Assembly (NCBI GenBank): GCA_026988575.1
Contig: JALSKZ010000036.1
Location: 1-57,607 of the forward strand
Direction of reading: 5' to 3'
Source: Thermodesulfobacteriales bacterium
Lineage (GTDB): Bacteria > Desulfobacterota > Thermodesulfobacteria > Thermodesulfobacteriales > Thermodesulfatatoraceae
DNA: 57,607 bases
Shown here: piece after piece, positions 1-57,607 of the stretch
Numbering within the stretch: position 1 is the first letter of the stretch
How the letters are laid out: each line of letters starts with the position of its first letter
The notes under the pieces: generated by a model
Databases searched by the model: none
What the model was told of the DNA's origin: nothing
What the model saw: only the letters and a program-made list of their open reading frames with translations
Position numbers and translations under genes: made by a program

Positions 1-296
1 AGATTACGTGGCTTTTCGCCTAGTATGTCGTTAGGGTTGTCTCTTTTTTGTTGACAATTATTCTGCTCTCGTGGGAGGTGGTAGTATTTAAAGGGTATTA
101 CTAGGAGTATAAAATGGATGATATTTGAACAGCGTCTTGCCAGCGAAACAAAGCAATTCCATATGATCGCGTGGTGTATAAGTCATCTCGTAATGACAAT
201 CTGTGGAGTAAAAAAGGCTTCCCTAATAATCTTGGATGTGTCTCTTTTTAGGTTACACTATGTCTACAAAAAAGTGACATCTATAAGGGTAGTTTC
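1..296. other. Non-coding stretch with a degenerate dispersed repeat
   Basis: No convincing gene is seen here. An 84-codon frame starting at 118 has no ribosome-binding site, no recognisable product and runs into the end of trmJ on the other strand, so it is not called. Positions 117-215 look like a decayed copy of a dispersed repeat: 117-131 is identical over 15 bases to 40098-40112, is followed in both places by a GAAA..AGCAAT stretch, and ends in a CTCGTAATGACA-type segment. The region lies downstream of trmJ, but no clear terminator hairpin was found. Confidence 0.5.
117..215. repeat. Degenerate dispersed repeat, copy A
   Basis: The block begins with 15 bases identical to 40098-40112, continues with an AGCGAA/AAAGCAAT-like segment and ends with CTCGTAATGACAAT at about 195-208. 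This resembles a decayed version of the short GAAGCAATC/CTCGCAATGACA repeat family seen between genes in many bacterial genomes. The family assignment is from memory and is inference; the match to copy B near 40098 is seen directly. Confidence 0.4.
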
Positions 297-1073
297 TTAT
301 TGGATGGAGGGAGTTTGTTTTTTGGTATGGGACTTTTTTAAGTGCCAAAGTAGTTTGTGGCAGAACCCCTGAATTATACGTACTTCTTGGGAGGTAAGGT
401 CTAGGCGAGAGAGAAACCGGCGGATGGTAGTCATCCAGAGAGTGACATTGTCGTGGGGCACATAGTCAAGGGCTTCAAAAGTCTCCTGGAGTAGCCGATA
501 CATGGGTTCGAGTTCTTCGGTCACAGCGAGTTTGGGCTTCTTGAGGGGGACCTCTGAGACATGGTTAAAGATTTCGTAAAGGATAATGATCACGGCTTGG
601 GAGACATTTAGGGAGGCTTGTTGGGTGGTGGGTATGGTTACCACCGTATGACAATGATAGAGGTCTTCGTTGGTGAGTCCCCATTTTTCGTTTCCAAAAA
701 CCAGGGCGATACGGTTGTTCTGGGAGAGGTCAATGAGGCGCGGGGCCGCTTCCCTAATAGTCTCAAAGACCTTTCGTTGTCGGCCTAAACGTGCGGTTGT
801 CCCTACAACATAGCCGAAGGGAGCCAGGGCCTCTTCCAGGTCTTCATAGACCTTTAGACGCTCAAGCACCGGGAGCCCTCCACGAGTAGCCATGGCCCGC
901 ATCTTTTCTTCATCAAGGTTTTTGGGGCGTACCAAAAGGAGATCCCGTAGTCCAAAATTGGCACAGGCCCTCGCCGCCGCCCCGATGTTTTCTGGGTAGA
1001 GGGTATCTACTAAAATTACCCCGAAGTTTTCCATCTTTGCCCGTACATTGCGGGCCTCAGGACGGATTTGCAT
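297..1073 (-). CDS. trmJ: tRNA/rRNA 2'-O-methyltransferase, TrmJ/TrmH (SPOUT) family
   Basis: This is a predicted SPOUT-fold RNA methyltransferase that transfers a methyl group from S-adenosylmethionine to a ribose 2'-OH, in TrmJ at position 32 of tRNA. The N-terminal half has the ENIGAAARA motif. The knotted SAM site is shown by FGNEKWGLT and, further on, PTTQQASLNVSQA. The C-terminal ~80 residues form the helical extension typical of TrmJ. The start at 1073 is chosen because it does not overlap fabH and follows GGTAGG; an alternative ATG at 1034 would give 245 residues, the usual family length. The gene is last in the yceD-rpmF-plsX-fabH operon, 4 bases after fabH. Family membership is firm; the exact RNA target is inferred. 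Confidence 0.85.
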   Translation of the reverse strand: MQIRPEARNVRAKMENFGVILVDTLYPENIGAAARACANFGLRDLLLVRPKNLDEEKMRAMATRGGLPVLERLKVYEDLEEALAPFGYVVGTTARLGRQRKVFETIREAAPRLIDLSQNNRIALVFGNEKWGLTNEDLYHCHTVVTIPTTQQASLNVSQAVIIILYEIFNHVSEVPLKKPKLAVTEELEPMYRLLQETFEALDYVPHDNVTLWMTTIRRFLSRLDLTSQEVRIIQGFCHKLLWHLKKSHTKKQTPSIQ

Positions 1074-1077
1074 AGAC

Positions 1078-2067
1078 CTACCAACGTATAAGGGCCGAAG
1101 CCCAGGTAAACCCACCTCCAAAGGCTATCATTAATACCAGGTCACCTGGACGGAGCTTGCCGGTGGTCACCGCCTCGTCTAAGGCTATAGGGATACTAGC
1201 GGCGGAGGTATTACCGTATTTTTGCAGGTTTACATAGACTTTTTCCAGAGGCAAAGCGAGTCTTTCACGAAGGTGTTCGATAATGCGCATGTTTGCCTGG
1301 TGGGGGACAAGGAGGTCTACATCTTCAGGGGTCAAACCGTTTGTCTGGAGAGCCTCTAGGGCTACTGCTTCCATAGCCCTTACGGCATTTTTAAAGACCT
1401 CCCTCCCTTGCATACGAATGTAATATTCCTCTGGGGGAAGATGGTCCCCGCAAGGAGGGTAGAGAGACCCGCACCCCTTTAGGGTTAACAGGTGCCACAA
1501 GTTGCCGTCAGCATATAGGTGACCAGAAATAAAGCCTCTATTCGGTTCTTTTGAGCCGGTGACTACCACGGCACCGGCCCCGTCGCCGAAGAGGACACAG
1601 GTGGTACGATCTTGCCAGTTTACTTTATTGGACAATACTTCACTGCCAATGACTAGGATCTTTAGTTGGGGATCAGTACGTATGAATTTATCGGCTATGG
1701 TTAAGGCGTAAATGAACCCAGAGCAAGTGGCTGATAGATCAAAGGCCCCGGCCTTATGAGCCCCTAATTCTTTTTGTACCAACACCGCTACCGAAGGCAT
1801 TAGATAATCTGGCGTAAGGGTGGCTACAATAATGAGGTCTAGTTCTTCAGGGGCGATCTGAGCGCGTTCTAAGGCCAGGCGAGAGGCCTTTACGGCTAGA
1901 CCGCTGTTTGATTCTCCTGGAGCTACAATACGTCTTTCTTTTATTCCTGTGCGTTGGGTAATCCACTCATCCGAAGTATCTACTATCTTTTCAAGGTCTT
2001 GATTAGTGATCACCTTAGAGGGAAGGGCTGAACCTGTACCCACGATAAGAGCACTAGCGCTTTTCAT
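1078..2067 (-). CDS. fabH: Beta-ketoacyl-ACP synthase III (KAS III)
   Basis: KAS III starts fatty-acid synthesis by condensing an acyl-CoA, usually acetyl-CoA, with malonyl-ACP. The Cys-His-Asn triad is visible: C115 in SATCSGF, H256 in VPHQANMR and N286 in GNTSAAS. The length of 329 residues is normal for the family. The ATG is preceded by GAGGAG. It lies 10 bases downstream of plsX in the classic rpmF-plsX-fabH order, which links ribosome, phospholipid and fatty-acid synthesis. No anomaly is seen. Confidence 0.96.
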   Translation of the reverse strand: MKSASALIVGTGSALPSKVITNQDLEKIVDTSDEWITQRTGIKERRIVAPGESNSGLAVKASRLALERAQIAPEELDLIIVATLTPDYLMPSVAVLVQKELGAHKAGAFDLSATCSGFIYALTIADKFIRTDPQLKILVIGSEVLSNKVNWQDRTTCVLFGDGAGAVVVTGSKEPNRGFISGHLYADGNLWHLLTLKGCGSLYPPCGDHLPPEEYYIRMQGREVFKNAVRAMEAVALEALQTNGLTPEDVDLLVPHQANMRIIEHLRERLALPLEKVYVNLQKYGNTSAASIPIALDEAVTTGKLRPGDLVLMIAFGGGFTWASALIRW

Positions 2068-2077
2068 AGCGAACTCC

Positions 2078-3067
2078 TCAAGTATCTTGTAGGGCTTCTT
2101 TGAGTTTATTGACTAGGTCTAATTTTATGAATTCTTTGGCCGTGCCCAGGGCATTTTTTATGGCCCGTGCATCGGATCGTCCGTGGCTGATGATCACTAC
2201 CCCCTCAATGCCTAACAAAGGAGCTCCTCCGCGCTCACGCCAGTCTATGCGTTGTTTAAATTTTCGCAACGCCCGCTGGGCAAGCATAAATCCTAGTTTA
2301 GCCAGCCTTTGCGAAAGCACTTCTTGGGCCAACATGGACATAAGTGCTTCGGCCAGGCCCTCGGAAAGTTTTAGGCAAACGTTGCCCACAAAACCGTCAC
2401 ATACTATAACTTCTACTTCGCCTTTGTATATATCTCGACCCTCAATATTCCCCACGTAATTAAGAGGCCCTTCACTCAGGAGTTTATGGGTGCGTTTGAC
2501 TAGAGTATTTCCCTTACCTCCTTCTTCGCCGATGGAAAGCAGTCCCACCCGGGGATGTTTAAACCCCAGTACCTGTTCGGAAAAAACGGCCCCCATAGTG
2601 GCAAACTGGACCAAGTGTTGGGGCTTACAGTCCACATTGGCTCCCGAATCGATTAATACGGCATGATGCTTTATGGTAGGGAGTACGGTGGCGATAGCTG
2701 GTCTAGAAACCCCAGATAATCTACCCAGGAGAAAAAGGGCGTGGGCCAATACTGCTCCAGAGTTACCCGCACTTACCACGGCTTGGACCTGCCCTTGGCG
2801 TAATAATTCAAAGGCCCGCCGGATAGAGGAATCTGTCTTGGTCCTGAGGGCCTCTATAGGAGGGTCATTCATGCCAATTATCTGCGAGGCCGGTACTAGA
2901 GATAAGTTAGAAGGCATTTTGCGCGGGAGATGCGGCCGTATCTGCTCAGGAACTCCTACCAGAAAGACATGTAAGTCCTTCCATGCGTTTAAGGCCTCTA
3001 TTACTCCATGGACTACGGCCTGGGGGGCGAAATCTCCCCCCATGGCATCAACCGCCACCTGATACAC
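2078..3067 (-). CDS. plsX: Phosphate acyltransferase PlsX
   Basis: PlsX makes acyl-phosphate from acyl-ACP, the acyl donor for PlsY in phosphatidic acid synthesis; it is a peripheral membrane enzyme. The N-terminal AVDAMGGDFAP signature is present, followed by NSGAVLAHALFLLG, DSGANVDCKP, CDGFVGNVCLK and GVVIISHGRSDA, all typical of the family. Length is 329 residues. The start is a GTG immediately after the rpmF stop codon (TAA-GTG), so the two are probably translationally coupled. fabH follows after 10 bases. Confidence 0.96.
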   Translation of the reverse strand: MYQVAVDAMGGDFAPQAVVHGVIEALNAWKDLHVFLVGVPEQIRPHLPRKMPSNLSLVPASQIIGMNDPPIEALRTKTDSSIRRAFELLRQGQVQAVVSAGNSGAVLAHALFLLGRLSGVSRPAIATVLPTIKHHAVLIDSGANVDCKPQHLVQFATMGAVFSEQVLGFKHPRVGLLSIGEEGGKGNTLVKRTHKLLSEGPLNYVGNIEGRDIYKGEVEVIVCDGFVGNVCLKLSEGLAEALMSMLAQEVLSQRLAKLGFMLAQRALRKFKQRIDWRERGGAPLLGIEGVVIISHGRSDARAIKNALGTAKEFIKLDLVNKLKEALQDT

Positions 3068-3256
3068 TTAAAACTCCTCTTCCTCGGTAGAGATAAAAAC
3101 TTTGCCCCTATATGTCCCACAGCTAGGACATACCCTATGAGGCATTTTAGGGGCCTTACACTTGGGACACACAGAAAGAGACGGGGCTGTTAGGTGCTTG
3201 TGCGCTCGACGCATCCCCCGCCGCGAACGAGAACTCTTTCTCTTTGGAACCGCCAT
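3068..3256 (-). CDS. rpmF: 50S ribosomal protein L32
   Basis: This is a 62-residue L32 protein. It starts with the typical basic tail ([19 protein letters not shown]) and has a CPKC...CPSC zinc-ribbon pair. An AGGAGG ribosome-binding site sits just upstream of the ATG. The gene lies between the yceD homologue and plsX, the usual arrangement in Gram-negative bacteria. Confidence 0.97.
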
Positions 3257-3334
3257 GACTATCCTCCTCTCAACCGTTGATGAAAATGAATTTTAAAACT
3301 TTTGTCTTGAAGACCTTAACATTTCTGGATCTGC

Positions 3335-3874
3335 TTATTTGTTCGGAGAAACTACCAGCTTCTTAAGAATTGCAAAGGGTGATTCTTGTTTTAAGGGCTT
3401 ACATGCACAAGTTTCTTTATTCAGATTCTGTCCGCATACCGGACACAACCCTTTACAGTCTTGACGGCAAAGTTTACGCATGGGGACGGCCAAAAGAATC
3501 TGTTCACGAACTACCTCATCTACTTCTATGAGGTCGCCGTCGAAGAAGCTTACGTCCAGATCTTCTTTGGATAGGCGTACTTCCTCTTGAACGGCCTTTA
3601 AACTGGCTATGGGGTGTAATTCTATATCGATATTTTCGGAAATGGGCCAATAGAAATTTTCTGTACATCTATCGCAGATTAAAACAAGGGTGGTTTCAAT
3701 GTGCCCTCTTATTTTTACTATTGGCCCCCACCGTTGTAAGAATACCCGACCTATTATAGGAGTTTTTATAGGGAAACAGTCTTTTATAACAAGGCCTTCG
3801 CGGTCTTCAATAGGCACTTCCAATCCCTCTGGGGGGATGTCATCAAGGCTGATTTTCAAGACTTTTTTTTCCAT
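3335..3874 (-). CDS. yceD: YceD/DUF177 family protein, likely 23S rRNA accumulation factor
   Basis: This is a DUF177 protein. The family is found upstream of rpmF across bacteria and its members affect 23S rRNA accumulation. The protein carries an early CDRC pair, a conserved VDEVVREQILLAVPMR segment, then CRQDCKGLCPVCGQN and a further CAC, a probable metal-binding set. The ATG at 3874 is preferred; a GTG at 3886 would add four residues. Neither has a strong ribosome-binding site. It is the first gene of the minus-strand rpmF-plsX-fabH operon and is separated from rpmF by 78 bases. Confidence 0.88.
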   Translation of the reverse strand: MEKKVLKISLDDIPPEGLEVPIEDREGLVIKDCFPIKTPIIGRVFLQRWGPIVKIRGHIETTLVLICDRCTENFYWPISENIDIELHPIASLKAVQEEVRLSKEDLDVSFFDGDLIEVDEVVREQILLAVPMRKLCRQDCKGLCPVCGQNLNKETCACKPLKQESPFAILKKLVVSPNK

Positions 3875-3924
3875 GGCTACAGGCACGAATTAGGGCGCGC
3901 CTCCCTCAATTTTTCTCTGAAAGA

Positions 3925-3948
3925 CTCCCCTTTTTGGGAAAAGGGGGG
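3925..3948. repeat. Inverted repeat in the yceD/rpmH divergent region
   Basis: CCCCTTTT at 3927-3934 and AAAAGGGG at 3939-3946 form a perfect 8-bp stem around the loop TGGG; one G-U pair and a further C-G pair extend it to 10 bp. It would lie in the 5' leader of the minus-strand yceD transcript. It could be a leader structure or a terminator-like element. The function is not known and is only suggested by position. Confidence 0.45.
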
Positions 3949-4008
3949 TAAAATCTCCTTTTTAACACTACACCAGGTTCTTTATTTCGGCTAGTTATCA
4001 ATATAACA

Positions 4009-4038
4009 TTGACACTTTAAAAGCCCCGTGTTTATAAA
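4009..4038 (+). promoter_or_regulatory. Predicted sigma-70 promoter for the rpmH operon
   Basis: A perfect -35 box TTGACA (4009-4014) is followed after 18 bases by TATAAA (4033-4038). This places the transcription start about 40 bases upstream of the rpmH ATG at 4085. No other candidate in the 210-base divergent region is as good. Confidence 0.65.
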
Positions 4039-4084
4039 ACCAAGCTAATGTTAATTTTACAAAAATAACGTATTAGGAGAGGAT

Positions 4085-4219
4085 ATGAAGAGGACATATC
4101 AGCCTAGTCGCATAAAGCGTAAGAGGGTGCATGGGTTTCGGGCGCGTATGCAGACCAGGTCAGGGCGGCGCATTTTGACCAACAGGAGGCGTAAGGGGCG
4201 TTGGCGCCTTACAGTATAG
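4085..4219 (+). CDS. rpmH: 50S ribosomal protein L34
   Basis: This 44-residue, highly basic protein reads [14 protein letters not shown] and later [13 protein letters not shown], the standard L34 sequence. AGGAGAGG precedes the ATG. It is the first gene of the rpmH-rnpA-yidD-yidC-khpB-mnmE operon. Its last 19 bases are shared with rnpA in another frame. Confidence 0.97.
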
Positions 4220-4560
4220 CCTTGCGTGAACGCCTTTCGCGAAAAGAGCGCTTGCGTTGCCGCCGCGACTTTGAACGGGTTTATCGTCTGGGCAAACGGG
4301 TAAGACTTCCTTATTTAACGCTGATTTTTGCTCCCAACGAATTGGGTGTGCGGCGCATAGGGCTTAGTGTATCCAAGCGTAAAGTAGGAAAGGCCGTCTA
4401 CCGTAACCGTGCCAAAAGGATCTTGCGGGAGGTCTTTCGTCGCCATAAAGATTTATTTCCCAAGGACCATGATATAGTATTTGTCCCCCACAAGGGGGTA
4501 TTAGAGCGATCGATGACGCAGATAGTAGAAGATCTCGGCCGCGTACTGAGAAAAAAATGA
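4201..4560 (+). CDS. rnpA: Ribonuclease P protein component
   Basis: RnpA is the small protein subunit of RNase P, which trims the 5' leader of tRNA precursors. The diagnostic [13 protein letters not shown] box is present, preceded by [15 protein letters not shown]. The start is probably TTG at 4201, inside the end of rpmH, with AGGAGG at 4184-4189; a second TTG at 4222 would avoid the overlap. No ATG occurs before the conserved region. The length of 119 residues is normal. Overlap of rnpA with rpmH is also known from Thermus. The stop overlaps the yidD start. Confidence 0.93.
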
Positions 4561-4802
4561 AAAAGTTTTTAATTGCCCTTATAAGGGGTTATCAATACCT
4601 TATTTCTCCCTTTTTTCCTTCTTGTTGTCGTTTTTACCCGACTTGTAGTCACTACGCTGTGGAGGCCCTTCAAAGACACGGGGTTGTTAGGGGGGGGTTT
4701 TTGGCTTTCAAGCGGTTGTTGCGCTGTCATCCCTTTTCGCCTGGTGGTTACGACCCCGTACCAGATAAATTCCCGAGGAGTAAATTATGGACAACAGACT
4801 GA
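4557..4802 (+). CDS. yidD: Membrane protein insertion efficiency factor YidD
   Basis: This 81-residue protein matches YidD: an amphipathic N-terminus ([20 protein letters not shown]) followed by the cysteine-rich [11 protein letters not shown] core and [12 protein letters not shown]. The family assists YidC-dependent membrane insertion at the inner face of the membrane. Its ATG overlaps the rnpA stop (ATGA) and its 3' end overlaps yidC by 16 bases, so the three genes are probably translationally coupled. Confidence 0.95.
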
Positions 4803-6448
4803 TATTGGCTATTGCCCTTTCGGCTCTGGTAATATTTGGGTTTCAATTGTATGTGGCAAAGACGCAAAAGCACTTAGCGCCTAAGGGGATAGAGAAGACA
4901 AATATACAGGCCCAAAGTCCTTCCTCCAAGAGTAGTTCCTCTAAAGAGCTGAATACTTCTTTTGTCTTACAAAATACACCTGTTGCGGAAAATAATTTGT
5001 TCCCTTCCTACAAGGTAAGAGAAGTCTCGGTAGACACCAGCCTTTTCCACGCGTTACTTACCGAGGCAGGGGGTAGGTTTAAGAATTTTACGCTGAAAGA
5101 TTATCATAAGACCGTAGATCCTAAATCGCCTCTTATAGATTTGGTAGCGGCGCCCAAGTTAGGTTTACCTGTAGAAGTGTATCCGACCAAGGAGCCTGAT
5201 CTCGGAGTAGCCCCCCTTAAGGCCTCTGCCTTAGAGCTAAAATTAGCACAAAAAAACAGAGAAGGCCGCGTTCTATTTGAGCCGTTGGTCCAGAAACCTT
5301 TAAAAATAAAAAAGGTGTTTACCTTTCAAAATGGTTCTTATCTCTTGGATTTAAAAGTAGCGGTGGAAAATACTTCTGATAAGCCGTGGACTGATCGTCT
5401 CTTGTTCCGCTTGGTGGGGGCTCCTATTAGCAAGAAAACACGTTATGTCTTTAGCGGGCCGGCATATAGTCATCAGGGGACATTTGAAGAGGTAAAGCTC
5501 AAAAAACCAGGTCAACTCACCGAGTATAACGGAGAGATCGACTGGGCCGGGTACAATGACCTTTATTTCCTTTTAGCTATGGTACCCCCTTCTAACGGGG
5601 CTTGGCGGGCTACGTTTCGTAAGCTCAACGAAAGAGACCAAGAGATAATATTGTGGAGTCCCAAATTTACGTTACCACCCAATAGTGCCAAAGAATTTGA
5701 TTTAAAGCTCTATATGGGCCCCAAGAGCTTGGAGACCTTAAAAAAGGCCGGCTATAATCTAAAAAGTGCCCTGCATTTCGGTTTTTTTGATCCCCTGGCC
5801 AAGCCTTTATTGTATTGTCTGCACTTTATTTATCGATATACCCACAATTACGGTATAGCCATAATTGTGCTTACTTTTGTTATTCGCCTTTTATTCTGGC
5901 CCCTAAACCATATGAGCTATAAAAGCATGAAGAAGATGCAGGAATTGCAGCCTCGCATCCAGAAGCTTAAGGAAAAGTTTGGAGACGATAAGACTCGGCT
6001 TAACCAGGAGTTGATGCAGCTTTATCGTACATATAATGTAAACCCTTTTATGGGTTGTCTCCCCATGTTGATCCAGATTCCTGTATTTTTTGCCCTTTAT
6101 AAGGTGCTTCTTATGGCCATAGAATTGCGACATGCTCCCTTCTTCGCTTGGATAAATGATCTTTCCGCCCCGGATCGCCTTTACATAGGTGTTCATATCC
6201 CCTATTTGGGTGGTATACCGGTTTTGACCATTTTGATGGGTGTTTCTATGTATTTCCAACAGAAATTGAGTCCCACTTCTATGGATCCTACCCAGGCCCA
6301 AATTATGCTCCTTATGCCGGTAGTTTTTACCTTACTTTTTATCAACTTCCCTTCTGGTTTGGTCCTGTATTGGTTGACTAACAATATTTTATCTATAATT
6401 CAGCAACTCATGACCATGAAAATGGTGGCACGGAGCAAGACATTATGA
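4787..6448 (+). CDS. yidC: Membrane protein insertase YidC
   Basis: YidC inserts and folds inner-membrane proteins with or without SecYEG. A first transmembrane helix lies at about residues 5-23. A large periplasmic domain (about 60-330) follows, as in Gram-negative YidC. The C-terminal Oxa1 core starts around [19 protein letters not shown] and contains the conserved cytoplasmic [16 protein letters not shown] helix pair and [20 protein letters not shown]. The length of 553 residues is typical. The stop overlaps the next gene (ATGA). Confidence 0.96.
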
Positions 6449-7089
6449 AAGCTGAAGAATTCGAAGCAAAGACAGTAGAGCAGGCCATATATAAAGCGAG
6501 TAAACACTTTGGAGTCTCCCCTGATGATTTAGAAATAGAGGTAATAACTCATGGTTCTACCGGCCTCTTTGGGATAGGGGCCAAGAGGGCAAAGATAAGG
6601 GCTTATTTAAAACCGGAGCGTATTTTAGAAAAACGGGCGCAGGAGGCCGTGGAAATACTGAACGAAATTTTAAAGGCCACAGGTCTTGAGCTAGAGATCC
6701 AGGCCAATCTGCGTCGCAACGATGTCTTGATCGATATCTGTGGGGAAGATAGTGAATTTTTATTATTGCGTCAGGGTACACCTTTAGATGCCTTAGAATA
6801 TTTGGTGAACAAGATAGTCGCCCGTCGGTTGGGGGTGGGGCCCAAAATTGTATTAGATGTTCAGGGTTTTCGCCAACGGCAAGAAAAACGCCTCCGGGAG
6901 ATGGCCCGTAAAGCGGCTGAACGCGTGCGCCGTACCAAACGCCCGATGGAATTAAAACCTATGCCTGCCCACGAGAGACGCTTGGTCCATCTATTTTTAC
7001 GCAGCTTTCCCGGCGTATACACACGCAGCAGAGGACGAGGAGATACCCGTCGCGTAATAATTTATCCTGAGGCAAGCCAACACAAATGA
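6445..7089 (+). CDS. khpB: RNA-binding protein KhpB (Jag/SpoIIIJ-associated)
   Basis: This is a Jag/KhpB family RNA-binding protein of 214 residues. The Jag-N domain is at 1-50 (ASKHFGVSPDDLEIEVI, GLFGIGAKRAKIRA), then a KH domain (about 75-140, LDALEYLVNKIVARR) and a C-terminal R3H domain with the ERRLVHLFL helix. It follows yidC in its usual place, with ATGA overlaps at both ends. The molecular role in this organism is inferred from the family, which affects cell-envelope gene expression. Confidence 0.93.
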   Translation: MKAEEFEAKTVEQAIYKASKHFGVSPDDLEIEVITHGSTGLFGIGAKRAKIRAYLKPERILEKRAQEAVEILNEILKATGLELEIQANLRRNDVLIDICGEDSEFLLLRQGTPLDALEYLVNKIVARRLGVGPKIVLDVQGFRQRQEKRLREMARKAAERVRRTKRPMELKPMPAHERRLVHLFLRSFPGVYTRSRGRGDTRRVIIYPEASQHK

Positions 7090-8483
7090 AATCTTTGGCC
7101 TATAACGAGGCCACCATAGCAGCTATTGCTACCCCTGTGGGCCCTGGGGCCATAGGGGTAATTAAAGTGAGCGGTAGGGACGCAGAGGCCATTTTGCGGC
7201 GTATTTTTCGGCCGCGGCGAAGGAATTTAAAAGAATTTCAGAGCCATCGCCTTTATTATGGGCATATTATAGACCCTGAAACCCAAACCGTTATAGACGA
7301 AGTGTTGGTAACCCTTATGCGTGCCCCCCACACTTATACCCGTGAAGACGTCTTGGAGATATATGCCCACAGTGGCTATTTGATCCTGACCAAGATTTTA
7401 GAGCTGGTGTTACGTTCAGGAGCTCGTTTGGCCGAGCCTGGCGAATTTACCCGGCGCGCTTTTTTAAATGGTCGCCTTGATCTTTCGCAGGCCGAGGCCG
7501 TACAAGAGCTTATCACCGCCCGTTCTGAACAAGGCCTTCGTTTGGCCCTTAACCAACTACAGGGTGGGCTTTCGCAAAGGCTCCATAAAATAAGAGACCA
7601 CCTCCTTTCGGCCCTGGCCGTGGTGGAAGTGGCCGTGGACTTTCCCGAAGAAGATGTCGAAGTGCTTTCTTCCCAGGAATTGGCCCGAAAGCTAGAAGAA
7701 CAGGTCTATCTCCCGATTAAGAAGCTTTTAGAAGACTATCGTGAGGGGCGCCTTTTCCGGGAGGGGATGGCGGTGGTCATTGCCGGACGGCCCAATGTGG
7801 GTAAATCCAGCCTCCTTAACGCCTTGTTAAAAGAAGAACGGGCCATTGTCACCCCGATACCAGGGACCACCCGGGACATAATCGAAGAGGTAGCTACTAT
7901 TAGGGGGCTTCCCGTACGTCTCATTGATACTGCCGGTCTTCGGGAAACCGCTGATGTGGTAGAAGGTATAGGAGTTAAGAAGGCCAAGGAAAAGATTCAA
8001 CAGGCCGATATAGTCCTTTTTATGGTAGACGGGAGTAAACCGCCCTGCCCAGAAGATCTTTTGCTCTACCAGGAGGTAGCTTCACGTACGCATTTGGTGG
8101 TGATCAACAAAATAGATATATCCTCAAAAGAATCGCTGACCCAATGGGAAAGAGAGTTTCCCAACGCGCGAAAAGTTTTTATCTCGGCCAAGGAACACAA
8201 AGGTCTTTCTGAATTATACGATGCCGTCTTTGAATTAGTTATTGGACAAAAAGAGGTCTCGGTACCGGAAATTGTCCCTAATTTACGTCAAAAAATAGCC
8301 CTAGAGAGGGCCTTAGAGGCCCTTGATCGTGCCCTAAAGGCCCTTGAGGCCCCGGAAGTCTACCCTGAATTGATAGCCGTAGATTTGCGAGAGGCCTTAG
8401 CCTCTTTAGGCGAAATTACTGGTGAAGTAACTACCGAAGACCTCCTAGACCGTATCTTCAGTCAATTTTGTCTTGGCAAATAA
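7086..8483 (+). CDS. mnmE: tRNA uridine-5-carboxymethylaminomethyl(34) synthesis GTPase MnmE
   Basis: MnmE acts with MnmG to modify the wobble uridine of certain tRNAs. The N-terminal tetrahydrofolate-binding domain (1-120) is followed by a helical domain split by a G domain. The P-loop is GRPNVGKSSLLNALL near residue 235, then G2 IPGTTRD, G3 DTAGL and G4 NKID. The C-terminal catalytic CLGK (CxGK motif) ends the protein, so it is full length. It is the last gene of the operon; only two bases separate its stop from that of the convergent AIM24-family gene. Confidence 0.97.
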   Translation: MKSLAYNEATIAAIATPVGPGAIGVIKVSGRDAEAILRRIFRPRRRNLKEFQSHRLYYGHIIDPETQTVIDEVLVTLMRAPHTYTREDVLEIYAHSGYLILTKILELVLRSGARLAEPGEFTRRAFLNGRLDLSQAEAVQELITARSEQGLRLALNQLQGGLSQRLHKIRDHLLSALAVVEVAVDFPEEDVEVLSSQELARKLEEQVYLPIKKLLEDYREGRLFREGMAVVIAGRPNVGKSSLLNALLKEERAIVTPIPGTTRDIIEEVATIRGLPVRLIDTAGLRETADVVEGIGVKKAKEKIQQADIVLFMVDGSKPPCPEDLLLYQEVASRTHLVVINKIDISSKESLTQWEREFPNARKVFISAKEHKGLSELYDAVFELVIGQKEVSVPEIVPNLRQKIALERALEALDRALKALEAPEVYPELIAVDLREALASLGEITGEVTTEDLLDRIFSQFCLGK

Positions 8484-8485
8484 GG

Positions 8486-9289
8486 CTATTCTTCCTCGTC
8501 GCCAAGGATACTTCCTAGTACAGCGCCAAGGCCTGCGGCAGCCCCTATACCGCCCAATTTGTCTGCGGGGTTGGTGCTTTCTTCATGGCCTCCCGGGGCC
8601 TGGAGTTGCCTGCGGAGTTTGGCCAGCGTCATAGTCTGTACTACTACAGTGCCTGGCCCGGTGAGGGTAGTCAGGAATAACCCTTCACCACCGAAGATAG
8701 CGGTTTTGATACCGCTTACCAGGCGAATATCATAGGTTACCCCCTCGTCCCAGGCCACAACACAACCCGTGTCCACCTGAATACTTTCTCCTGCCTCTAA
8801 TTCGAAGGTGACCAAATCTCCTCCTGCATGGATAAATACTACTCCGTCCCCGGAGAGCTTTTCCACCACCAGACCTTCTCCCCCAAATAGGGCCCCTCCC
8901 AGGCGTTTCTGAAGGGCTATGGAGATATCTATTTCGCCAATAGCGGCTAGGAAGGCGTCTTTTTGGGCCAAAATAGCCTCGTTGGAAAGGCCTATAGGGA
9001 GTATTCTCCCAGGAAAATCTCCCGCAAAGCCCACTTCCCCTTGCCCTTCAAAGAAGGTCAAAAAGAGCGATTCACCAGCCAATATGCGTTTGCCAGCCGA
9101 GAGTAATTTGTCAAAAAAACCCTTTTCTTTATTGTTGGTCAGGCGGGTTTCCATTTTTACCGCGCCGCGCATATAGATCATCTTGCCGGCTTCGGCAAAT
9201 ATTGGGTGCCGACCCACGCCCACTTTAAGCATTTCTAGGTTGTCCCCTACGATTTCGTAGGCCCTGGTCTGCCGCTCTAGTATCCTCAT
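8486..9289 (-). CDS. AIM24/TIGR00266 family protein
   Basis: This is a beta-rich protein of 267 residues with the AIM24 (TIGR00266) pattern: a repeated glycine-rich FGGEGL motif (twice), GESLFLTFFEGQGEVGFAG, and VDTGCVVAWDEGVTYDI in the middle. The C-terminal tail is Gly/Ala-rich and ends in acidic residues, and no signal peptide is seen. The biochemical function of bacterial members is not known. AAGGAGACC precedes the ATG. It lies 9 bases after dapB, but a role in lysine synthesis is not implied. Confidence 0.85.
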   Translation of the reverse strand: MRILERQTRAYEIVGDNLEMLKVGVGRHPIFAEAGKMIYMRGAVKMETRLTNNKEKGFFDKLLSAGKRILAGESLFLTFFEGQGEVGFAGDFPGRILPIGLSNEAILAQKDAFLAAIGEIDISIALQKRLGGALFGGEGLVVEKLSGDGVVFIHAGGDLVTFELEAGESIQVDTGCVVAWDEGVTYDIRLVSGIKTAIFGGEGLFLTTLTGPGTVVVQTMTLAKLRRQLQAPGGHEESTNPADKLGGIGAAAGLGAVLGSILGDEEE

Positions 9290-9298
9290 AAGGTCTCC

Positions 9299-10102
9299 TT
9301 ACTTTAGTCCTAATACGTCTTGCATGTTGTATACGCCTGGGGCCTTTCCTACTACCCAAAGGGCTGCTTTTACTGCCCCTTGAGCAAAGGTGTCGCGGCT
9401 TGCCGCCCGGTGAGTCAGTTCTAAACGTTCTCCTGGGCCAGCAAATAAAACAGTGTGTTCTCCAACTATCTCGCCGGCCCGGATAGTCTGGATGCCGATT
9501 TCTTGGGAAGGCCGTTGCCCTATTATACCTTCGCGACAGAACCGGAAGCTCGACTCGTCCCAGCCCAGGGTTTGGGCAATTACGTTGGCCAAAGCAAGGG
9601 CCGTACCACTGGGGGCATCTTTTTTGAGGCGGTGGTGGGCTTCAATAATTTCGATATCAAAGCCCTGTCCCAGTACGCGGGTGGCCAATTCTACCAATTT
9701 GTAAAGGAGATTTATGCCCAGACTCATGTTGTAGGCCTGAACCAAAGGGAAATGTTGAGTGGCCAATTGGTGTATCTCGCTTAGTTCTTCTTTGCTAAAA
9801 CCCGTGGTACCAATTACCATGGCCTTCCCATATTTGGCATTTATACGGGCGTGAGCTAAAGAGGCCTCGTGAAAAGTAAAGTCGATAATTACGTCTCCCT
9901 TGTCGATGACCTTTTCCAGGGCGTCTTCAATGGGTATGCCCATTTCTGGTAGGCCCAGTACCTGCCCCACGTCCTTGCCTACGGCCGGGTGATCTTTTCT
10001 CTCAAAGGCCGCGGCTAGTTCAATGCCTTCGGTCTTTAAAATGTTTTGAATTATACGGCTTCCCATTCTACCGGTGGCTCCGGCAACAACGGCTTTTACC
10101 AT
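9299..10102 (-). CDS. dapB: 4-hydroxy-tetrahydrodipicolinate reductase
   Basis: DapB reduces the product of DapA to tetrahydrodipicolinate in the lysine/diaminopimelate pathway. The N-terminal Rossmann motif GATGRMGSRI binds NAD(P)H. The catalytic loop EAHHRLKKDAPSGTA is intact, with the conserved histidine pair and lysine. Length is 267 residues. The ATG at 10102 overlaps the end of the DUF4412-like gene by 7 bases. It belongs to the dapF-dapA-(DUF4412)-dapB group. Confidence 0.96.
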   Translation of the reverse strand: MVKAVVAGATGRMGSRIIQNILKTEGIELAAAFERKDHPAVGKDVGQVLGLPEMGIPIEDALEKVIDKGDVIIDFTFHEASLAHARINAKYGKAMVIGTTGFSKEELSEIHQLATQHFPLVQAYNMSLGINLLYKLVELATRVLGQGFDIEIIEAHHRLKKDAPSGTALALANVIAQTLGWDESSFRFCREGIIGQRPSQEIGIQTIRAGEIVGEHTVLFAGPGERLELTHRAASRDTFAQGAVKAALWVVGKAPGVYNMQDVLGLK

Positions 10103-10632
10103 TTTTTTCCTCCTTTAAGCTTAATAGTAAGGTGTGGGCCTAAACCCTTGGGGTATTTGAAAATAGGATCTTTTAAATAATTTTTTTCTATCTTTATGAC
10201 CTGGATAACTTCTTTCTCGTAGAGATCTACGGTCTTTACCGGGAAGCCCGTCTCAATCAAGGTCTTTTGCCTCTCTGTTAGGCCTTCTACAGGGGCTACT
10301 TCACGAAATATCCCTTTGAAGGATAGATATTTACATGTTTGGCCAATATCTTGAGCCAGTTGTGGAGAGAGCCAAAGTTCGCTTACCGGTTCATTGTCCA
10401 TCAGTTTTAATACCTTGTAGGCCTGGTAACCGCATATGAGCCTTTGTTCACGGGTAATTTTATAGGAAATAGCGGGGTGTTTGGGGCCCTCTTTTTCCCT
10501 TGTTTGTAAGACCGGAGGAATTCCGATTTGGTGCTTTATTTGATCTAAAGACGCTACGGTGTAACGTCGATCTCTTACCATAACCGTATAAATTAATCCT
10601 TTTATTCCCCCCAGCAGGGAGAAATAAGCCAT
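10096..10632 (-). CDS. DUF4412-like protein, apparently lacking its N-terminus
   Basis: This is a 178-residue protein with the beta-strand pattern of the DUF4412 domain: RRYTVASLD, then QRLICGYQAYKVLKLMDN and SELWLSP, which fit the region describing protein-bound cofactor or metal in secreted members. Secreted members normally start with a signal peptide and about 50 more residues; both are missing here, and no good ribosome-binding site precedes the ATG at 10632. Only 29 bases separate it from dapA, leaving no room for the missing part. It may be a decayed or rearranged gene kept in the dap operon. The domain assignment is by eye. Confidence 0.5.
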   Translation of the reverse strand: MAYFSLLGGIKGLIYTVMVRDRRYTVASLDQIKHQIGIPPVLQTREKEGPKHPAISYKITREQRLICGYQAYKVLKLMDNEPVSELWLSPQLAQDIGQTCKYLSFKGIFREVAPVEGLTERQKTLIETGFPVKTVDLYEKEVIQVIKIEKNYLKDPIFKYPKGLGPHLTIKLKGGKKW

Positions 10633-10661
10633 CGTTTTTATGGTAAAGACCCTAATTTGAT

Positions 10662-11588
10662 CTAAATTAATTTGTATTCCTCCAGTAAGGTCTTAAGCTT
10701 TTCTACATTTTCTTCACTCATAGCCGCCAGGGGTAAGCGTGCTTCTGCCGAGGCAATCTTGCCCATTAAGGCCAAGGCCGTTTTGGCTGGAACAGGGTTT
10801 GTCTCTATGAACATGGCCTTAAATAGAGGATAGAGCTTGTAGTGTAGCTTGCGTGCTTTTTCCCAGTTTCCTTTTAGACAATAGTTCATCATGGTGGCCA
10901 TTTCCTTAGGGACAATATTGGCGGCCACAGAGATTACCCCTACTCCTCCTAAGGCCATAGTGGGATAGGCGGTAAAGTCGTCACCAGAGAAGACGAGGAA
11001 TTTATTTCCACAGAGCCGAATAATTTCGGTCACCTGTTTCATACTCCCTGTGGCTTCTTTTATGCCTATGATGTTTTTGATTTTAGCCAGTCGAGCCACT
11101 GTTTCTGGGGCCAATGAGACACTGGTTCGCCCGGGGACATTATAAAGGATGATGGGGATCTTTTTTACGGCTTCGGCCACGGCCTTGTAATGCTGATATA
11201 AGCCTTCTTGGGTGGGCTTGTTGTAATAAGGAGTGACCATAAGTACAGCATCTACGCCTATTTCAGCGGCTAATTGGGTAAGGGCGATAGATTGGGCAGT
11301 GTTATTACTACCTGTGCCGGCTATAACGGGGACGCGACCATTTACGGTTTCTACTGTCCATTCGTAAAGGCGCTTTTTTTCTTCCGTGCTCAGGGTCGCC
11401 GATTCTCCTGTGGTACCTACTACTACTATGCCGTGGGTTCCACTTTGGAGGTGCCATTCTACTAGCTCTTTGTAGGATGTCTCGTCTAGTTTGCCTTCTT
11501 TAAAAGGGCTTACAATGGCTACTATAGAACCCCTTAAGCCCTTAGAGGAAGTTCTTTTACAAGTCTGCTTTTTTCTTTGGCCTGTCAT
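10662..11588 (-). CDS. dapA: 4-hydroxy-tetrahydrodipicolinate synthase
   Basis: DapA condenses pyruvate and aspartate semialdehyde, the first committed step of diaminopimelate synthesis. The Schiff-base lysine is in IIGIKEATGS and the tyrosine relay in ILYNVPGRTS; VVGTTGES and TPYYNKPTQEG are also typical. A basic extension of about 18 residues precedes the usual start (LRGSIVAIVSPF). The ATG at 11588 has an AGGAGG-type site upstream. It lies 31 bases after dapF. Confidence 0.96.
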   Translation of the reverse strand: MTGQRKKQTCKRTSSKGLRGSIVAIVSPFKEGKLDETSYKELVEWHLQSGTHGIVVVGTTGESATLSTEEKKRLYEWTVETVNGRVPVIAGTGSNNTAQSIALTQLAAEIGVDAVLMVTPYYNKPTQEGLYQHYKAVAEAVKKIPIILYNVPGRTSVSLAPETVARLAKIKNIIGIKEATGSMKQVTEIIRLCGNKFLVFSGDDFTAYPTMALGGVGVISVAANIVPKEMATMMNYCLKGNWEKARKLHYKLYPLFKAMFIETNPVPAKTALALMGKIASAEARLPLAAMSEENVEKLKTLLEEYKLI

Positions 11589-11619
11589 AAAACCTCCTTT
11601 AATTTTGTTTTAGTAGTTT

Positions 11620-12465
11620 CTACAGCAAGGCTTCTGAAGATAAGGTGGCCCGGTAGATCACGCGGGCCTCTCCTTCTAAATAAACCCTTGTGTGGGGTTC
11701 TGATAAATGAGGCGTAAAGTGGACAATGAGCTCTTCTCCCCCAGCGGTGACCACTTTTACCGGTGGATTTACTAGGCCCTTGGCGGCGGAGATAAGCGCC
11801 GCAGCCGTAGCCCCGGTGCCACAGGCCAGGGTTTCGTCTTCTACGCCCCTTTCGTAAGTCCGAAGGGTTATTTTTTGGGGGCCGAGGACCGCTACAAAAT
11901 TTACGTTAGTCCCTTCCGGGGTAAATTTAGGGTGGAAACGTAAAATACGCCCCCATTCTTTTACGGGAGCTTCTTTTAATGGACCTTCCCAAAATAGAAC
12001 TACATGAGGGACACCGGTGTTTATATAAGAGACGGACAGTTGTTTACCTTCAATTTCTATGGGTATGTCCAGGGACAAATCTTTAGGAGTGGTTAGCTGG
12101 ATATTGACCACCCGGTCAAAGACTTCGGCGCGGATAAGCCCAGCTTTAGTTTCAAAGGCCAGAGGGCTTTGGGCTAGCCCTTCTATTACGGCAAAACGGG
12201 CCGCACAACGTCCACCGTTCCCACACATCTCGGCCTCGCTGCCGTCAGCATTATAAAAACGCCACGAAAATTGGGCCTTGGCGGAAAGCGGTGGTTCTAT
12301 AAGGATTAGGCCATCGGCTCCTACCGATACGGCCCGGCGGCACAGCTTTTGGGCCAGAAGCGGTCCGTCTTCGGGGCTGATCTTGCCGTCAAAATTGTTG
12401 ATTAAGATGAAATCGTTGCCAGAGGCACTCATTTTAGTAAAGACTAAACCCTCAAATCTCTTCAT
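11620..12465 (-). CDS. dapF: Diaminopimelate epimerase
   Basis: DapF converts LL- to meso-diaminopimelate for lysine and peptidoglycan. Both catalytic cysteines are visible: EMCGNGGRCAARF and DETLACGTGATAAAL. The N-terminal KMSASGNDFILI and the central INTGVPHVV are standard. Length is 281 residues. It starts the dapF-dapA-dapB gene group on the minus strand. Confidence 0.96.
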   Translation of the reverse strand: MKRFEGLVFTKMSASGNDFILINNFDGKISPEDGPLLAQKLCRRAVSVGADGLILIEPPLSAKAQFSWRFYNADGSEAEMCGNGGRCAARFAVIEGLAQSPLAFETKAGLIRAEVFDRVVNIQLTTPKDLSLDIPIEIEGKQLSVSYINTGVPHVVLFWEGPLKEAPVKEWGRILRFHPKFTPEGTNVNFVAVLGPQKITLRTYERGVEDETLACGTGATAAALISAAKGLVNPPVKVVTAGGEELIVHFTPHLSEPHTRVYLEGEARVIYRATLSSEALL

Positions 12466-12526
12466 CTACGATAATCCTCCTTCTTTAATGATCGTATAGC
12501 AAATTATGCGAAACTGTCCACCGTGA

Positions 12527-12673
12527 TTAAAAAGATACAAGAGGTGCAGGCGGGATACATAACTCAAGGTTTATGGCTAGAGGGCCTGGGGCCTTAGCGC
12601 TTTTACCCAAAACCCGAGTCACTGTAATTTGCTTTGGGTCCTTGGTAATACCAATAAAGACAGGTTTAGCCAT
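12527..12673 (-). CDS. Possible 48-residue protein overlapping the fapA stop
   Basis: An ATG at 12671-12673 lies inside the end of fapA (ATGGCTAA overlap) and opens a 48-codon frame ending in TAA at 12527-12529. It starts MAKPVFIGITKDPKQ and ends PPAPLVSF. No domain is recognised. The overlapping start is typical of translationally coupled genes in this genome, and the frame fills most of an otherwise empty 200-base gap before dapF. It may still be chance. Confidence 0.35.
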   Translation of the reverse strand: MAKPVFIGITKDPKQITVTRVLGKSAKAPGPLAINLELCIPPAPLVSF

Positions 12674-14084
12674 TCTGGCGGTACACGATCTGTCTACCCT
12701 TGCAATAGAAAGTAATGTCTTTTAGGGGGCGGGAGACTAAGAAATGACGGTTTGTGATCCAGATTTCGGTGCCCGGATATACTATTTCAAAGGCCTTTAC
12801 CGTGGCCTCCCTTAGGAGACCAAGCCTTCGTTTTAAGGCCTTTTGTTCTTCTTCTAAGGTGGTGATGTCCAATAGGAGTTTGCGGTAGTGAAGTTTTAAG
12901 CGTTTAAAAATAGCTTCCCTTTTGGCATCTAACAAACCCTTTTCCCGTAATTCTTTTTCGGTACGTAAGATTTTGCCAATTTTGTCAAAATTTTCGTAGG
13001 CTAAGCTTAGCTTGATCTGAAGCTCTTCAAGCGTGTTATGTAAAGATTGATCGTAGCCGGCCCGCACCACAGTCTTGACGTGGGCACTACTGCCAAGGCT
13101 ACCCACCACAATGGATCCCTTTACGTAGTACTTACCACCTACTATTTTGGCCTCGTGAGCCATACGCAAAGAGCCTCCTACTTCACAGTGCGTATTCAAG
13201 AGATAATCTGAAACACAAAGGTGTTGCCCTATAATAATGTGGGCGTATTCTACTATACTCAAACAGGCGTTACCGCTGCTCTTTATGAAGGTTTTTTCAC
13301 TTTTTATCAGTCCCCCCACGTGGAGATCTCCTTGGACTTCTATAGTGACTTCGTCTTCTACGCTGCCGTTTATTTCCAGATCTCCCTTGCACCATATTTT
13401 AAAACCGCGCTTCACATCTCCGTTTATGGTCAACTTCTTACCGTAAAACCTGATGTTACCTATATCCCAATCTACATTTCCGTTTAGCACAAAAGAGGGC
13501 TTGATACTGTAGCGGCCGTTCTCGTACAAGAGGACTCCATCTTGTTCTGCCTCAAGATATAGACCATCAGCCGACAGTTTTACTCCTTGGCCAAATTTAA
13601 AAGAGGTGTCTTTTCCTGGAACAGGAGGAATTACATCGCCAAAGACGTCCATTCCGGGTGTGCCCGGCGTGGGGGGGATCTTTTCGGCTATGCGTTGTCC
13701 TTTTTGTACGCACACAATGGCGTTTCTTTCCCTATAGTCAATGCGTTCTTCTGAGAGCGGCATGGAGTTAGAAACGGCTACCAGGGGCCTGATAGAGGCA
13801 TCTTGGCCCGCTTTGGGTGGTGTCCCTTCGGCTACTACTATGCGGTCTCGTTGGTATTTCGGGGTATCCAAAATCCTTACAAGTCCCCATTTCTCCAACT
13901 CTTTGCGGAGCGAAATCTTTTCTTCCGGGCTGAGTAAGGGGGGATTTTGCGTAGGGGGCTTTAAATAGGCCTCGAGACGATCAGGAGTAATATGAAGCCA
14001 AAAGGCCCCTTCTAGTACCGGTACCCCTTCCTTGATAAGTTTTTGCCTTTGAGACGTTTCGTTGGCAGACAAAATATCTCCCAT
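12666..14084 (-). CDS. fapA: FapA (DUF342) family protein, polymer-forming beta-helix
   Basis: This is a DUF342/FapA family protein of 472 residues. Residues about 150-200 contain PGMDVFGDVIPPVPGKD. The following region is a right-handed beta-helix with repeated glycine-valine turns (NGNVDWDIGNIRF, INGDVKRGFKI, INGSVEDEV, VGGSL, IVGGKYYVKGSIVVGSLGS). A coiled coil of about 70 residues follows (about 360-430) and a short beta tail ends the protein. The family is named for flagellar assembly, but no flagellar gene is present nearby and its role here is open. Confidence 0.85.
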   Translation of the reverse strand: MGDILSANETSQRQKLIKEGVPVLEGAFWLHITPDRLEAYLKPPTQNPPLLSPEEKISLRKELEKWGLVRILDTPKYQRDRIVVAEGTPPKAGQDASIRPLVAVSNSMPLSEERIDYRERNAIVCVQKGQRIAEKIPPTPGTPGMDVFGDVIPPVPGKDTSFKFGQGVKLSADGLYLEAEQDGVLLYENGRYSIKPSFVLNGNVDWDIGNIRFYGKKLTINGDVKRGFKIWCKGDLEINGSVEDEVTIEVQGDLHVGGLIKSEKTFIKSSGNACLSIVEYAHIIIGQHLCVSDYLLNTHCEVGGSLRMAHEAKIVGGKYYVKGSIVVGSLGSSAHVKTVVRAGYDQSLHNTLEELQIKLSLAYENFDKIGKILRTEKELREKGLLDAKREAIFKRLKLHYRKLLLDITTLEEEQKALKRRLGLLREATVKAFEIVYPGTEIWITNRHFLVSRPLKDITFYCKGRQIVYRQNG

Positions 14085-14201
14085 AATTATTTTCTCTTAA
14101 TGTTTTTATCGAAATCCTTATTAATAAAGATAATTATTTTAATTATTTTATTCACTCTTCTCCCCACGAATAAATTCTGTCCTTTTTCTTTCCCTAAAAC
14201 C

Positions 14202-14231
14202 TTGTGCATATACTATGCATAATTTGCACAA
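14202..14231. promoter_or_regulatory. Dyad-symmetric candidate operator upstream of the Hdr/Mvh cluster
   Basis: TTGTGCA (14202-14208) and TGCACAA (14225-14231) are exact reverse complements 16 bases apart, and an inner palindrome TGCATA-TAC-TATGCA (14205-14219) shares the left arm. The sequence TTGCACAAA recurs at 14358-14366, just upstream of the ribosome-binding site. This looks like a transcription-factor target. The spacing does not fit the Rex or HcpR consensus, so no regulator is named. Confidence 0.4.
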
Positions 14232-14266
14232 AAATATGAAATTTATATCCAATCTTTAACAAAAGC

Positions 14267-14296
14267 TTGACAAATTATAGATAACTATTCTAAAAA
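14267..14296 (+). promoter_or_regulatory. Possible promoter of the hydrogenase/Hdr operon
   Basis: A perfect TTGACA (14267-14272) is followed after 18 bases by TAAAAA (14291-14296), a weak -10 box. The poor -10 would fit a promoter that needs an activator bound at the dyad 36 bases upstream. The call is tentative. Confidence 0.3.
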
Positions 14297-14384
14297 GCTA
14301 AATAGAATAAAGGCGAAATAATTACAGCAAATCTTTTTAGGGCGGGGCGTAAAAGTATTGCACAAATAGCACAAGGAGGGTTTG

Positions 14385-15503
14385 ATGAAAACCTTTCATG
14401 ATCTGAGAGAAGAGGTGGTGGAGAAGGGATTTTGTCACCGCTGTGGAGGGTGTGTTTCTTTCTGCACGGCGGTTAACTTTGGGGCCCTTGGCTTTGATAA
14501 GGACGGGTTTCCCACCTATATCGATGAAGACCGCTGTATAGAGTGTGGAATTTGCTATCTCATCTGTCCTGAGCCTGGGGTTTACGAAAAGGAAGTCAAA
14601 GAGATGGTAGGGTGGCAGCCCCCCATGGGGTCGGTACTTGCTCTAGAGGTAGCGCGCGCGGTAGATCCTGCCATCAGGGCCCTGGGGACGGACGGAGGGG
14701 TGGTAACGGCCATATTGGTCCATCTCCTACAAGAAGGCTTTATTGACGGGGCGGTGGTGGCCAAAAAGACCGGTCCCTTCCAGGTAGAGCCGGTTTTGGC
14801 TACTACGCCCGAAGAACTCCTTCAGTCGGCTGGCTTTTACTTCGATGTAGTCCACGGCATGTACCACAAAAGCAAGGTCTATTCGACTTTTACGCCTTCC
14901 TTTCAGGGGTTGCGCCCGGCCATGAAAGAAAAGCTCCGTCGTATTGCCTTAGTGGGGACGCCTTGCCAGATAAAGGCCCTCCGCAAAATGCAGTATCTCC
15001 AGGTCTCTCCCTCAGAGACTATCTTTTTGCTCTTGGGGCTTTTTTGTTCTGGTCATTTTTCTTTTGGCGAACAAGGGCGTAGACGACTGGAAGAAATAGG
15101 GGGCTTCAAATGGGACGACATCGAAAAGATCAACCTAAAAGACAGGCTTATTATTCGGCTCAAAAGTGGTGAGGTCAAAAATATCCCCTTGACAGAAATA
15201 GAGCCCCTCAAGCGGCCGGCCTGTAAATATTGTGACGACTATTCGGCAGAGTTTGCGGATCTCTCCTTTGGTGGTCTAGGGGCTCCAGACGGTTGGACCA
15301 CGGTGGTGGCGCGCAGCAAAAAAGGCCGGGCGGTTTTAGCAGAGGCTCGTTACAAAGTTATCGAAGAATTTCCCTTGGAACAAGATCCCCAGTTGGTCCG
15401 GCGTGTAAGGCAATTAGTGGAGGAATACTCCACTGCCAAGCGTAAAAGGGCGCAGCAAGAGGAAGAAAAACTTCATCAGCATCCTTTAAAGAAATCTAAT
15501 TAA
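14385..15503 (+). CDS. FrhB/FdhB-type iron-sulfur flavoprotein (coenzyme F420 hydrogenase beta family)
   Basis: This is a 372-residue protein of the FrhB family. Two ferredoxin-type clusters lie at the N-terminus ([11 protein letters not shown] near 17-27 and [15 protein letters not shown] near 52-66). The FrhB N and C domains follow, with [12 protein letters not shown], the nucleotide-loop motif [12 protein letters not shown] and a late [25 protein letters not shown] at 14373 fixes the ATG at 14385. The C-terminus is charged. It heads the hdrACB-mvhDGA operon. In bacteria this family accepts electrons from NAD(P)H, ferredoxin or formate systems rather than F420; as the first gene here it may be an extra electron port for HdrA. 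That role is inference. Confidence 0.85.
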
Positions 15504-15519
15504 TTTTAGGAGGAGGCTT

Positions 15520-17535
15520 ATGGCCAAAGTTGGAGTTTATGTCTGTCATTGCGGTGAAAATATTGCCGGCGTGGTGGACTGTGAGGCGGTAAGGTCCTTT
15601 GCGGAAAGACTTCCTGGAGTAACGGTGGCCCGTAGCTACCTTTTTATGTGTTCAGATCCCGGGCAGGAAATAATTAAAAAAGACATCAAAGAAGGCCTTG
15701 TAGACCGGGTTGTAGTAGCTGCTTGTACTCCTCGTACACATGAGCCTATTTTCCGCAAGGCTTTAGAAGCTGCAGGGCTTAATAAATATCTTTTAGAGAT
15801 GGCCAATATACGTGATCAGGATTCCTGGGTACATCCTCACGATAAAGAAGGGGCTACGGAAAAGGCCAAACAATTAGTGGCTTCTGCCGTGGCTAAGGCC
15901 CGTTTGCTAGAACCTTTGGAAGAATTAGAGGTAGGGGTTGAGCGTTCGGCTATGGTAGTGGGGGGTGGTGTAGCAGGTATGTTTGCCTCCCTGGAGCTGG
16001 CCAATATGGGCTATAAAGTCTATTTGGTAGAAAAGCAGCCCTCTATCGGGGGGGTGATGGCCCAGCTTGATAAGACCTTCCCTACCAATGACTGCTCGGC
16101 GTGAATACTCACCCCTATAATGGTGCAGGTTAGCACCAACCCCAACATTCAACTCCTTACCTATTCTGAGGTAGAAGAAGTAAGTGGCTTTGTGGGCAAC
16201 TTTCAGGTGAAGGTACGTAAGAAGCAGGCCTGGGTTGACTGGGAAAAGTGTACCGGGTGTGGCGAGTGTACCGAAAAGTGCCCGGTAAAGGTGCCCAATG
16301 AATTTAATGCTGGTCTCGATCATCGCGGTGCCGTTTACATCCAGTTCCCTCAGGCGGTGCCCAAAAAGGCCGTAATTGATATTAACAACTGTATCAACTG
16401 TGCCGGCCGCAAATTTGGCACAGAGCCTAGAATAAGCAAGCGTACAGGCAAGCCTATCTTGGCCCCTTGTGAAAGGGCCTGTCCGGCAGGGGCTATCAAT
16501 CGTTCGCTTCCCCTTTCCCCAGAAGGAGAAGTCTTGGAACTAAAGGTGGGCACTATAATCGTGGCCACAGGCTTTAAAGTGATGGAAAAGGACTGGTTTA
16601 AGGAGTATGCCCCCCAACATCCAGATGTGATTACGGCCCTTCAGCTGGAGCGTTTGATGTCGGCTACCGGTCCCACAGGGGGAAAGATCTTAAGACCCTC
16701 CAACCAAAAGAAGCCCAAGGTGATCTCTTTTATCTCCTGTGTAGGGTCTCGTGACGCCAAATACCACACCTACTGTTCGCGGGTTTGTTGCATGTACATG
16801 ATCAAACAGGCACGCATCATAAAAGAGAAATACCCTGATATAGAAATTTATATGCACTTTATGGACGTGCGAACCCCCGGTAAGGATTATGATGAGTACT
16901 ATACCGCGGCCATAGAAAAGGGGATTACCTTCCTGCGTGGGAAGCCCGGGGGTATTGAGGTCCTGCCTGATGGGCGTCTTCGGGTCATGGGATACGACGC
17001 CAATCTGGACAAAGATATTGAAGTAGATGCCGATTTGGTGGTCCTGGCCACGGCCATGGAAGTGCCCGAGGATATAAAGCAACTGGCTCAAAAGCTAAGT
17101 TTGAGTCTTGATGCCTCGGGTTTCTTTAAAGAACTGCATCCCAAATTAAAGCCGGTAGAAACAGCGGTAGAAGGGGTCTTCTTAGCGGGTTGTTGCCAAG
17201 GGCCCAAGGACATCCCCGATACGGTAAGTCAGGCCAAGGGTGCTGCTGCTGCCGCGGCTGTACCCCTTGCCCAGGGCAAGGTGACCATAGAACCCACTAT
17301 TTCGGAGGTAGATCCACAACGTTGTAGTGGGTGTGGCCTATGTGTACCCCTTTGTCCTTATCACGCCATAAGCCTAAGGGAGTATCAGGGTAAGCTCAGG
17401 GCCAAGATTGAATTTACACAGTGCAAGGGCTGTGGAGTGTGTGCCGCGGCCTGTCCTTCTAAGGCCATAATACTCCACGGTTTTACCGACGAACAGATCG
17501 AGGCCCAGGTAGAGGCCCTTACTTCCTGTTGGTAG
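15520..17535 (+). CDS. hdrA: Heterodisulfide reductase subunit A, selenocysteine-containing
   Basis: HdrA is the FAD/iron-sulfur hub of the electron-bifurcating Hdr-Mvh complex. The frame is interrupted by TGA at 16102-16104 (codon 195) within [13 protein letters not shown], exactly where other HdrA proteins have the conserved cysteine of DCSxCIL. It continues in the same frame with HdrA sequence to 17535, giving 671 residues. A hairpin follows the TGA (separate entry). Seen in order: N-terminal [10 protein letters not shown]; the FAD motif [16 protein letters not shown]; an inserted ferredoxin [32 protein letters not shown]; and two C-terminal clusters [12 protein letters not shown] and [18 protein letters not shown] precedes the ATG. 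Confidence 0.93.
16102..16138 (+). promoter_or_regulatory. Bacterial-type SECIS hairpin after the hdrA UGA
   Basis: After TGA (16102-16104), TGGTGC (16121-16126) pairs with GCACCA (16133-16138) around the loop AGGTTA. The 6-bp stem begins 16 bases after the TGA and the loop carries GGT/GU, as in the SelB-binding hairpin of E. coli fdhF, whose loop region (GCAGGUCUGC) is very similar. Distance, stem and loop all fit a bacterial SECIS. Confidence 0.8.
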
Positions 17536-17545
17536 GAGGGATAGT

Positions 17546-18058
17546 ATGAATGTTATTAATGTGACCTCAAAGAATCGCCAAGAAGCCATAGAGAAGATTA
17601 TCGCCCTTGGGGGTGAAGGGATAGTACGCTGTATTCAGTGTGGGGCATGCGCTTCGGTTTGTCCCTTGGCTCGTACGGGTTTTACCCTCAACTGTAAAAA
17701 GCTCATCCGCCTGATCCAAACGGGCCATTGGGAAGAAATGATCGAAGATCCCTCAACCTGGGCCTGTGTAGCCTGTAACAGGTGTACCGAGGTCTGTCCG
17801 CGAGATGTAAAACCTTCGGAGATTATTTTTGCTTATCGTCGGTTCCAGGCCATGGAACTTGCCATATCCACTTCGGCCACTATGAGCCAGATGAACCTGT
17901 ATATGAAGGGCCACGCGGTATTTTCAGAGGCGGCGCAGCTGCGTCAAAAAGTCGGCTTACCCCCTTTGCCGCCCACTACTTTGTCTGACGAAAAGGCCCT
18001 CAAGGAAGTACAGACATTGCTTGAAAATAGCCCCATGGCAGAGCTGGGACTTTTTTAA
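17546..18058 (+). CDS. hdrC: Heterodisulfide reductase subunit C
   Basis: HdrC is the small iron-sulfur subunit passing electrons from HdrA to HdrB. It carries two [4Fe-4S] motifs: CIQCGACASVCPLARTG near residues 29-45 and CVACNRCTEVCPRD near 74-88. The remaining part is helical with an SATMSQMNLYMKGHAVF segment. The 170-residue length is typical. It lies 10 bases after hdrA and 26 bases before hdrB. Confidence 0.94.
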   Translation: MNVINVTSKNRQEAIEKIIALGGEGIVRCIQCGACASVCPLARTGFTLNCKKLIRLIQTGHWEEMIEDPSTWACVACNRCTEVCPRDVKPSEIIFAYRRFQAMELAISTSATMSQMNLYMKGHAVFSEAAQLRQKVGLPPLPPTTLSDEKALKEVQTLLENSPMAELGLF

Positions 18059-18084
18059 AGTCAACCCAAGAGGAGGAACACCAA

Positions 18085-18999
18085 ATGGAAAAAATCGGAC
18101 TTTTTTTGGGATGTAATATCCCTCTTAAGGCGCCGGATATAGAGCAATCTATTCGGAAAGTGTTTCCCGCGCTAGGGGTAGAGATTGTAGACTTGGTAGG
18201 GGCTTCGTGTTGTCCGGCCTGGGGAACGGCACCCTCCTTTGATATAGATACCTGGTTGGCCCTGTCTATACGTAATATTGTCTTGGCCGAGGAGCAGGGT
18301 GTAGACCTCATGACCGGGTGCAATAGTTGCTTCGGGGTGCTCAGCGAAGCAAAACATTTAGTTGACCATCATCCTGAAAAGCGTAAAGTAGTAGAACAAA
18401 AGTTGGCCTTAATTGAGAAACAGTATAAAGGCACAGCCCAGGTATACCACGTGATGCATGTACTTTATAAAGAGATAGGTCTGGATAGGATCGCGGAAAA
18501 GGTCAAGTACACCCTGAAGCAGTTGCGAGTAGCGGTGCAAACCGGTTGCCACTTGTTGTGGCCTTCCGAAGTGATGCAGGTAAAAGAGCAGAACCCGTTT
18601 TATCCGACTATGCTCAAAGAGCTATGTGAGGCCTTGGGTGCCGATGCTCCTCATTACAGTAAGCTTGAATCTTGTTGTGGTATGGGAGCCATGCGCAGTA
18701 CCGATCAGGAAAAATCTCTTAGCTTAGCCAAAGAAAAGCTCCTATGTATGAAAGAGGAGATTGATCCCGATATGATAGTCACTACTTGCTCTTCTTGTTA
18801 TTTACAGTTTGACGGCGCCCAAAAGATCTTTCGTGATCGCGGAGAGATCGACTTTTCTATTCCGGTCTTTTACTACACTCAGCTCTTGGCCTTATGCATG
18901 GGTTTTGATCCCTCGGAAGTAGCAGCTCTCAGTCAGACGCCACGGGAGGAGATAATCTCTCGTATCCAGAGCAAGGCAAGAATGGTTAAGGAGGATTAG
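18085..18999 (+). CDS. hdrB: Heterodisulfide reductase subunit B
   Basis: HdrB holds the catalytic site for disulfide reduction, with non-cubane iron-sulfur clusters bound by two CCG domains. Both are visible: GASCCPAWG...TGCNSCFGV and LESCCGMGAM...TTCSSCYLQFD. The length is 304 residues. An AGGAGG site precedes the ATG. The mvhD ATG follows two bases after its stop. In sulfate reducers the natural disulfide substrate is not settled; candidates include DsrC trisulfide. Confidence 0.95.
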   Translation: MEKIGLFLGCNIPLKAPDIEQSIRKVFPALGVEIVDLVGASCCPAWGTAPSFDIDTWLALSIRNIVLAEEQGVDLMTGCNSCFGVLSEAKHLVDHHPEKRKVVEQKLALIEKQYKGTAQVYHVMHVLYKEIGLDRIAEKVKYTLKQLRVAVQTGCHLLWPSEVMQVKEQNPFYPTMLKELCEALGADAPHYSKLESCCGMGAMRSTDQEKSLSLAKEKLLCMKEEIDPDMIVTTCSSCYLQFDGAQKIFRDRGEIDFSIPVFYYTQLLALCMGFDPSEVAALSQTPREEIISRIQSKARMVKED

Positions 19000-19001
19000 C
19001 C

Positions 19002-19433
19002 ATGGAATTCAGACCTAACATAGTAGGTTTTGCTTGTCACTGGTGTACTTATGCCGGGGCTGACCTTGCCGGGAGCCTCCGTTGTAAATATCCCCCAACG
19101 GTCAAGTTGATTCGCGTACCCTGTTCGGGCCGTGTAAAACCAGAATATATACTGGAGGCTTTGGCTAACGGTGCCGATGGCGTTTTGGTTGGTGGGTGAC
19201 ACCTGGGTGAGTGCCATTACCAGGATGGTAATCACAAGGCCAATAACCGTTTTAAACTCCTCAAAAAGTTCCTTGAAGACGCTGGTTTTGAGCCAGAGAG
19301 GGTACGTTTAGAGTGGATCTCTGGCTCCGAAGGTCAAAAGTTTGCCGAGGTTGTTACTGAATTTACCGAACAACTGATCAAACTCGGCCCTAATCCCCTA
19401 AAGGGAGGAAACGGAAGATGTCAGGAAAGATAA
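19002..19433 (+). CDS. mvhD: Hydrogenase/Hdr linker subunit MvhD, selenocysteine-containing
   Basis: MvhD binds a [2Fe-2S] cluster and links the MvhAG hydrogenase to HdrA. An in-frame TGA at 19197-19199 (codon 66) interrupts the sequence at GADGVLVGG-U-HLGECHYQDGNHKANNR, precisely where family members have the cysteine of GGCHLGECHY. The frame then runs on with MvhD sequence to TAA at 19431-19433, giving 143 residues. The N-terminal FACHWCTYAGADLAG and VKLIRVPCSGRV are conserved. A hairpin follows the TGA. The 3' end overlaps mvhG by 16 bases. Selenocysteine in VhuD homologues is known from methanogens. Confidence 0.92.
19197..19235 (+). promoter_or_regulatory. Bacterial-type SECIS hairpin after the mvhD UGA
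   Basis: After TGA (19197-19199), ATTACC (19216-19221) pairs with GGTAAT (19227-19232) around the loop AGGAT, and GTG (19211-19213) pairs with CAC (19233-19235) across a two-base CC bulge. The stem starts 11 bases after the TGA. The loop starts AGG, as does the hdrA hairpin loop, which supports a shared SelB recognition element. Confidence 0.78.
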
Positions 19434-20389
19434 AATTTGCTTTCTTACTTACAGGAGGGTGTGCTGGTTGTGAAATGGCCCTTGTGGATATGGGAGAACG
19501 GTTGGTAGATGCCCTGGAACACCTAGAAGTGGTCTTTTGGGCACCTACCGTGGCCGACGTAAAATACAAAGATTTAGAGGCTATGCCGGATCAGTCCATT
19601 GATTTAGCTTTTGTAGACGGCATGGTGCGTCTGGAAGAGCACGAGCACATGCTCAAGGTCCTTCGGCAGAAGAGCAAAATATTGGTGGCCTTTGGTATAT
19701 GTGCGGCCCTTGGTGGTATTCCCGGTATGGCCAATATCCATCCCACCGAAGAAGTGCTAGAACAGGCCTACAAAAAGACCTTTAGTACAGATAATCCCGA
19801 GGGGATATTCCCTCAGCCAAGCTATGTCCTAGAAGGGAAATATCAACTTACCCTACCTGCTTTTCTAGACCAGGTTAAACCGGTTAATGCGGTGGTGGAG
19901 GTAGATTATTACGTAGGTGGTTGTCCACCACACCAGGATTTTGTCGCCAAAGCCGTAGAGACCATTGTGGCCGGCAATTTGCCTCCCAAGGGATCTTGGC
20001 TAGGGACGGGCAAGGCTGTATGTGATAGTTGTGCGCGTAACCCAGCCCTTAAGGGACGGGAGCGAAAACGGGTAGAGGAAATAAAACGTACCTTTGAGGG
20101 AGCACCCCAAGAAGGGGAGTGCCTCTTGGAACAGGGCTATCTTTGTCTTGGGCCTTTCACCGAGGGCTTTTGTGGGGCTAGCTGTCCCAAAGTGGGTATC
20201 CCCTGTCGAGGTTGTGGAGGCCCCTTGCCGGGAGTGAAAGACTATGGTGCTCAAGTCATGAGTTCTCTTGGGGCTTTGTTGACCGACGAAGCCGTAGATC
20301 AATTGCTTAAAAAATATCCCAATCTAGTAAAGCTCTTTTACCGCTATGCCTTTCCTGGTTCGTTTCTGGGCAAGGCCGAGCAAAAATAG
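19418..20389 (+). CDS. mvhG: [NiFe] hydrogenase small subunit MvhG
   Basis: MvhG carries the iron-sulfur clusters that take electrons from the NiFe site. The proximal cluster begins with LLTGGCAGCEMAL, followed by FGICAALGGI and YYVGGCPPHQDF. The later cysteine-rich part (CDSCARN, FCGASCPKVGIPCRGCGGP) binds further clusters. No twin-arginine signal is present, so it is cytoplasmic, as in group 3c hydrogenases. GGGAGGA precedes the ATG. Length is 323 residues. Confidence 0.95.
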   Translation: MSGKIKFAFLLTGGCAGCEMALVDMGERLVDALEHLEVVFWAPTVADVKYKDLEAMPDQSIDLAFVDGMVRLEEHEHMLKVLRQKSKILVAFGICAALGGIPGMANIHPTEEVLEQAYKKTFSTDNPEGIFPQPSYVLEGKYQLTLPAFLDQVKPVNAVVEVDYYVGGCPPHQDFVAKAVETIVAGNLPPKGSWLGTGKAVCDSCARNPALKGRERKRVEEIKRTFEGAPQEGECLLEQGYLCLGPFTEGFCGASCPKVGIPCRGCGGPLPGVKDYGAQVMSSLGALLTDEAVDQLLKKYPNLVKLFYRYAFPGSFLGKAEQK

Positions 20390-20406
20390 GCGGGAGGTTT
20401 ATTAAT

Positions 20407-21882
20407 ATGAAAAAGATAGAAATTAATCCCATTACACGCCTGGAAGGCCACGGCAAGATCGCCATTTTTTTAGACGACAACGGTAATGTCGAGGAGGCCT
20501 TCTTCCAGGTGGTGGAGTTCCGTGGATATGAGCGTTTTTTAGTCGGTATGCCCATGGAGGAGGTCCCCCGTACGGTTTCTACCATCTGTGGGGTGTGTCG
20601 AGGGGTACATTTTACCGCTTCGATGAAGGCCATGGATCAAATTTTTGGGGTGGAACCCACACCTACAGCACGTAAGCTCCGGGAGATCTTCTTTAATGCC
20701 CACTATGTAGAAGACCATGCGGTAATACTTTACGCCTTGGGGTTGCCGGATTACGTGGTAGGCCCTGAGGCCTCGCCTGCCGAACGGAACATCATTGGTC
20801 TGATCCAAAAAGTAGGAGTAGAGGTAGGGCGTGAAGTATTACGTAAGCGAGCCTGTGCCGTAAAGATTTTTGAGCTCCTGGGCGGAAAACCCTCCCACCC
20901 GGTTTCTGCTCTCCCTGGAGGCTGGTCCAAGGCTATAAATGAGGAAGAACGCGACCAAATTCTGGCCTGGGGTAACGAGCTAGTTGAACTTGGCAAACTC
21001 ACTCTCCAAGTATTCGAAGATATAGTACTTAAAAACGAGAAATATATGGAATTGGTTACGGGAGATATGTACAAGGTAGTCCTTAACTACCTTGGGGGTA
21101 CCAACGAAGAAGGAATTTTGGATTCTTATTATGATCCCAAGGTGTATCACGTTATAGATACCCAAGGTCAGGAGATCATAAATTTTAAGGCTAATAGTAA
21201 AGAATATTTGGATTATATAGCCGAAAGGGTACTGCCTTGGAGCTATCTCAAGATGCCTTATCTTAAGACCATAGGGTGGAAGGGTATTTTAGACGGCTCG
21301 GGAACTAGCCTATACAGTGTAGGGCCGCTGGCGCGGCTAAATGTGGCCAAGGGGGTGGACACTCCCCTGGCTCAGGAGGCCTACGAAAAGATGTTTTCTA
21401 CCTTTAAAGAGAGGCCTATTCACTATGTGCAGGCCTATCATTGGGCCAGGGCGATTGAACTCTTACATGCCGCCGAAAAAATTGTCGCTTTGGCCAGTGA
21501 TCCTGAAATTACTTCCCCAGAGGTGCGAAGGAATGATTTCCATATTACCGGTGAGGGAGTAGGAATTGTGGAAGCCCCCCGGGGCACCCTTATTCATCAC
21601 TACCAGACCGATGAAAACGCTGTAGTCACCAATGCCAATCTCATCGTCGCCACGACCCATAATAAGGGGCCCATTAACTTGGCCATCAGGAAGGCGGCCA
21701 AACATTTTATTCGAGAAGGCAAGGTGGATGAAGGGATCTTAAATTACGTGGAAATGGCATTTCGTCCCTATGATCTGTGTCTTGCCTGTGCTACCCATGC
21801 GGCTGGGCCAGGTTCAACTCCCTTGGAGCTTTCTATTTTTACTAGAGACGGCAAGCTCTATAAGCGTTTGGCCAATTTCTAA
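20407..21882 (+). CDS. mvhA: [NiFe] hydrogenase large subunit MvhA
   Basis: MvhA is the H2-activating subunit of a group 3c hydrogenase. Nickel-binding cysteines are in STICGVCRGVHF near residue 60 and DLCLACATHA near the C-terminus. Both C-terminal positions are cysteine codons (TGT), so unlike some homologues this subunit is not the selenocysteine form. The 27 residues after the CATH histidine form the peptide expected to be removed by a maturation protease, which the next gene encodes. Length is 491 residues; GGGAGG precedes the ATG. Confidence 0.96.
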   Translation: MKKIEINPITRLEGHGKIAIFLDDNGNVEEAFFQVVEFRGYERFLVGMPMEEVPRTVSTICGVCRGVHFTASMKAMDQIFGVEPTPTARKLREIFFNAHYVEDHAVILYALGLPDYVVGPEASPAERNIIGLIQKVGVEVGREVLRKRACAVKIFELLGGKPSHPVSALPGGWSKAINEEERDQILAWGNELVELGKLTLQVFEDIVLKNEKYMELVTGDMYKVVLNYLGGTNEEGILDSYYDPKVYHVIDTQGQEIINFKANSKEYLDYIAERVLPWSYLKMPYLKTIGWKGILDGSGTSLYSVGPLARLNVAKGVDTPLAQEAYEKMFSTFKERPIHYVQAYHWARAIELLHAAEKIVALASDPEITSPEVRRNDFHITGEGVGIVEAPRGTLIHHYQTDENAVVTNANLIVATTHNKGPINLAIRKAAKHFIREGKVDEGILNYVEMAFRPYDLCLACATHAAGPGSTPLELSIFTRDGKLYKRLANF

Positions 21883-21904
21883 GAGTCTTTACGGGGGGTC
21901 AGGA

Positions 21905-22381
21905 GTGCCTAAGCGGCTTCTGCTCGGTATAGGTAACCCCTTTTTAAAAGACGATCGGGCCGGGCTTGAGGTAGTCTATCGAGCCCGGCTCCGCGGTTGT
22001 CCCTGGGAAACCCAAGAATTATATACCGTTGGTTTCGAGCTTTTAGACAAGATCAAGGGCTATCAAGAGGTATTTTTGATTGATGCTGCCCAATGGGGTG
22101 CTTCTCCAGGAACCATTATTCAACTCAACGGCCAAAAACTTAGAGACCCACATCTTTCCACTATAAATACCCATTCAATGACCCTGGGCCATACCCTTGA
22201 AATAGGCTATCGCCTCTTTCCTAAAGAAATGCCCCTGGAAATCTGGGCCTTTCTTATCCAAGCAGGCGATATAGAACACTTTGCGCAAGAACTTTCGCCC
22301 CCGGTAGAAAGGGCTGTGGAAGATGTGCTAAAGTGTTTAGAAGGGATTTGGCTTAGCGGTGATAGAGGGGCTTTCCAGTAG
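21905..22381 (+). CDS. Hydrogenase maturation protease (HycI/HyaD family)
   Basis: This family removes the C-terminal peptide of the hydrogenase large subunit after nickel insertion. The N-terminal LLLGIGNPFLKDDRAGLEV carries the GNxxxxDD motif with its nickel-sensing aspartate; VFLIDAAQWGASPG and TINTHSMTLGHTL are also typical. The start is GTG at 21905, 22 bases after mvhA, with a G-rich ribosome-binding site; the longer upstream frame overlaps mvhA in another frame and is rejected. Length is 158 residues. Its 3' end overlaps the convergent SLOG gene by 45 bases. Confidence 0.9.
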   Translation: MPKRLLLGIGNPFLKDDRAGLEVVYRARLRGCPWETQELYTVGFELLDKIKGYQEVFLIDAAQWGASPGTIIQLNGQKLRDPHLSTINTHSMTLGHTLEIGYRLFPKEMPLEIWAFLIQAGDIEHFAQELSPPVERAVEDVLKCLEGIWLSGDRGAFQ

Positions 22382-22834
22382 GGTAAATACTTTTTCTACG
22401 GCCTCTTCAGGCGTCTTCACGTAGTGCACACCTTCTATATTGGGCCAAGTTTTTAGCCCTACCACGGGTTTCCACATCTTTAAGGACAAGGCTATTTCCG
22501 ACAGGGTACCGTACCCTCCCGAGATGGCGATTACGCCCTCGGCCGAGCGCACCAATATGACGTTACGCGCTTGTCCCATGTCGGTGACTACCGGGATCTG
22601 GATGTAAGGATTGGCATCTTCTGCCCTGGGTCCGGGTAATATACCCACTGTTTGCCCGTTGGCTTCCAAGGCCCCTTTAGCCGCAGCCTCCATTACGCCG
22701 CCAAGGCCTCCGCAATAGAGTACTGCCTTTGGGGCCAGCAACTGACCTACCTGATAGGCCAACTCGTAGATGTTGGGGTCACATATACCTGCTCCAATAA
22801 CGGCAATACGACGTTTTTTATGCGGCAAAACCAT
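22337..22834 (-). CDS. SLOG/TIGR00725 family Rossmann-fold protein
   Basis: This 165-residue protein has the SLOG-type nucleotide-binding fold of the TIGR00725 group: [12 protein letters not shown] at the N-terminus, [22 protein letters not shown] and [18 protein letters not shown]. The GGxGTxxE motif resembles that of lysine-decarboxylase-like LOG proteins and molybdenum-cofactor carrier proteins. The substrate is unknown. It overlaps pcm by 17 bases, and GGTAGGT precedes the ATG. Confidence 0.82.
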
Positions 22835-23468
22835 ATTTACCTACCAATTTTACAAACCTTACGGCTCCCAGATCTTCTTTATATAATTTGCCGCCTTTTT
22901 TGACTACTTTTATAAGATTTTGCGACCACTCATCCCCGATGGGCATTACCAGGCGGCCTCCTTCGGCCAATTGTTCCCAAAGGGGTTCAGGTATTTTGGG
23001 CCCGGCAGCGGTCACAATTATGGCCTCAAACGGGGCCTTTTCCGGCCAGCCTAGGGTACCGTCACCCACTCGAATCGACACGTTTTTATAGCCCAGGGCA
23101 TCTAGTAGGCGTCTGGCTCGACGCGCAAGTTCGGGATAGCGTTCAATAGAGTATACCCAGCGCGCCAGTTCGGCCAGGATAGCCGTCTGGTAACCCGAAC
23201 CTGTGCCGATCTCTAAGACCTTTTCATTGCCTTTCAGTTCCAAGGCCTCGGTCATCAGGGCCACTATATAGGGTTGAGAAATAGTTTGCCCTTCACCAAT
23301 GGGGAGGGGGTAATCTCCATAAGCCTGATCTTTGAGGGCCTCTTCTACAAATAGATGACGGGGCACTTTGAGCATGGCTTCTAGTACACGCGCATCTTTA
23401 ATGCCTCGGGCAGCAATTTGGTTGCGTACCATGCGCTCTCGAGCATGACGGTAAAGGTCAACTTTCAT
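22818..23468 (-). CDS. pcm: Protein-L-isoaspartate O-methyltransferase
   Basis: Pcm repairs isoaspartyl residues in damaged proteins using S-adenosylmethionine. Typical motifs are [28 protein letters not shown], the SAM loop [13 protein letters not shown], and [14 protein letters not shown]. The ATG at 23468 with GGGAG upstream gives 216 residues, the usual length; a longer frame to 23519 lies within the upstream lipoprotein gene. The start overlaps that gene by 11 bases. Confidence 0.95.
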
Positions 23469-23811
23469 CTTTTTCTCCCAGGACATAATATAGGCACTTG
23501 GAAACATGTCCCTGATCAAAGGTAATGCGTAATACTTCTATCCGGGGATGATGCAATTTAGGGCCTAAAAGTGGTATTTTGCCCCAAAAGCTTTTATGGG
23601 GCTGATAGTAATACCACTCTTCTTTACCATTATTAAGCCGTAGGATCCGTGCCGGCGGTCCTAATAATTTACGAATCTCTTGGGGAGTATAGTCTTTTTG
23701 ATAGACTAATACGGCCTCAAAGGCCAGATTTTTAACTGGTTGATTAGTGCAAGAAATCAAGCTCGTTAGCAAAGCGACGATAATTATTATTGTGGGTAAC
23801 ATTTTTTTCAT
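23458..23811 (-). CDS. Predicted lipoprotein, BamE/SmpA-like
   Basis: This is a 117-residue protein. A hydrophobic signal (residues 4-20) ends in the lipobox LISC. The following [29 protein letters not shown] has the fold pattern of BamE (SmpA/OmlA) and related small lipoproteins, in which a short helix is followed by GxP and an aromatic strand. It may assist outer-membrane protein assembly, which would fit bamD lying close by, but the similarity is by eye only. It is the first gene before pcm and the SLOG gene. Confidence 0.6.
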
Positions 23812-23859
23812 GGCTACATTATAAATTATATTTAAGCCTGTAAAAGGTCAGGAGGACAT

Positions 23860-24462
23860 ATGCGTTGTCCAAAATGTCGACTGGTATTGCCAGAATATTA
23901 CCAAACTTGTCCGCGGTGTAATAAGGATTTAAGCGACCTTTCTCTTTCATGGGGCCCTTTTTACCAACCCTCTAATGGATGGCAGGAGAGTTTTTCTTTG
24001 GATGATTTTGGCCAAGATGATTTAACACCCCTTCAGGAGCAAAAACCAGAGGCTTTTGATCTCCCCGACACCAGTGATCTATTGATAGAAAAAGATACTG
24101 CGGCTCCAGGACCTTCTAGGGAAGAAGATACGGAAGGCATTTTAGAACAAATTTTGGGGCAGGATACCGGTGTGAAAGATGCTGAGCCGCAGGAATTTGA
24201 ACTAGGAGATCTGGTAGATGAAGGGGCACCTAAACTAGAAGAAGTTTCACAAGACCTTGTGCAAGAAGTTGTATCGGAAGAACTTTTAAAAGACGCCTCG
24301 GAGGCGGAACATTTGGATTCTCTAGAGGAAATAGACAAAATAAGTGATCTGGAGGTAGAGCAGCTCTTTGACGAGAAAGAAGGACTTCCCGAAGAAGAAG
24401 CCATAGAGGAGATACCCGACCTGGAAGATCTTCTCCCCCCTGAACTCCAGAAAAAGTCTTAG
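23860..24462 (+). CDS. Zinc-ribbon protein with a long acidic tail
   Basis: This 200-residue protein begins with MRCPKC...CPRC, a zinc ribbon in residues 1-22. The rest has low complexity and is very rich in Glu and Asp, with no membrane segment; it is probably disordered. CAGGAGG precedes the ATG. It is transcribed alone, between two divergent or convergent minus-strand genes. No function is recognised. Acidic tails of this sort may bind proteins or metal. Confidence 0.75.
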   Translation: MRCPKCRLVLPEYYQTCPRCNKDLSDLSLSWGPFYQPSNGWQESFSLDDFGQDDLTPLQEQKPEAFDLPDTSDLLIEKDTAAPGPSREEDTEGILEQILGQDTGVKDAEPQEFELGDLVDEGAPKLEEVSQDLVQEVVSEELLKDASEAEHLDSLEEIDKISDLEVEQLFDEKEGLPEEEAIEEIPDLEDLLPPELQKKS

Positions 24463-24473
24463 CAACAGGAAAG

Positions 24474-25178
24474 CTAGCGTACAGGCTCTCCCCAAAAGTC
24501 TTTTAGAGTACCTCTAGCTAGCTTGCGAGTCTCTTCTAGGGCCTTGGCATAGTAATGTCTGACCAATTGTTGGGCCTTTTGGGCTGATCTGGTCTGGGGA
24601 TAACTCTGTAAGAGATATAACAGGCGGTGATAAGCTGCCCGGTAATAATGAATACGGAAATAAAACCGGGCTACATACAGTTCATGGGCCGCCAGGATCT
24701 GTCGGCAATGGTTGATCCGTTGTTTAACTTCTAACGTATAGGGGGAGTCTGGATACGCGCTCAGTAGTCTTTCGTAGGATTCTATGGCCTTTTTCGTAAA
24801 ACTTTGGTCCCGATCAGGGGGTAAGATCATCTCGTAATAGCATGTGCCAATCTGGTAGAGGACATAAGGAATATATTCGTGGGTGGGGTGTAATTTGACA
24901 AATTCCTGATACAGGACAACGGCTTCTTGGTATTCTTTGGCCCAGAACTTACAGTCGGCCATTTTTAGCTCGGCCCATACGGCATAACGCGAATCCGGGA
25001 ACCTATCCCGTATCTCTCGAAATGTTTCTACCGCAAGGGCCCATTGTCGGGCTTTATATTCTTTTTGGGCCCTTTTGACCAATTTATGGAGTTGTTCTTC
25101 GGCCAAGTGAGGCCCCTGTTTGGGGCCACAGCCTAGGATGACCAGACAGACTAATACCAGCGGGATTAGGCGTTTCAT
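24474..25178 (-). CDS. bamD: Outer membrane protein assembly factor BamD (TPR lipoprotein)
   Basis: This is a 234-residue lipoprotein with the signal LVCLVILGC (lipobox LGC). Five TPR-type helical repeats follow; typical segments are RQWALAVETFREIRDRFPDS, KEYQEAVVLYQEFVKLHP and AIESYERLLSAYPDSPYT. The layout matches BamD/YfiO, the essential lipoprotein of the BAM complex. It overlaps the trxB end by 4 bases. Confidence 0.88.
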   Translation of the reverse strand: MKRLIPLVLVCLVILGCGPKQGPHLAEEQLHKLVKRAQKEYKARQWALAVETFREIRDRFPDSRYAVWAELKMADCKFWAKEYQEAVVLYQEFVKLHPTHEYIPYVLYQIGTCYYEMILPPDRDQSFTKKAIESYERLLSAYPDSPYTLEVKQRINHCRQILAAHELYVARFYFRIHYYRAAYHRLLYLLQSYPQTRSAQKAQQLVRHYYAKALEETRKLARGTLKDFWGEPVR

Positions 25179-26113
25179 GCCTTTTTTTGCCTGGACAAAT
25201 AGTGTTCCGCCATGAAGGCCGCGGTGGCTCCATCTCCGGCAGCGGTGACAATCTGACGACAGGCCTTGGCTCTTACGTCTCCGGCGGCAAAAATTCCCGG
25301 TATGTTGGTACGCATCTCGGCATCGGTAATGATAAAACCTCGCTCATCAAGCTCTAAAATCCCCTCTAAAAAAGCGGTCTGAGGCACAAGACCTACAAAG
25401 ATAAAGACTCCGTCTACAGGCAAAACAGTTTCTTCTTGGGTTACCCGATTCTTAAGGCGTAAGGCTTCCACTTTTTCTTGGCCTAAAATTTCCTCTACTA
25501 CGGTGTTCCAGATAAAGGTGATTTTATCGTTGGCAAAGGCCCTTTCTTGCAGGATCTTTTGGGCCCTTAATTGATCTCTGCGGTGAATTACATAAACTTT
25601 CCGGGCAAATTTGGTGAGGAATATGGCTTCTTGCACTGCGGTGTTGCCTCCACCCACCACGGCTACTACCTGATCTCGGAAAAAGGGGCCATCACAGGTA
25701 GCACAATAAGATACACCTTTCCCTACGAGTTCTCTCTCTCCCGGAATACCCAATTGGCGGTGTGCGGCACCAGTAGCAATTACCACGGCTTTAGACTTGA
25801 GAGTGGTACCGTCTACCAGTTTTATGATTTTCCAAGGGTCTTGAAGCAAGAGATTGCTGACTTGGGCATTTATTTTATTAAAGCCTAGGCGTTCTACTTG
25901 GGCGACGAATTTTTCTATTAGTTCCCAGCCGGCAATTCCTTCTGGAAAACCGGGATAGTTTTCTACCCAATCGGAGGTGAGGACTTGACCACCGGGAGAC
26001 AATTTTTCGATTAGAACAGTGTTTAGCCGGGCCCTGGCCGCATACAAATAAGCCGTAAGCCCGGCCGGGCCTCCACCAATGATAATCAGGTCGTAGGTCT
26101 GATGGTCACTCAT
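25175..26113 (-). CDS. trxB: Thioredoxin-disulfide reductase
   Basis: TrxB transfers electrons from NADPH through FAD and a CxxC disulfide to thioredoxin. The FAD motif IIGGGPAGLTAYLYAA is at the N-terminus. The redox centre is SYCATCDGPFF. The NADPH domain shows VVGGGNTAVQEAIFL and the phosphate-binding HRRDQLRA. The C-terminal FAD motif is GIFAAGDVR. Length is 312 residues. trxA lies 7 bases upstream, so the pair is co-transcribed. Confidence 0.95.
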   Translation of the reverse strand: MSDHQTYDLIIIGGGPAGLTAYLYAARARLNTVLIEKLSPGGQVLTSDWVENYPGFPEGIAGWELIEKFVAQVERLGFNKINAQVSNLLLQDPWKIIKLVDGTTLKSKAVVIATGAAHRQLGIPGERELVGKGVSYCATCDGPFFRDQVVAVVGGGNTAVQEAIFLTKFARKVYVIHRRDQLRAQKILQERAFANDKITFIWNTVVEEILGQEKVEALRLKNRVTQEETVLPVDGVFIFVGLVPQTAFLEGILELDERGFIITDAEMRTNIPGIFAAGDVRAKACRQIVTAAGDGATAAFMAEHYLSRQKKA

Positions 26114-26120
26114 GGTTTGT

Positions 26121-26441
26121 TTATACCAGACGTTTTAAAACACTTTCAATGGTGGCCTTAGCTACGGCGCCGGTGATTTGGTCGGCTACCTCACCATCTT
26201 TAAAGAAAATTAAGGTGGGAATAGCCCTTATCCCAAAACGTCCCGGGGTGATGGGGTTTTCATCCACGTTCATCTTACAAATTTTTATCTTACCGGCATA
26301 TTCTTCGGCCAGTTCTTCAATGACCGGGGCAATGGCCCGACAAGGTCCACACCAGGCGGCCCAAAAGTCTACTAAAACAGGTATATCAGAGCGGAGCACT
26401 TCGTCTTCAAAGTTTTGATCGGTCACATGGACTACTCCCAT
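26121..26441 (-). CDS. trxA: Thioredoxin
   Basis: This 106-residue thioredoxin has the active site [14 protein letters not shown] and the cis-proline loop [10 protein letters not shown]. There is no signal peptide, so it is cytoplasmic. A good ribosome-binding site (AAAGGAGG) precedes the ATG. It pairs with the adjacent trxB. Confidence 0.97.
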
Positions 26442-26524
26442 AGATTCCTCCTTTGAATTTTTGCTTGTTTTTTAAATGGATCTTAATCAGCTGTCGTTTT
26501 TCATGCAATAGAAGAAAAGGCGAT

Positions 26525-27868
26525 TTAGATAAATTCAAGGATTTCAGCCAGGTTTTTTCCACACAAAAGTTGCATATCTACTTTGTTTTTCAGTACTGCC
26601 GAGTTACTAGCCGGGATAAAGGCCCGTTTAAACCCCAGGCGTGTGGCTTCTTTTAAACGCAAAAGGGCCTGGGTGACCGGGCGGATTTCTCCGGTCAGCC
26701 CAACTTCGCCAAAGACGATGCTTTCTTTAGGTAAGGGGCGGTCTAAATAACTGGTTACCAAGGCCAAGACCACGGCCAGATCTGCCCCGGGTTCAGTCAA
26801 TTTTAAGCCTCCCACCACGTTTAAATAGATATCGCGGTTGTAAAAATTAAGGCCCAATCGCTTTTCTAAGATAGCTGCTAACATGGCTAGGCGTTGGGGG
26901 TCAAAGCCCACACTAGTACGTCGGGGTACAGCCAGGGGAGTATTGGTTACTAGGGCCTGAACTTCTACTAATACAGGACGCGTTCCCTCTATAGTGGCGG
27001 TAATTACAGAACCAGCTATGCCCATGGTACTTTGGGAAATAAAAATTTCTGAGGGGTTGGCCACTGGGCAAAGGCCCTTGTCGGTCATCTCAAATACACC
27101 GATTTCGTTGGTGGAACCAAAGCGATTTTTGACTGCTCGCAGGAGGCGAAAGGGGGCCCCTCTTTCGCCTTCGAAGTAGAGGACCGTATCAACCAGGTGT
27201 TCCAGGACACGTGGCCCGGCCAGGGCCCCTTCTTTAGTGACGTGGCCCACCAAAAAAGTGGCTATGTTTTTCCCCTTGGCCACGTTCAGTAATCGCGCGG
27301 CACATTCTCGTACTTGGGCCACACTACCCGGGGCAGAGGTGATTTCAGGGAGAAATACCGTTTGAATAGAGTCCACCACCAATACTTTGGGTTGCAGTTG
27401 TTCCACCGCGGCCAGGGCAAGTTCAAGATTGGTTTCGGCCAGTAGGTAGATTTGTGCTGCCTCTACGCCCAGGCGGTGAGCGCGAATCTTTATTTGTTCT
27501 GCAGATTCCTCCCCGGATAGGTAAAGTACCTTGCCACAGGTCTTAGAGATATTATGCATTACCTGTAAAAGCAGGGTTGATTTACCAATTCCTGGATCTC
27601 CCCCAAGCAAGACCAGGGAACCAGGGACCAACCCACCGCCCAACACCTGATCCAGCTCGTAAAGGCCTGTAGAGAGCCTTTTAGAGGGAGACGAGACCAG
27701 CTCGGTTAAGGGTAAGGGGGTAGGAGGGAGGGTGGAAGTCACGCTTGGGGTGGTTCTTGTCTCCTCGACCAAACTATCCCACTGTCCACAGGCAGGACAG
27801 CGGCCCAGCCATTTAGGTGAGCGATAACCACAACTTTGGCAGACAAATTGCGTACGTTTTTTGGTCAT
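26525..27868 (-). CDS. radA: DNA repair protein RadA
   Basis: RadA (Sms) is a RecA-related branch-migration helicase. The N-terminal zinc finger is CQSCGYRSPKWLGRCPACG. The Walker A box is GGDPGIGKSTLLLQ near residue 90 and the family-specific KNRFGSTNEIGVFEM lies near 250. The C-terminal Lon-like domain begins around LNFYNRDIYLNVVGGLK. Length is 447 residues. It lies 4 bases after the PfkB kinase gene. Confidence 0.97.
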   Translation of the reverse strand: MTKKRTQFVCQSCGYRSPKWLGRCPACGQWDSLVEETRTTPSVTSTLPPTPLPLTELVSSPSKRLSTGLYELDQVLGGGLVPGSLVLLGGDPGIGKSTLLLQVMHNISKTCGKVLYLSGEESAEQIKIRAHRLGVEAAQIYLLAETNLELALAAVEQLQPKVLVVDSIQTVFLPEITSAPGSVAQVRECAARLLNVAKGKNIATFLVGHVTKEGALAGPRVLEHLVDTVLYFEGERGAPFRLLRAVKNRFGSTNEIGVFEMTDKGLCPVANPSEIFISQSTMGIAGSVITATIEGTRPVLVEVQALVTNTPLAVPRRTSVGFDPQRLAMLAAILEKRLGLNFYNRDIYLNVVGGLKLTEPGADLAVVLALVTSYLDRPLPKESIVFGEVGLTGEIRPVTQALLRLKEATRLGFKRAFIPASNSAVLKNKVDMQLLCGKNLAEILEFI

Positions 27869-27872
27869 TTGG

Positions 27873-28838
27873 TCAAGATGTATATTCTTTTAATATCTGT
27901 TTAAACTCTTGGTAAGAAGGGATCCCCTTTCTTCCGTAGTCTCTCAGGGATAAGGCAGCCAGTTTTACGCCTACGTGAGCGGCCTTTTCCACCGGTAGAC
28001 CGGCGGCCAGAGCAGCCAGTACGCCGGCATCGAAGACGTCCCCCGCGCCTGTATTATCCCGTATTTCAGACACCCTAAAAGAAGGTATCGATTTTGTTTG
28101 TCCTTTTTGCCATACTTGGGCGCCTTCTGCCCCCTTCTTTAGAAAGATAGAGTTGATTCCCTGTTGACTCAATTTTTCGGGACTGGTTTTTAGAATAGAT
28201 AGTTCTTGTTTAGTGATAAATAGGTAAAAGGTCCGGGCCAAAATAGGTTTTAAAGACCTTAGTCCCCAGGAGGCATATATCTCCCCGGGGTCAAAAGAGA
28301 TAGGGCCTTGGTGCCTTTGGACCAGGGCACAATGAAAAGATAGTCCTTCTTTAGATACAAAGGAGCTTAAGTGCAGCCACCCTTTCACCATAGGTATCGG
28401 CTGGTAGACAAGACTTTTTTCGTCCGTGTGAGGACACACAACAATGGTCCGGTCCTTTTTATGGTCTAGGAGGATCAGAGAACAGCTTGTTTGTCCTTTA
28501 CGCCATATGTGGGAAAGGTCTATACCCTCCAGTTCAGCCAGGGCCAGATCACCTTCTTGGTCATTGCCCACCAGTCCGATAAAGCCGCAGGGGAAGCCCC
28601 ACTTCTTTAGGGCGTAAATAGTATTTGCCGCCGAGCCCCCTCCGCACCGGCCCAAAAATTTTGCCTCCTGCTCCAGGTCCTTACGTAAGCGTTCCAATTC
28701 TTTTCTACTACACCAAACTTCACCCCCGGGTATTAGGGACCTTTTACCCAGGCTAAAGCGCCTCAAGTCTTCTACTTCGTAAAAATAGTCAATATTAAGG
28801 GCCCCGGAGCCCCAAAACCTGATCTCTCCCGTGGACAT
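27873..28838 (-). CDS. PfkB-family carbohydrate or nucleoside kinase
   Basis: This 321-residue ribokinase-type protein has GGGSAANTIYALKKWG at residues 66-81, GLVGNDQEGD, and the C-terminal catalytic loop NTGAGDVFDAGVLAALAAG with the base Asp. The substrate cannot be told from the sequence. It lies between the amidohydrolase (10 bases away) and radA. A nucleoside such as adenosine is a guess only. Confidence 0.85.
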   Translation of the reverse strand: MSTGEIRFWGSGALNIDYFYEVEDLRRFSLGKRSLIPGGEVWCSRKELERLRKDLEQEAKFLGRCGGGSAANTIYALKKWGFPCGFIGLVGNDQEGDLALAELEGIDLSHIWRKGQTSCSLILLDHKKDRTIVVCPHTDEKSLVYQPIPMVKGWLHLSSFVSKEGLSFHCALVQRHQGPISFDPGEIYASWGLRSLKPILARTFYLFITKQELSILKTSPEKLSQQGINSIFLKKGAEGAQVWQKGQTKSIPSFRVSEIRDNTGAGDVFDAGVLAALAAGLPVEKAAHVGVKLAALSLRDYGRKGIPSYQEFKQILKEYTS

Positions 28839-28847
28839 GTGTCCTCC

Positions 28848-30056
28848 TTAACCGTATATTCGTATGACGTTTTTGGGGGCCATACAAACTAGCTGTTCGT
28901 AGGGATCGACCTTGGGGGCAGCTACCGGCACCGCCAATATTTCGGCCTTGGCTTTAGGGACAAGGTGTCCCATCTGGGGTCTCTTCAGGGCTTCTGCTCC
29001 CCACAAGGTGGCCATTTTCACGAGGATTTGCGGGGCAATTTGGGGGAAAAACCGGTGCAAGGTCTCCATTTCCGCAAAGATAGAGAGCTTGTCGTTGCTG
29101 GCCAGGCTGTCTGTGCCTATACAGGGTTTGAGGCCCAGGTCCAGCATTTTGTCTAAGGGAGGAAGTCCTACGCCCAAATAAGTATTGCTGCGGGGGCAAA
29201 GACATGGACGGGCCTGAGCTTCGGCCAATGTCTCTAAATCGTTTTGGGAGACATGGACTGTGTGGACACAAATGGTATCGCGATCAAGCACCCCAAGGTG
29301 TTTTAAATAGCCTATCGGGCTCAATCGGGGGACCCTAAATCGGGGGTTCCATTGTTTACGTTCTTCGAGTAAGAGACGTAAAGGGCCTTTGCCCTCCTGC
29401 AAGAAGACAACCTCTTCGGGAGACTCAGCTACGTGTATGGAAAAGGGCAGATGGTAGCGCTTGGTCCAGATCTTTATAGCTTGCAAGAGTAGGGGAGAAA
29501 CAGTGTAGGGGGCATGTGGGGCTAGACTAAAGAGGAGTTTTGTGGAGGAGTGTTGGTGTTGTAAAAAATCTTTTAGGGAGCTAGTGCCTTTAAAATCGAT
29601 TATTTCTCTAAAAAAAACGGCCTGCATAGGGCCATCGTGTAAGATACCTATGGTGATACCGGTGTTTCCTACTTCTCCCACCAGGCCAATCCCTTCTTTC
29701 CACATGTCTTGCAAGGCCTTATAAGCGGCCTTTTGGGTCTGCTCTACAGAGACTTCGCTACGTTGACGGATAAGACTACGGACCCAGTTTACAAAGGAAC
29801 CAGAGGGGATAAGGCGCCACTTCAAGGCAGATAATTCCAGATGGGTATGTACATTGACTAGGGCCGGCAAGACAATTACTTCCCCCAGGTCGTAACGCCG
29901 GCCAGAAAAGACCTTTTTTAATTCACGCCAACGTCCTACACGTATTACCTCACCTTGGGCCAGAATGATGCCGCCGTCTTCGATTAAGGGCTCCTTTAAA
30001 GGGAGTATAAACTTAGCGCGGTAAAGAGTTGGTTCCCGAAAGGATATTACCTGCAC
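28848..30056 (-). CDS. Amidohydrolase, likely aminodeoxyfutalosine deaminase (MqnX-like)
   Basis: This is a metal-dependent amidohydrolase of 402 residues. Ligands are visible in VNVHTHLELS (HxH), IHVAESPEEV, VHTVHVSQND and GTDSLASNDK. SNTYLGVGLPPLD is typical of the SsnA/MqnX branch. Its GTG start shares one base with the mqnC stop, so it is translationally coupled to a gene of the futalosine menaquinone pathway; this supports deamination of aminodeoxyfutalosine. The substrate is inferred from context. Confidence 0.8.
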   Translation of the reverse strand: MQVISFREPTLYRAKFILPLKEPLIEDGGIILAQGEVIRVGRWRELKKVFSGRRYDLGEVIVLPALVNVHTHLELSALKWRLIPSGSFVNWVRSLIRQRSEVSVEQTQKAAYKALQDMWKEGIGLVGEVGNTGITIGILHDGPMQAVFFREIIDFKGTSSLKDFLQHQHSSTKLLFSLAPHAPYTVSPLLLQAIKIWTKRYHLPFSIHVAESPEEVVFLQEGKGPLRLLLEERKQWNPRFRVPRLSPIGYLKHLGVLDRDTICVHTVHVSQNDLETLAEAQARPCLCPRSNTYLGVGLPPLDKMLDLGLKPCIGTDSLASNDKLSIFAEMETLHRFFPQIAPQILVKMATLWGAEALKRPQMGHLVPKAKAEILAVPVAAPKVDPYEQLVCMAPKNVIRIYG

Positions 30057-31126
30057 TATTGGTCCTCAAGGAGCGTATAGTCCATCTTGCGGCGTCGGGG
30101 TACATAGCCGGCGTCGCGAATAATGGTTTCAATTTGTTCTATAGAGAGTCGATGGGCTACCCCGGCTGCCGCCACCACATTTTCTTCGATCATAGTACTG
30201 CCGAAATCGTTGGCTCCAAACTCCAAGGCCACTTGGGCCACTTTAGGTCCCTGGGTGACCCAAGAGGCCTGGATATTGGGAATATTGTCCAGGTAGATGC
30301 GCGCTAAGGCCACCATTTTGAGATATTCTACCGGTAAGGCCTTAGGGGTACAGAGGGCGGTATTTTTTCCTGGTTGAAAGGGCCAACTAATAAAGGCCGT
30401 GAATCCACCGGTTTCATCTTGGAGAGCTCGAATACGGTTGAGGTGTTCAATACGGTCTTCTATGGTCTCAATGTGGCCGTACATCATGGTGGCGGTAGTT
30501 TTTAACCCTAGCTGGTGGGCTACACGCATCACTTCTAGCCAATCTTTGGTTTTGCATTTGTTAGGAGATATTTTTTGACGAATCCGGTCTACCAATATTT
30601 CGGCCCCACCTCCAGGGATAGAATCTAAGCCCGCCTGCCTTAAGCGTTTTAATACCTGCTTTATCTCTAACCCCGAAAGCCGGGCGAAATGGTTGATCTC
30701 CGGGGGGGAAAAACCATGGACGTGGATCTGGGGAAAACGGTTTTTTATGTAACTTAGCATATCTTCGTAGAATTCTAGGGGTAAGTCGGGGTGCAAGCCC
30801 CCTTGCAATAGGATCTGTACCCCACCAAGGGCCAAGGTCTCTTCTATCTTTTGGGCCAGTTCTTCTTTGGAGAGCACAAAACCTTCGGGATGCCCAGGGG
30901 GTTTATAGTAGGCGCAAAATTTACAGCCCGAAAGACAGATATTGGTATAGTTTATGTTCCGATCAACAATATAAGTTACTATACGCTCGGGGTGAATCCG
31001 AAACCGTATTTCACGCGCCAGGGCCCCTAGGGTAAAGAAGTCGGCCTTGTTCCACAAGACAAGGGCTTCTTCGGGATTAATACGTTGGCTTGCTCTGATC
31101 TTAGAAATAATTTCGTTAAGCTCCAT
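30056..31126 (-). CDS. mqnC: Cyclic dehypoxanthinyl futalosine synthase (radical SAM)
   Basis: MqnC is a radical SAM enzyme that cyclises dehypoxanthinylfutalosine in the alternative menaquinone pathway. The cluster motif is CLSGCKFCAYY (CxxxCxxC), preceded by DRNINYTNI and followed by GHPEGFVLSKEEL, as in MqnC. GGLHPDLPLEFYEDML and GGGAEILVDRIRQ are also diagnostic. Length is 356 residues. MqnE, the paralogue, has a different spacing here. Menaquinone would link periplasmic electron transport to the Hdr and cytochrome systems. Confidence 0.92.
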   Translation of the reverse strand: MELNEIISKIRASQRINPEEALVLWNKADFFTLGALAREIRFRIHPERIVTYIVDRNINYTNICLSGCKFCAYYKPPGHPEGFVLSKEELAQKIEETLALGGVQILLQGGLHPDLPLEFYEDMLSYIKNRFPQIHVHGFSPPEINHFARLSGLEIKQVLKRLRQAGLDSIPGGGAEILVDRIRQKISPNKCKTKDWLEVMRVAHQLGLKTTATMMYGHIETIEDRIEHLNRIRALQDETGGFTAFISWPFQPGKNTALCTPKALPVEYLKMVALARIYLDNIPNIQASWVTQGPKVAQVALEFGANDFGSTMIEENVVAAAGVAHRLSIEQIETIIRDAGYVPRRRKMDYTLLEDQ

Positions 31127-31198
31127 AATTCAAGTGGTAGCAGGCCCTCGGCCCTACGTCAATGGGCGCCAAGGCTCTCACCAAATTTCGTATTTGAG

Positions 31199-32278
31199 TT
31201 AAGCCGAAAGGCATGAGTTTTTGAGGATCTTGTGCAGGATTAATTGGTGCAAAACTGGCCTAAAGGCACGGATTTTTTCGTTGCCCCTTTGGGGATGGAC
31301 TCTGTTAGTCAACAACACAATGATGACTTCTTTTTCCTTATCTATCCAAAAAGAGGTCCCTGTGAAACCCAGGTGCCCTACAGCATCGGGCGCGATAAGG
31401 TCTCCGGCACTAGAATGTTTTGGGCTTGGACGGTCAAACCCCAGGGCCCTTTCCCCGGGCTTTCCCCAGTCCCAAAAAGTCTTGACCACAGGGGTGAGGG
31501 GAAAGCAGTGTTTTTCACCTTTATAAAACTGCCAGAGTCTTAGGAGCAACGTCATGACCGCTTCGGCGGAACCGAAAAGCCCTGCTTGACCTGCTACCCC
31601 TCCTATAACCCAGGTGTTTTCATCGTGTACCTCTCCGCGAAGTAATTTGCCCCGCCAAGGGCAATATTCGGTAGGGGCTATGTCTTTACGGGCCATTTTT
31701 CTCCTGGGTAAGAAGAGGAGGGTTGGCTGCTGATCAGGAAATAGATATCCCAAGGCTTGGTCAAAGAGGAGGGCAAGGTCTTTACCAGTTTTCCTTTCCA
31801 GGAAACACCCCAGGATGTAGAAGCCCAAGTCGGAATATATTTCTTTAAGGCCCACGGGGTAGGCGGGGGGTTCATCCAGGATCCACTGCATAAGGATTTC
31901 TTTCCTTTGGGCCAGGGGGTACTCTATCAGCCGGGCAAAATAGGGTCGGTAGGCGGGCAAGCCTGCCCTATGGCTCAATAAGTGCCATACTTGTACCTCT
32001 TTAAACCATGGGGGGCCGCCTAGTACTTCGTAGGGGCGATCTTCCAGAGACAATTTCCCTTGGGCCAAAAGGAACATGGTTGCCAAAGAGGTAGCCAGAG
32101 GCTTGGTAAGCGAGGCCAAATCATAAACGGTGTCCGGGTAATTGGTTTCGAGGCGGGGGTAAAGGGCCCGCCACCCAAAGGCCTCTATAAGGCACTTGTC
32201 TCTGTGCCAGACCGCAAGGACCGCCCCGGGGAACACGCCTTCTTGGACCCCACGGGCCATTAGGGCCCTTATCTCCAA
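31199..32278 (-). CDS. Serine hydrolase, beta-lactamase/penicillin-binding-protein class C fold
   Basis: This 359-residue protein has the SxxK motif in DLASLTKPLATS, which acts as nucleophile and base, and a YSDLGFYIL segment fitting YxN. LGFTGTSFWIDKE near the C-terminus corresponds to HxG/KTG-like sequence. Members hydrolyse esters, beta-lactams or D-amino peptides, and the substrate is not identified. The start is uncertain: TTG at 32278, just after the hslO stop, or ATG at 32260. No signal peptide is visible, so it may be cytoplasmic. It follows proC and hslO. Confidence 0.8.
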   Translation of the reverse strand: MEIRALMARGVQEGVFPGAVLAVWHRDKCLIEAFGWRALYPRLETNYPDTVYDLASLTKPLATSLATMFLLAQGKLSLEDRPYEVLGGPPWFKEVQVWHLLSHRAGLPAYRPYFARLIEYPLAQRKEILMQWILDEPPAYPVGLKEIYSDLGFYILGCFLERKTGKDLALLFDQALGYLFPDQQPTLLFLPRRKMARKDIAPTEYCPWRGKLLRGEVHDENTWVIGGVAGQAGLFGSAEAVMTLLLRLWQFYKGEKHCFPLTPVVKTFWDWGKPGERALGFDRPSPKHSSAGDLIAPDAVGHLGFTGTSFWIDKEKEVIIVLLTNRVHPQRGNEKIRAFRPVLHQLILHKILKNSCLSA

Positions 32279-32285
32279 GTCAAAA

Positions 32286-33173
32286 TTATATCTCGTGTCG
32301 CTTACAAAATTCGATCTGCTGGAGCAGTTTTTCCAGGTCATGGGTGCCAAAGGTGTACTTTTGACGGCAGAAGTCACAGGTGATTTCTACCGGTTCTTTC
32401 CTCTGGATAAGCCTCTGGATCTCTTCGGGGCCCAAGGCAATCAAGGCCCTTTCTACCCGTTCGCGAGAGCACCTACACTTATAGGTGAGGGGGCGTTTTT
32501 CGATAATATCTATCTCTTCACCAAAGATGCGCTTTAAAATCTCTTCTGGGGATAGGCCTTCCCTCAGGAGGCTGGTTACCGGGGGCAGATCCATAAGGAT
32601 CTTTTCGATGCGGTCGATCTCCTCGGTGGTAGTTTCGGGCATGGTCTGGATGAGAAAACCTCCGGCTGCTGTTACGGTGTTATCTTTGTCTACAAATACC
32701 CCCAAGGCCACAGCCGAAGGTATTTGTTCTGATACAGTTAAATAGTAGCTTAGGTCTTCGGCGATCTCTCCGGAGACGAGCTGGGTGGAGCCTTGGTAGG
32801 GTTCTTTGAGGCCAAGGTCACGGGTTACCGAGAGGTAGCCTTGTTTGCCCACGGCTTGGCCTACCAGTAGTTTGCCTTTTTGAGGGGTGAGATGGATGTG
32901 GGGGCGTTGGACGAGGCCCCGCACGTTACCTTGCGCATCGGCTTCGGCCAGTATCTCCCCCAGGGGGCCGCCCCCGTTTATCTGGATCATTAAACGCCCG
33001 GTCTTGAGGTCTGCCCCAAGGAGGGCCGCTGCGGTAAGGGCCCTCCCTAGGGCCGCGGTGGCGGTAGGGGCTGTACCATGGCGGTTTTTGGCTTCTTCGA
33101 CGATGTCTTTGGTATCGGCGGCAAAGACGCGAAAGGTGCCCTTTTGCGTCAAGCCACGCACTACATAACTCAT
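32286..33173 (-). CDS. hslO: 33 kDa redox-regulated chaperonin (Hsp33)
   Basis: Hsp33 holds unfolded proteins when its zinc centre is oxidised. The C-terminal zinc cysteines are CRCSRERV (CxC) and ITCDFCRQKY (CxxC). The N-terminal fold shows TATAALGRALTAAALLG and LMIQINGGGPLG. Length is 295 residues. The ATG overlaps the proC stop by 4 bases, so the two are coupled. Confidence 0.96.
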   Translation of the reverse strand: MSYVVRGLTQKGTFRVFAADTKDIVEEAKNRHGTAPTATAALGRALTAAALLGADLKTGRLMIQINGGGPLGEILAEADAQGNVRGLVQRPHIHLTPQKGKLLVGQAVGKQGYLSVTRDLGLKEPYQGSTQLVSGEIAEDLSYYLTVSEQIPSAVALGVFVDKDNTVTAAGGFLIQTMPETTTEEIDRIEKILMDLPPVTSLLREGLSPEEILKRIFGEEIDIIEKRPLTYKCRCSRERVERALIALGPEEIQRLIQRKEPVEITCDFCRQKYTFGTHDLEKLLQQIEFCKRHEI

Positions 33174-34015
33174 AGGTCCTCCTGGGCTGTGTTCAGGGCC
33201 TTAATCAATTCTTTGGAGCGTTGGGTAGCAGCTACTACGGCCTCCATGGCCAGACCGCATAGGCCCCCTTTAGCCAAGACTTCCACCCCAGAGATGGTTG
33301 TCCCTCCAGGGGAGGTCACCATGGCTTTTATTTCGTAAGGGTTCTTCTGGGCCTCTTTGAGGAGTTTGGCCGTGCCCAACACCGTTTCCAGGGCCAGCTT
33401 TTCGGCCACCGGACGGGGTAATCCTACACGCACTCCGCCGTCAATAAGTCCTTCGATAAACATGGCTACAAATGCCGGGCCACTGCCTGAAAGGCCGGTA
33501 ACGGCATCGAAATGTGTTTCCTCAAGTTCTATACACTCACCCAAGGCGGAAAGAATGGTCCGCGCCAGGGTTAGATCTTCGGAAGAGGCATATTTGCCAG
33601 GGGTATAGGCCGAGACCCCGGCCAGGACCAAGGCCGGCGTATTGGGCATGACCCTGATCACGCGGGTCCCTTTAGGCAACAGAGATTCCAAAAAACTTAA
33701 AGGGATCCCGGCAGCTATAGAAATAATTAAGGGGTTGGTCTCCTTGACGGTTAAAGCAATTTCTTTCAAGACCATAGTTATCACCTGGGGCTTTACCGCC
33801 ACAATCACTATGTCTGACCTTTTTATGAGCTCTTTGTTGTCGGCAATTATCTGTATGTCGGGGTAGGTTTGGCCAAGATAAGCGCGCCTTTCAGCCAGGG
33901 GTTCCGAAACGATTATATTTTCTGGAGATATAATCTCGGCGGCCAAAAGGCCTTTAATAATGGCTTCCGCCATTTGTCCCCCACCGATAAACCCTAAATT
34001 TTTGTTTAAAACCAT
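33170..34015 (-). CDS. proC: Pyrroline-5-carboxylate reductase
   Basis: ProC catalyses the last step of proline synthesis with NAD(P)H. The N-terminal Rossmann motif is LGFIGGGQMAEAIIKGLL. RVMPNTPALV, VTGLSGSGPAFV and the C-terminal AMVTSPGGTTISGVEVL are diagnostic. Length is 281 residues. It is the first gene of the proC-hslO-hydrolase operon and diverges from the cysK-cysS fusion. Confidence 0.97.
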   Translation of the reverse strand: MVLNKNLGFIGGGQMAEAIIKGLLAAEIISPENIIVSEPLAERRAYLGQTYPDIQIIADNKELIKRSDIVIVAVKPQVITMVLKEIALTVKETNPLIISIAAGIPLSFLESLLPKGTRVIRVMPNTPALVLAGVSAYTPGKYASSEDLTLARTILSALGECIELEETHFDAVTGLSGSGPAFVAMFIEGLIDGGVRVGLPRPVAEKLALETVLGTAKLLKEAQKNPYEIKAMVTSPGGTTISGVEVLAKGGLCGLAMEAVVAATQRSKELIKALNTAQEDL

Positions 34016-34065
34016 CTTATTCCTCCTTATGGGGGTTATTGCAGACCTTTTTAGGGTAGCACTAT

Positions 34066-34095
34066 TTGGTCTATAGCTAAAGATAGGATTATAAT
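34066..34095 (+). promoter_or_regulatory. Predicted promoter of the cysK-cysS fusion gene
   Basis: TTGGTC (34066-34071) is followed after 18 bases by the perfect -10 box TATAAT (34090-34095). The implied leader of about 110 bases contains a GC-rich perfect palindrome CCCGCGCGGG (34169-34178), which could affect translation or transcription. No T-box motif was recognised. Confidence 0.5.
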
Positions 34096-34214
34096 CGTAC
34101 TCGTCGCTCCTAGAGCATAGGTAATTTTTACATTTTATTCAAAAAAAGACGCAAAAATGTCCTAGAAGCCCGCGCGGGGGCAGATCTTATAAGGATCAGA
34201 GAAGGGGAAGTTCA

Positions 34215-36539
34215 ATGAAGAGGAGACGTTATGGCAATGTTTTAGACCGTATAGGTCGTACTCCCTTAGTGCCTGTTCGGCGTATTTCTACTAACCCCAA
34301 GGTAAAGATATACGCCAAGATAGAGAGTGTTAATCCTGGGGGCTCTATCAAAGATCGTATAGCCCTTTCTATGATAGAAGCAGCCGAGGAAAGTGGGGAA
34401 CTAGATCATAAAAAGACCGTGATTGAGGCTTCAAGCGGTAACACTGGTATAGGTTTGGCCTTGGTGTCGGCGGTAAAAGGTTACCGTTGTCTTATAGCTA
34501 TGAGCGAATCGGCCTCTTTGGAGCGACGCAAGATCATGCGCGCCTTTGGTGCAGAACTGTTACTTACCCCCGCAGAGAAGGGTACCGACGGGGCCATCGA
34601 AGCGGTTTATGAATTGGCGCGAAAATATCCGGAAAAATACTATTTGACCGATCAATTCAACAACCCGGCCAATTGGCAGGCCCATTACTATGGTACAGCT
34701 CCGGAGATTTGGAAAGACACGCAAAAAAAAGTGACCCATGTGGTGGCAGGCATGGGCACTACCGGCACTTTAATGGGGCTGGCCCGCTATTTTCGAGAAA
34801 ATACCCCTGTTCAAGTTATTGGCGTGGAGCCTTACCCTGGCCATCGCTTGCAGGGCTTAAAGAACCTCAAAGAATCTTATCCTCCGGGGATATTCGATAA
34901 AAGACTGCCTCACCGTATAATTCATGTAGAAGACGAAGAGGCCTGGGAACTTACCCGCCGTTTGGCGCGTGAAGAGGGCCTTTTTGTGGGTATGAGTTCT
35001 GGGGCTGCTTTGGCCGGTGCCCTTAAAATAGCCAAAGAGCTCACGGAAGGCTTTATAGTAGTAATTTTCCCCGACGGGGGGGAACGGTATCTCTCTACAA
35101 ATTTGTGGTCTTTTGAAGAAAAAGAGCCCACGGGGATCCGTTTTACCAATACCCTTATCCGGCGTAAGGAGCCTTTTTGCCCCTTACAACCGAAAAAGGT
35201 AGGTATATACACTTGTGGACCTACGGTACACAGGAGGCCTCACCTTGGTCTTTATAGGCGCATGGTTACGGCTGATCTACTGCGTCGCTTTTTAGAATAC
35301 AAGGGTTTTGAAGTCACCCACATTGTAAATATCACGGATTTTGACGATAAGACCATTCAGTCTGCCGAAGAGGAAGGTCTGGATTTGGCCGCTCTTACCG
35401 ATAAATATTCCCAGGCCTTTTTTGAAGACCTTCAAAAATTGAGGATTTTACCGGCTACCGTTTTCCCTCGAGCCAGAGAGCACGTGGAAGACATGATTGC
35501 CCTGGCTCGTATACTCTTGCAAAAGGGCTTTGCGTATGAGAAACACAGCTCCGTATATTTTGATGTGTCTAAACTTTCCGACTACGGTACCTTGGCCAAA
35601 ATAGACCTTTCGAAATTAAAGGCCGGCGTCACCGTAGACTTAGAAGAATATGAAAAGGACAGCCCCTTGGACTTTACCCTATTTAAACGCACCACCCTTT
35701 ACGAGCTCAAAAAGGGGCTTTTTGTAGAGACAGAATGGGGAAAAGTTCGGCCTGGTTGGCACATCCAATGTGCAGCCATGGCCATGAAGTATTTAGGGGA
35801 GACCTTTGATATTCATACAAGCGGGACAGATTTGATCTTTCCCCATCATGAAGACGAACGGGCCATCGCCAAAGCCGTTACGGGAAAAGATTTTTGCCGC
35901 TATTGGTTGCATACGGCCTTGGTCCTGGTAGAAGGTAAAAAGATGTCCCACACCGCAGGCAACGCTATTACCATCCCCGAAATCTTGGCCAGGGGCTATT
36001 CTGGCCGTGAGATCAGGTATTTTTTGTTGCGTACCCACTATAGAAAACCCCTTAATTTTTCTTGGTCAGCCCTGGAGGCGGCACGGCGCTCCCTGGCCAA
36101 TTTAGATCTCTTTTGGGCCCTTTTGGTTCGCGAACCTAGTAGCAAGAAAGAAGCGGGCCTTGTTCCAGCCTTAGAGAAGATGCTTCGTGACTTTGAGGAG
36201 GCTTTGGAGGACGATCTTAATGTATCTGCGGCCCTGGCAGCCCTCTTCGAATTTATACGCAAGGCCTATCCCCTGTTGGCCCAGAAGGGGCTTTGTGCCT
36301 CTGAAGTACAGAAGCTAAACGATGTGTTCCAAAAGATAGATACCGTGTTGTGTATAATACCCAGGGTACAGGTGGTAAGGGACGAAGAGATAGATAAGAT
36401 CCTCAAACAACGGGAGGAGGCCCGCGCGGCAGGAGACTTTGCTACCGCTGATAATTTGCGGGAAAAGCTACAAAGAAAGGGATTAAAAGTAATTGATACT
36501 CCTCGGGGCACGGTGGTTTGTTGTCTAAAAGATGAATAG
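34215..36539 (+). CDS. Cysteine synthase fused to cysteinyl-tRNA synthetase
   Basis: This 774-residue protein joins two complete enzymes. Residues 1-300 are a PLP-dependent cysteine synthase (CysK/CysM): K46 in NPGGSIKDRIAL, SSGNTGIGLALV, VAGMGTTGTLMG and MSSGAALAGAL. Residues 312-774 are a cysteinyl-tRNA synthetase from its normal N-terminus (FTNTLIRRKEPF) to the C-terminal helical domain (REEARAAGDFATADNLREKL, then TPRGT). The zinc ligands look kept: YTCGPTV, HIQCAAMA, FPHHEDE. The class I signatures are unusual: HLGL at 343-346 in place of HIGH-type, and KMSHT at 576-580 in place of KMSKS. A GAAGGGGAA site precedes the ATG. It may make cysteine and charge tRNA-Cys in one protein, or be a specialised paralogue. 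Confidence 0.92.
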   Translation: MKRRRYGNVLDRIGRTPLVPVRRISTNPKVKIYAKIESVNPGGSIKDRIALSMIEAAEESGELDHKKTVIEASSGNTGIGLALVSAVKGYRCLIAMSESASLERRKIMRAFGAELLLTPAEKGTDGAIEAVYELARKYPEKYYLTDQFNNPANWQAHYYGTAPEIWKDTQKKVTHVVAGMGTTGTLMGLARYFRENTPVQVIGVEPYPGHRLQGLKNLKESYPPGIFDKRLPHRIIHVEDEEAWELTRRLAREEGLFVGMSSGAALAGALKIAKELTEGFIVVIFPDGGERYLSTNLWSFEEKEPTGIRFTNTLIRRKEPFCPLQPKKVGIYTCGPTVHRRPHLGLYRRMVTADLLRRFLEYKGFEVTHIVNITDFDDKTIQSAEEEGLDLAALTDKYSQAFFEDLQKLRILPATVFPRAREHVEDMIALARILLQKGFAYEKHSSVYFDVSKLSDYGTLAKIDLSKLKAGVTVDLEEYEKDSPLDFTLFKRTTLYELKKGLFVETEWGKVRPGWHIQCAAMAMKYLGETFDIHTSGTDLIFPHHEDERAIAKAVTGKDFCRYWLHTALVLVEGKKMSHTAGNAITIPEILARGYSGREIRYFLLRTHYRKPLNFSWSALEAARRSLANLDLFWALLVREPSSKKEAGLVPALEKMLRDFEEALEDDLNVSAALAALFEFIRKAYPLLAQKGLCASEVQKLNDVFQKIDTVLCIIPRVQVVRDEEIDKILKQREEARAAGDFATADNLREKLQRKGLKVIDTPRGTVVCCLKDE

Positions 36540-37857
36540 CCTCTGTGTGACCATCGAAAAACTAGTTTATGGGGGAGATGGCCTGGCCCGCTTACCTGAT
36601 GGACAGATAGCTTTTGTACCCCAAGTCCTCCCTGGTGAACAAGTACGCATTCAGATAGTCCAAAAGTTTGGAGATTATGTATGGGCCAGGCCGGTGGAGA
36701 TCCTCTCTCCAGCGCAAAAACGGCAGGAGCCCCCCTGTAGTTATTATCCAGCCTGTGGGGGGTGTCAGTGGCAACACATTGCCTATCCGGCTCAACTAGA
36801 GTTTAAATTACAAATATTTAAAGAGACCCTTTCTCGCTTAGCTGGTCTGGGGACAGTACCTATTGAAGGTGTTCATCCTTCTCCAAGACCATTAGGCTAT
36901 AGGCATCGGCTACAGTTTCATGTACACAGTGCTACTGGTGCCTTGGGTTTTTTAAAGCGCCGTTCCCACGATTTGGTCCCTTTACGTTCTTGTGCCTTAG
37001 CCACTCCGGAAATAAACCAGGTGATGTCTGTATTGCCCGACTTACCGGCATGGAAACGCCTGCATCCCTATGTAAAACGTCTAAACTTAGGGACCTCTCT
37101 AGCCGAGGGCTTGGTTACCATGCTTTTGTGGATCAAAGTAGAACCGCGCAAAGAGGATCTGTGGGAGATCTTTGAGGCCCTACCTGTATTGAAGGCTATC
37201 TTTTACTGGGTAAGGGGCCGTTTCCCTATAGGGCCCATTCCCGAAGAGGCCCCAGACAACGGTGTGCGTTTGTTTCCGGTCCCCCCTAATATAAGTGGCC
37301 AGAAAGAGGAGGTTTTTTTCCAGGCGGCTCCAGGCGTGTTTGTACAGAATAATTGGGAAATAAATCTTTCGCTTATTGAGTACGTACGTAAGATAGCAGG
37401 CCTTAGTCCAGGAGAAGAAGTCTTAGACCTGCACTGTGGTATGGGTAATTTCCTGTTGCCTTTGAGCCTTTTAGCGCGAGGGGGTAAAGGGGTGGACACT
37501 GATCCACGGGCCATAAAAGATGCGCGGGCTAATGTTGAGCGGTGGGGCCTTGAGGGCAAGCAGGTGCATTTTGAAGTATTTTCGGCCATGGAAGCCCTTT
37601 TGGAGTGTCTCAAACTGGGGGAAGTCTACCCACTGGTCTTACTTGACCCGCCTAGAGGGGGTTGTAAAGAACTGTTGCGCTTTTTGCCTGATATCGCCAT
37701 AGATCGTCTGCTTTACGTGTCTTGCGACCCCCCAGCCCTGGCCCGCGATCTAAAAATCCTTATAAAGCAAGGGTTTTGCGTAGAATGTATTAAGGTGTTT
37801 GACATGTTTCCCCAAACTTATCATTCAGAAAGCGTTGTCCTCCTTAGAAGGGCTTAA
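36532..37857 (+). CDS. rlmD: 23S rRNA (uracil-C5)-methyltransferase, RlmD/RumA family
   Basis: This 441-residue protein begins with a TRAM domain (about 1-60). The iron-sulfur cysteines follow in PPCSYYPACGGCQWQHI. The methyltransferase domain has the SAM loop VLDLHCGMGNFLLPL, LLDPPRGGCKELL and the catalytic cysteine in LYVSCDPPALARDL, then the HSES segment with the conserved Glu. Its ATG overlaps the end of the fusion gene by 8 bases. The family covers RlmC, RlmD and TrmA; RlmD is preferred because of the TRAM and Fe-S parts, but the exact uridine is not shown. The 3' end overlaps the convergent cytochrome gene by 4 bases. Confidence 0.88.
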   Translation: MNSLCVTIEKLVYGGDGLARLPDGQIAFVPQVLPGEQVRIQIVQKFGDYVWARPVEILSPAQKRQEPPCSYYPACGGCQWQHIAYPAQLEFKLQIFKETLSRLAGLGTVPIEGVHPSPRPLGYRHRLQFHVHSATGALGFLKRRSHDLVPLRSCALATPEINQVMSVLPDLPAWKRLHPYVKRLNLGTSLAEGLVTMLLWIKVEPRKEDLWEIFEALPVLKAIFYWVRGRFPIGPIPEEAPDNGVRLFPVPPNISGQKEEVFFQAAPGVFVQNNWEINLSLIEYVRKIAGLSPGEEVLDLHCGMGNFLLPLSLLARGGKGVDTDPRAIKDARANVERWGLEGKQVHFEVFSAMEALLECLKLGEVYPLVLLDPPRGGCKELLRFLPDIAIDRLLYVSCDPPALARDLKILIKQGFCVECIKVFDMFPQTYHSESVVLLRRA

Positions 37858-38969
37858 TAAGGGTGACATTTTCTACATACATGCCCCCCATATACGTCTC
37901 CGATAAGGAGAAACCTGTATTTTGAACCATGGGGGTTGTGACAGCTGGTACACCCGAATTTCCTTCCTTTGCGTATAGGATCTTTGGGTCCTATAAGAGG
38001 ATGGGTCTTTAAGGGGTGGCCGCGTTTTAGGCCCTGTAATTTAAGGTGACACCTGGTACACCATAGGTTAATCGGCCCCTGGTGTAGCTGATAACGGTAA
38101 TCTGAAGCATGAGGGTCATGGCAAGCTGTACACCCTAAACCCACTAAAATGCCGTGTACATGGATTTGGGGAGACCTCTGCAGATAGACGGCCTTGTCTC
38201 GGTGACAACTGGTGCAGATCTGCCCGTGGGCACTGGCTGTGAGTTCAAAGGGGTAGGGTCCTGCGTGGGGGTTGTGACAAGCCGTACAGTCTCCAGTAGC
38301 CACAGGGCCGTGAACGTGTTTCTTGCGGTAAAAATGCTTGGCGTTTACGTGACACTGAGTGCAGAGATCTAAGGGTTTGCCGGCAAAAATGCGTATATGC
38401 CCCCTTTCTTCATGACAGAACCGACATAACCAGTTGGCCGCGGGGGGATGCTTACTATACCCCTTGGGAAAAAGTCTTTGGTGGCAAGAAATACACTGCG
38501 GATCAAACGGGCCATATAATACAGGGTTTATTTTGACCCCTTTAGGTATACGATCGGTATGACATTTGGCACAAGGTTGAGGGTTTACTTTATAGCGGTG
38601 GAAGAAAAAGACAGAGGAGTCATTGGTATTGAGGAGAAGCAAACTCTGTAGGACCTTATATTTTATAGTAAATTCTTTATCGTAAGGTTTTATAACAATA
38701 TTATTTTCTCCGGGGTTGAGGCGCAATAAAAAGTGTGGGTAATATGTGCCGAAAAACTCCCATATGCCTTTAGGTGATATTTCTCCCTCTGAAGTTTTTA
38801 GACGTATTTGAGAAGCTTTTTTGTCTTTAGTGCTTAATACTACGGTGATAATTCTTCGACGGGCCAAAATAGTAGAGCCTGGAGTAGGCACTAATATTCG
38901 AATATTGTCAGCATAAGCTAACGTTCCCCATATCCAGAAGATAATAATTGCTAATGATATCTTTTTCAC
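37854..38969 (-). CDS. Exported decahaem cytochrome c (doubled CXXCH type)
   Basis: This 371-residue protein has a signal peptide (residues 1-20, cleavage near AYA-DN). A beta-rich N-terminal domain of about 110 residues without haem sites follows. Ten CxxCH motifs come next: CAKCH, CISCH, CRFCH, CTQCH, CTACH, CTSCH, CTACH, CTRCH, CTSCH and CRKCH. Several are followed by NPH or DPH, the doubled-CXXCH pattern of periplasmic or extracellular electron carriers. It lies 9 bases after the TlpA/TPR gene on the same strand, and shares the layout of the 16-haem protein at 40288. It probably moves electrons across or outside the periplasm; the partner is unknown. Confidence 0.9.
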   Translation of the reverse strand: MKKISLAIIIFWIWGTLAYADNIRILVPTPGSTILARRRIITVVLSTKDKKASQIRLKTSEGEISPKGIWEFFGTYYPHFLLRLNPGENNIVIKPYDKEFTIKYKVLQSLLLLNTNDSSVFFFHRYKVNPQPCAKCHTDRIPKGVKINPVLYGPFDPQCISCHQRLFPKGYSKHPPAANWLCRFCHEERGHIRIFAGKPLDLCTQCHVNAKHFYRKKHVHGPVATGDCTACHNPHAGPYPFELTASAHGQICTSCHRDKAVYLQRSPQIHVHGILVGLGCTACHDPHASDYRYQLHQGPINLWCTRCHLKLQGLKRGHPLKTHPLIGPKDPIRKGRKFGCTSCHNPHGSKYRFLLIGDVYGGHVCRKCHPY

Positions 38970-38978
38970 TTTTCTCCT

Positions 38979-39992
38979 CTATAAAGGGTTATTTTTTAGT
39001 AATTTATAGGCTTTTTTGTATTCTTGTAGTGCCTGTGTATATCTTTTTTCTTGTTCGTATAGTTCTCCTAGAGCAAAATGTATTTCTGGGTTTTGGTTGT
39101 TATGTAATAGTAATTCTTTTAATCTATTTATAGCTTGTTTTGTGTCTCCTTGTTTTGCAATTGCCCTGGCCAAACATATTTCTCCTTTTAGAGATTTTAT
39201 ATGTTTTAGACTAATTTTGAGTTCATGTATAGCTTGTTTGATGTTTCCTTCTTGTAGATAAATACATCCTATAGCTATATGGGCTTTATATAGTAATGGG
39301 TTTAGTTCAAGGGCTTTTTGGAATTCTTTTATTGCTTCTTTGGGCATTCTTCTTTTAAGCATAATTTTTCCCATATTAAAATAACGATCAGCCATTTTTT
39401 CTTTAGTGGTTTTTTGTTTTATTTTTGAGTTTTTGGTATCTTTTTTTATACTATGCTTCTCTCCCATAATTGTTTGTATTTTTTCTTTTATTTTTTTTAT
39501 TAAATAATGACTATATGCTTCGCCTTCTACTATTTTGCCCTGTTTATCAATTATTAAAACTGATGGCATGACAAATATACCCAGAGCTTTATAAGCTTCT
39601 TTATGTCTATCTACATAGATAGGATAGTTTGTTTTTGAGGATTTAACTACTTCTTCTATTGTTTTAAGGTCATCATTTTGTACATTTATGCTTATAAAGC
39701 GTACTGCTCTTTTCTTTAAAAACGGCTCTGTTTTACGAAATTCCTGAAGTATTTTAATAGTTCTTTCTTTTTTGATAGGGAGATCAGCTCCCCAGAAAAA
39801 CAAAATACTTAATTTGCCTCTTAGGTTTTCACTACACAATTTTTCTTGGGTTGTTAGAGGATAGACACAGAAATGGGGGAGAGGAAGCCCCTTCTTTACG
39901 TTACGGAAAGGAAAGGCCCCTTGGGTCTGACGCGCACATAAAAATAAGAAACTCATTATAATAAAAAGCATTAAATTTTTAGGGCTAAACAT
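38979..39992 (-). CDS. TlpA-like thioredoxin-fold protein with TPR repeats, redox cysteines missing
   Basis: This 337-residue protein begins with a hydrophobic signal (about 7-25). Residues 35-175 have a TlpA/AhpC-type fold: LRGKLSILFFWGADLP, KTNYPIYVDRHKEAYKALGIF and MPSVLIIDKQGKIVEG with the cis-proline. Where TlpA has WCxxC, this protein has WGADLP, so it cannot be a standard thiol oxidoreductase. Three or more TPR units follow (about 200-335), e.g. MPKEAIKEFQKALELNP and KRYTQALQEYKKAYKLL. The gene is very AT-rich (30% G+C in one sampled line), unlike most neighbours. It may be a scaffold or haem-handling factor for the flanking cytochromes. Confidence 0.85.
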   Translation of the reverse strand: MFSPKNLMLFIIMSFLFLCARQTQGAFPFRNVKKGLPLPHFCVYPLTTQEKLCSENLRGKLSILFFWGADLPIKKERTIKILQEFRKTEPFLKKRAVRFISINVQNDDLKTIEEVVKSSKTNYPIYVDRHKEAYKALGIFVMPSVLIIDKQGKIVEGEAYSHYLIKKIKEKIQTIMGEKHSIKKDTKNSKIKQKTTKEKMADRYFNMGKIMLKRRMPKEAIKEFQKALELNPLLYKAHIAIGCIYLQEGNIKQAIHELKISLKHIKSLKGEICLARAIAKQGDTKQAINRLKELLLHNNQNPEIHFALGELYEQEKRYTQALQEYKKAYKLLKNNPL

Positions 39993-40097
39993 TTCTATGC
40001 CTCTCCTTTTTTAACCGTCAATTTTAGCACGATTTTTTTTAGATGTTCAACAATTATGAGCTTAGAAGTTCGTCCTTTTGCTAAGAAAATGAAAATT

Positions 40098-40145
40098 GAT
40101 GATATTTGAACATCTTCATGGCCAAGAAATGGAGCAATCTAGTCT
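40098..40145. repeat. Degenerate dispersed repeat, copy B
   Basis: Positions 40098-40112 are identical over 15 bases to 117-131. A GAAATGGAGCAATCT segment (40126-40140) and CTCGTTATG (40145-40153) follow in the same order as in copy A. Both copies lie in non-coding DNA, and decay differs between them. Confidence 0.4.
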
Positions 40146-40233
40146 CGTTATGCGGGCAGTTTTGTCCTTTCCTTGCGCTAGTGAAAAAATTTATTTGTAG
40201 AAATTTGTGAATTAATCAACTTAGGTATTTTTT

Positions 40234-40263
40234 TTGGAAAATCTTTTGATTTTAGGTTAATAT
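40234..40263 (+). promoter_or_regulatory. Possible promoter of the 16-haem cytochrome gene
   Basis: TTGGAA (40234-40239) is followed after 18 bases by TAATAT (40258-40263), which would give a short leader before the AGGAGGTG site. The region is AT-rich, so chance matches are likely. Confidence 0.35.
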
Positions 40264-40287
40264 TTCTATATGGGCAGGAGGTGTTTT

Positions 40288-42024
40288 ATGCTTAAAGAAC
40301 ATAAAATAATGCCTTTTTTGGGGATAATAATTTTTCTGTTCTTTTTGAATTTATCTTCTCCTGTATTGGCAGCGGTTAAGATAAAAATTGTTTCTCCTCC
40401 TAATAAGGTGTGGGTTGAGGAGAAGAATATTTTTTTAGCAGGGCGTATTGAAGGAAATTTGGTAAATAAATACCACAAAGTTAGCATTAAAGGTGTAAGA
40501 ATTGTTTCGCCCAAAGATAGAAAAGTCTTGGTCAAATATGGGGCTTTTGGGGCCATTATACAACTACGTGATGGTCTGAACAAGATTAAGCTAAATATTG
40601 ATGGCACTCAGGCCCAAATAGAAGTTTTTTATCTATCATCTAAAGCCCAACAAAGGGGAAAGACGCCTCCTAAAGGCTTTAGACACTATTATGTACATCC
40701 GTCTCCTCAATTATTATCTTGCCGACAATGTCATTTTTTTAGCCAGGACACCTTTGTTTTTGAGCGTCGATTACCTACTCCGGCCAACTGTACTACGGGT
40801 AACTGCCATTCAAATATGGGCAAAGCCCCCTATGTACACGGGCCAGTAGGGGCCAAGGTGTGTATAGCCTGTCACAATCCCCATGGATCTTTTGAAGAAT
40901 TAGAATTGCAAAAGACGGGTCCGCTACTTTGTTTTTCTTGTCATCAAGAGAAAAAGAGTGAATTTTCTAAAGAAGTGGTCCACGCGCCCGTGGAAGAAAG
41001 TTGTATTGATTGTCATGACCCTCATCAATCTTCCATGCGCTTTCAGCTAAAGGCCGAAGGTAATAACGTTAGTAATCTTTGCTTTAATTGTCACGATAAA
41101 GAAGTGTTTACAAAAAAATATGCACATGGTCCAGTGGCTTTGGGTGACTGTATAGCGTGTCATTATCCCCATGCTTCTGACTATAATGCTTTATTGGTAG
41201 CACCTGAAGAAAAAGGTAAGTTATGTTTTCAGTGCCATCAGGATAAACAAGAAGAATTTCAGATGAAATATAAACATGAACCAGCTATAGAAGATTGTAA
41301 TTTATGTCATAATCCTCATAGTTCCAATACACGCTATCAATTGGTAAAACCCCAGGGCAAACTATGTAAATCTTGTCATGGTGAATTAAATCCAGAAGTT
41401 TACCAGGCAATCCAAGACAAGTATCCCCATAAACCTGTTAAAGACAACCACTGTACTGCTTGTCATCGCCCACATGCTTCCAATTATGAGTTGCTGTTGA
41501 AAAATGATACCAAAGATTTATGCTTTTCCTGTCACCAGGAATTAGGAAGTTATATCAGAGCAGCTAAATATAAACACGGGCCTGTTCAGACAGGTGATTG
41601 TGTTGCTTGTCATAATGTCCATGGTTCTAAATATGTTTCCTTATTAATAAAATATTTCCCTCCCAAATTTTATATGGATTATAAGCCGGAAAACTATGAT
41701 TTATGTTTTAGCTGTCATAATAAAGATATAGCCCGCACTCAATTTACGGATATACTTACTAATTTCCGAGATGGGGAATTAAATCTACATTACAAGCATG
41801 TACATCGCAAAAAGGGTCGTAGCTGTATAGCCTGTCATGATCCTCACGCCAGCAATCAACCCAAACACATTCGTTATGAAGTTCCTTTTGGCATGTGGGC
41901 CTATCCCATTAGGTTTACCAAGACCCCTACGGGAGGGTCATGTGTGGTGGGGTGTCATGCCCCCAAAAAATACGATCGTGTACATCCCGTCTTTTGGAGA
42001 TCGGGGGCAAGACCAACCAAGTAA
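40288..42024 (+). CDS. Exported 16-haem cytochrome c (doubled CXXCH type)
   Basis: This 578-residue protein has a signal peptide (cleavage near VLA-AV) and a haem-free beta-rich domain of about 110 residues (IVSPPNKVWVEEKNIFLAG). The rest is a tandem array of doubled CXXCH units of about 40-45 residues. I count 14 CxxCH motifs plus two unusual ones, CTTGNCH (CX4CH) and CVVGCH (CX3CH). Most are followed by NPH, DPH or YPH and separated by KHGPV or similar, so histidine ligands are plentiful. AGGAGGTG at 40276 selects the ATG at 40288 over 40270. It is probably an extracytoplasmic electron carrier. Confidence 0.9.
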   Translation: MLKEHKIMPFLGIIIFLFFLNLSSPVLAAVKIKIVSPPNKVWVEEKNIFLAGRIEGNLVNKYHKVSIKGVRIVSPKDRKVLVKYGAFGAIIQLRDGLNKIKLNIDGTQAQIEVFYLSSKAQQRGKTPPKGFRHYYVHPSPQLLSCRQCHFFSQDTFVFERRLPTPANCTTGNCHSNMGKAPYVHGPVGAKVCIACHNPHGSFEELELQKTGPLLCFSCHQEKKSEFSKEVVHAPVEESCIDCHDPHQSSMRFQLKAEGNNVSNLCFNCHDKEVFTKKYAHGPVALGDCIACHYPHASDYNALLVAPEEKGKLCFQCHQDKQEEFQMKYKHEPAIEDCNLCHNPHSSNTRYQLVKPQGKLCKSCHGELNPEVYQAIQDKYPHKPVKDNHCTACHRPHASNYELLLKNDTKDLCFSCHQELGSYIRAAKYKHGPVQTGDCVACHNVHGSKYVSLLIKYFPPKFYMDYKPENYDLCFSCHNKDIARTQFTDILTNFRDGELNLHYKHVHRKKGRSCIACHDPHASNQPKHIRYEVPFGMWAYPIRFTKTPTGGSCVVGCHAPKKYDRVHPVFWRSGARPTK

Positions 42025-42035
42025 AATAAGGTCCT

Positions 42036-42494
42036 TTAGGAACTGGCGGGGGTTATAGCCCCGTTGCGCATGATAAACTCCTGTTTGGTCTGCGGTGGGG
42101 CAATTTTTTCCGTGTGTAGATATAAAACCGGATAATAACTCCCGTTTTTTTCCATGGTGTGCCTTTCCATATTTATGATCTTAAAACAATCCTGGGCAGC
42201 GTATATACCGTTTTCGGTGTAAATGAGCAGTTGTCCCTTTTCGTCACGAACAGGGTTCCATTGATCTTGCCCTACGAAAACCCAATGATTTTTAGCCTTG
42301 CACACCAAGTCTACCCCCCGCTGTAGTTGGCTCTTTACTATCTCTTTAAAGGGGTCTTTGGGGGCGGGGGTTTTTTGGGCTTTGGACGGTTTGGTTTGTA
42401 CAGCAGAGACCTTTTGCGCGGAAAAATAATACCAACTGCCTACTCCAAGCCCTAATAATAAGATAATGCTTATGATGAAGATGAAAGCCCTCAT
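42036..42494 (-). CDS. Membrane-anchored protein of unknown function
   Basis: This 152-residue protein has one N-terminal transmembrane helix (about 3-26) and a Lys/Pro/Ala linker (KPSKAQKTPAPKDP). A beta-rich domain of about 100 residues follows, with two cysteines (C65 region and QDCFKI). It ends PASS. No family is recognised. The topology suggests a periplasmic domain. It converges on the 16-haem cytochrome gene with 11 bases between stops, but a link to it is not proven. Confidence 0.7.
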   Translation of the reverse strand: MRAFIFIISIILLLGLGVGSWYYFSAQKVSAVQTKPSKAQKTPAPKDPFKEIVKSQLQRGVDLVCKAKNHWVFVGQDQWNPVRDEKGQLLIYTENGIYAAQDCFKIINMERHTMEKNGSYYPVLYLHTEKIAPPQTKQEFIMRNGAITPASS

Positions 42495-42608
42495 GTTATC
42501 TTCTCCTTTTCTTTATTCAAAGCCTATATAAAAAATAGGTATCAATATGCTTGTCAATTTCCATCGAAAAAATTTGTTCCCAGCTTTAAATAAGTTGGTT
42601 AATTTTTC

Positions 42609-42630
42609 CCAAAATTTAGGCAAATTTTGG
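42609..42630. repeat. Perfect 9-bp inverted repeat
   Basis: CCAAAATTT (42609-42617) and AAATTTTGG (42622-42630) form a perfect stem around the loop AGGC. It could be an operator or a leader structure of either flanking gene. No run of T follows on the plus strand, so it is not a standard terminator for that strand. Confidence 0.4.
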
Positions 42631-42706
42631 CCTAACTTTCTTGCCCCAAGAGGTCAAAGCCCTATATCAATAACCAAAGGCCTTGGGGGCCAGGTTTGGT
42701 CTAAGT

Positions 42707-42754
42707 ATACAATATATTGTGGTTTTAATTTGATTGACATCCATTATAGAGTGG
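42707..42754 (+). promoter_or_regulatory. Pair of NrdR-like boxes upstream of nrdD
   Basis: Box 1 (42707-42722, ATACAATATATTGTGG) matches the NrdR consensus ACACWATATWTWGTGT at 14 of 16 positions; box 2 (42739-42754) matches at 11. The starts are 32 bases apart, three helical turns, the spacing usual for NrdR pairs. TTGACA (42734-42739) overlaps the edge of box 2, so binding would block a promoter. Repression of nrdD at high dATP is expected from the family. Confidence 0.6.
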
Positions 42755-42796
42755 TTTACGCTATAGTCGCCTCGACAAGCCTATCAGGAGGAAGAG

Positions 42797-44869
42797 ATGG
42801 AACCATTGGTTCGCAAAAGAGACGGAAGTTTTGTGCCTTTTGATCGCCGAAGGATCATAAATGCTGTTTTTAAGGCGGTAAAGGCCGTAGGCCAAGATGA
42901 TCGTGCTGTCGCGGAACGGGTGGCTGACGATGTGGCGGTCAAGCTTTACCGGAGCTTTTTCAAGTTTGGCAACGTCCCTCATGTAGAACAGATCCAGGAC
43001 ATAATCGAAGACACCCTTATTGGCCATGGTCTTAGTGAGGTGGCCAAGGCTTATATCCTGTATCGTGAAAAGCGCAAACAGGCGCGTGAGATCGGCAAGG
43101 CCATTGTTGACGGCGTCAACCTCATTGAGGAATACCTCACCCGGGAGGACTGGCGGGTCCAGGAAAATTCCAACATGAATTATTCCCTACAGGGGCTAAA
43201 TTTTCATATTTCTTCTTCGGTGGTGGCCCGTTATTGGCTTACCAAGCTTTATCCCGCCCAGATAGAAGAGGCCCATCGCGAGGGAGATTTTCACATCCAC
43301 GATTTGGGTATTTTGGCCTCTTACTGTGTAGGTTGGGATTTGTATGACCTGCTCTTACGCGGTTTTGGTGGGGTGCCAGGTAAGGTAGAATCACGTCCAG
43401 CCAGACATTTTCGAACGGCTTTGGGGCAGATAGTAAACTTTTTTTACACCTTGCAGGGAGAGGCCGCTGGGGCCCAGGCGTTTTCTAATTTCGACACGCT
43501 TTTGGCGCCTTTTGTGCGTTACGATGGCCTTTCCTATAAAGAAGTAAAGCAGGCCTTACAGGAGTTTCTCTTTAATGTAAATGTCCCCACCAGGGTGGGC
43601 TTTCAGACTCCCTTTACCAACCTTACTATGGACCTCAAAGTGCCAGAGTCCTTTAAAGATCAAGCGGTAGTGGTGGGGGGGAAGTTGCGCGGGGAGACCT
43701 ACCAGGAATTTCAGCCCGAGATGGACATGATTAATAAGGCCTTTTGTGAGCTCATGATGGCGGGAGACGCCAAAGGCCGCATTTTTACCTTCCCCATCCC
43801 CACCTATAACATTACGCAAAATTTTGCTTGGGATAACCCGGCCCTTGAACCCCTCTGGGAAATGACTCGTAAATACGGCATTCCTTATTTTGCCAACTTT
43901 GTTAATTCCGATATGAATCCAGATGATGCCCGTTCCATGTGTTGCCGGTTGCGTCTGGACAACCGTGAGCTCAAAAAGCGCCAAGGCGGGCTTTTTGGTT
44001 CGGCCCCCCTTACAGGCTCCATAGGGGTAGTAACGTTGAATATGCCGCGTTTGGCCTATCTCTCTACTTGTGAAGAAGAATTCTTTGACCGTCTCTCTGC
44101 CCTTATGGAGCTGGCCAAGATCTCCTTGGAGATAAAACGCAAAATTATAGAAGATTTTACCGACAAGGGGCTTTACCCCTACTCCAAGGTCTATCTTTCC
44201 CAGGTAAAGGAGCGTACGGGCCGCTACTGGACGAACCATTTTGCTACCATTGGCATTATAGGTATGAATGAGGCGTGTCTCAATTTTCTAGGGGAGGCTA
44301 TATATACCAGGGGGGGCAAAGAATGGACTTTAAAAGTATTGCGTTTTATGCGGGAAAAGCTTGCCGAATTTCAGGAAGAAACGGGCAACCTCTATAACCT
44401 AGAGGCCACCCCGGCCGAGGGGGCCAGTTATCGTTTGGCCAAGATCGACAGGGCAAAATTTGCCAATATCAAGACGGCCGGCACCAAAGATACCCCCTAC
44501 TATACCAACTCTGTACACCTGCCGGTCAATTATACGGATGATATTTTTGAGATCCTTTCTCATCAAGATGACTTGCAGGTGCTTTTTACCGGAGGTACGG
44601 TGGTACACCTCTTCATAGGAGAAGAGATCCCCGATACCCAGATAGTAAAATCTCTGGTCAAGGCCATTGTGGAAAGGTTTCGACTCCCCTATTTTTCTAT
44701 TACCCCCACCTTTTCTATTTGCCCGGTCCACGGGTATATTCCAGGTAAACACGAAGTATGTCCGTACCCCCACACCGATGAGGAGCTGGAGCGTTTTGGA
44801 CAAGAGGTAGAGATTGACCCGCTAAATTTGGCGTTATTGGCCGAAAAGGCCTATCGTGAAACGTCTTAA
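42797..44869 (+). CDS. nrdD: Anaerobic ribonucleoside-triphosphate reductase, catalytic part without glycyl-radical tail
   Basis: NrdD makes deoxynucleotides without oxygen. An ATP-cone (about 1-95, VRKRDGSFVPFDRRRI) regulates activity. The catalytic barrel includes NYSLQGLNFH, NVPTRVGFQTPFTN and the active-site loop SMCCRLRLDNREL. The C-terminus reaches the zinc region (SICPVHGYIPGKHEVCP) but then diverges to CPYPHTDEELERF and stops at 44869 without the RVxGYxRPV glycyl-radical segment. That segment is encoded by the next gene, 26 bases on. Length is 690 residues. AGGAGG precedes the ATG. Confidence 0.93.
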   Translation: MEPLVRKRDGSFVPFDRRRIINAVFKAVKAVGQDDRAVAERVADDVAVKLYRSFFKFGNVPHVEQIQDIIEDTLIGHGLSEVAKAYILYREKRKQAREIGKAIVDGVNLIEEYLTREDWRVQENSNMNYSLQGLNFHISSSVVARYWLTKLYPAQIEEAHREGDFHIHDLGILASYCVGWDLYDLLLRGFGGVPGKVESRPARHFRTALGQIVNFFYTLQGEAAGAQAFSNFDTLLAPFVRYDGLSYKEVKQALQEFLFNVNVPTRVGFQTPFTNLTMDLKVPESFKDQAVVVGGKLRGETYQEFQPEMDMINKAFCELMMAGDAKGRIFTFPIPTYNITQNFAWDNPALEPLWEMTRKYGIPYFANFVNSDMNPDDARSMCCRLRLDNRELKKRQGGLFGSAPLTGSIGVVTLNMPRLAYLSTCEEEFFDRLSALMELAKISLEIKRKIIEDFTDKGLYPYSKVYLSQVKERTGRYWTNHFATIGIIGMNEACLNFLGEAIYTRGGKEWTLKVLRFMREKLAEFQEETGNLYNLEATPAEGASYRLAKIDRAKFANIKTAGTKDTPYYTNSVHLPVNYTDDIFEILSHQDDLQVLFTGGTVVHLFIGEEIPDTQIVKSLVKAIVERFRLPYFSITPTFSICPVHGYIPGKHEVCPYPHTDEELERFGQEVEIDPLNLALLAEKAYRETS

Positions 44870-44895
44870 CAGAAAGTTAAAGGAGGTTTGGAGTC

Positions 44896-45069
44896 GTGGA
44901 CAACAAAAAGAGTGTCTCAAGGCGTGTAAAAATAAAGGCCGTGCCTGTAGAGGTGTATTCGCGGGTGGTGGGTTATTTCCGCCCGGTACAAAACTGGAAT
45001 AAGGGCAAACAACAGGAATTTGTAGAGCGCAAACATATTCCTGTCCAAAAGTTATCCCGGTCTGTTTAG
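44896..45069 (+). CDS. Stand-alone glycyl-radical domain of anaerobic ribonucleotide reductase
   Basis: A GTG at 44896, with AAAGGAGG nine bases upstream, opens a 57-codon frame. Residues 19-46 contain EVYSRVVGYFRPVQNWN and KGKQQEFVERK, the exact C-terminal glycyl-radical signature of class III NrdD, with the radical glycine at G26. In other bacteria this segment is the end of NrdD itself. The preceding residues (MDNKKSVSRRVKIKA) are basic and do not supply the CPxC pair of the usual zinc site. Its frame differs from nrdD. It is probably a separate subunit that docks into NrdD, comparable in principle to GrcA for pyruvate formate-lyase. Confidence 0.88.
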   Translation: MDNKKSVSRRVKIKAVPVEVYSRVVGYFRPVQNWNKGKQQEFVERKHIPVQKLSRSV

Positions 45070-45073
45070 GGAA

Positions 45074-46081
45074 ATGGGCGTGAGCAAGAAGACAGACTCT
45101 ACCGATTTTATCCTCTCCGCGGCGCGGGAGGTCTTATCTATAGAGATAGAAGGCCTTGAAGCAGTCAGGGCCAAGATAGGCCGTTCCTTTGCGGTGGCGG
45201 TGGAACTTATTTTGCGTATTCCAGGTCGTGTGGTGGTAACGGGCATGGGGAAAAGTGGTCTTATAGGGCGAAAGATCGTGGCTACCCTTTCCTCCACCGG
45301 GACTCCGTCGTTTTTTCTCCACCCGGCAGAGGCCCTTCACGGCGATCTAGGTATGGTGGTAAGCCAAGACGTGGTATTGGCTATATCTAATTCTGGTGAG
45401 ACTGAAGAGGTGAATCGACTCTTGCCCACCCTTCGTAACCGGGGGCTCAAGATAATAGCCTTTACCGGTAGGCCAGAGTCTACTCTGGGCCGTTTGGCCG
45501 ACGTGGTCCTAGACGTAGGGGTCCCCCGGGAGGCCTGCCCCCTAGGGTTGGCCCCCACCGCCAGCACTACGGCTGCTTTGGCCATGGGAGACGCTTTGGC
45601 CATGGTTTTGGCCAAATTGCGAGATCTACGTCCCGAAGATTTTCAGCGTAATCATCCTGGGGGAACCCTTGGTGAGCGTCTAAAGGTGAAGGTGTCACAG
45701 ATCATGCTTACCGGTAAGGCCCTACCCATAGTGAGTCCTGAAATGACCATGAGCGAGGCCCTGCCTGAGATGAACGCCAAACGCCTGGGGTGTGTGTTGG
45801 TCTTGGATCATAGCGGTGTTTTGCTGGGGATCATTACCGATGGTGATCTGCGTCGGGCCATGGTGGCGTATGGAGACGTGCGTTCGCGTCGGGTAAAGGA
45901 GCTTATGACCCCTGACCCCAAGACCATACAGGAAGACCAATTAGCGGCTCACGCCCTAGAGCTCATGGAGCAAAACCTCATTACCGTCTTGCCGGTGGTG
46001 GACCGCCAGGGACACGTTAAAGGTATAGTCCATTTGCACGATATATTAGGAAAGGGCCAATTTCGTTTCACAGGAGTTTAA
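45074..46081 (+). CDS. kdsD: D-arabinose 5-phosphate isomerase (KpsF/GutQ family)
   Basis: KdsD makes arabinose 5-phosphate for Kdo in lipopolysaccharide. The N-terminal SIS domain shows VVVTGMGKSGLIGRKI, FFLHPAEALHGDLGM and AISNSGETEEV. Two CBS domains follow (about 205-330; MSEALPEMNAKRLGCVLV and MTPDPKTIQEDQLAA). Length is 335 residues. It lies 4 bases after the glycyl-radical gene and 2 bases before the glycosyltransferase. Confidence 0.94.
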   Translation: MGVSKKTDSTDFILSAAREVLSIEIEGLEAVRAKIGRSFAVAVELILRIPGRVVVTGMGKSGLIGRKIVATLSSTGTPSFFLHPAEALHGDLGMVVSQDVVLAISNSGETEEVNRLLPTLRNRGLKIIAFTGRPESTLGRLADVVLDVGVPREACPLGLAPTASTTAALAMGDALAMVLAKLRDLRPEDFQRNHPGGTLGERLKVKVSQIMLTGKALPIVSPEMTMSEALPEMNAKRLGCVLVLDHSGVLLGIITDGDLRRAMVAYGDVRSRRVKELMTPDPKTIQEDQLAAHALELMEQNLITVLPVVDRQGHVKGIVHLHDILGKGQFRFTGV

Positions 46082-46083
46082 AT

Positions 46084-47652
46084 ATGAGAGAAATCAAAAA
46101 AGTTTATACCCTTACCAGGGAGTACCGGGGGTTGGCGGGAGTGGGGGGCCTGAAAGATGTAGCCCGTGAGTTGTCCGAAGCGCTTGTCCGGAAGGGCCTG
46201 GAAGTAACGGTGTTTTTGCCTCGTTATGGCTTTATAAACGCCAAGGAGAAGGGTTTTGAGGAAACAGGCATATCCTTTCTGGTGGATATGGACTATACCT
46301 ATGAAGAACGGCGTGAGAAGGTCTTTCTCTGGCAACAAGAGATAAACGGTGTGCGGGTCTTTCTCATTGAGGCTGATCGTTACGCGGAAAAACTAGGCGT
46401 ATATACCTATACTGAAGAAGAGGAAAAGAAAGAACCTTGGAAGAAGAAAGGCTCGGGACACTTTGATTATTTTGCCATGAATATCCTTTTGCAAAAAACG
46501 GCTCTGTGTACGGCTATCTATTTAGACGAAAAGCCGGATATCATGCATTGTCATGACGGTCATACAGCGGTAACGCCGGCCCTGGCGCGGGAGCTTATGG
46601 GGTTTCGCCATTATTTCCGCCAGGGGGGTTTTTTGATAACCATCCATAACGCCGGTTTGGGCTACCACCAAGATGTTGCTGATTTGCCCTTTGCCAAGGC
46701 CAATACCGGTCTTCCGTGGTGGGTGATCAACAATTCTTTGTTGCAGCAGTCGTTTGATCCCTTTATATGCGGGGCAAATTATGCGCTGATAAATACGGTT
46801 TCGGAGGAATATGCCCGTGAGCTTCAAGAGACAGACCTAGATGCCCACACAGGATGGTTGGGGCATGCCCTAAAAGAACGGGGCATAAAGCTTTATGGTA
46901 TTACCAACGGTATTAATCCCGACGATTTTGACCCGCGTCAGCCGGAAAAGTTAGGTCTCCCTGCGGGTTTTGATCCCTCCCGGGGAGATTTGGCCGGTAA
47001 GGCGGTGTGTCGTGCAGAGCTGGTAAAGCGCATCCTTCAAAAGGATCTCCAGGTCAAGATATATGGTACTTTGAGGGATCAAGAAGGGGTCCCCTTGCTT
47101 ACGGCGGTAAGTCGCCTTACCGAACAAAAGGGCATAGACGTCTTGGCTACGGCCCTACGCCTCCTCTACGAAGAGGGTGAAGATTTCCTTACCGTTATTT
47201 TGGGGACGGGGTCTCCCGAGATTGAAGAACGGCTTATTGCCCTTTGTCGCGACTTTTCCGGGAAGATGGTCCTGTTGCTGGGCTATGATCCAGGTCTTGC
47301 CAATCTGATCTACGCCGCTGGTGACTTTTTTGTCATTCCCTCCAATTATGAGCCTTGTGGGCTTACGGATTTTATGGCGCAACTGATGGGCAATTTGCCC
47401 ATTGTTCGGCATACAGGGGGGTTGGTCAAAGTAAAAGACGGGTTTAACGGTTTTGCCTATAAAGAACAACGTCCCGAAGAGCTGGCCAAGGCTATCCAAA
47501 GGGCCTTTGAGGTCTACCGCCGTGAGCCGCAAAAGAGGCTTCAAATGATCAAGCAGGCTGTGGAACATATTTACGAAAATTATACCTGGGATAAGGTGCG
47601 TGAGCGTTATTTAGAACTTTATCGACAGGCCTTAAGCTACCGAGGACTTTAG
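46084..47652 (+). CDS. GT5-family glycogen/starch synthase-like glycosyltransferase
   Basis: This 522-residue protein has the two Rossmann domains of family GT5. The N-terminal domain contains DIMHCHDGHTAVTPALARE and ITIHNAGLGYH. The C-terminal domain shows SRLTEQKGIDVLATAL and PSNYEPCGLTDFMAQL, the acidic E-x7-type motif. The usual KTGGLADV sugar-nucleotide motif reads GVGGLKDV, so the lysine that contacts ADP-glucose in GlgA is absent. The donor and product are therefore uncertain. AGGAG precedes the ATG. Its 3' end overlaps the convergent PilZ gene by 21 bases. Confidence 0.85.
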   Translation: MREIKKVYTLTREYRGLAGVGGLKDVARELSEALVRKGLEVTVFLPRYGFINAKEKGFEETGISFLVDMDYTYEERREKVFLWQQEINGVRVFLIEADRYAEKLGVYTYTEEEEKKEPWKKKGSGHFDYFAMNILLQKTALCTAIYLDEKPDIMHCHDGHTAVTPALARELMGFRHYFRQGGFLITIHNAGLGYHQDVADLPFAKANTGLPWWVINNSLLQQSFDPFICGANYALINTVSEEYARELQETDLDAHTGWLGHALKERGIKLYGITNGINPDDFDPRQPEKLGLPAGFDPSRGDLAGKAVCRAELVKRILQKDLQVKIYGTLRDQEGVPLLTAVSRLTEQKGIDVLATALRLLYEEGEDFLTVILGTGSPEIEERLIALCRDFSGKMVLLLGYDPGLANLIYAAGDFFVIPSNYEPCGLTDFMAQLMGNLPIVRHTGGLVKVKDGFNGFAYKEQRPEELAKAIQRAFEVYRREPQKRLQMIKQAVEHIYENYTWDKVRERYLELYRQALSYRGL

Positions 47653-48324
47653 ACGACAGAGCTCCATTTCTCTCTTTAAGATGTAACGCATGAGGGGTTG
47701 GCGTTCTTTTTCGTTCAAAAAGAATTCTACCCCGTAAAACTCACGTCTATTACGTTTTTGTCGGCGTGCTATCCGCCCTCGTTTGATAAAAAGGGGCGGG
47801 TAGGGCTTAGAGGCCGACAGGTAAAGATCTAGGTGGATGTCGGATATTTCTGTCCCTCTAGGGAGTACTTCTTCGCCTTTTAGGCATATGGCCATGCCGT
47901 TACCGCTTATATCCAATATTTCGGCACACATCTGCCTTTTCCCCCAACGAAAGCGTGCCTTAGAAGAAGGGGGCACCTTTATACGGTAGAATCTTCGGCG
48001 TTCAAGGCGATAGATCTTCTTGGGCCGTGAGGTGTAGACGAATTTATGGTGCGTTTTGATGATATCTACCCGAAAGGAATGGATGATCTTAGAGGTGTCT
48101 TTGTATATGACCCGGGCCCTTTCTAAATGGGGATCCCAAGGGCGGGGCAGGTCAAAGAGCAACATGTCTTTTTTGATCTCCAGCAGTACCGTGGGGCCTG
48201 AGCGGAAGTCCGGGCTTACAAATTGTACCCATATGGACTTTTCTCGCAGCTCTTGCAATAAGAGCTCGATGAGCTCGGGGTTGGATGTAGCTTCGTAGCC
48301 TCCATCAGCAGGGTACCAATTCAT
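47632..48324 (-). CDS. PilZ-domain cyclic-di-GMP receptor, YcgR-like
   Basis: This 230-residue protein has an N-terminal YcgR-type beta domain (about 1-105) and a C-terminal PilZ domain. The c-di-GMP motifs are RLERRRFYRIKVP (RxxxR) and ILDISGNGMAI (D/NxSxxG). It has no signal or membrane helix. Such proteins act as flagellar brakes or control surface traits; no flagellar gene is near. The ATG overlaps the polA stop (ATGA). Confidence 0.9.
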   Translation of the reverse strand: MNWYPADGGYEATSNPELIELLLQELREKSIWVQFVSPDFRSGPTVLLEIKKDMLLFDLPRPWDPHLERARVIYKDTSKIIHSFRVDIIKTHHKFVYTSRPKKIYRLERRRFYRIKVPPSSKARFRWGKRQMCAEILDISGNGMAICLKGEEVLPRGTEISDIHLDLYLSASKPYPPLFIKRGRIARRQKRNRREFYGVEFFLNEKERQPLMRYILKREMELCRLKSSVA

Positions 48325-51032
48325 GCCTTAGCCTCGGCCCAGTTTTTGCCCACCGCCAGGTTTACCACCAAAGGAACGGCAAGTTTTACTACGCCTTCCA
48401 TTTTTTCTCGGACAATTCGTTGGATAACTTCAACTTCTTCTGGCGGTACTTCAAACAAGAGCTCGTCGTGGACCTGTAAAAGCATACGGGTCTTGAGCTT
48501 TTGTTGGGTTATTAGCCTATCAATGGCGATCATGGCCAGTTTGATAATGTCTGCGGCGGTCCCCTGAATAGGGGTATTGATGGCTGTACGTTCGGCAAAC
48601 TCGCGGGCCACACGGTTAGGACTATTTATGTCTGGTAGAGGTCTTTTGCGCCCAAAAAGGGTAGTAACATAGCCTTTTTCGCGGGCCTGGGTCACTATCT
48701 CTTCCATGTATTTCTTAACTCCGGGGTAGCGTTGGAAATAGCGCTCAATAAAGGCCTTGGCTTCCTGGTGACCTATTTTGAGTTCTTTGGCCAGACCGTA
48801 AGGGCTCATGCCGTAAACAATGCCAAAATTTATGGTCTTGGCCATACGGCGCATGTCCGAAGTGACTTCTTCTGGGGCTATGCCAAATATTTCTGCCGCC
48901 GTGCGTCGGTGGATATCTTCGCCTTTTCTAAAGGCCTCGATAAGGTTCTTATCTGCCGAATAGTGGGCCAGGACCCGGAGGTCTATCTGAGAATAGTCTG
49001 CCGAGAGGAATAAGAACCCCTCTTCAGGGACAAAGGCCCGTCTAATGAGAGGTCCTTCCTGGCCTCGAGCAGGTATATTTTGCAGGTTTGGTTCACTGCT
49101 AGAAAGCCTCCCGGTGGCGGTGATGGTTTGGTTAAAAGAGGTATGGATACGGCCGGTTGCTGGGTGGACCAAACGGGGTAGGGCATCGACATAGGTCGAT
49201 TTTAGCTTGGCCAGGGTCCGGTAACGTAATATGAGCTTGGGCAAGGGGTGTTGGTCCGAAAGGGCCTCGAGTACCTCGGTGTCTGTGGAGTGGGCCCGGG
49301 TCTTTTTGGTGCGTTTGACCGAGGGCAGTTTTATCTTTTCAAACAGTATGTAACCTAACTGCACACTGGAATTGAGATTAAATTTTTCTCCCGCCAGGGC
49401 ATAAATTTTTTCTTCTAAGGTCTTTAGCTCCTGGGCCATCTGTTTTGACAGATTAGATAGGTAGCCAACATCAATGCGTATCCCGGCCATTTCCATACGG
49501 GCCAATACCTGAATCAGGGGGTGTTCTATTCGTTGGTAAAGCTCAAGTAGTCCTTCTTCTTGCATTTGGGCCCAGAGTTTTTCGTAGAGCAAATAGGTTA
49601 CATGGGCATCTTCACAGGCATAAATGTAGGCCTTTTTTAGGGGTACGGCGGCAAAATTTTCGTCCTTGGAGAGGGAGGAGGTGACTTCCTTATAAGAAAT
49701 CATGTGGTGGCCCAGTATCTCTTCGGCTAGCTCGTCAAGGGCATGGGAGTGGCGGGTGGGGTTTAACACATAGGAGGCCACCATGGTATCGCCGGCAAGG
49801 CCCTGTAACTCCAAGCCGTGTCTTTGGAGGATGATAAGATCATATTTAATGTTGTGTCCTATTTTGGGTAAACAGGGATCAGCCAGAAGGGGTTTGAGCA
49901 GGTCCCGGGCCTTGAGGGGTAGATTGGATAACGTTTTGTCTTGGTGGGCAAAGGGTAAATAGTAGGCCGTGTGCGGATCAAAACAAAGGGCCAGGCCTAT
50001 CAGTTGGCCTTGCATGGCATTAGTATGGGTGCTTTCTACATCAATTACCAGTCTCTGGGCCTTTTGGGCCTTAGATAATAACTCCTTTAATTCGTCTATT
50101 TGGTTGATTAGGTGGTATCCTTCGTAGGAGAGAGTTTTTTGGGGAGGTAACTCTTTTAAAAGTTTTTTGAACTCAAGCTCTCGAAACAATCTTCGCAGGG
50201 TGTTTAGGTCTCTCTTTTGAAGGCGGTAGGCTTTGAGATCCAGAGGAATAGGGGCATCAGTGCGCAGACTTATCAGCTCCCGAGACAAACGGGCCTTGTC
50301 GGCATGTTCCAGGAGTTTCTCACGGAGGCGTTTTTGTTTTATTTCCTGGGCCCGGGCCAGGACTTCGTCCAGGCTGCCAAACTCTTTGATTAATTTTAAG
50401 GCTGTCTTTTCGCCAATGCCGGGCACTCCGGGTATGTTGTCTATAGCATCTCCACAGAGGGCGCGGACGTCTAGAAGTCTTTGGGGGGGCAGACCAAATC
50501 GCCTTTGGATATCTTGGTCAGTGATGAGGGTGTCTTTCATGGGATCCCAGATTATTACGGTCTCCCTTACCAAGGGGAAAAGGTCTTTGTCTCCTCCGAC
50601 AATGACCAAGGGGTGTTTAAGCTTGGTGGCCAAGGTGGCAATAAGGTCATCGGCCTCAAAGCCTTGTATCTCCAAGATAGTGAGCCCAAAGGCGCGGGCG
50701 ATCTCTTTTATGTAAGGGAGCTGGACGGCCAGGTCTTCGGGCATTACAGGCCTGTTGGCCTTGTATTCTTTAAAGACTTCGTGTCTAAAGGTAGGACCTT
50801 TGGCGTCCAGGCAAAGGGCCACATATTTTGGCTCCCAGTCTTTAAGGAGCTTTAAGATCATCTGCGTAAAGCCAAAGATGGCCTTGGTAGGAAGCCCTTT
50901 AGAATTGGACAAATGCCCGCGAATGGCAAAATAGGCACGGTATATGAAAGAGCTTCCATCGATGGCAAAAAGGGGTTCTTGTCCTAGAGCAGGGGGGAGC
51001 TTCCTTTGCGTAAATAGTTTTCCTTGGGGCAT
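48321..51032 (-). CDS. polA: DNA polymerase I
   Basis: PolA fills gaps and removes primers. The 5'-3' exonuclease domain (about 1-290) starts LFAIDGSSFIYRAYFA and has the helix-hairpin-helix NIPGVPGIGEKTA. The 3'-5' exonuclease keeps its acidic residues (VIDVEST, GHNIKYD, YACEDA), so proofreading should be active. The polymerase core has FLSADYSQIDLRVLAH, RRMAKTINFGIVYGMS and LQVHDELLFE. The ATG at 51032 gives 903 residues; a TTG at 51068 would overlap glnE and lacks a ribosome-binding site. Confidence 0.96.
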   Translation of the reverse strand: MPQGKLFTQRKLPPALGQEPLFAIDGSSFIYRAYFAIRGHLSNSKGLPTKAIFGFTQMILKLLKDWEPKYVALCLDAKGPTFRHEVFKEYKANRPVMPEDLAVQLPYIKEIARAFGLTILEIQGFEADDLIATLATKLKHPLVIVGGDKDLFPLVRETVIIWDPMKDTLITDQDIQRRFGLPPQRLLDVRALCGDAIDNIPGVPGIGEKTALKLIKEFGSLDEVLARAQEIKQKRLREKLLEHADKARLSRELISLRTDAPIPLDLKAYRLQKRDLNTLRRLFRELEFKKLLKELPPQKTLSYEGYHLINQIDELKELLSKAQKAQRLVIDVESTHTNAMQGQLIGLALCFDPHTAYYLPFAHQDKTLSNLPLKARDLLKPLLADPCLPKIGHNIKYDLIILQRHGLELQGLAGDTMVASYVLNPTRHSHALDELAEEILGHHMISYKEVTSSLSKDENFAAVPLKKAYIYACEDAHVTYLLYEKLWAQMQEEGLLELYQRIEHPLIQVLARMEMAGIRIDVGYLSNLSKQMAQELKTLEEKIYALAGEKFNLNSSVQLGYILFEKIKLPSVKRTKKTRAHSTDTEVLEALSDQHPLPKLILRYRTLAKLKSTYVDALPRLVHPATGRIHTSFNQTITATGRLSSSEPNLQNIPARGQEGPLIRRAFVPEEGFLFLSADYSQIDLRVLAHYSADKNLIEAFRKGEDIHRRTAAEIFGIAPEEVTSDMRRMAKTINFGIVYGMSPYGLAKELKIGHQEAKAFIERYFQRYPGVKKYMEEIVTQAREKGYVTTLFGRKRPLPDINSPNRVAREFAERTAINTPIQGTAADIIKLAMIAIDRLITQQKLKTRMLLQVHDELLFEVPPEEVEVIQRIVREKMEGVVKLAVPLVVNLAVGKNWAEAKA

Positions 51033-51042
51033 GTGGGTTTTT

Positions 51043-53805
51043 TTACCTGTCTTGGGGATCTTTGCCAAGGCCTTGGGGAGGAAGGCCGAGGATGTCCCGT
51101 AATAAAGAGCGGTTTTGTCTGGTTATTTGTTGATAGTTTTGGTACACGTCTTGACCAAGATAAGGGGTAAGGAGATCCAGTTCGTGGGGAGAATATTCTT
51201 TTTCTTCGCCGGATTTATCTAACAGGAGGATCAGCTTTTGTTCTAAAGTGCGTAAGAATAGATAGTTGTTTTTTATTAAATAGGCTTGTTCTCTGGTTAA
51301 GAAACCGGCCTGTTCCAGTATAGTTGTGCTCTTTAAAACGCTTTGGCCCAGGAGGGAAGGGATCTCTGGTAGGTGTTTTAGGGAGAGCCACTGGAGGGCA
51401 AATTCAAGGTCTGCCAGCCCACCGAAGCCTACTTTGGGGTTTATAGAAGAGGGTTTGGTGCGTTCTTTTTCCATGCGCAGCCGCATGTTATAGACTCTTT
51501 GGGCCTCTTGGAGGCCGTAGGCGCCTTGCAAGGCCTTGAGGAGGCCTTGGTTGATAAAGGAGCATAATTCTTTGTCGCCTACTAAAGGGCGGCCACGTAC
51601 CAGGGCCAGTTTTTCCCAGAGGTCGGCCTGCTTTTGATAGTAGTGAATAAAGCCTTCCACGGATACGGCCAAAGGGCCTTTGCGCCCTTCGGGGCGTAGT
51701 CTTGTGTCCACTTGGTATCCTGGCCCCTCGGGTAAGGGAGTAGAAAGATAAAACAGGAGGCGCTGGGCCACCTTTGTGGCAGGGACTATGTTGTTTAGGT
51801 CTCCTTGGTAAATAAAGAGTAGGTCAAGGTCTGAGCGATAGCCCAATTCGCGGCTGCCTATCTTTCCTACTCCCAAGACCACCATGGGGGGAGCCTCAAG
51901 GGCCTTTTCCTCTTTGAGGCGAGATAAGGTTATGCGCCACGTCTCTTGGAGCACGAAAAGGGCCAAGTCGGAAAGGGCCTCTAAGAGTTCCTCCAGGGAG
52001 ATTTTTCCTTTAAGATCGGCTAAGCCCAGGCGAAAGATGGTCTCGTTGCGATAAAGCCGCAGGAGCCCCAGGGCTGTCTCATAAGAGCGTTTTGATACAG
52101 CTTGGCGGATGTCTTTTTCGGTGGCTTCCGGTTCCAGGAGGGCTTCTGCTACTTGGGGTATTTCCGTCAACAAATGGGTGAGAAAGGCACTCTTTTCAAA
52201 GACCAAAAATAGGTCTTCAATGGTTTCTGGATGGCGTTTTAAGGCGTGGAGAAAAGATATCCTGCCCCCCAGGCGTTGCCAAAAAGACAGGAATTTCCCC
52301 AGGGCCTGGGGGTGATTAAAGGCGTGGGTAAATAGATCGGGTAAAATAGACCTTAATATTTGGGCCTTTTTTTGACCTAAGGCCCCTGGAGCTTTGAGTA
52401 GGTGTCTGATGTCTAGGAGGTATTTTTCCGGTAGGCCTGTTTTAGCGGCCCATTCCTTTAGGGATTCGCCCTGAAAGAGGGCCTCAATAAGGGCGTTGAT
52501 CTCTCCTTGGCTTTTAGTAGGGGTGCTGGGCCGGAATAAGGCTTCAAAGATCTGATGGGTATTACTTTGGTAGGCCTTTAGTCTATTTTCAAAATCTTCT
52601 ACCTCGGTAAAGCCCATAGAAAGGGCCAATCTCTGTCTGGCCGTAGGTTCTTTGGGGAGCAGGGCGGTTTGGCGAAAGTGGATACTTTGGAGGCGGTGTT
52701 CCAGGGTGCGCATAAAAATGTAGGCCTCTTTGAGAGCCTGGGCCTCTTGGGTGGGGATTAGGGCGGCCTTTTTCAGGCGGTCTAGGGCCCACAGGGTAGA
52801 GCGTACCCGTAAGCTTGGAAATTTGCCCCCGTAAATCATTTGTAGGGCCTGGACAAAAAATTCGATTTCTCGTATGCCTCCTGGTCCGAGCTTTAGATCT
52901 TGTTGGGCCCTTTTTTGGACCTCTCTTTTGAGGCGATTTTTTAGGTCAAAGAGATGTTCTAAGTAGCTATAATCCAGATAGCGGGGATAAATGACGGGAC
53001 GGAGGGCGCGGAGGAAGCCTTTGCCCAGCCGGCGATCTCCCCCGCAAAAACGGGCCTTTAGAAGGGCCAGGCGTTCGAAGGGGTGGGCCTGAGTAAAATA
53101 ATAATGAAGGCCTCCTTTGAGGGTATAGACCAATTCGCCGTCTTTTCCTCCTGGTCTTAAGCGTAAATCTACCCGGAATATCCTTTCCCCTTCCAGGAGT
53201 TGGTCTAACAGGAACGTGAGGGTTTGTCCTAGCTGTGCAGCCCTTTCTTTGGCCTTTAGGGGGCCGTGATAAAAATAAATCAGGTCTATATCGGAGCTAT
53301 AATTCAGTTCACGGGCCCCGAGTTTGCCCATACCCATGACTAAAAAAGGATAAGAAAAGGAAAGGCGGTCCTTTAGCCATTTTAAGGTTACTTCTATAGT
53401 GGCCTCGGCCAAGGAGGTAAGGGCCCTTACGGTGCGGATAAAATTGGTCCCGGCCAGATCCCGGGCAAGGATCTTTATGATTTCGCGCTGTTTTATCCTG
53501 CGGAGCAGGAGGGCTACCTCTCGCTGGTCCTTTAAGCCCCTTAAAAGGCTCTGTAATTCTTTCTGGAGAGCAAAGCGTCCCTTGGGTCGGGGGAAAGGGC
53601 TTTGTCTAAAGAGATCCAAAAAGGTGCGGTTACGCACCAATATATTGGTCACGTAGGGCGAAAACCCCAGAATACGTTGGAGGAGGAGGTTGCTTGCGGC
53701 CGGTATCTCTTCCCAGGGAAAGTCCGGATGGGCCTCTTTTAGCCTTGATAAGCCTATTTCCAACCAGTGTGGATCTGCTATATGGGCCAAAAAGGTAAGG
53801 GACAT
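51043..53805 (-). CDS. glnE: Bifunctional glutamine synthetase adenylyltransferase/adenylyl-removing enzyme
   Basis: GlnE adenylylates and deadenylylates glutamine synthetase in response to nitrogen status. Both nucleotidyltransferase domains are intact: MGMGKLGARELNYSSDIDLI near residue 170 and LGVGKIGSRELGYRSDLDLL near 650. Helical domains including KLGPGGIREIEFFVQALQ and PKVGFGGLADLEFALQW follow each. Length is 920 residues, as usual. It lies 10 bases before polA. Confidence 0.96.
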   Translation of the reverse strand: MSLTFLAHIADPHWLEIGLSRLKEAHPDFPWEEIPAASNLLLQRILGFSPYVTNILVRNRTFLDLFRQSPFPRPKGRFALQKELQSLLRGLKDQREVALLLRRIKQREIIKILARDLAGTNFIRTVRALTSLAEATIEVTLKWLKDRLSFSYPFLVMGMGKLGARELNYSSDIDLIYFYHGPLKAKERAAQLGQTLTFLLDQLLEGERIFRVDLRLRPGGKDGELVYTLKGGLHYYFTQAHPFERLALLKARFCGGDRRLGKGFLRALRPVIYPRYLDYSYLEHLFDLKNRLKREVQKRAQQDLKLGPGGIREIEFFVQALQMIYGGKFPSLRVRSTLWALDRLKKAALIPTQEAQALKEAYIFMRTLEHRLQSIHFRQTALLPKEPTARQRLALSMGFTEVEDFENRLKAYQSNTHQIFEALFRPSTPTKSQGEINALIEALFQGESLKEWAAKTGLPEKYLLDIRHLLKAPGALGQKKAQILRSILPDLFTHAFNHPQALGKFLSFWQRLGGRISFLHALKRHPETIEDLFLVFEKSAFLTHLLTEIPQVAEALLEPEATEKDIRQAVSKRSYETALGLLRLYRNETIFRLGLADLKGKISLEELLEALSDLALFVLQETWRITLSRLKEEKALEAPPMVVLGVGKIGSRELGYRSDLDLLFIYQGDLNNIVPATKVAQRLLFYLSTPLPEGPGYQVDTRLRPEGRKGPLAVSVEGFIHYYQKQADLWEKLALVRGRPLVGDKELCSFINQGLLKALQGAYGLQEAQRVYNMRLRMEKERTKPSSINPKVGFGGLADLEFALQWLSLKHLPEIPSLLGQSVLKSTTILEQAGFLTREQAYLIKNNYLFLRTLEQKLILLLDKSGEEKEYSPHELDLLTPYLGQDVYQNYQQITRQNRSLLRDILGLPPQGLGKDPQDR

Positions 53806-53845
53806 AAAAACTTGTTGAGGCTGGGCTCCCAGGCCAGCTCTTTGG

Positions 53846-54697
53846 TTAACCCGAGGCGTAACTATGTAGCCCAGCGAGCAAGAAATTCACGCCAAAGTAG
53901 GTAAATATTACCGAAAGAAAGCCCAGTATGGATAGAATTGCTATTCTCCGGCCGGCCCATCCCCGGACGAGACGGGCATGGATGGCGGTAGCGTAAACAA
54001 ACCAGGTGATTAGCGACCAGGTTTCTTTTGGGTCCCAACTCCAGTAAGATCCCCACGCCTGTTCGGCCCATACCGATCCAGTAATAATACCCACGGTGAG
54101 CCAAAAGAATCCGAAGAGAATGGTCTTATAGATGAGGTCGTCTAGGGTGTGGAGCTCTGGCAAGTGGGCCCAAAGGCCTTCTTTAATCTGGTGGCCGCGG
54201 GTCTTTTCGGCGTGGTGGCGAAATAAGTACATAATGCCTAGGCCACAGGCTACGGCAAAGGCGGCATACCCCAAGAAACAGGTAATTACGTGTACGGTGA
54301 GCCAGTTACTCTGCAGGGCAGGGATAAGGGGTTCGATGTCTGAATCGGTGGCAAAGGAGGCATAAGCCATGGCGAGGAAGGCAAACGGAGTGGCAAAGGC
54401 CCCAATAATACGCTTTTTGGTCTTAAATTCTAAGAATAAGTAAACTAAAATAGTAGCCCAGCCGAAGAATATGAGAGACTCATAGAGATTGGAAAGGGGG
54501 ATGTGGCCATAGCCAAGTTTGTGGGATTCCCACCAGCGCAGGACAAAGCCCAGGGAGTGGATGGTAAAACCACTTATACATACCGCTGTGGCGGCATAAC
54601 CCAACTTTTCCCAGCGAAAGATCCAATGCATGAGGTAGAGAACGGCCGCGGCCAAGTAGATAAAAGTGGCAATGCTAAGAAGAAGAGAACTGCTCAT
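53846..54697 (-). CDS. ccsB: Cytochrome c biogenesis protein CcsA/CcsB (ResC-type)
   Basis: This 283-residue integral membrane protein has about eight hydrophobic helices and the haem-handling WWD-type motif WGSYWSWDPKETWSLITWF. Conserved histidines are in VHVITCFLGYAAF and TAIHARLVRGW. The family delivers haem for attachment to cytochromes c in the system II pathway, which fits the multihaem cytochromes in this window. The other partner (ResB) is not in view. The name in this family is used variably. Confidence 0.9.
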   Translation of the reverse strand: MSSSLLLSIATFIYLAAAVLYLMHWIFRWEKLGYAATAVCISGFTIHSLGFVLRWWESHKLGYGHIPLSNLYESLIFFGWATILVYLFLEFKTKKRIIGAFATPFAFLAMAYASFATDSDIEPLIPALQSNWLTVHVITCFLGYAAFAVACGLGIMYLFRHHAEKTRGHQIKEGLWAHLPELHTLDDLIYKTILFGFFWLTVGIITGSVWAEQAWGSYWSWDPKETWSLITWFVYATAIHARLVRGWAGRRIAILSILGFLSVIFTYFGVNFLLAGLHSYASG

Positions 54698-54747
54698 TGC
54701 CGGCCTCCAATTTTAGTTTTTTCTAATTTAGAACTAATCTAACATAT

Positions 54748-57084
54748 ATGCGTCAAGTTACAACAACATCAGAAATGAAAACACCTGAGATACTTATCGT
54801 CAATGACGAATTGGTACAGCGCCATCGTTTGGCCTCTTTATTGCGCAGGGCCGGTTATGTAATACACGAAGCCGATGATGGCATCCTGGCCTTGGAAAAG
54901 ATAGAAAAGGGCCTTAATCCTTCCCTGGTCATCACCGATTTGTATATGCCGCGCTTAGATGGGTGGGAGTTCTGTCGCGAACTCCGAGAGCGGGGCCTTA
55001 AAAGTCCTATTTTGGTGGTCTCGGCCTTTTTCCGGGGCGAAGAGATAAAAGGTCTGCTAAGGGCCCTTGGTATAGATGATTTTTTGTCTTCTCCGGTAAA
55101 GCGGGAAAGTCTTTTGGCGAAAGTAAAAGACCTGTTAGAGGGGCGGGCTGACCGCCAGGGGAAAGAGATCCCCTTGCTTTTTATGAGCCCTAATGATTTT
55201 GCGGCCCAAGATTTGGTGAAATATCTGGAAAAAACGGGTTTTAAGGTTGATATAGTCCAAGATTTGGATTCTGCGTCGGAATTGTTACGGACTAAGTCTT
55301 ATCATGTGGCCTTGATTACTTCGGATTTCTCCCCCGACGACATTTTGTCTCTTCGACGTATGAGCTCTCAGACGAGCTTTTTAGTGATGTTTCACGGGCC
55401 AAATCGTTTCCGTTCGTTTCAATATATCTTAAAAGGGGCCAAGCAGGTCTTTTCCTGGCAAGAAGAGCCAGAATTTGTCAGCTATCTCTGTCAGAAAGAG
55501 ATTCAAGAAAGGGCCCTTTCTTTAGGTCAAAAACTTTTACGGAAGCGTACAAAAGAATTAGCCCAACTCAGCTTAGAGCTTGAACGTGTTCGTCAGCTCT
55601 TGCACCTGGTGGTAGAAGAAGATGAGACAGGGATAGTAGTTACGGATCAAAAATTAAATCCCCTTTTTTTAAACCCTTCGGCGCGCAAGATCCTTTCAAA
55701 CTTCGAAGGAGATAATTTCCAAGAGTTTTTGGCTAGTTTTTTGATTCCTGACCCTCAAACAGAGCTTTTCCGGCTCTTGAAGGAAAGGGGACACTATAGC
55801 TGTGAAATTCAGGTTGCCGGGGGGAAGATACTGAATCTTACGGTTAAGCCCCTGCACGAAGAGACTCAGTTGAGCCGTATGGTTTTTTTCCTCCAAGACA
55901 TAACCCAAGAGCGAGAGTGGCAAAAACGTCTGGCTCAGGTCCAAAAAATGGAGGCCTTGGCCACTCTTACCGCAGGTATTGCCCATGATTTTAATAACCT
56001 TTTAGGGGCCATTCGCCTAAAGGCCGAATTACTCTTATCAAAACTTGAACGCGGTTACCGAAATTATGTCGCCGACATAATCACTATATGTGATCGTGCT
56101 GCCCGTGTGGTCAGCCAAATTATGGCCGTTAATAAACCTGTTTGCCACGAAGAGGTCGCCAATTTAAACGCCCAAATAAAGGAGACCCTCGGGTTTCTTC
56201 AAGAAACCATCCCCAAGGGTATAAGGCTTCAATACTATATACCCTCTGATCCCCTTTGGGTATGTCTTAACGCTGGGCAATTATCTCAAATAATTATGAA
56301 TATATGCCTAAACGCCGTTCAGGCCATGCATGGGGAAGGCCTTTTGGTTGTCCAGAGTGGTCGTAATTTATACAGACGTTTTCGCCCCAAGGGCTTTCTT
56401 GTGGGCGCGGTGGAGGAATTAGAAGGTCTTTATGCTTGGATTCAGGTAGCGGATACGGGCAGTGGTATCAGCCCCGATATATTGCCGCGCATATTTGATC
56501 CGTATTTTACCACTAAAGAACGTATGGGTACCGGGCTAGGGTTAGCGATGACGGCCAATATCGTCAAAAATGCCGGTGGTCTTATAGCAGTAGAAACTAC
56601 CGTGGGCAAGGGTACCACCTTTACTATTTATCTACCTATAAAGGAACAAATTTCTATAGAAGAAGTCTTGCCCTCGGCGGAGCGTCCTTTTTCAGATCAT
56701 GTAGCCAAGATATTGGTGGTAGAAGACGAAGACATGATTCTAGAGGCGGTCCAAGAATATCTAGAGATAAGAGGGTACAATGTAACTTCTTGTCGAGATG
56801 GTCAAGAGGCCGTGGCCTTGGTGGAAAGTGGCTATAGGCCCGATGTGGTGGTGCTAGACCTGAACATGCCCAAGCTTTCCGGGGTAGAAGTAATGCGCCA
56901 TATAAGAAAATATCAGCCCTTGGTGCCTATTATCATAGTTACCGGGCGGGTTGAACCTGATAAGGCCTGTGTATTAAAAGATTTAAAGGCCTTTCGGGTC
57001 TTAATCAAACCGTTTTCCTTAGATGATTTATACGCGACCCTTTGCCAGGCCCTAGGCAAGGGCGTAGGAGAAAGTATTTTTTAA
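54748..57084 (+). CDS. Hybrid sensor histidine kinase with REC domains at both ends
   Basis: This 778-residue cytoplasmic protein has no membrane helix. The order is: REC 1 (about 13-125, LVITDLYMPRLDGWE with the phospho-Asp); a REC-like domain (about 142-255) in which no standard Asp site is seen (VALITSDFS); a PAS domain (about 285-390); HisKA with H-box ATLTAGIAHDFNNLLGAI; HATPase with N-box NICLNAVQAM, DTGSGIS and GTGLGLAMTANIV; and a C-terminal REC (about 650-775, VVVLDLNMPKLSGVE). The target is unknown. An internal ATG at 54775 is a possible start; neither has a clear ribosome-binding site. Confidence 0.92.
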   Translation: MRQVTTTSEMKTPEILIVNDELVQRHRLASLLRRAGYVIHEADDGILALEKIEKGLNPSLVITDLYMPRLDGWEFCRELRERGLKSPILVVSAFFRGEEIKGLLRALGIDDFLSSPVKRESLLAKVKDLLEGRADRQGKEIPLLFMSPNDFAAQDLVKYLEKTGFKVDIVQDLDSASELLRTKSYHVALITSDFSPDDILSLRRMSSQTSFLVMFHGPNRFRSFQYILKGAKQVFSWQEEPEFVSYLCQKEIQERALSLGQKLLRKRTKELAQLSLELERVRQLLHLVVEEDETGIVVTDQKLNPLFLNPSARKILSNFEGDNFQEFLASFLIPDPQTELFRLLKERGHYSCEIQVAGGKILNLTVKPLHEETQLSRMVFFLQDITQEREWQKRLAQVQKMEALATLTAGIAHDFNNLLGAIRLKAELLLSKLERGYRNYVADIITICDRAARVVSQIMAVNKPVCHEEVANLNAQIKETLGFLQETIPKGIRLQYYIPSDPLWVCLNAGQLSQIIMNICLNAVQAMHGEGLLVVQSGRNLYRRFRPKGFLVGAVEELEGLYAWIQVADTGSGISPDILPRIFDPYFTTKERMGTGLGLAMTANIVKNAGGLIAVETTVGKGTTFTIYLPIKEQISIEEVLPSAERPFSDHVAKILVVEDEDMILEAVQEYLEIRGYNVTSCRDGQEAVALVESGYRPDVVVLDLNMPKLSGVEVMRHIRKYQPLVPIIIVTGRVEPDKACVLKDLKAFRVLIKPFSLDDLYATLCQALGKGVGESIF

Positions 57085-57091
57085 TCCTGCT

Positions 57092-57607
57092 ATGGAGCTT
57101 GGTGTTTTTTTTCAATTTGTGCTTTCAGGTCTGTCCGCCGGCGCCATTTACGCCCTTATCGCCCTAGGGTTTGGCGTGGTGGAAAATACCACCGGTATAG
57201 TCAATTTTGCCCAGGGAGACTTTGTCGTCTTAGGGGCCTTTGGGGCCTATTCGGTCTTGGTTTCCTGGCATATGCCCTATAGCCTGGCCTTTTTTATGGC
57301 CGTGGGACTCAGTGCCCTAGGGGGATTTTTACTGGAATATGTAGTATTGGCCCGCGCTCGGTCACGTGAAACCTTGTTGTTGGTCTTTATAACGGTGGGC
57401 GCTTCTATTTTTTTGAGGGGCATTATTAAAGAAGTGTGGGGTAAGCGACCCATTTCTTTTCCTCCCCTTGGTCCAGAAGGTCCTTTTCATATAGGGGGTA
57501 TCAATATTGTGCCTCAATATGTATGGATCCTCGGGCTTACCTTTTTGTGTTTTTTAGGGTTGCACCTCTTTTTTCGGCATACCCGTTGGGGGCGGGCTAT
57601 GCGGGCC
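57092..57607 (+). CDS. livH: Branched-chain amino acid ABC transporter permease LivH, 5' part
   Basis: The frame runs from ATG at 57092 to the window edge (172 codons). It encodes a multi-helix permease with the LivH signature AIYALIALGFGVVEN then NFAQGDFVVLGAFGAY. The remaining helices continue past the edge. It starts 7 bases after the histidine kinase. The substrate would be a branched-chain amino acid or a related amide; other liv genes probably follow. Confidence 0.9.
   Translation, partial: MELGVFFQFVLSGLSAGAIYALIALGFGVVENTTGIVNFAQGDFVVLGAFGAYSVLVSWHMPYSLAFFMAVGLSALGGFLLEYVVLARARSRETLLLVFITVGASIFLRGIIKEVWGKRPISFPPLGPEGPFHIGGINIVPQYVWILGLTFLCFLGLHLFFRHTRWGRAMRA

Follow-up and report, generated by a model that had tools for sequence, protein, structure and literature searches.

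A single gene that joins a cysteine synthase to a cysteinyl-tRNA synthetase (CysRS) raises the question of why the enzyme that makes an amino acid should be tied to one that charges the same amino acid onto tRNA. Such a gene was found at 34215..36539 on the forward strand of the window, the whole 57,607-nucleotide stretch of DNA from a Thermodesulfobacteriales bacterium that was analysed here. According to the original prediction, a complete CysK/M-type enzyme runs directly into a complete CysRS over a linker of about a dozen residues, and sulfide could be channelled through cysteine to Cys-tRNA. The open reading frame starts with ATG, contains no internal stop and comprises 774 codons. Profile matches along the encoded protein of 774 aa identified a CysM-type cysteine synthase followed by a CysRS-like domain.

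The cysteine synthase half, a fold-type II PLP enzyme of the CysM/OASS type, is encoded at 34236..35108 (+; residues 8-298). Pfam PALP matched residues 10-287 with 260 bits, and NCBIfam cysKM (TIGR01136) matched residues 11-298 with 364 bits, exceeding the cut-off of 344. The NCBIfam cysM profile (TIGR01138) gave 366 bits, slightly below its cut-off of 394, and CysM is the type to which the synthase half is closest. The PLP lysine K46 (34350-34352, +) lies in GGSIKDR, and the SSGNTG (residues 73-78), GTTGT and QGLKN loops are all present on the same strand. K46, the SSGNTG loop, S74-G80 and G181-T185 were invariant in 47 homologues.

The CysRS-like catalytic domain is encoded at 35136..36134 (+; residues 308-640), where Pfam tRNA-synt_1e matched residues 322-624 with 316 bits. 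It is followed by a DALR_2 domain (36192..36350, +; residues 660-712; Pfam PF09190) and a CysS_C anticodon-binding domain (36381..36500, +; residues 723-762; PF23493), both above cut-off. NCBIfam cysS (TIGR00435) scored 413 bits at residues 310-768, exceeding the cut-off of 340, and the zinc ligands C334, C519, H544 and E548 are all kept. The HIGH motif, which reads HLGH or HIGH in the separate CysRS aligned with it, is degenerate HLGL (35241..35252, +; residues 343-346) and is followed by a fusion-specific invariant residue, R349. The KMSKS motif is likewise degenerate and reads KMSHT (35940..35954, +; residues 576-580). A fusion-specific conserved block with D475, Y479, R492, K499 and G501 (35637..35717, +; residues 475-501) is absent from canonical CysRS. 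The CysRS-like half is full length and has all of its domains, yet HIGH and KMSKS are altered. The original prediction was right about two complete folds in one frame, and its 'complete CysRS' needs this one qualification.

An AlphaFold model of the window protein had a mean pLDDT of 89.3 and a pTM of 0.62, with both halves well folded. In structure comparison, the N-terminal half matched the CysM structures 2bhs and 3dki, the latter from M. tuberculosis, with Z scores of 42.6 and 41.8 and identities over the structural alignment of 44% and 38%, respectively. The C-terminal half matched the CysRS structures 8qhp and 1u0b, the latter an E. coli CysRS-tRNA complex, with Z scores of 51.5 and 50.8, respectively. 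Confidence broke at residues 292-305 (pLDDT <50), in agreement with the predicted linker of about a dozen residues. The linker, encoded at 35088..35135 (+; residues 292-307), is predicted to be disordered and differs in length between homologues. Because the linker is disordered and the pTM modest, the relative placement of the two domains is uncertain and the model is no reliable guide to a channel.

An assembly error joining two genes, the main doubt attached to the original prediction, was ruled out as the source of the fusion, because the same full-length, one-frame join recurs in nearly all of 40 relatives, finished single-contig genomes included (G003, G010-G014 and G018). Matches spanning both halves were also found in at least 150 of 395 genomes sampled evenly across Desulfobacterota. 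A few of these genes were truncated, either at a contig end or through a frameshift, and about six further genomes, whose best E-values ranged from 1e-142 to 1e-182, may have the fusion too. Among the matches listed from a genome collection were Desulforapulum autotrophicum, Desulfoluna butyratoxydans, a Candidatus Desulfobulbus, an uncultured Desulfocapsa and a Caldimicrobium sp. In the phylum of a Nitrospirota record, none of 246 genomes gave a fusion-strength match, this set being one without an internal positive control.

Several other candidates proved not to be fusions. An Acetoanaerobium record matched the two halves as separate pieces only, at a site without annotation. Loci from Desulfofundulus and Latescibacterota turned out to be adjacent OASS genes, and CysRS matches on a Klebsiella plasmid were unfused. 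On that plasmid (L095, 935-4641), cysS stands beside folE2, dksA and the genes for a GTP-binding protein and a transcriptional repressor, and the cluster resembles one for zinc limitation that includes a spare CysRS. In a Nitrospiraceae genome (L110, 4013-6176), an unfused CysM has the same QGLKNM loop, is 54% identical to the fused synthase half and sits directly before an apparent cysteine desulfurase gene. A relationship of this CysM to the N-terminal half of the fusion is possible.

Across 35 fusion loci, the fusion and its antisense frame were the only conserved features. An operon-based function was rejected because neighbours are not conserved, and no conserved neighbour points to a ligand. 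RlmD lies downstream at a few loci. In the window, the gene for RlmD (23S rRNA U1939 methyltransferase; 36532-37857, +) overlaps the fusion gene by its last 8 bases, stop codon included, and because of this overlap the two are probably co-translated; the pairing was seen only in a few relatives. Elsewhere in the window, genes of the futalosine menaquinone pathway are located at 28848-31126 (-), where MqnC scored 519 bits, above its cut-off, and an adjoining aminofutalosine-deaminase-like hydrolase scored 180 bits, well below the cut-off of 320. Multihaem c-type cytochromes with doubled CXXCH domains are encoded on both strands at 37854-42024, and one of them resembles DmsE/GSU2203 decahaem proteins.

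Whether the fusion serves as the CysRS of its host depends on what else the genome encodes. A search with canonical CysRS found a separate CysRS besides the fusion in 77 of 80 fusion-bearing genomes. The three genomes without one are all drafts, namely the source genome of the window (G000), G063 (430 contigs) and G250 (82% complete). The separate cysS of G002, G003 and G018 has CvpA and mazG downstream. In the source genome, a mazG fragment begins at base 1 of contig C74 and the expected CvpA/cysS stretch lies off the contig. The fbp gene precedes cysS in G002 and G018, and other genes come after fbp in the source genome (contig C18). The missing separate CysRS of the source genome is probably an assembly gap, because mazG is cut at the first base of its contig. 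The draft indeed showed no other cysS, but it would be unsafe to take the fusion as the only CysRS of this genome, since the syntenic site coincides with the end of a contig. On present sequence grounds, the CysRS paralogue of the fusion is not the housekeeping CysRS.

For a comparison of motifs, 47 fused proteins were aligned with 12 separate CysRS belonging to the same order. Each of the 12 separate copies had HxGH, either KMSKS or KMAKS, and a C-C-H-E zinc set. Neither HxGH nor KMSKS was present in any of the 47 fused proteins, and KMSRS was present in 14. The zinc set was intact in 30 fused proteins and partly or wholly lost in 17, with both zinc cysteines gone in 5. HLGN, KMSRS and the full zinc set (CCHE) were retained together in just two. 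Some fused members fell below the TIGR00435 cut-off, for example with 279 and 177 bits. In the ML tree, a single clade (five loci, support 100/100) had lost HIGH, KMSKS and the zinc cysteines altogether, and the fusion is still kept in it. Partial losses were dispersed over other branches of this tree, which is unrooted and weak at its deep forks; motif decay therefore occurred more than once. Conservation of the anticodon domain remains good in the clade without catalytic motifs. In a model of a member without these motifs, which was built on an alignment including less decayed members and is not fully independent, the CysRS fold persists (8qhp, Z 46.4, 27% identity). In E. coli CysRS, the changes K266A and K269A are tolerated when assayed by translation (PMC5660078), so an altered KMSKS alone is no proof of inactivity. 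Judging by the four zinc ligands of the window protein and the two members with HLGN, KMSRS and CCHE, some members may still charge tRNA.

The source genome was also searched for the means of making cysteine. SerA was present (703 bits), and O-phosphoserine is therefore likely made. No cysE was found above background (best 26 bits, partial), no second cysteine synthase (cysK/cysM/OASS) was detected, and the transsulfuration family PF01053 had no member above its cut-off. Close relatives, including the finished genome G003, are likewise without cysE. In the phylum sample, cysE was missing from 76 of 150 fusion genomes versus 50 of 245 others (Fisher p 6e-10, uncorrected for shared ancestry), and it was present in the other half of the fusion genomes. 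Since cysE is missing in half of the fusion genomes, the fused synthase must often work without CysE-made O-acetylserine, and gene content suggests that the synthase half probably works without CysE. O-phosphoserine is its likely substrate. This is the simplest candidate, since it serves the CysM of M. tuberculosis (title of 3dki; a reference in PMC9855970). CysM of C. jejuni does not use O-phosphoserine (PMC9855970), so family resemblance alone is not decisive on the substrate. K216 in the QGLKN loop was invariant in the 47 homologues, which for O-phosphoserine use is suggestive at most.

We give an even chance to the reading that the protein is a working CysM-type synthase, probably using O-phosphoserine and sulfide, fused to a diverged CysRS paralogue that is kept as a control or sensor domain. 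The comparisons of genes and genomes that bear on this reading are the fusion and its wide spread, the separate CysRS in most genomes, the repeated loss of motifs, the invariant synthase site, purifying selection on both halves and the absence of cysE in half of the genomes. By analogy with HisZ, a sensing and regulatory role is proposed for the CysRS-like half. It would most likely sense one or both of two ligands: cysteine, in versions that retain the zinc site, and tRNA-Cys, bound by the anticodon domain, which is kept throughout. Such sensing would adjust the attached synthase, as HisZ does for HisG. The chief difficulty lies with members that have lost the zinc cysteines: they cannot detect cysteine in the same way, which points toward tRNA or a structural role as the shared one.

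The strongest rival, which we regard as unlikely, is that the CysRS half is a slowly decaying passenger that merely stabilises or oligomerises the synthase. In pairs with unsaturated dS, dN/dS was 0.06-0.16 for the CysRS half versus 0.02-0.10 for the synthase half; the CysRS half is faster-evolving, as expected of a passenger, yet it is under purifying selection, with values well below 1. The repeated loss of motifs fits decay, and in the finished genome G054 (L076, ~8027-8560) a frameshift lies inside the CysRS half, the remaining domain running on in another frame. However, the half is full length in about 150 genomes, and R349, D475, Y479, R492 and G501 were invariant in the 47 fused sequences and absent from separate CysRS.

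A related reading, which we hold to be quite unlikely, makes the CysRS-like half a sensor or scaffold for tRNA-Cys. Uncharged or misacylated tRNA-Cys bound through the anticodon domain would switch on the CysE-independent synthase, or would supply a tRNA-bound substrate. If this were true, cysteine synthesis would be directly controlled by the state of its own tRNA.

The channelling of the original prediction, in which a bifunctional enzyme would pass the cysteine that it has made to its own CysRS half for conversion to Cys-tRNA, now appears very unlikely as the reason for the fusion. The two complete folds, the zinc ligands and anticodon domain of the window protein, the lack of another CysRS in the draft source genome and the two homologues with near-canonical motifs are all consistent with it. 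Nearly every fusion genome nevertheless has a separate CysRS, and the copy belonging to the source genome is probably in a contig gap. HxGH and KMSKS are missing from every fused protein examined, the clade without catalytic motifs and zinc cysteines still retains the fusion, and the linker is predicted to be disordered, with domain placement uncertain. The accompanying suggestion that a CysRS joined to a PLP enzyme might make cysteine persulfide was weakened as well. In E. coli CysRS, the lysines of both KIIK and KMSK are needed for PLP-dependent persulfide synthesis (PMC5660078). The window protein has KTIQ (379-382) and KMSH (576-579) at these sites and keeps one lysine of each PLP-binding pair; the last lysine of KMSK was found in none of the 47 fused proteins.

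It is highly improbable that the protein carries out a tRNA-dependent step, with the CysRS half holding Ser- or phosphoserine-tRNA-Cys for conversion to Cys-tRNA by the PLP half, or with tRNA-Cys as an obligate cofactor. An anticodon domain that is well kept while catalytic motifs decay would suit such a step, as would the half of the fusion genomes that lack CysE, and conversion of tRNA-bound phosphoserine to cysteine exists in the SepRS/SepCysS system (PMC5424206). Against it, the synthase half belongs to the usual CysM type, which acts on free amino acids, rather than to SepCysS, and almost all fusion genomes have their separate CysRS. An MshC-like ATP-dependent cysteine ligase, fed by the attached synthase and joining cysteine to a small amine to give a low-molecular-weight thiol, is highly doubtful, for although MshC, itself a CysRS paralogue (PMC2922099), has a closely matching fold (Z 45.0), the mycothiol_MshC profile gave 204 bits versus a cut-off of 485, the DALR and anticodon domains are kept, the ATP motifs are gone in several lineages and there are no consistent gene companions.

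At least 150 members of the family were counted in a single sample of Desulfobacterota, a phylum in which sulfate reducers abound. Databases probably misname the fused proteins, because many exceed the annotation cut-off for 'cysteine--tRNA ligase'. If the regulatory role is real, another amino-acid pathway would be governed by a synthetase-derived domain, in this case built into the enzyme. Because present-day genomes preserve several stages of catalytic decay, the passage from synthetase to control domain can be tested directly. The fusion also provides a candidate CysE-independent route to cysteine in the bacteria that bear it. No paper describing a CysM-CysRS fusion was found in the literature searched, subscription papers excepted, and the possibility that the fusion had already been widely described did not materialise in those texts. 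A 2022 review of synthetase paralogues lists CysRS* and MshC alone for CysRS (PMC9437257). What is new here is a synthetase paralogue serving amino-acid biosynthesis in fused form and for cysteine; the kind itself is known.

Compared with canonical bacterial CysRS (TIGR00435), the C-terminal half has the same domain order and fold, and the window protein is above the cut-off, but HIGH and KMSKS are altered in all fused members examined and a separate copy coexists. Compared with CysM and O-phosphoserine sulfhydrylase (2bhs, 3dki), the N-terminal half has all of the catalytic residues, and the difference is the CysRS-like extension. CysRS* of Desulfobacterales is a noncanonical CysRS from related bacteria (PMC9437257), but it has no anticodon domain, its tRNA is SelC*, and descriptions of it mention no fusion to a cysteine synthase. 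Fusion genomes also showed a third CysRS-like gene (G396:C1:2100627-2101781 and G170:C61:164356-165357), whose length of about 425 aa would leave no room for the anticodon domain; it is possibly CysRS* charging SelC*. MshC shares CysRS ancestry and a close fold with the fusion, whereas MshC has no tRNA step, an active ATP site and no fusion partner, and the profile score of the fusion is far below the cut-off. SepRS/SepCysS also couples cysteine synthesis to tRNA-Cys, but through an unrelated SepRS and another PLP family acting on a tRNA-bound substrate. HisZ is a HisRS paralogue that regulates HisG without adenylation activity (PMC9437257), and like the CysRS-like half it is a synthetase paralogue without aminoacylation duty that is tied to a biosynthetic enzyme of the same amino acid. 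The fused half is derived from a synthetase, does not maintain the synthetase motifs and has a housekeeping copy elsewhere, as for HisZ; regulation is the part of the comparison that stands by analogy. HisZ is a class II, separate subunit acting at the first pathway step, whereas the fusion carries a class I CysRS paralogue, covalently attached, at the last.
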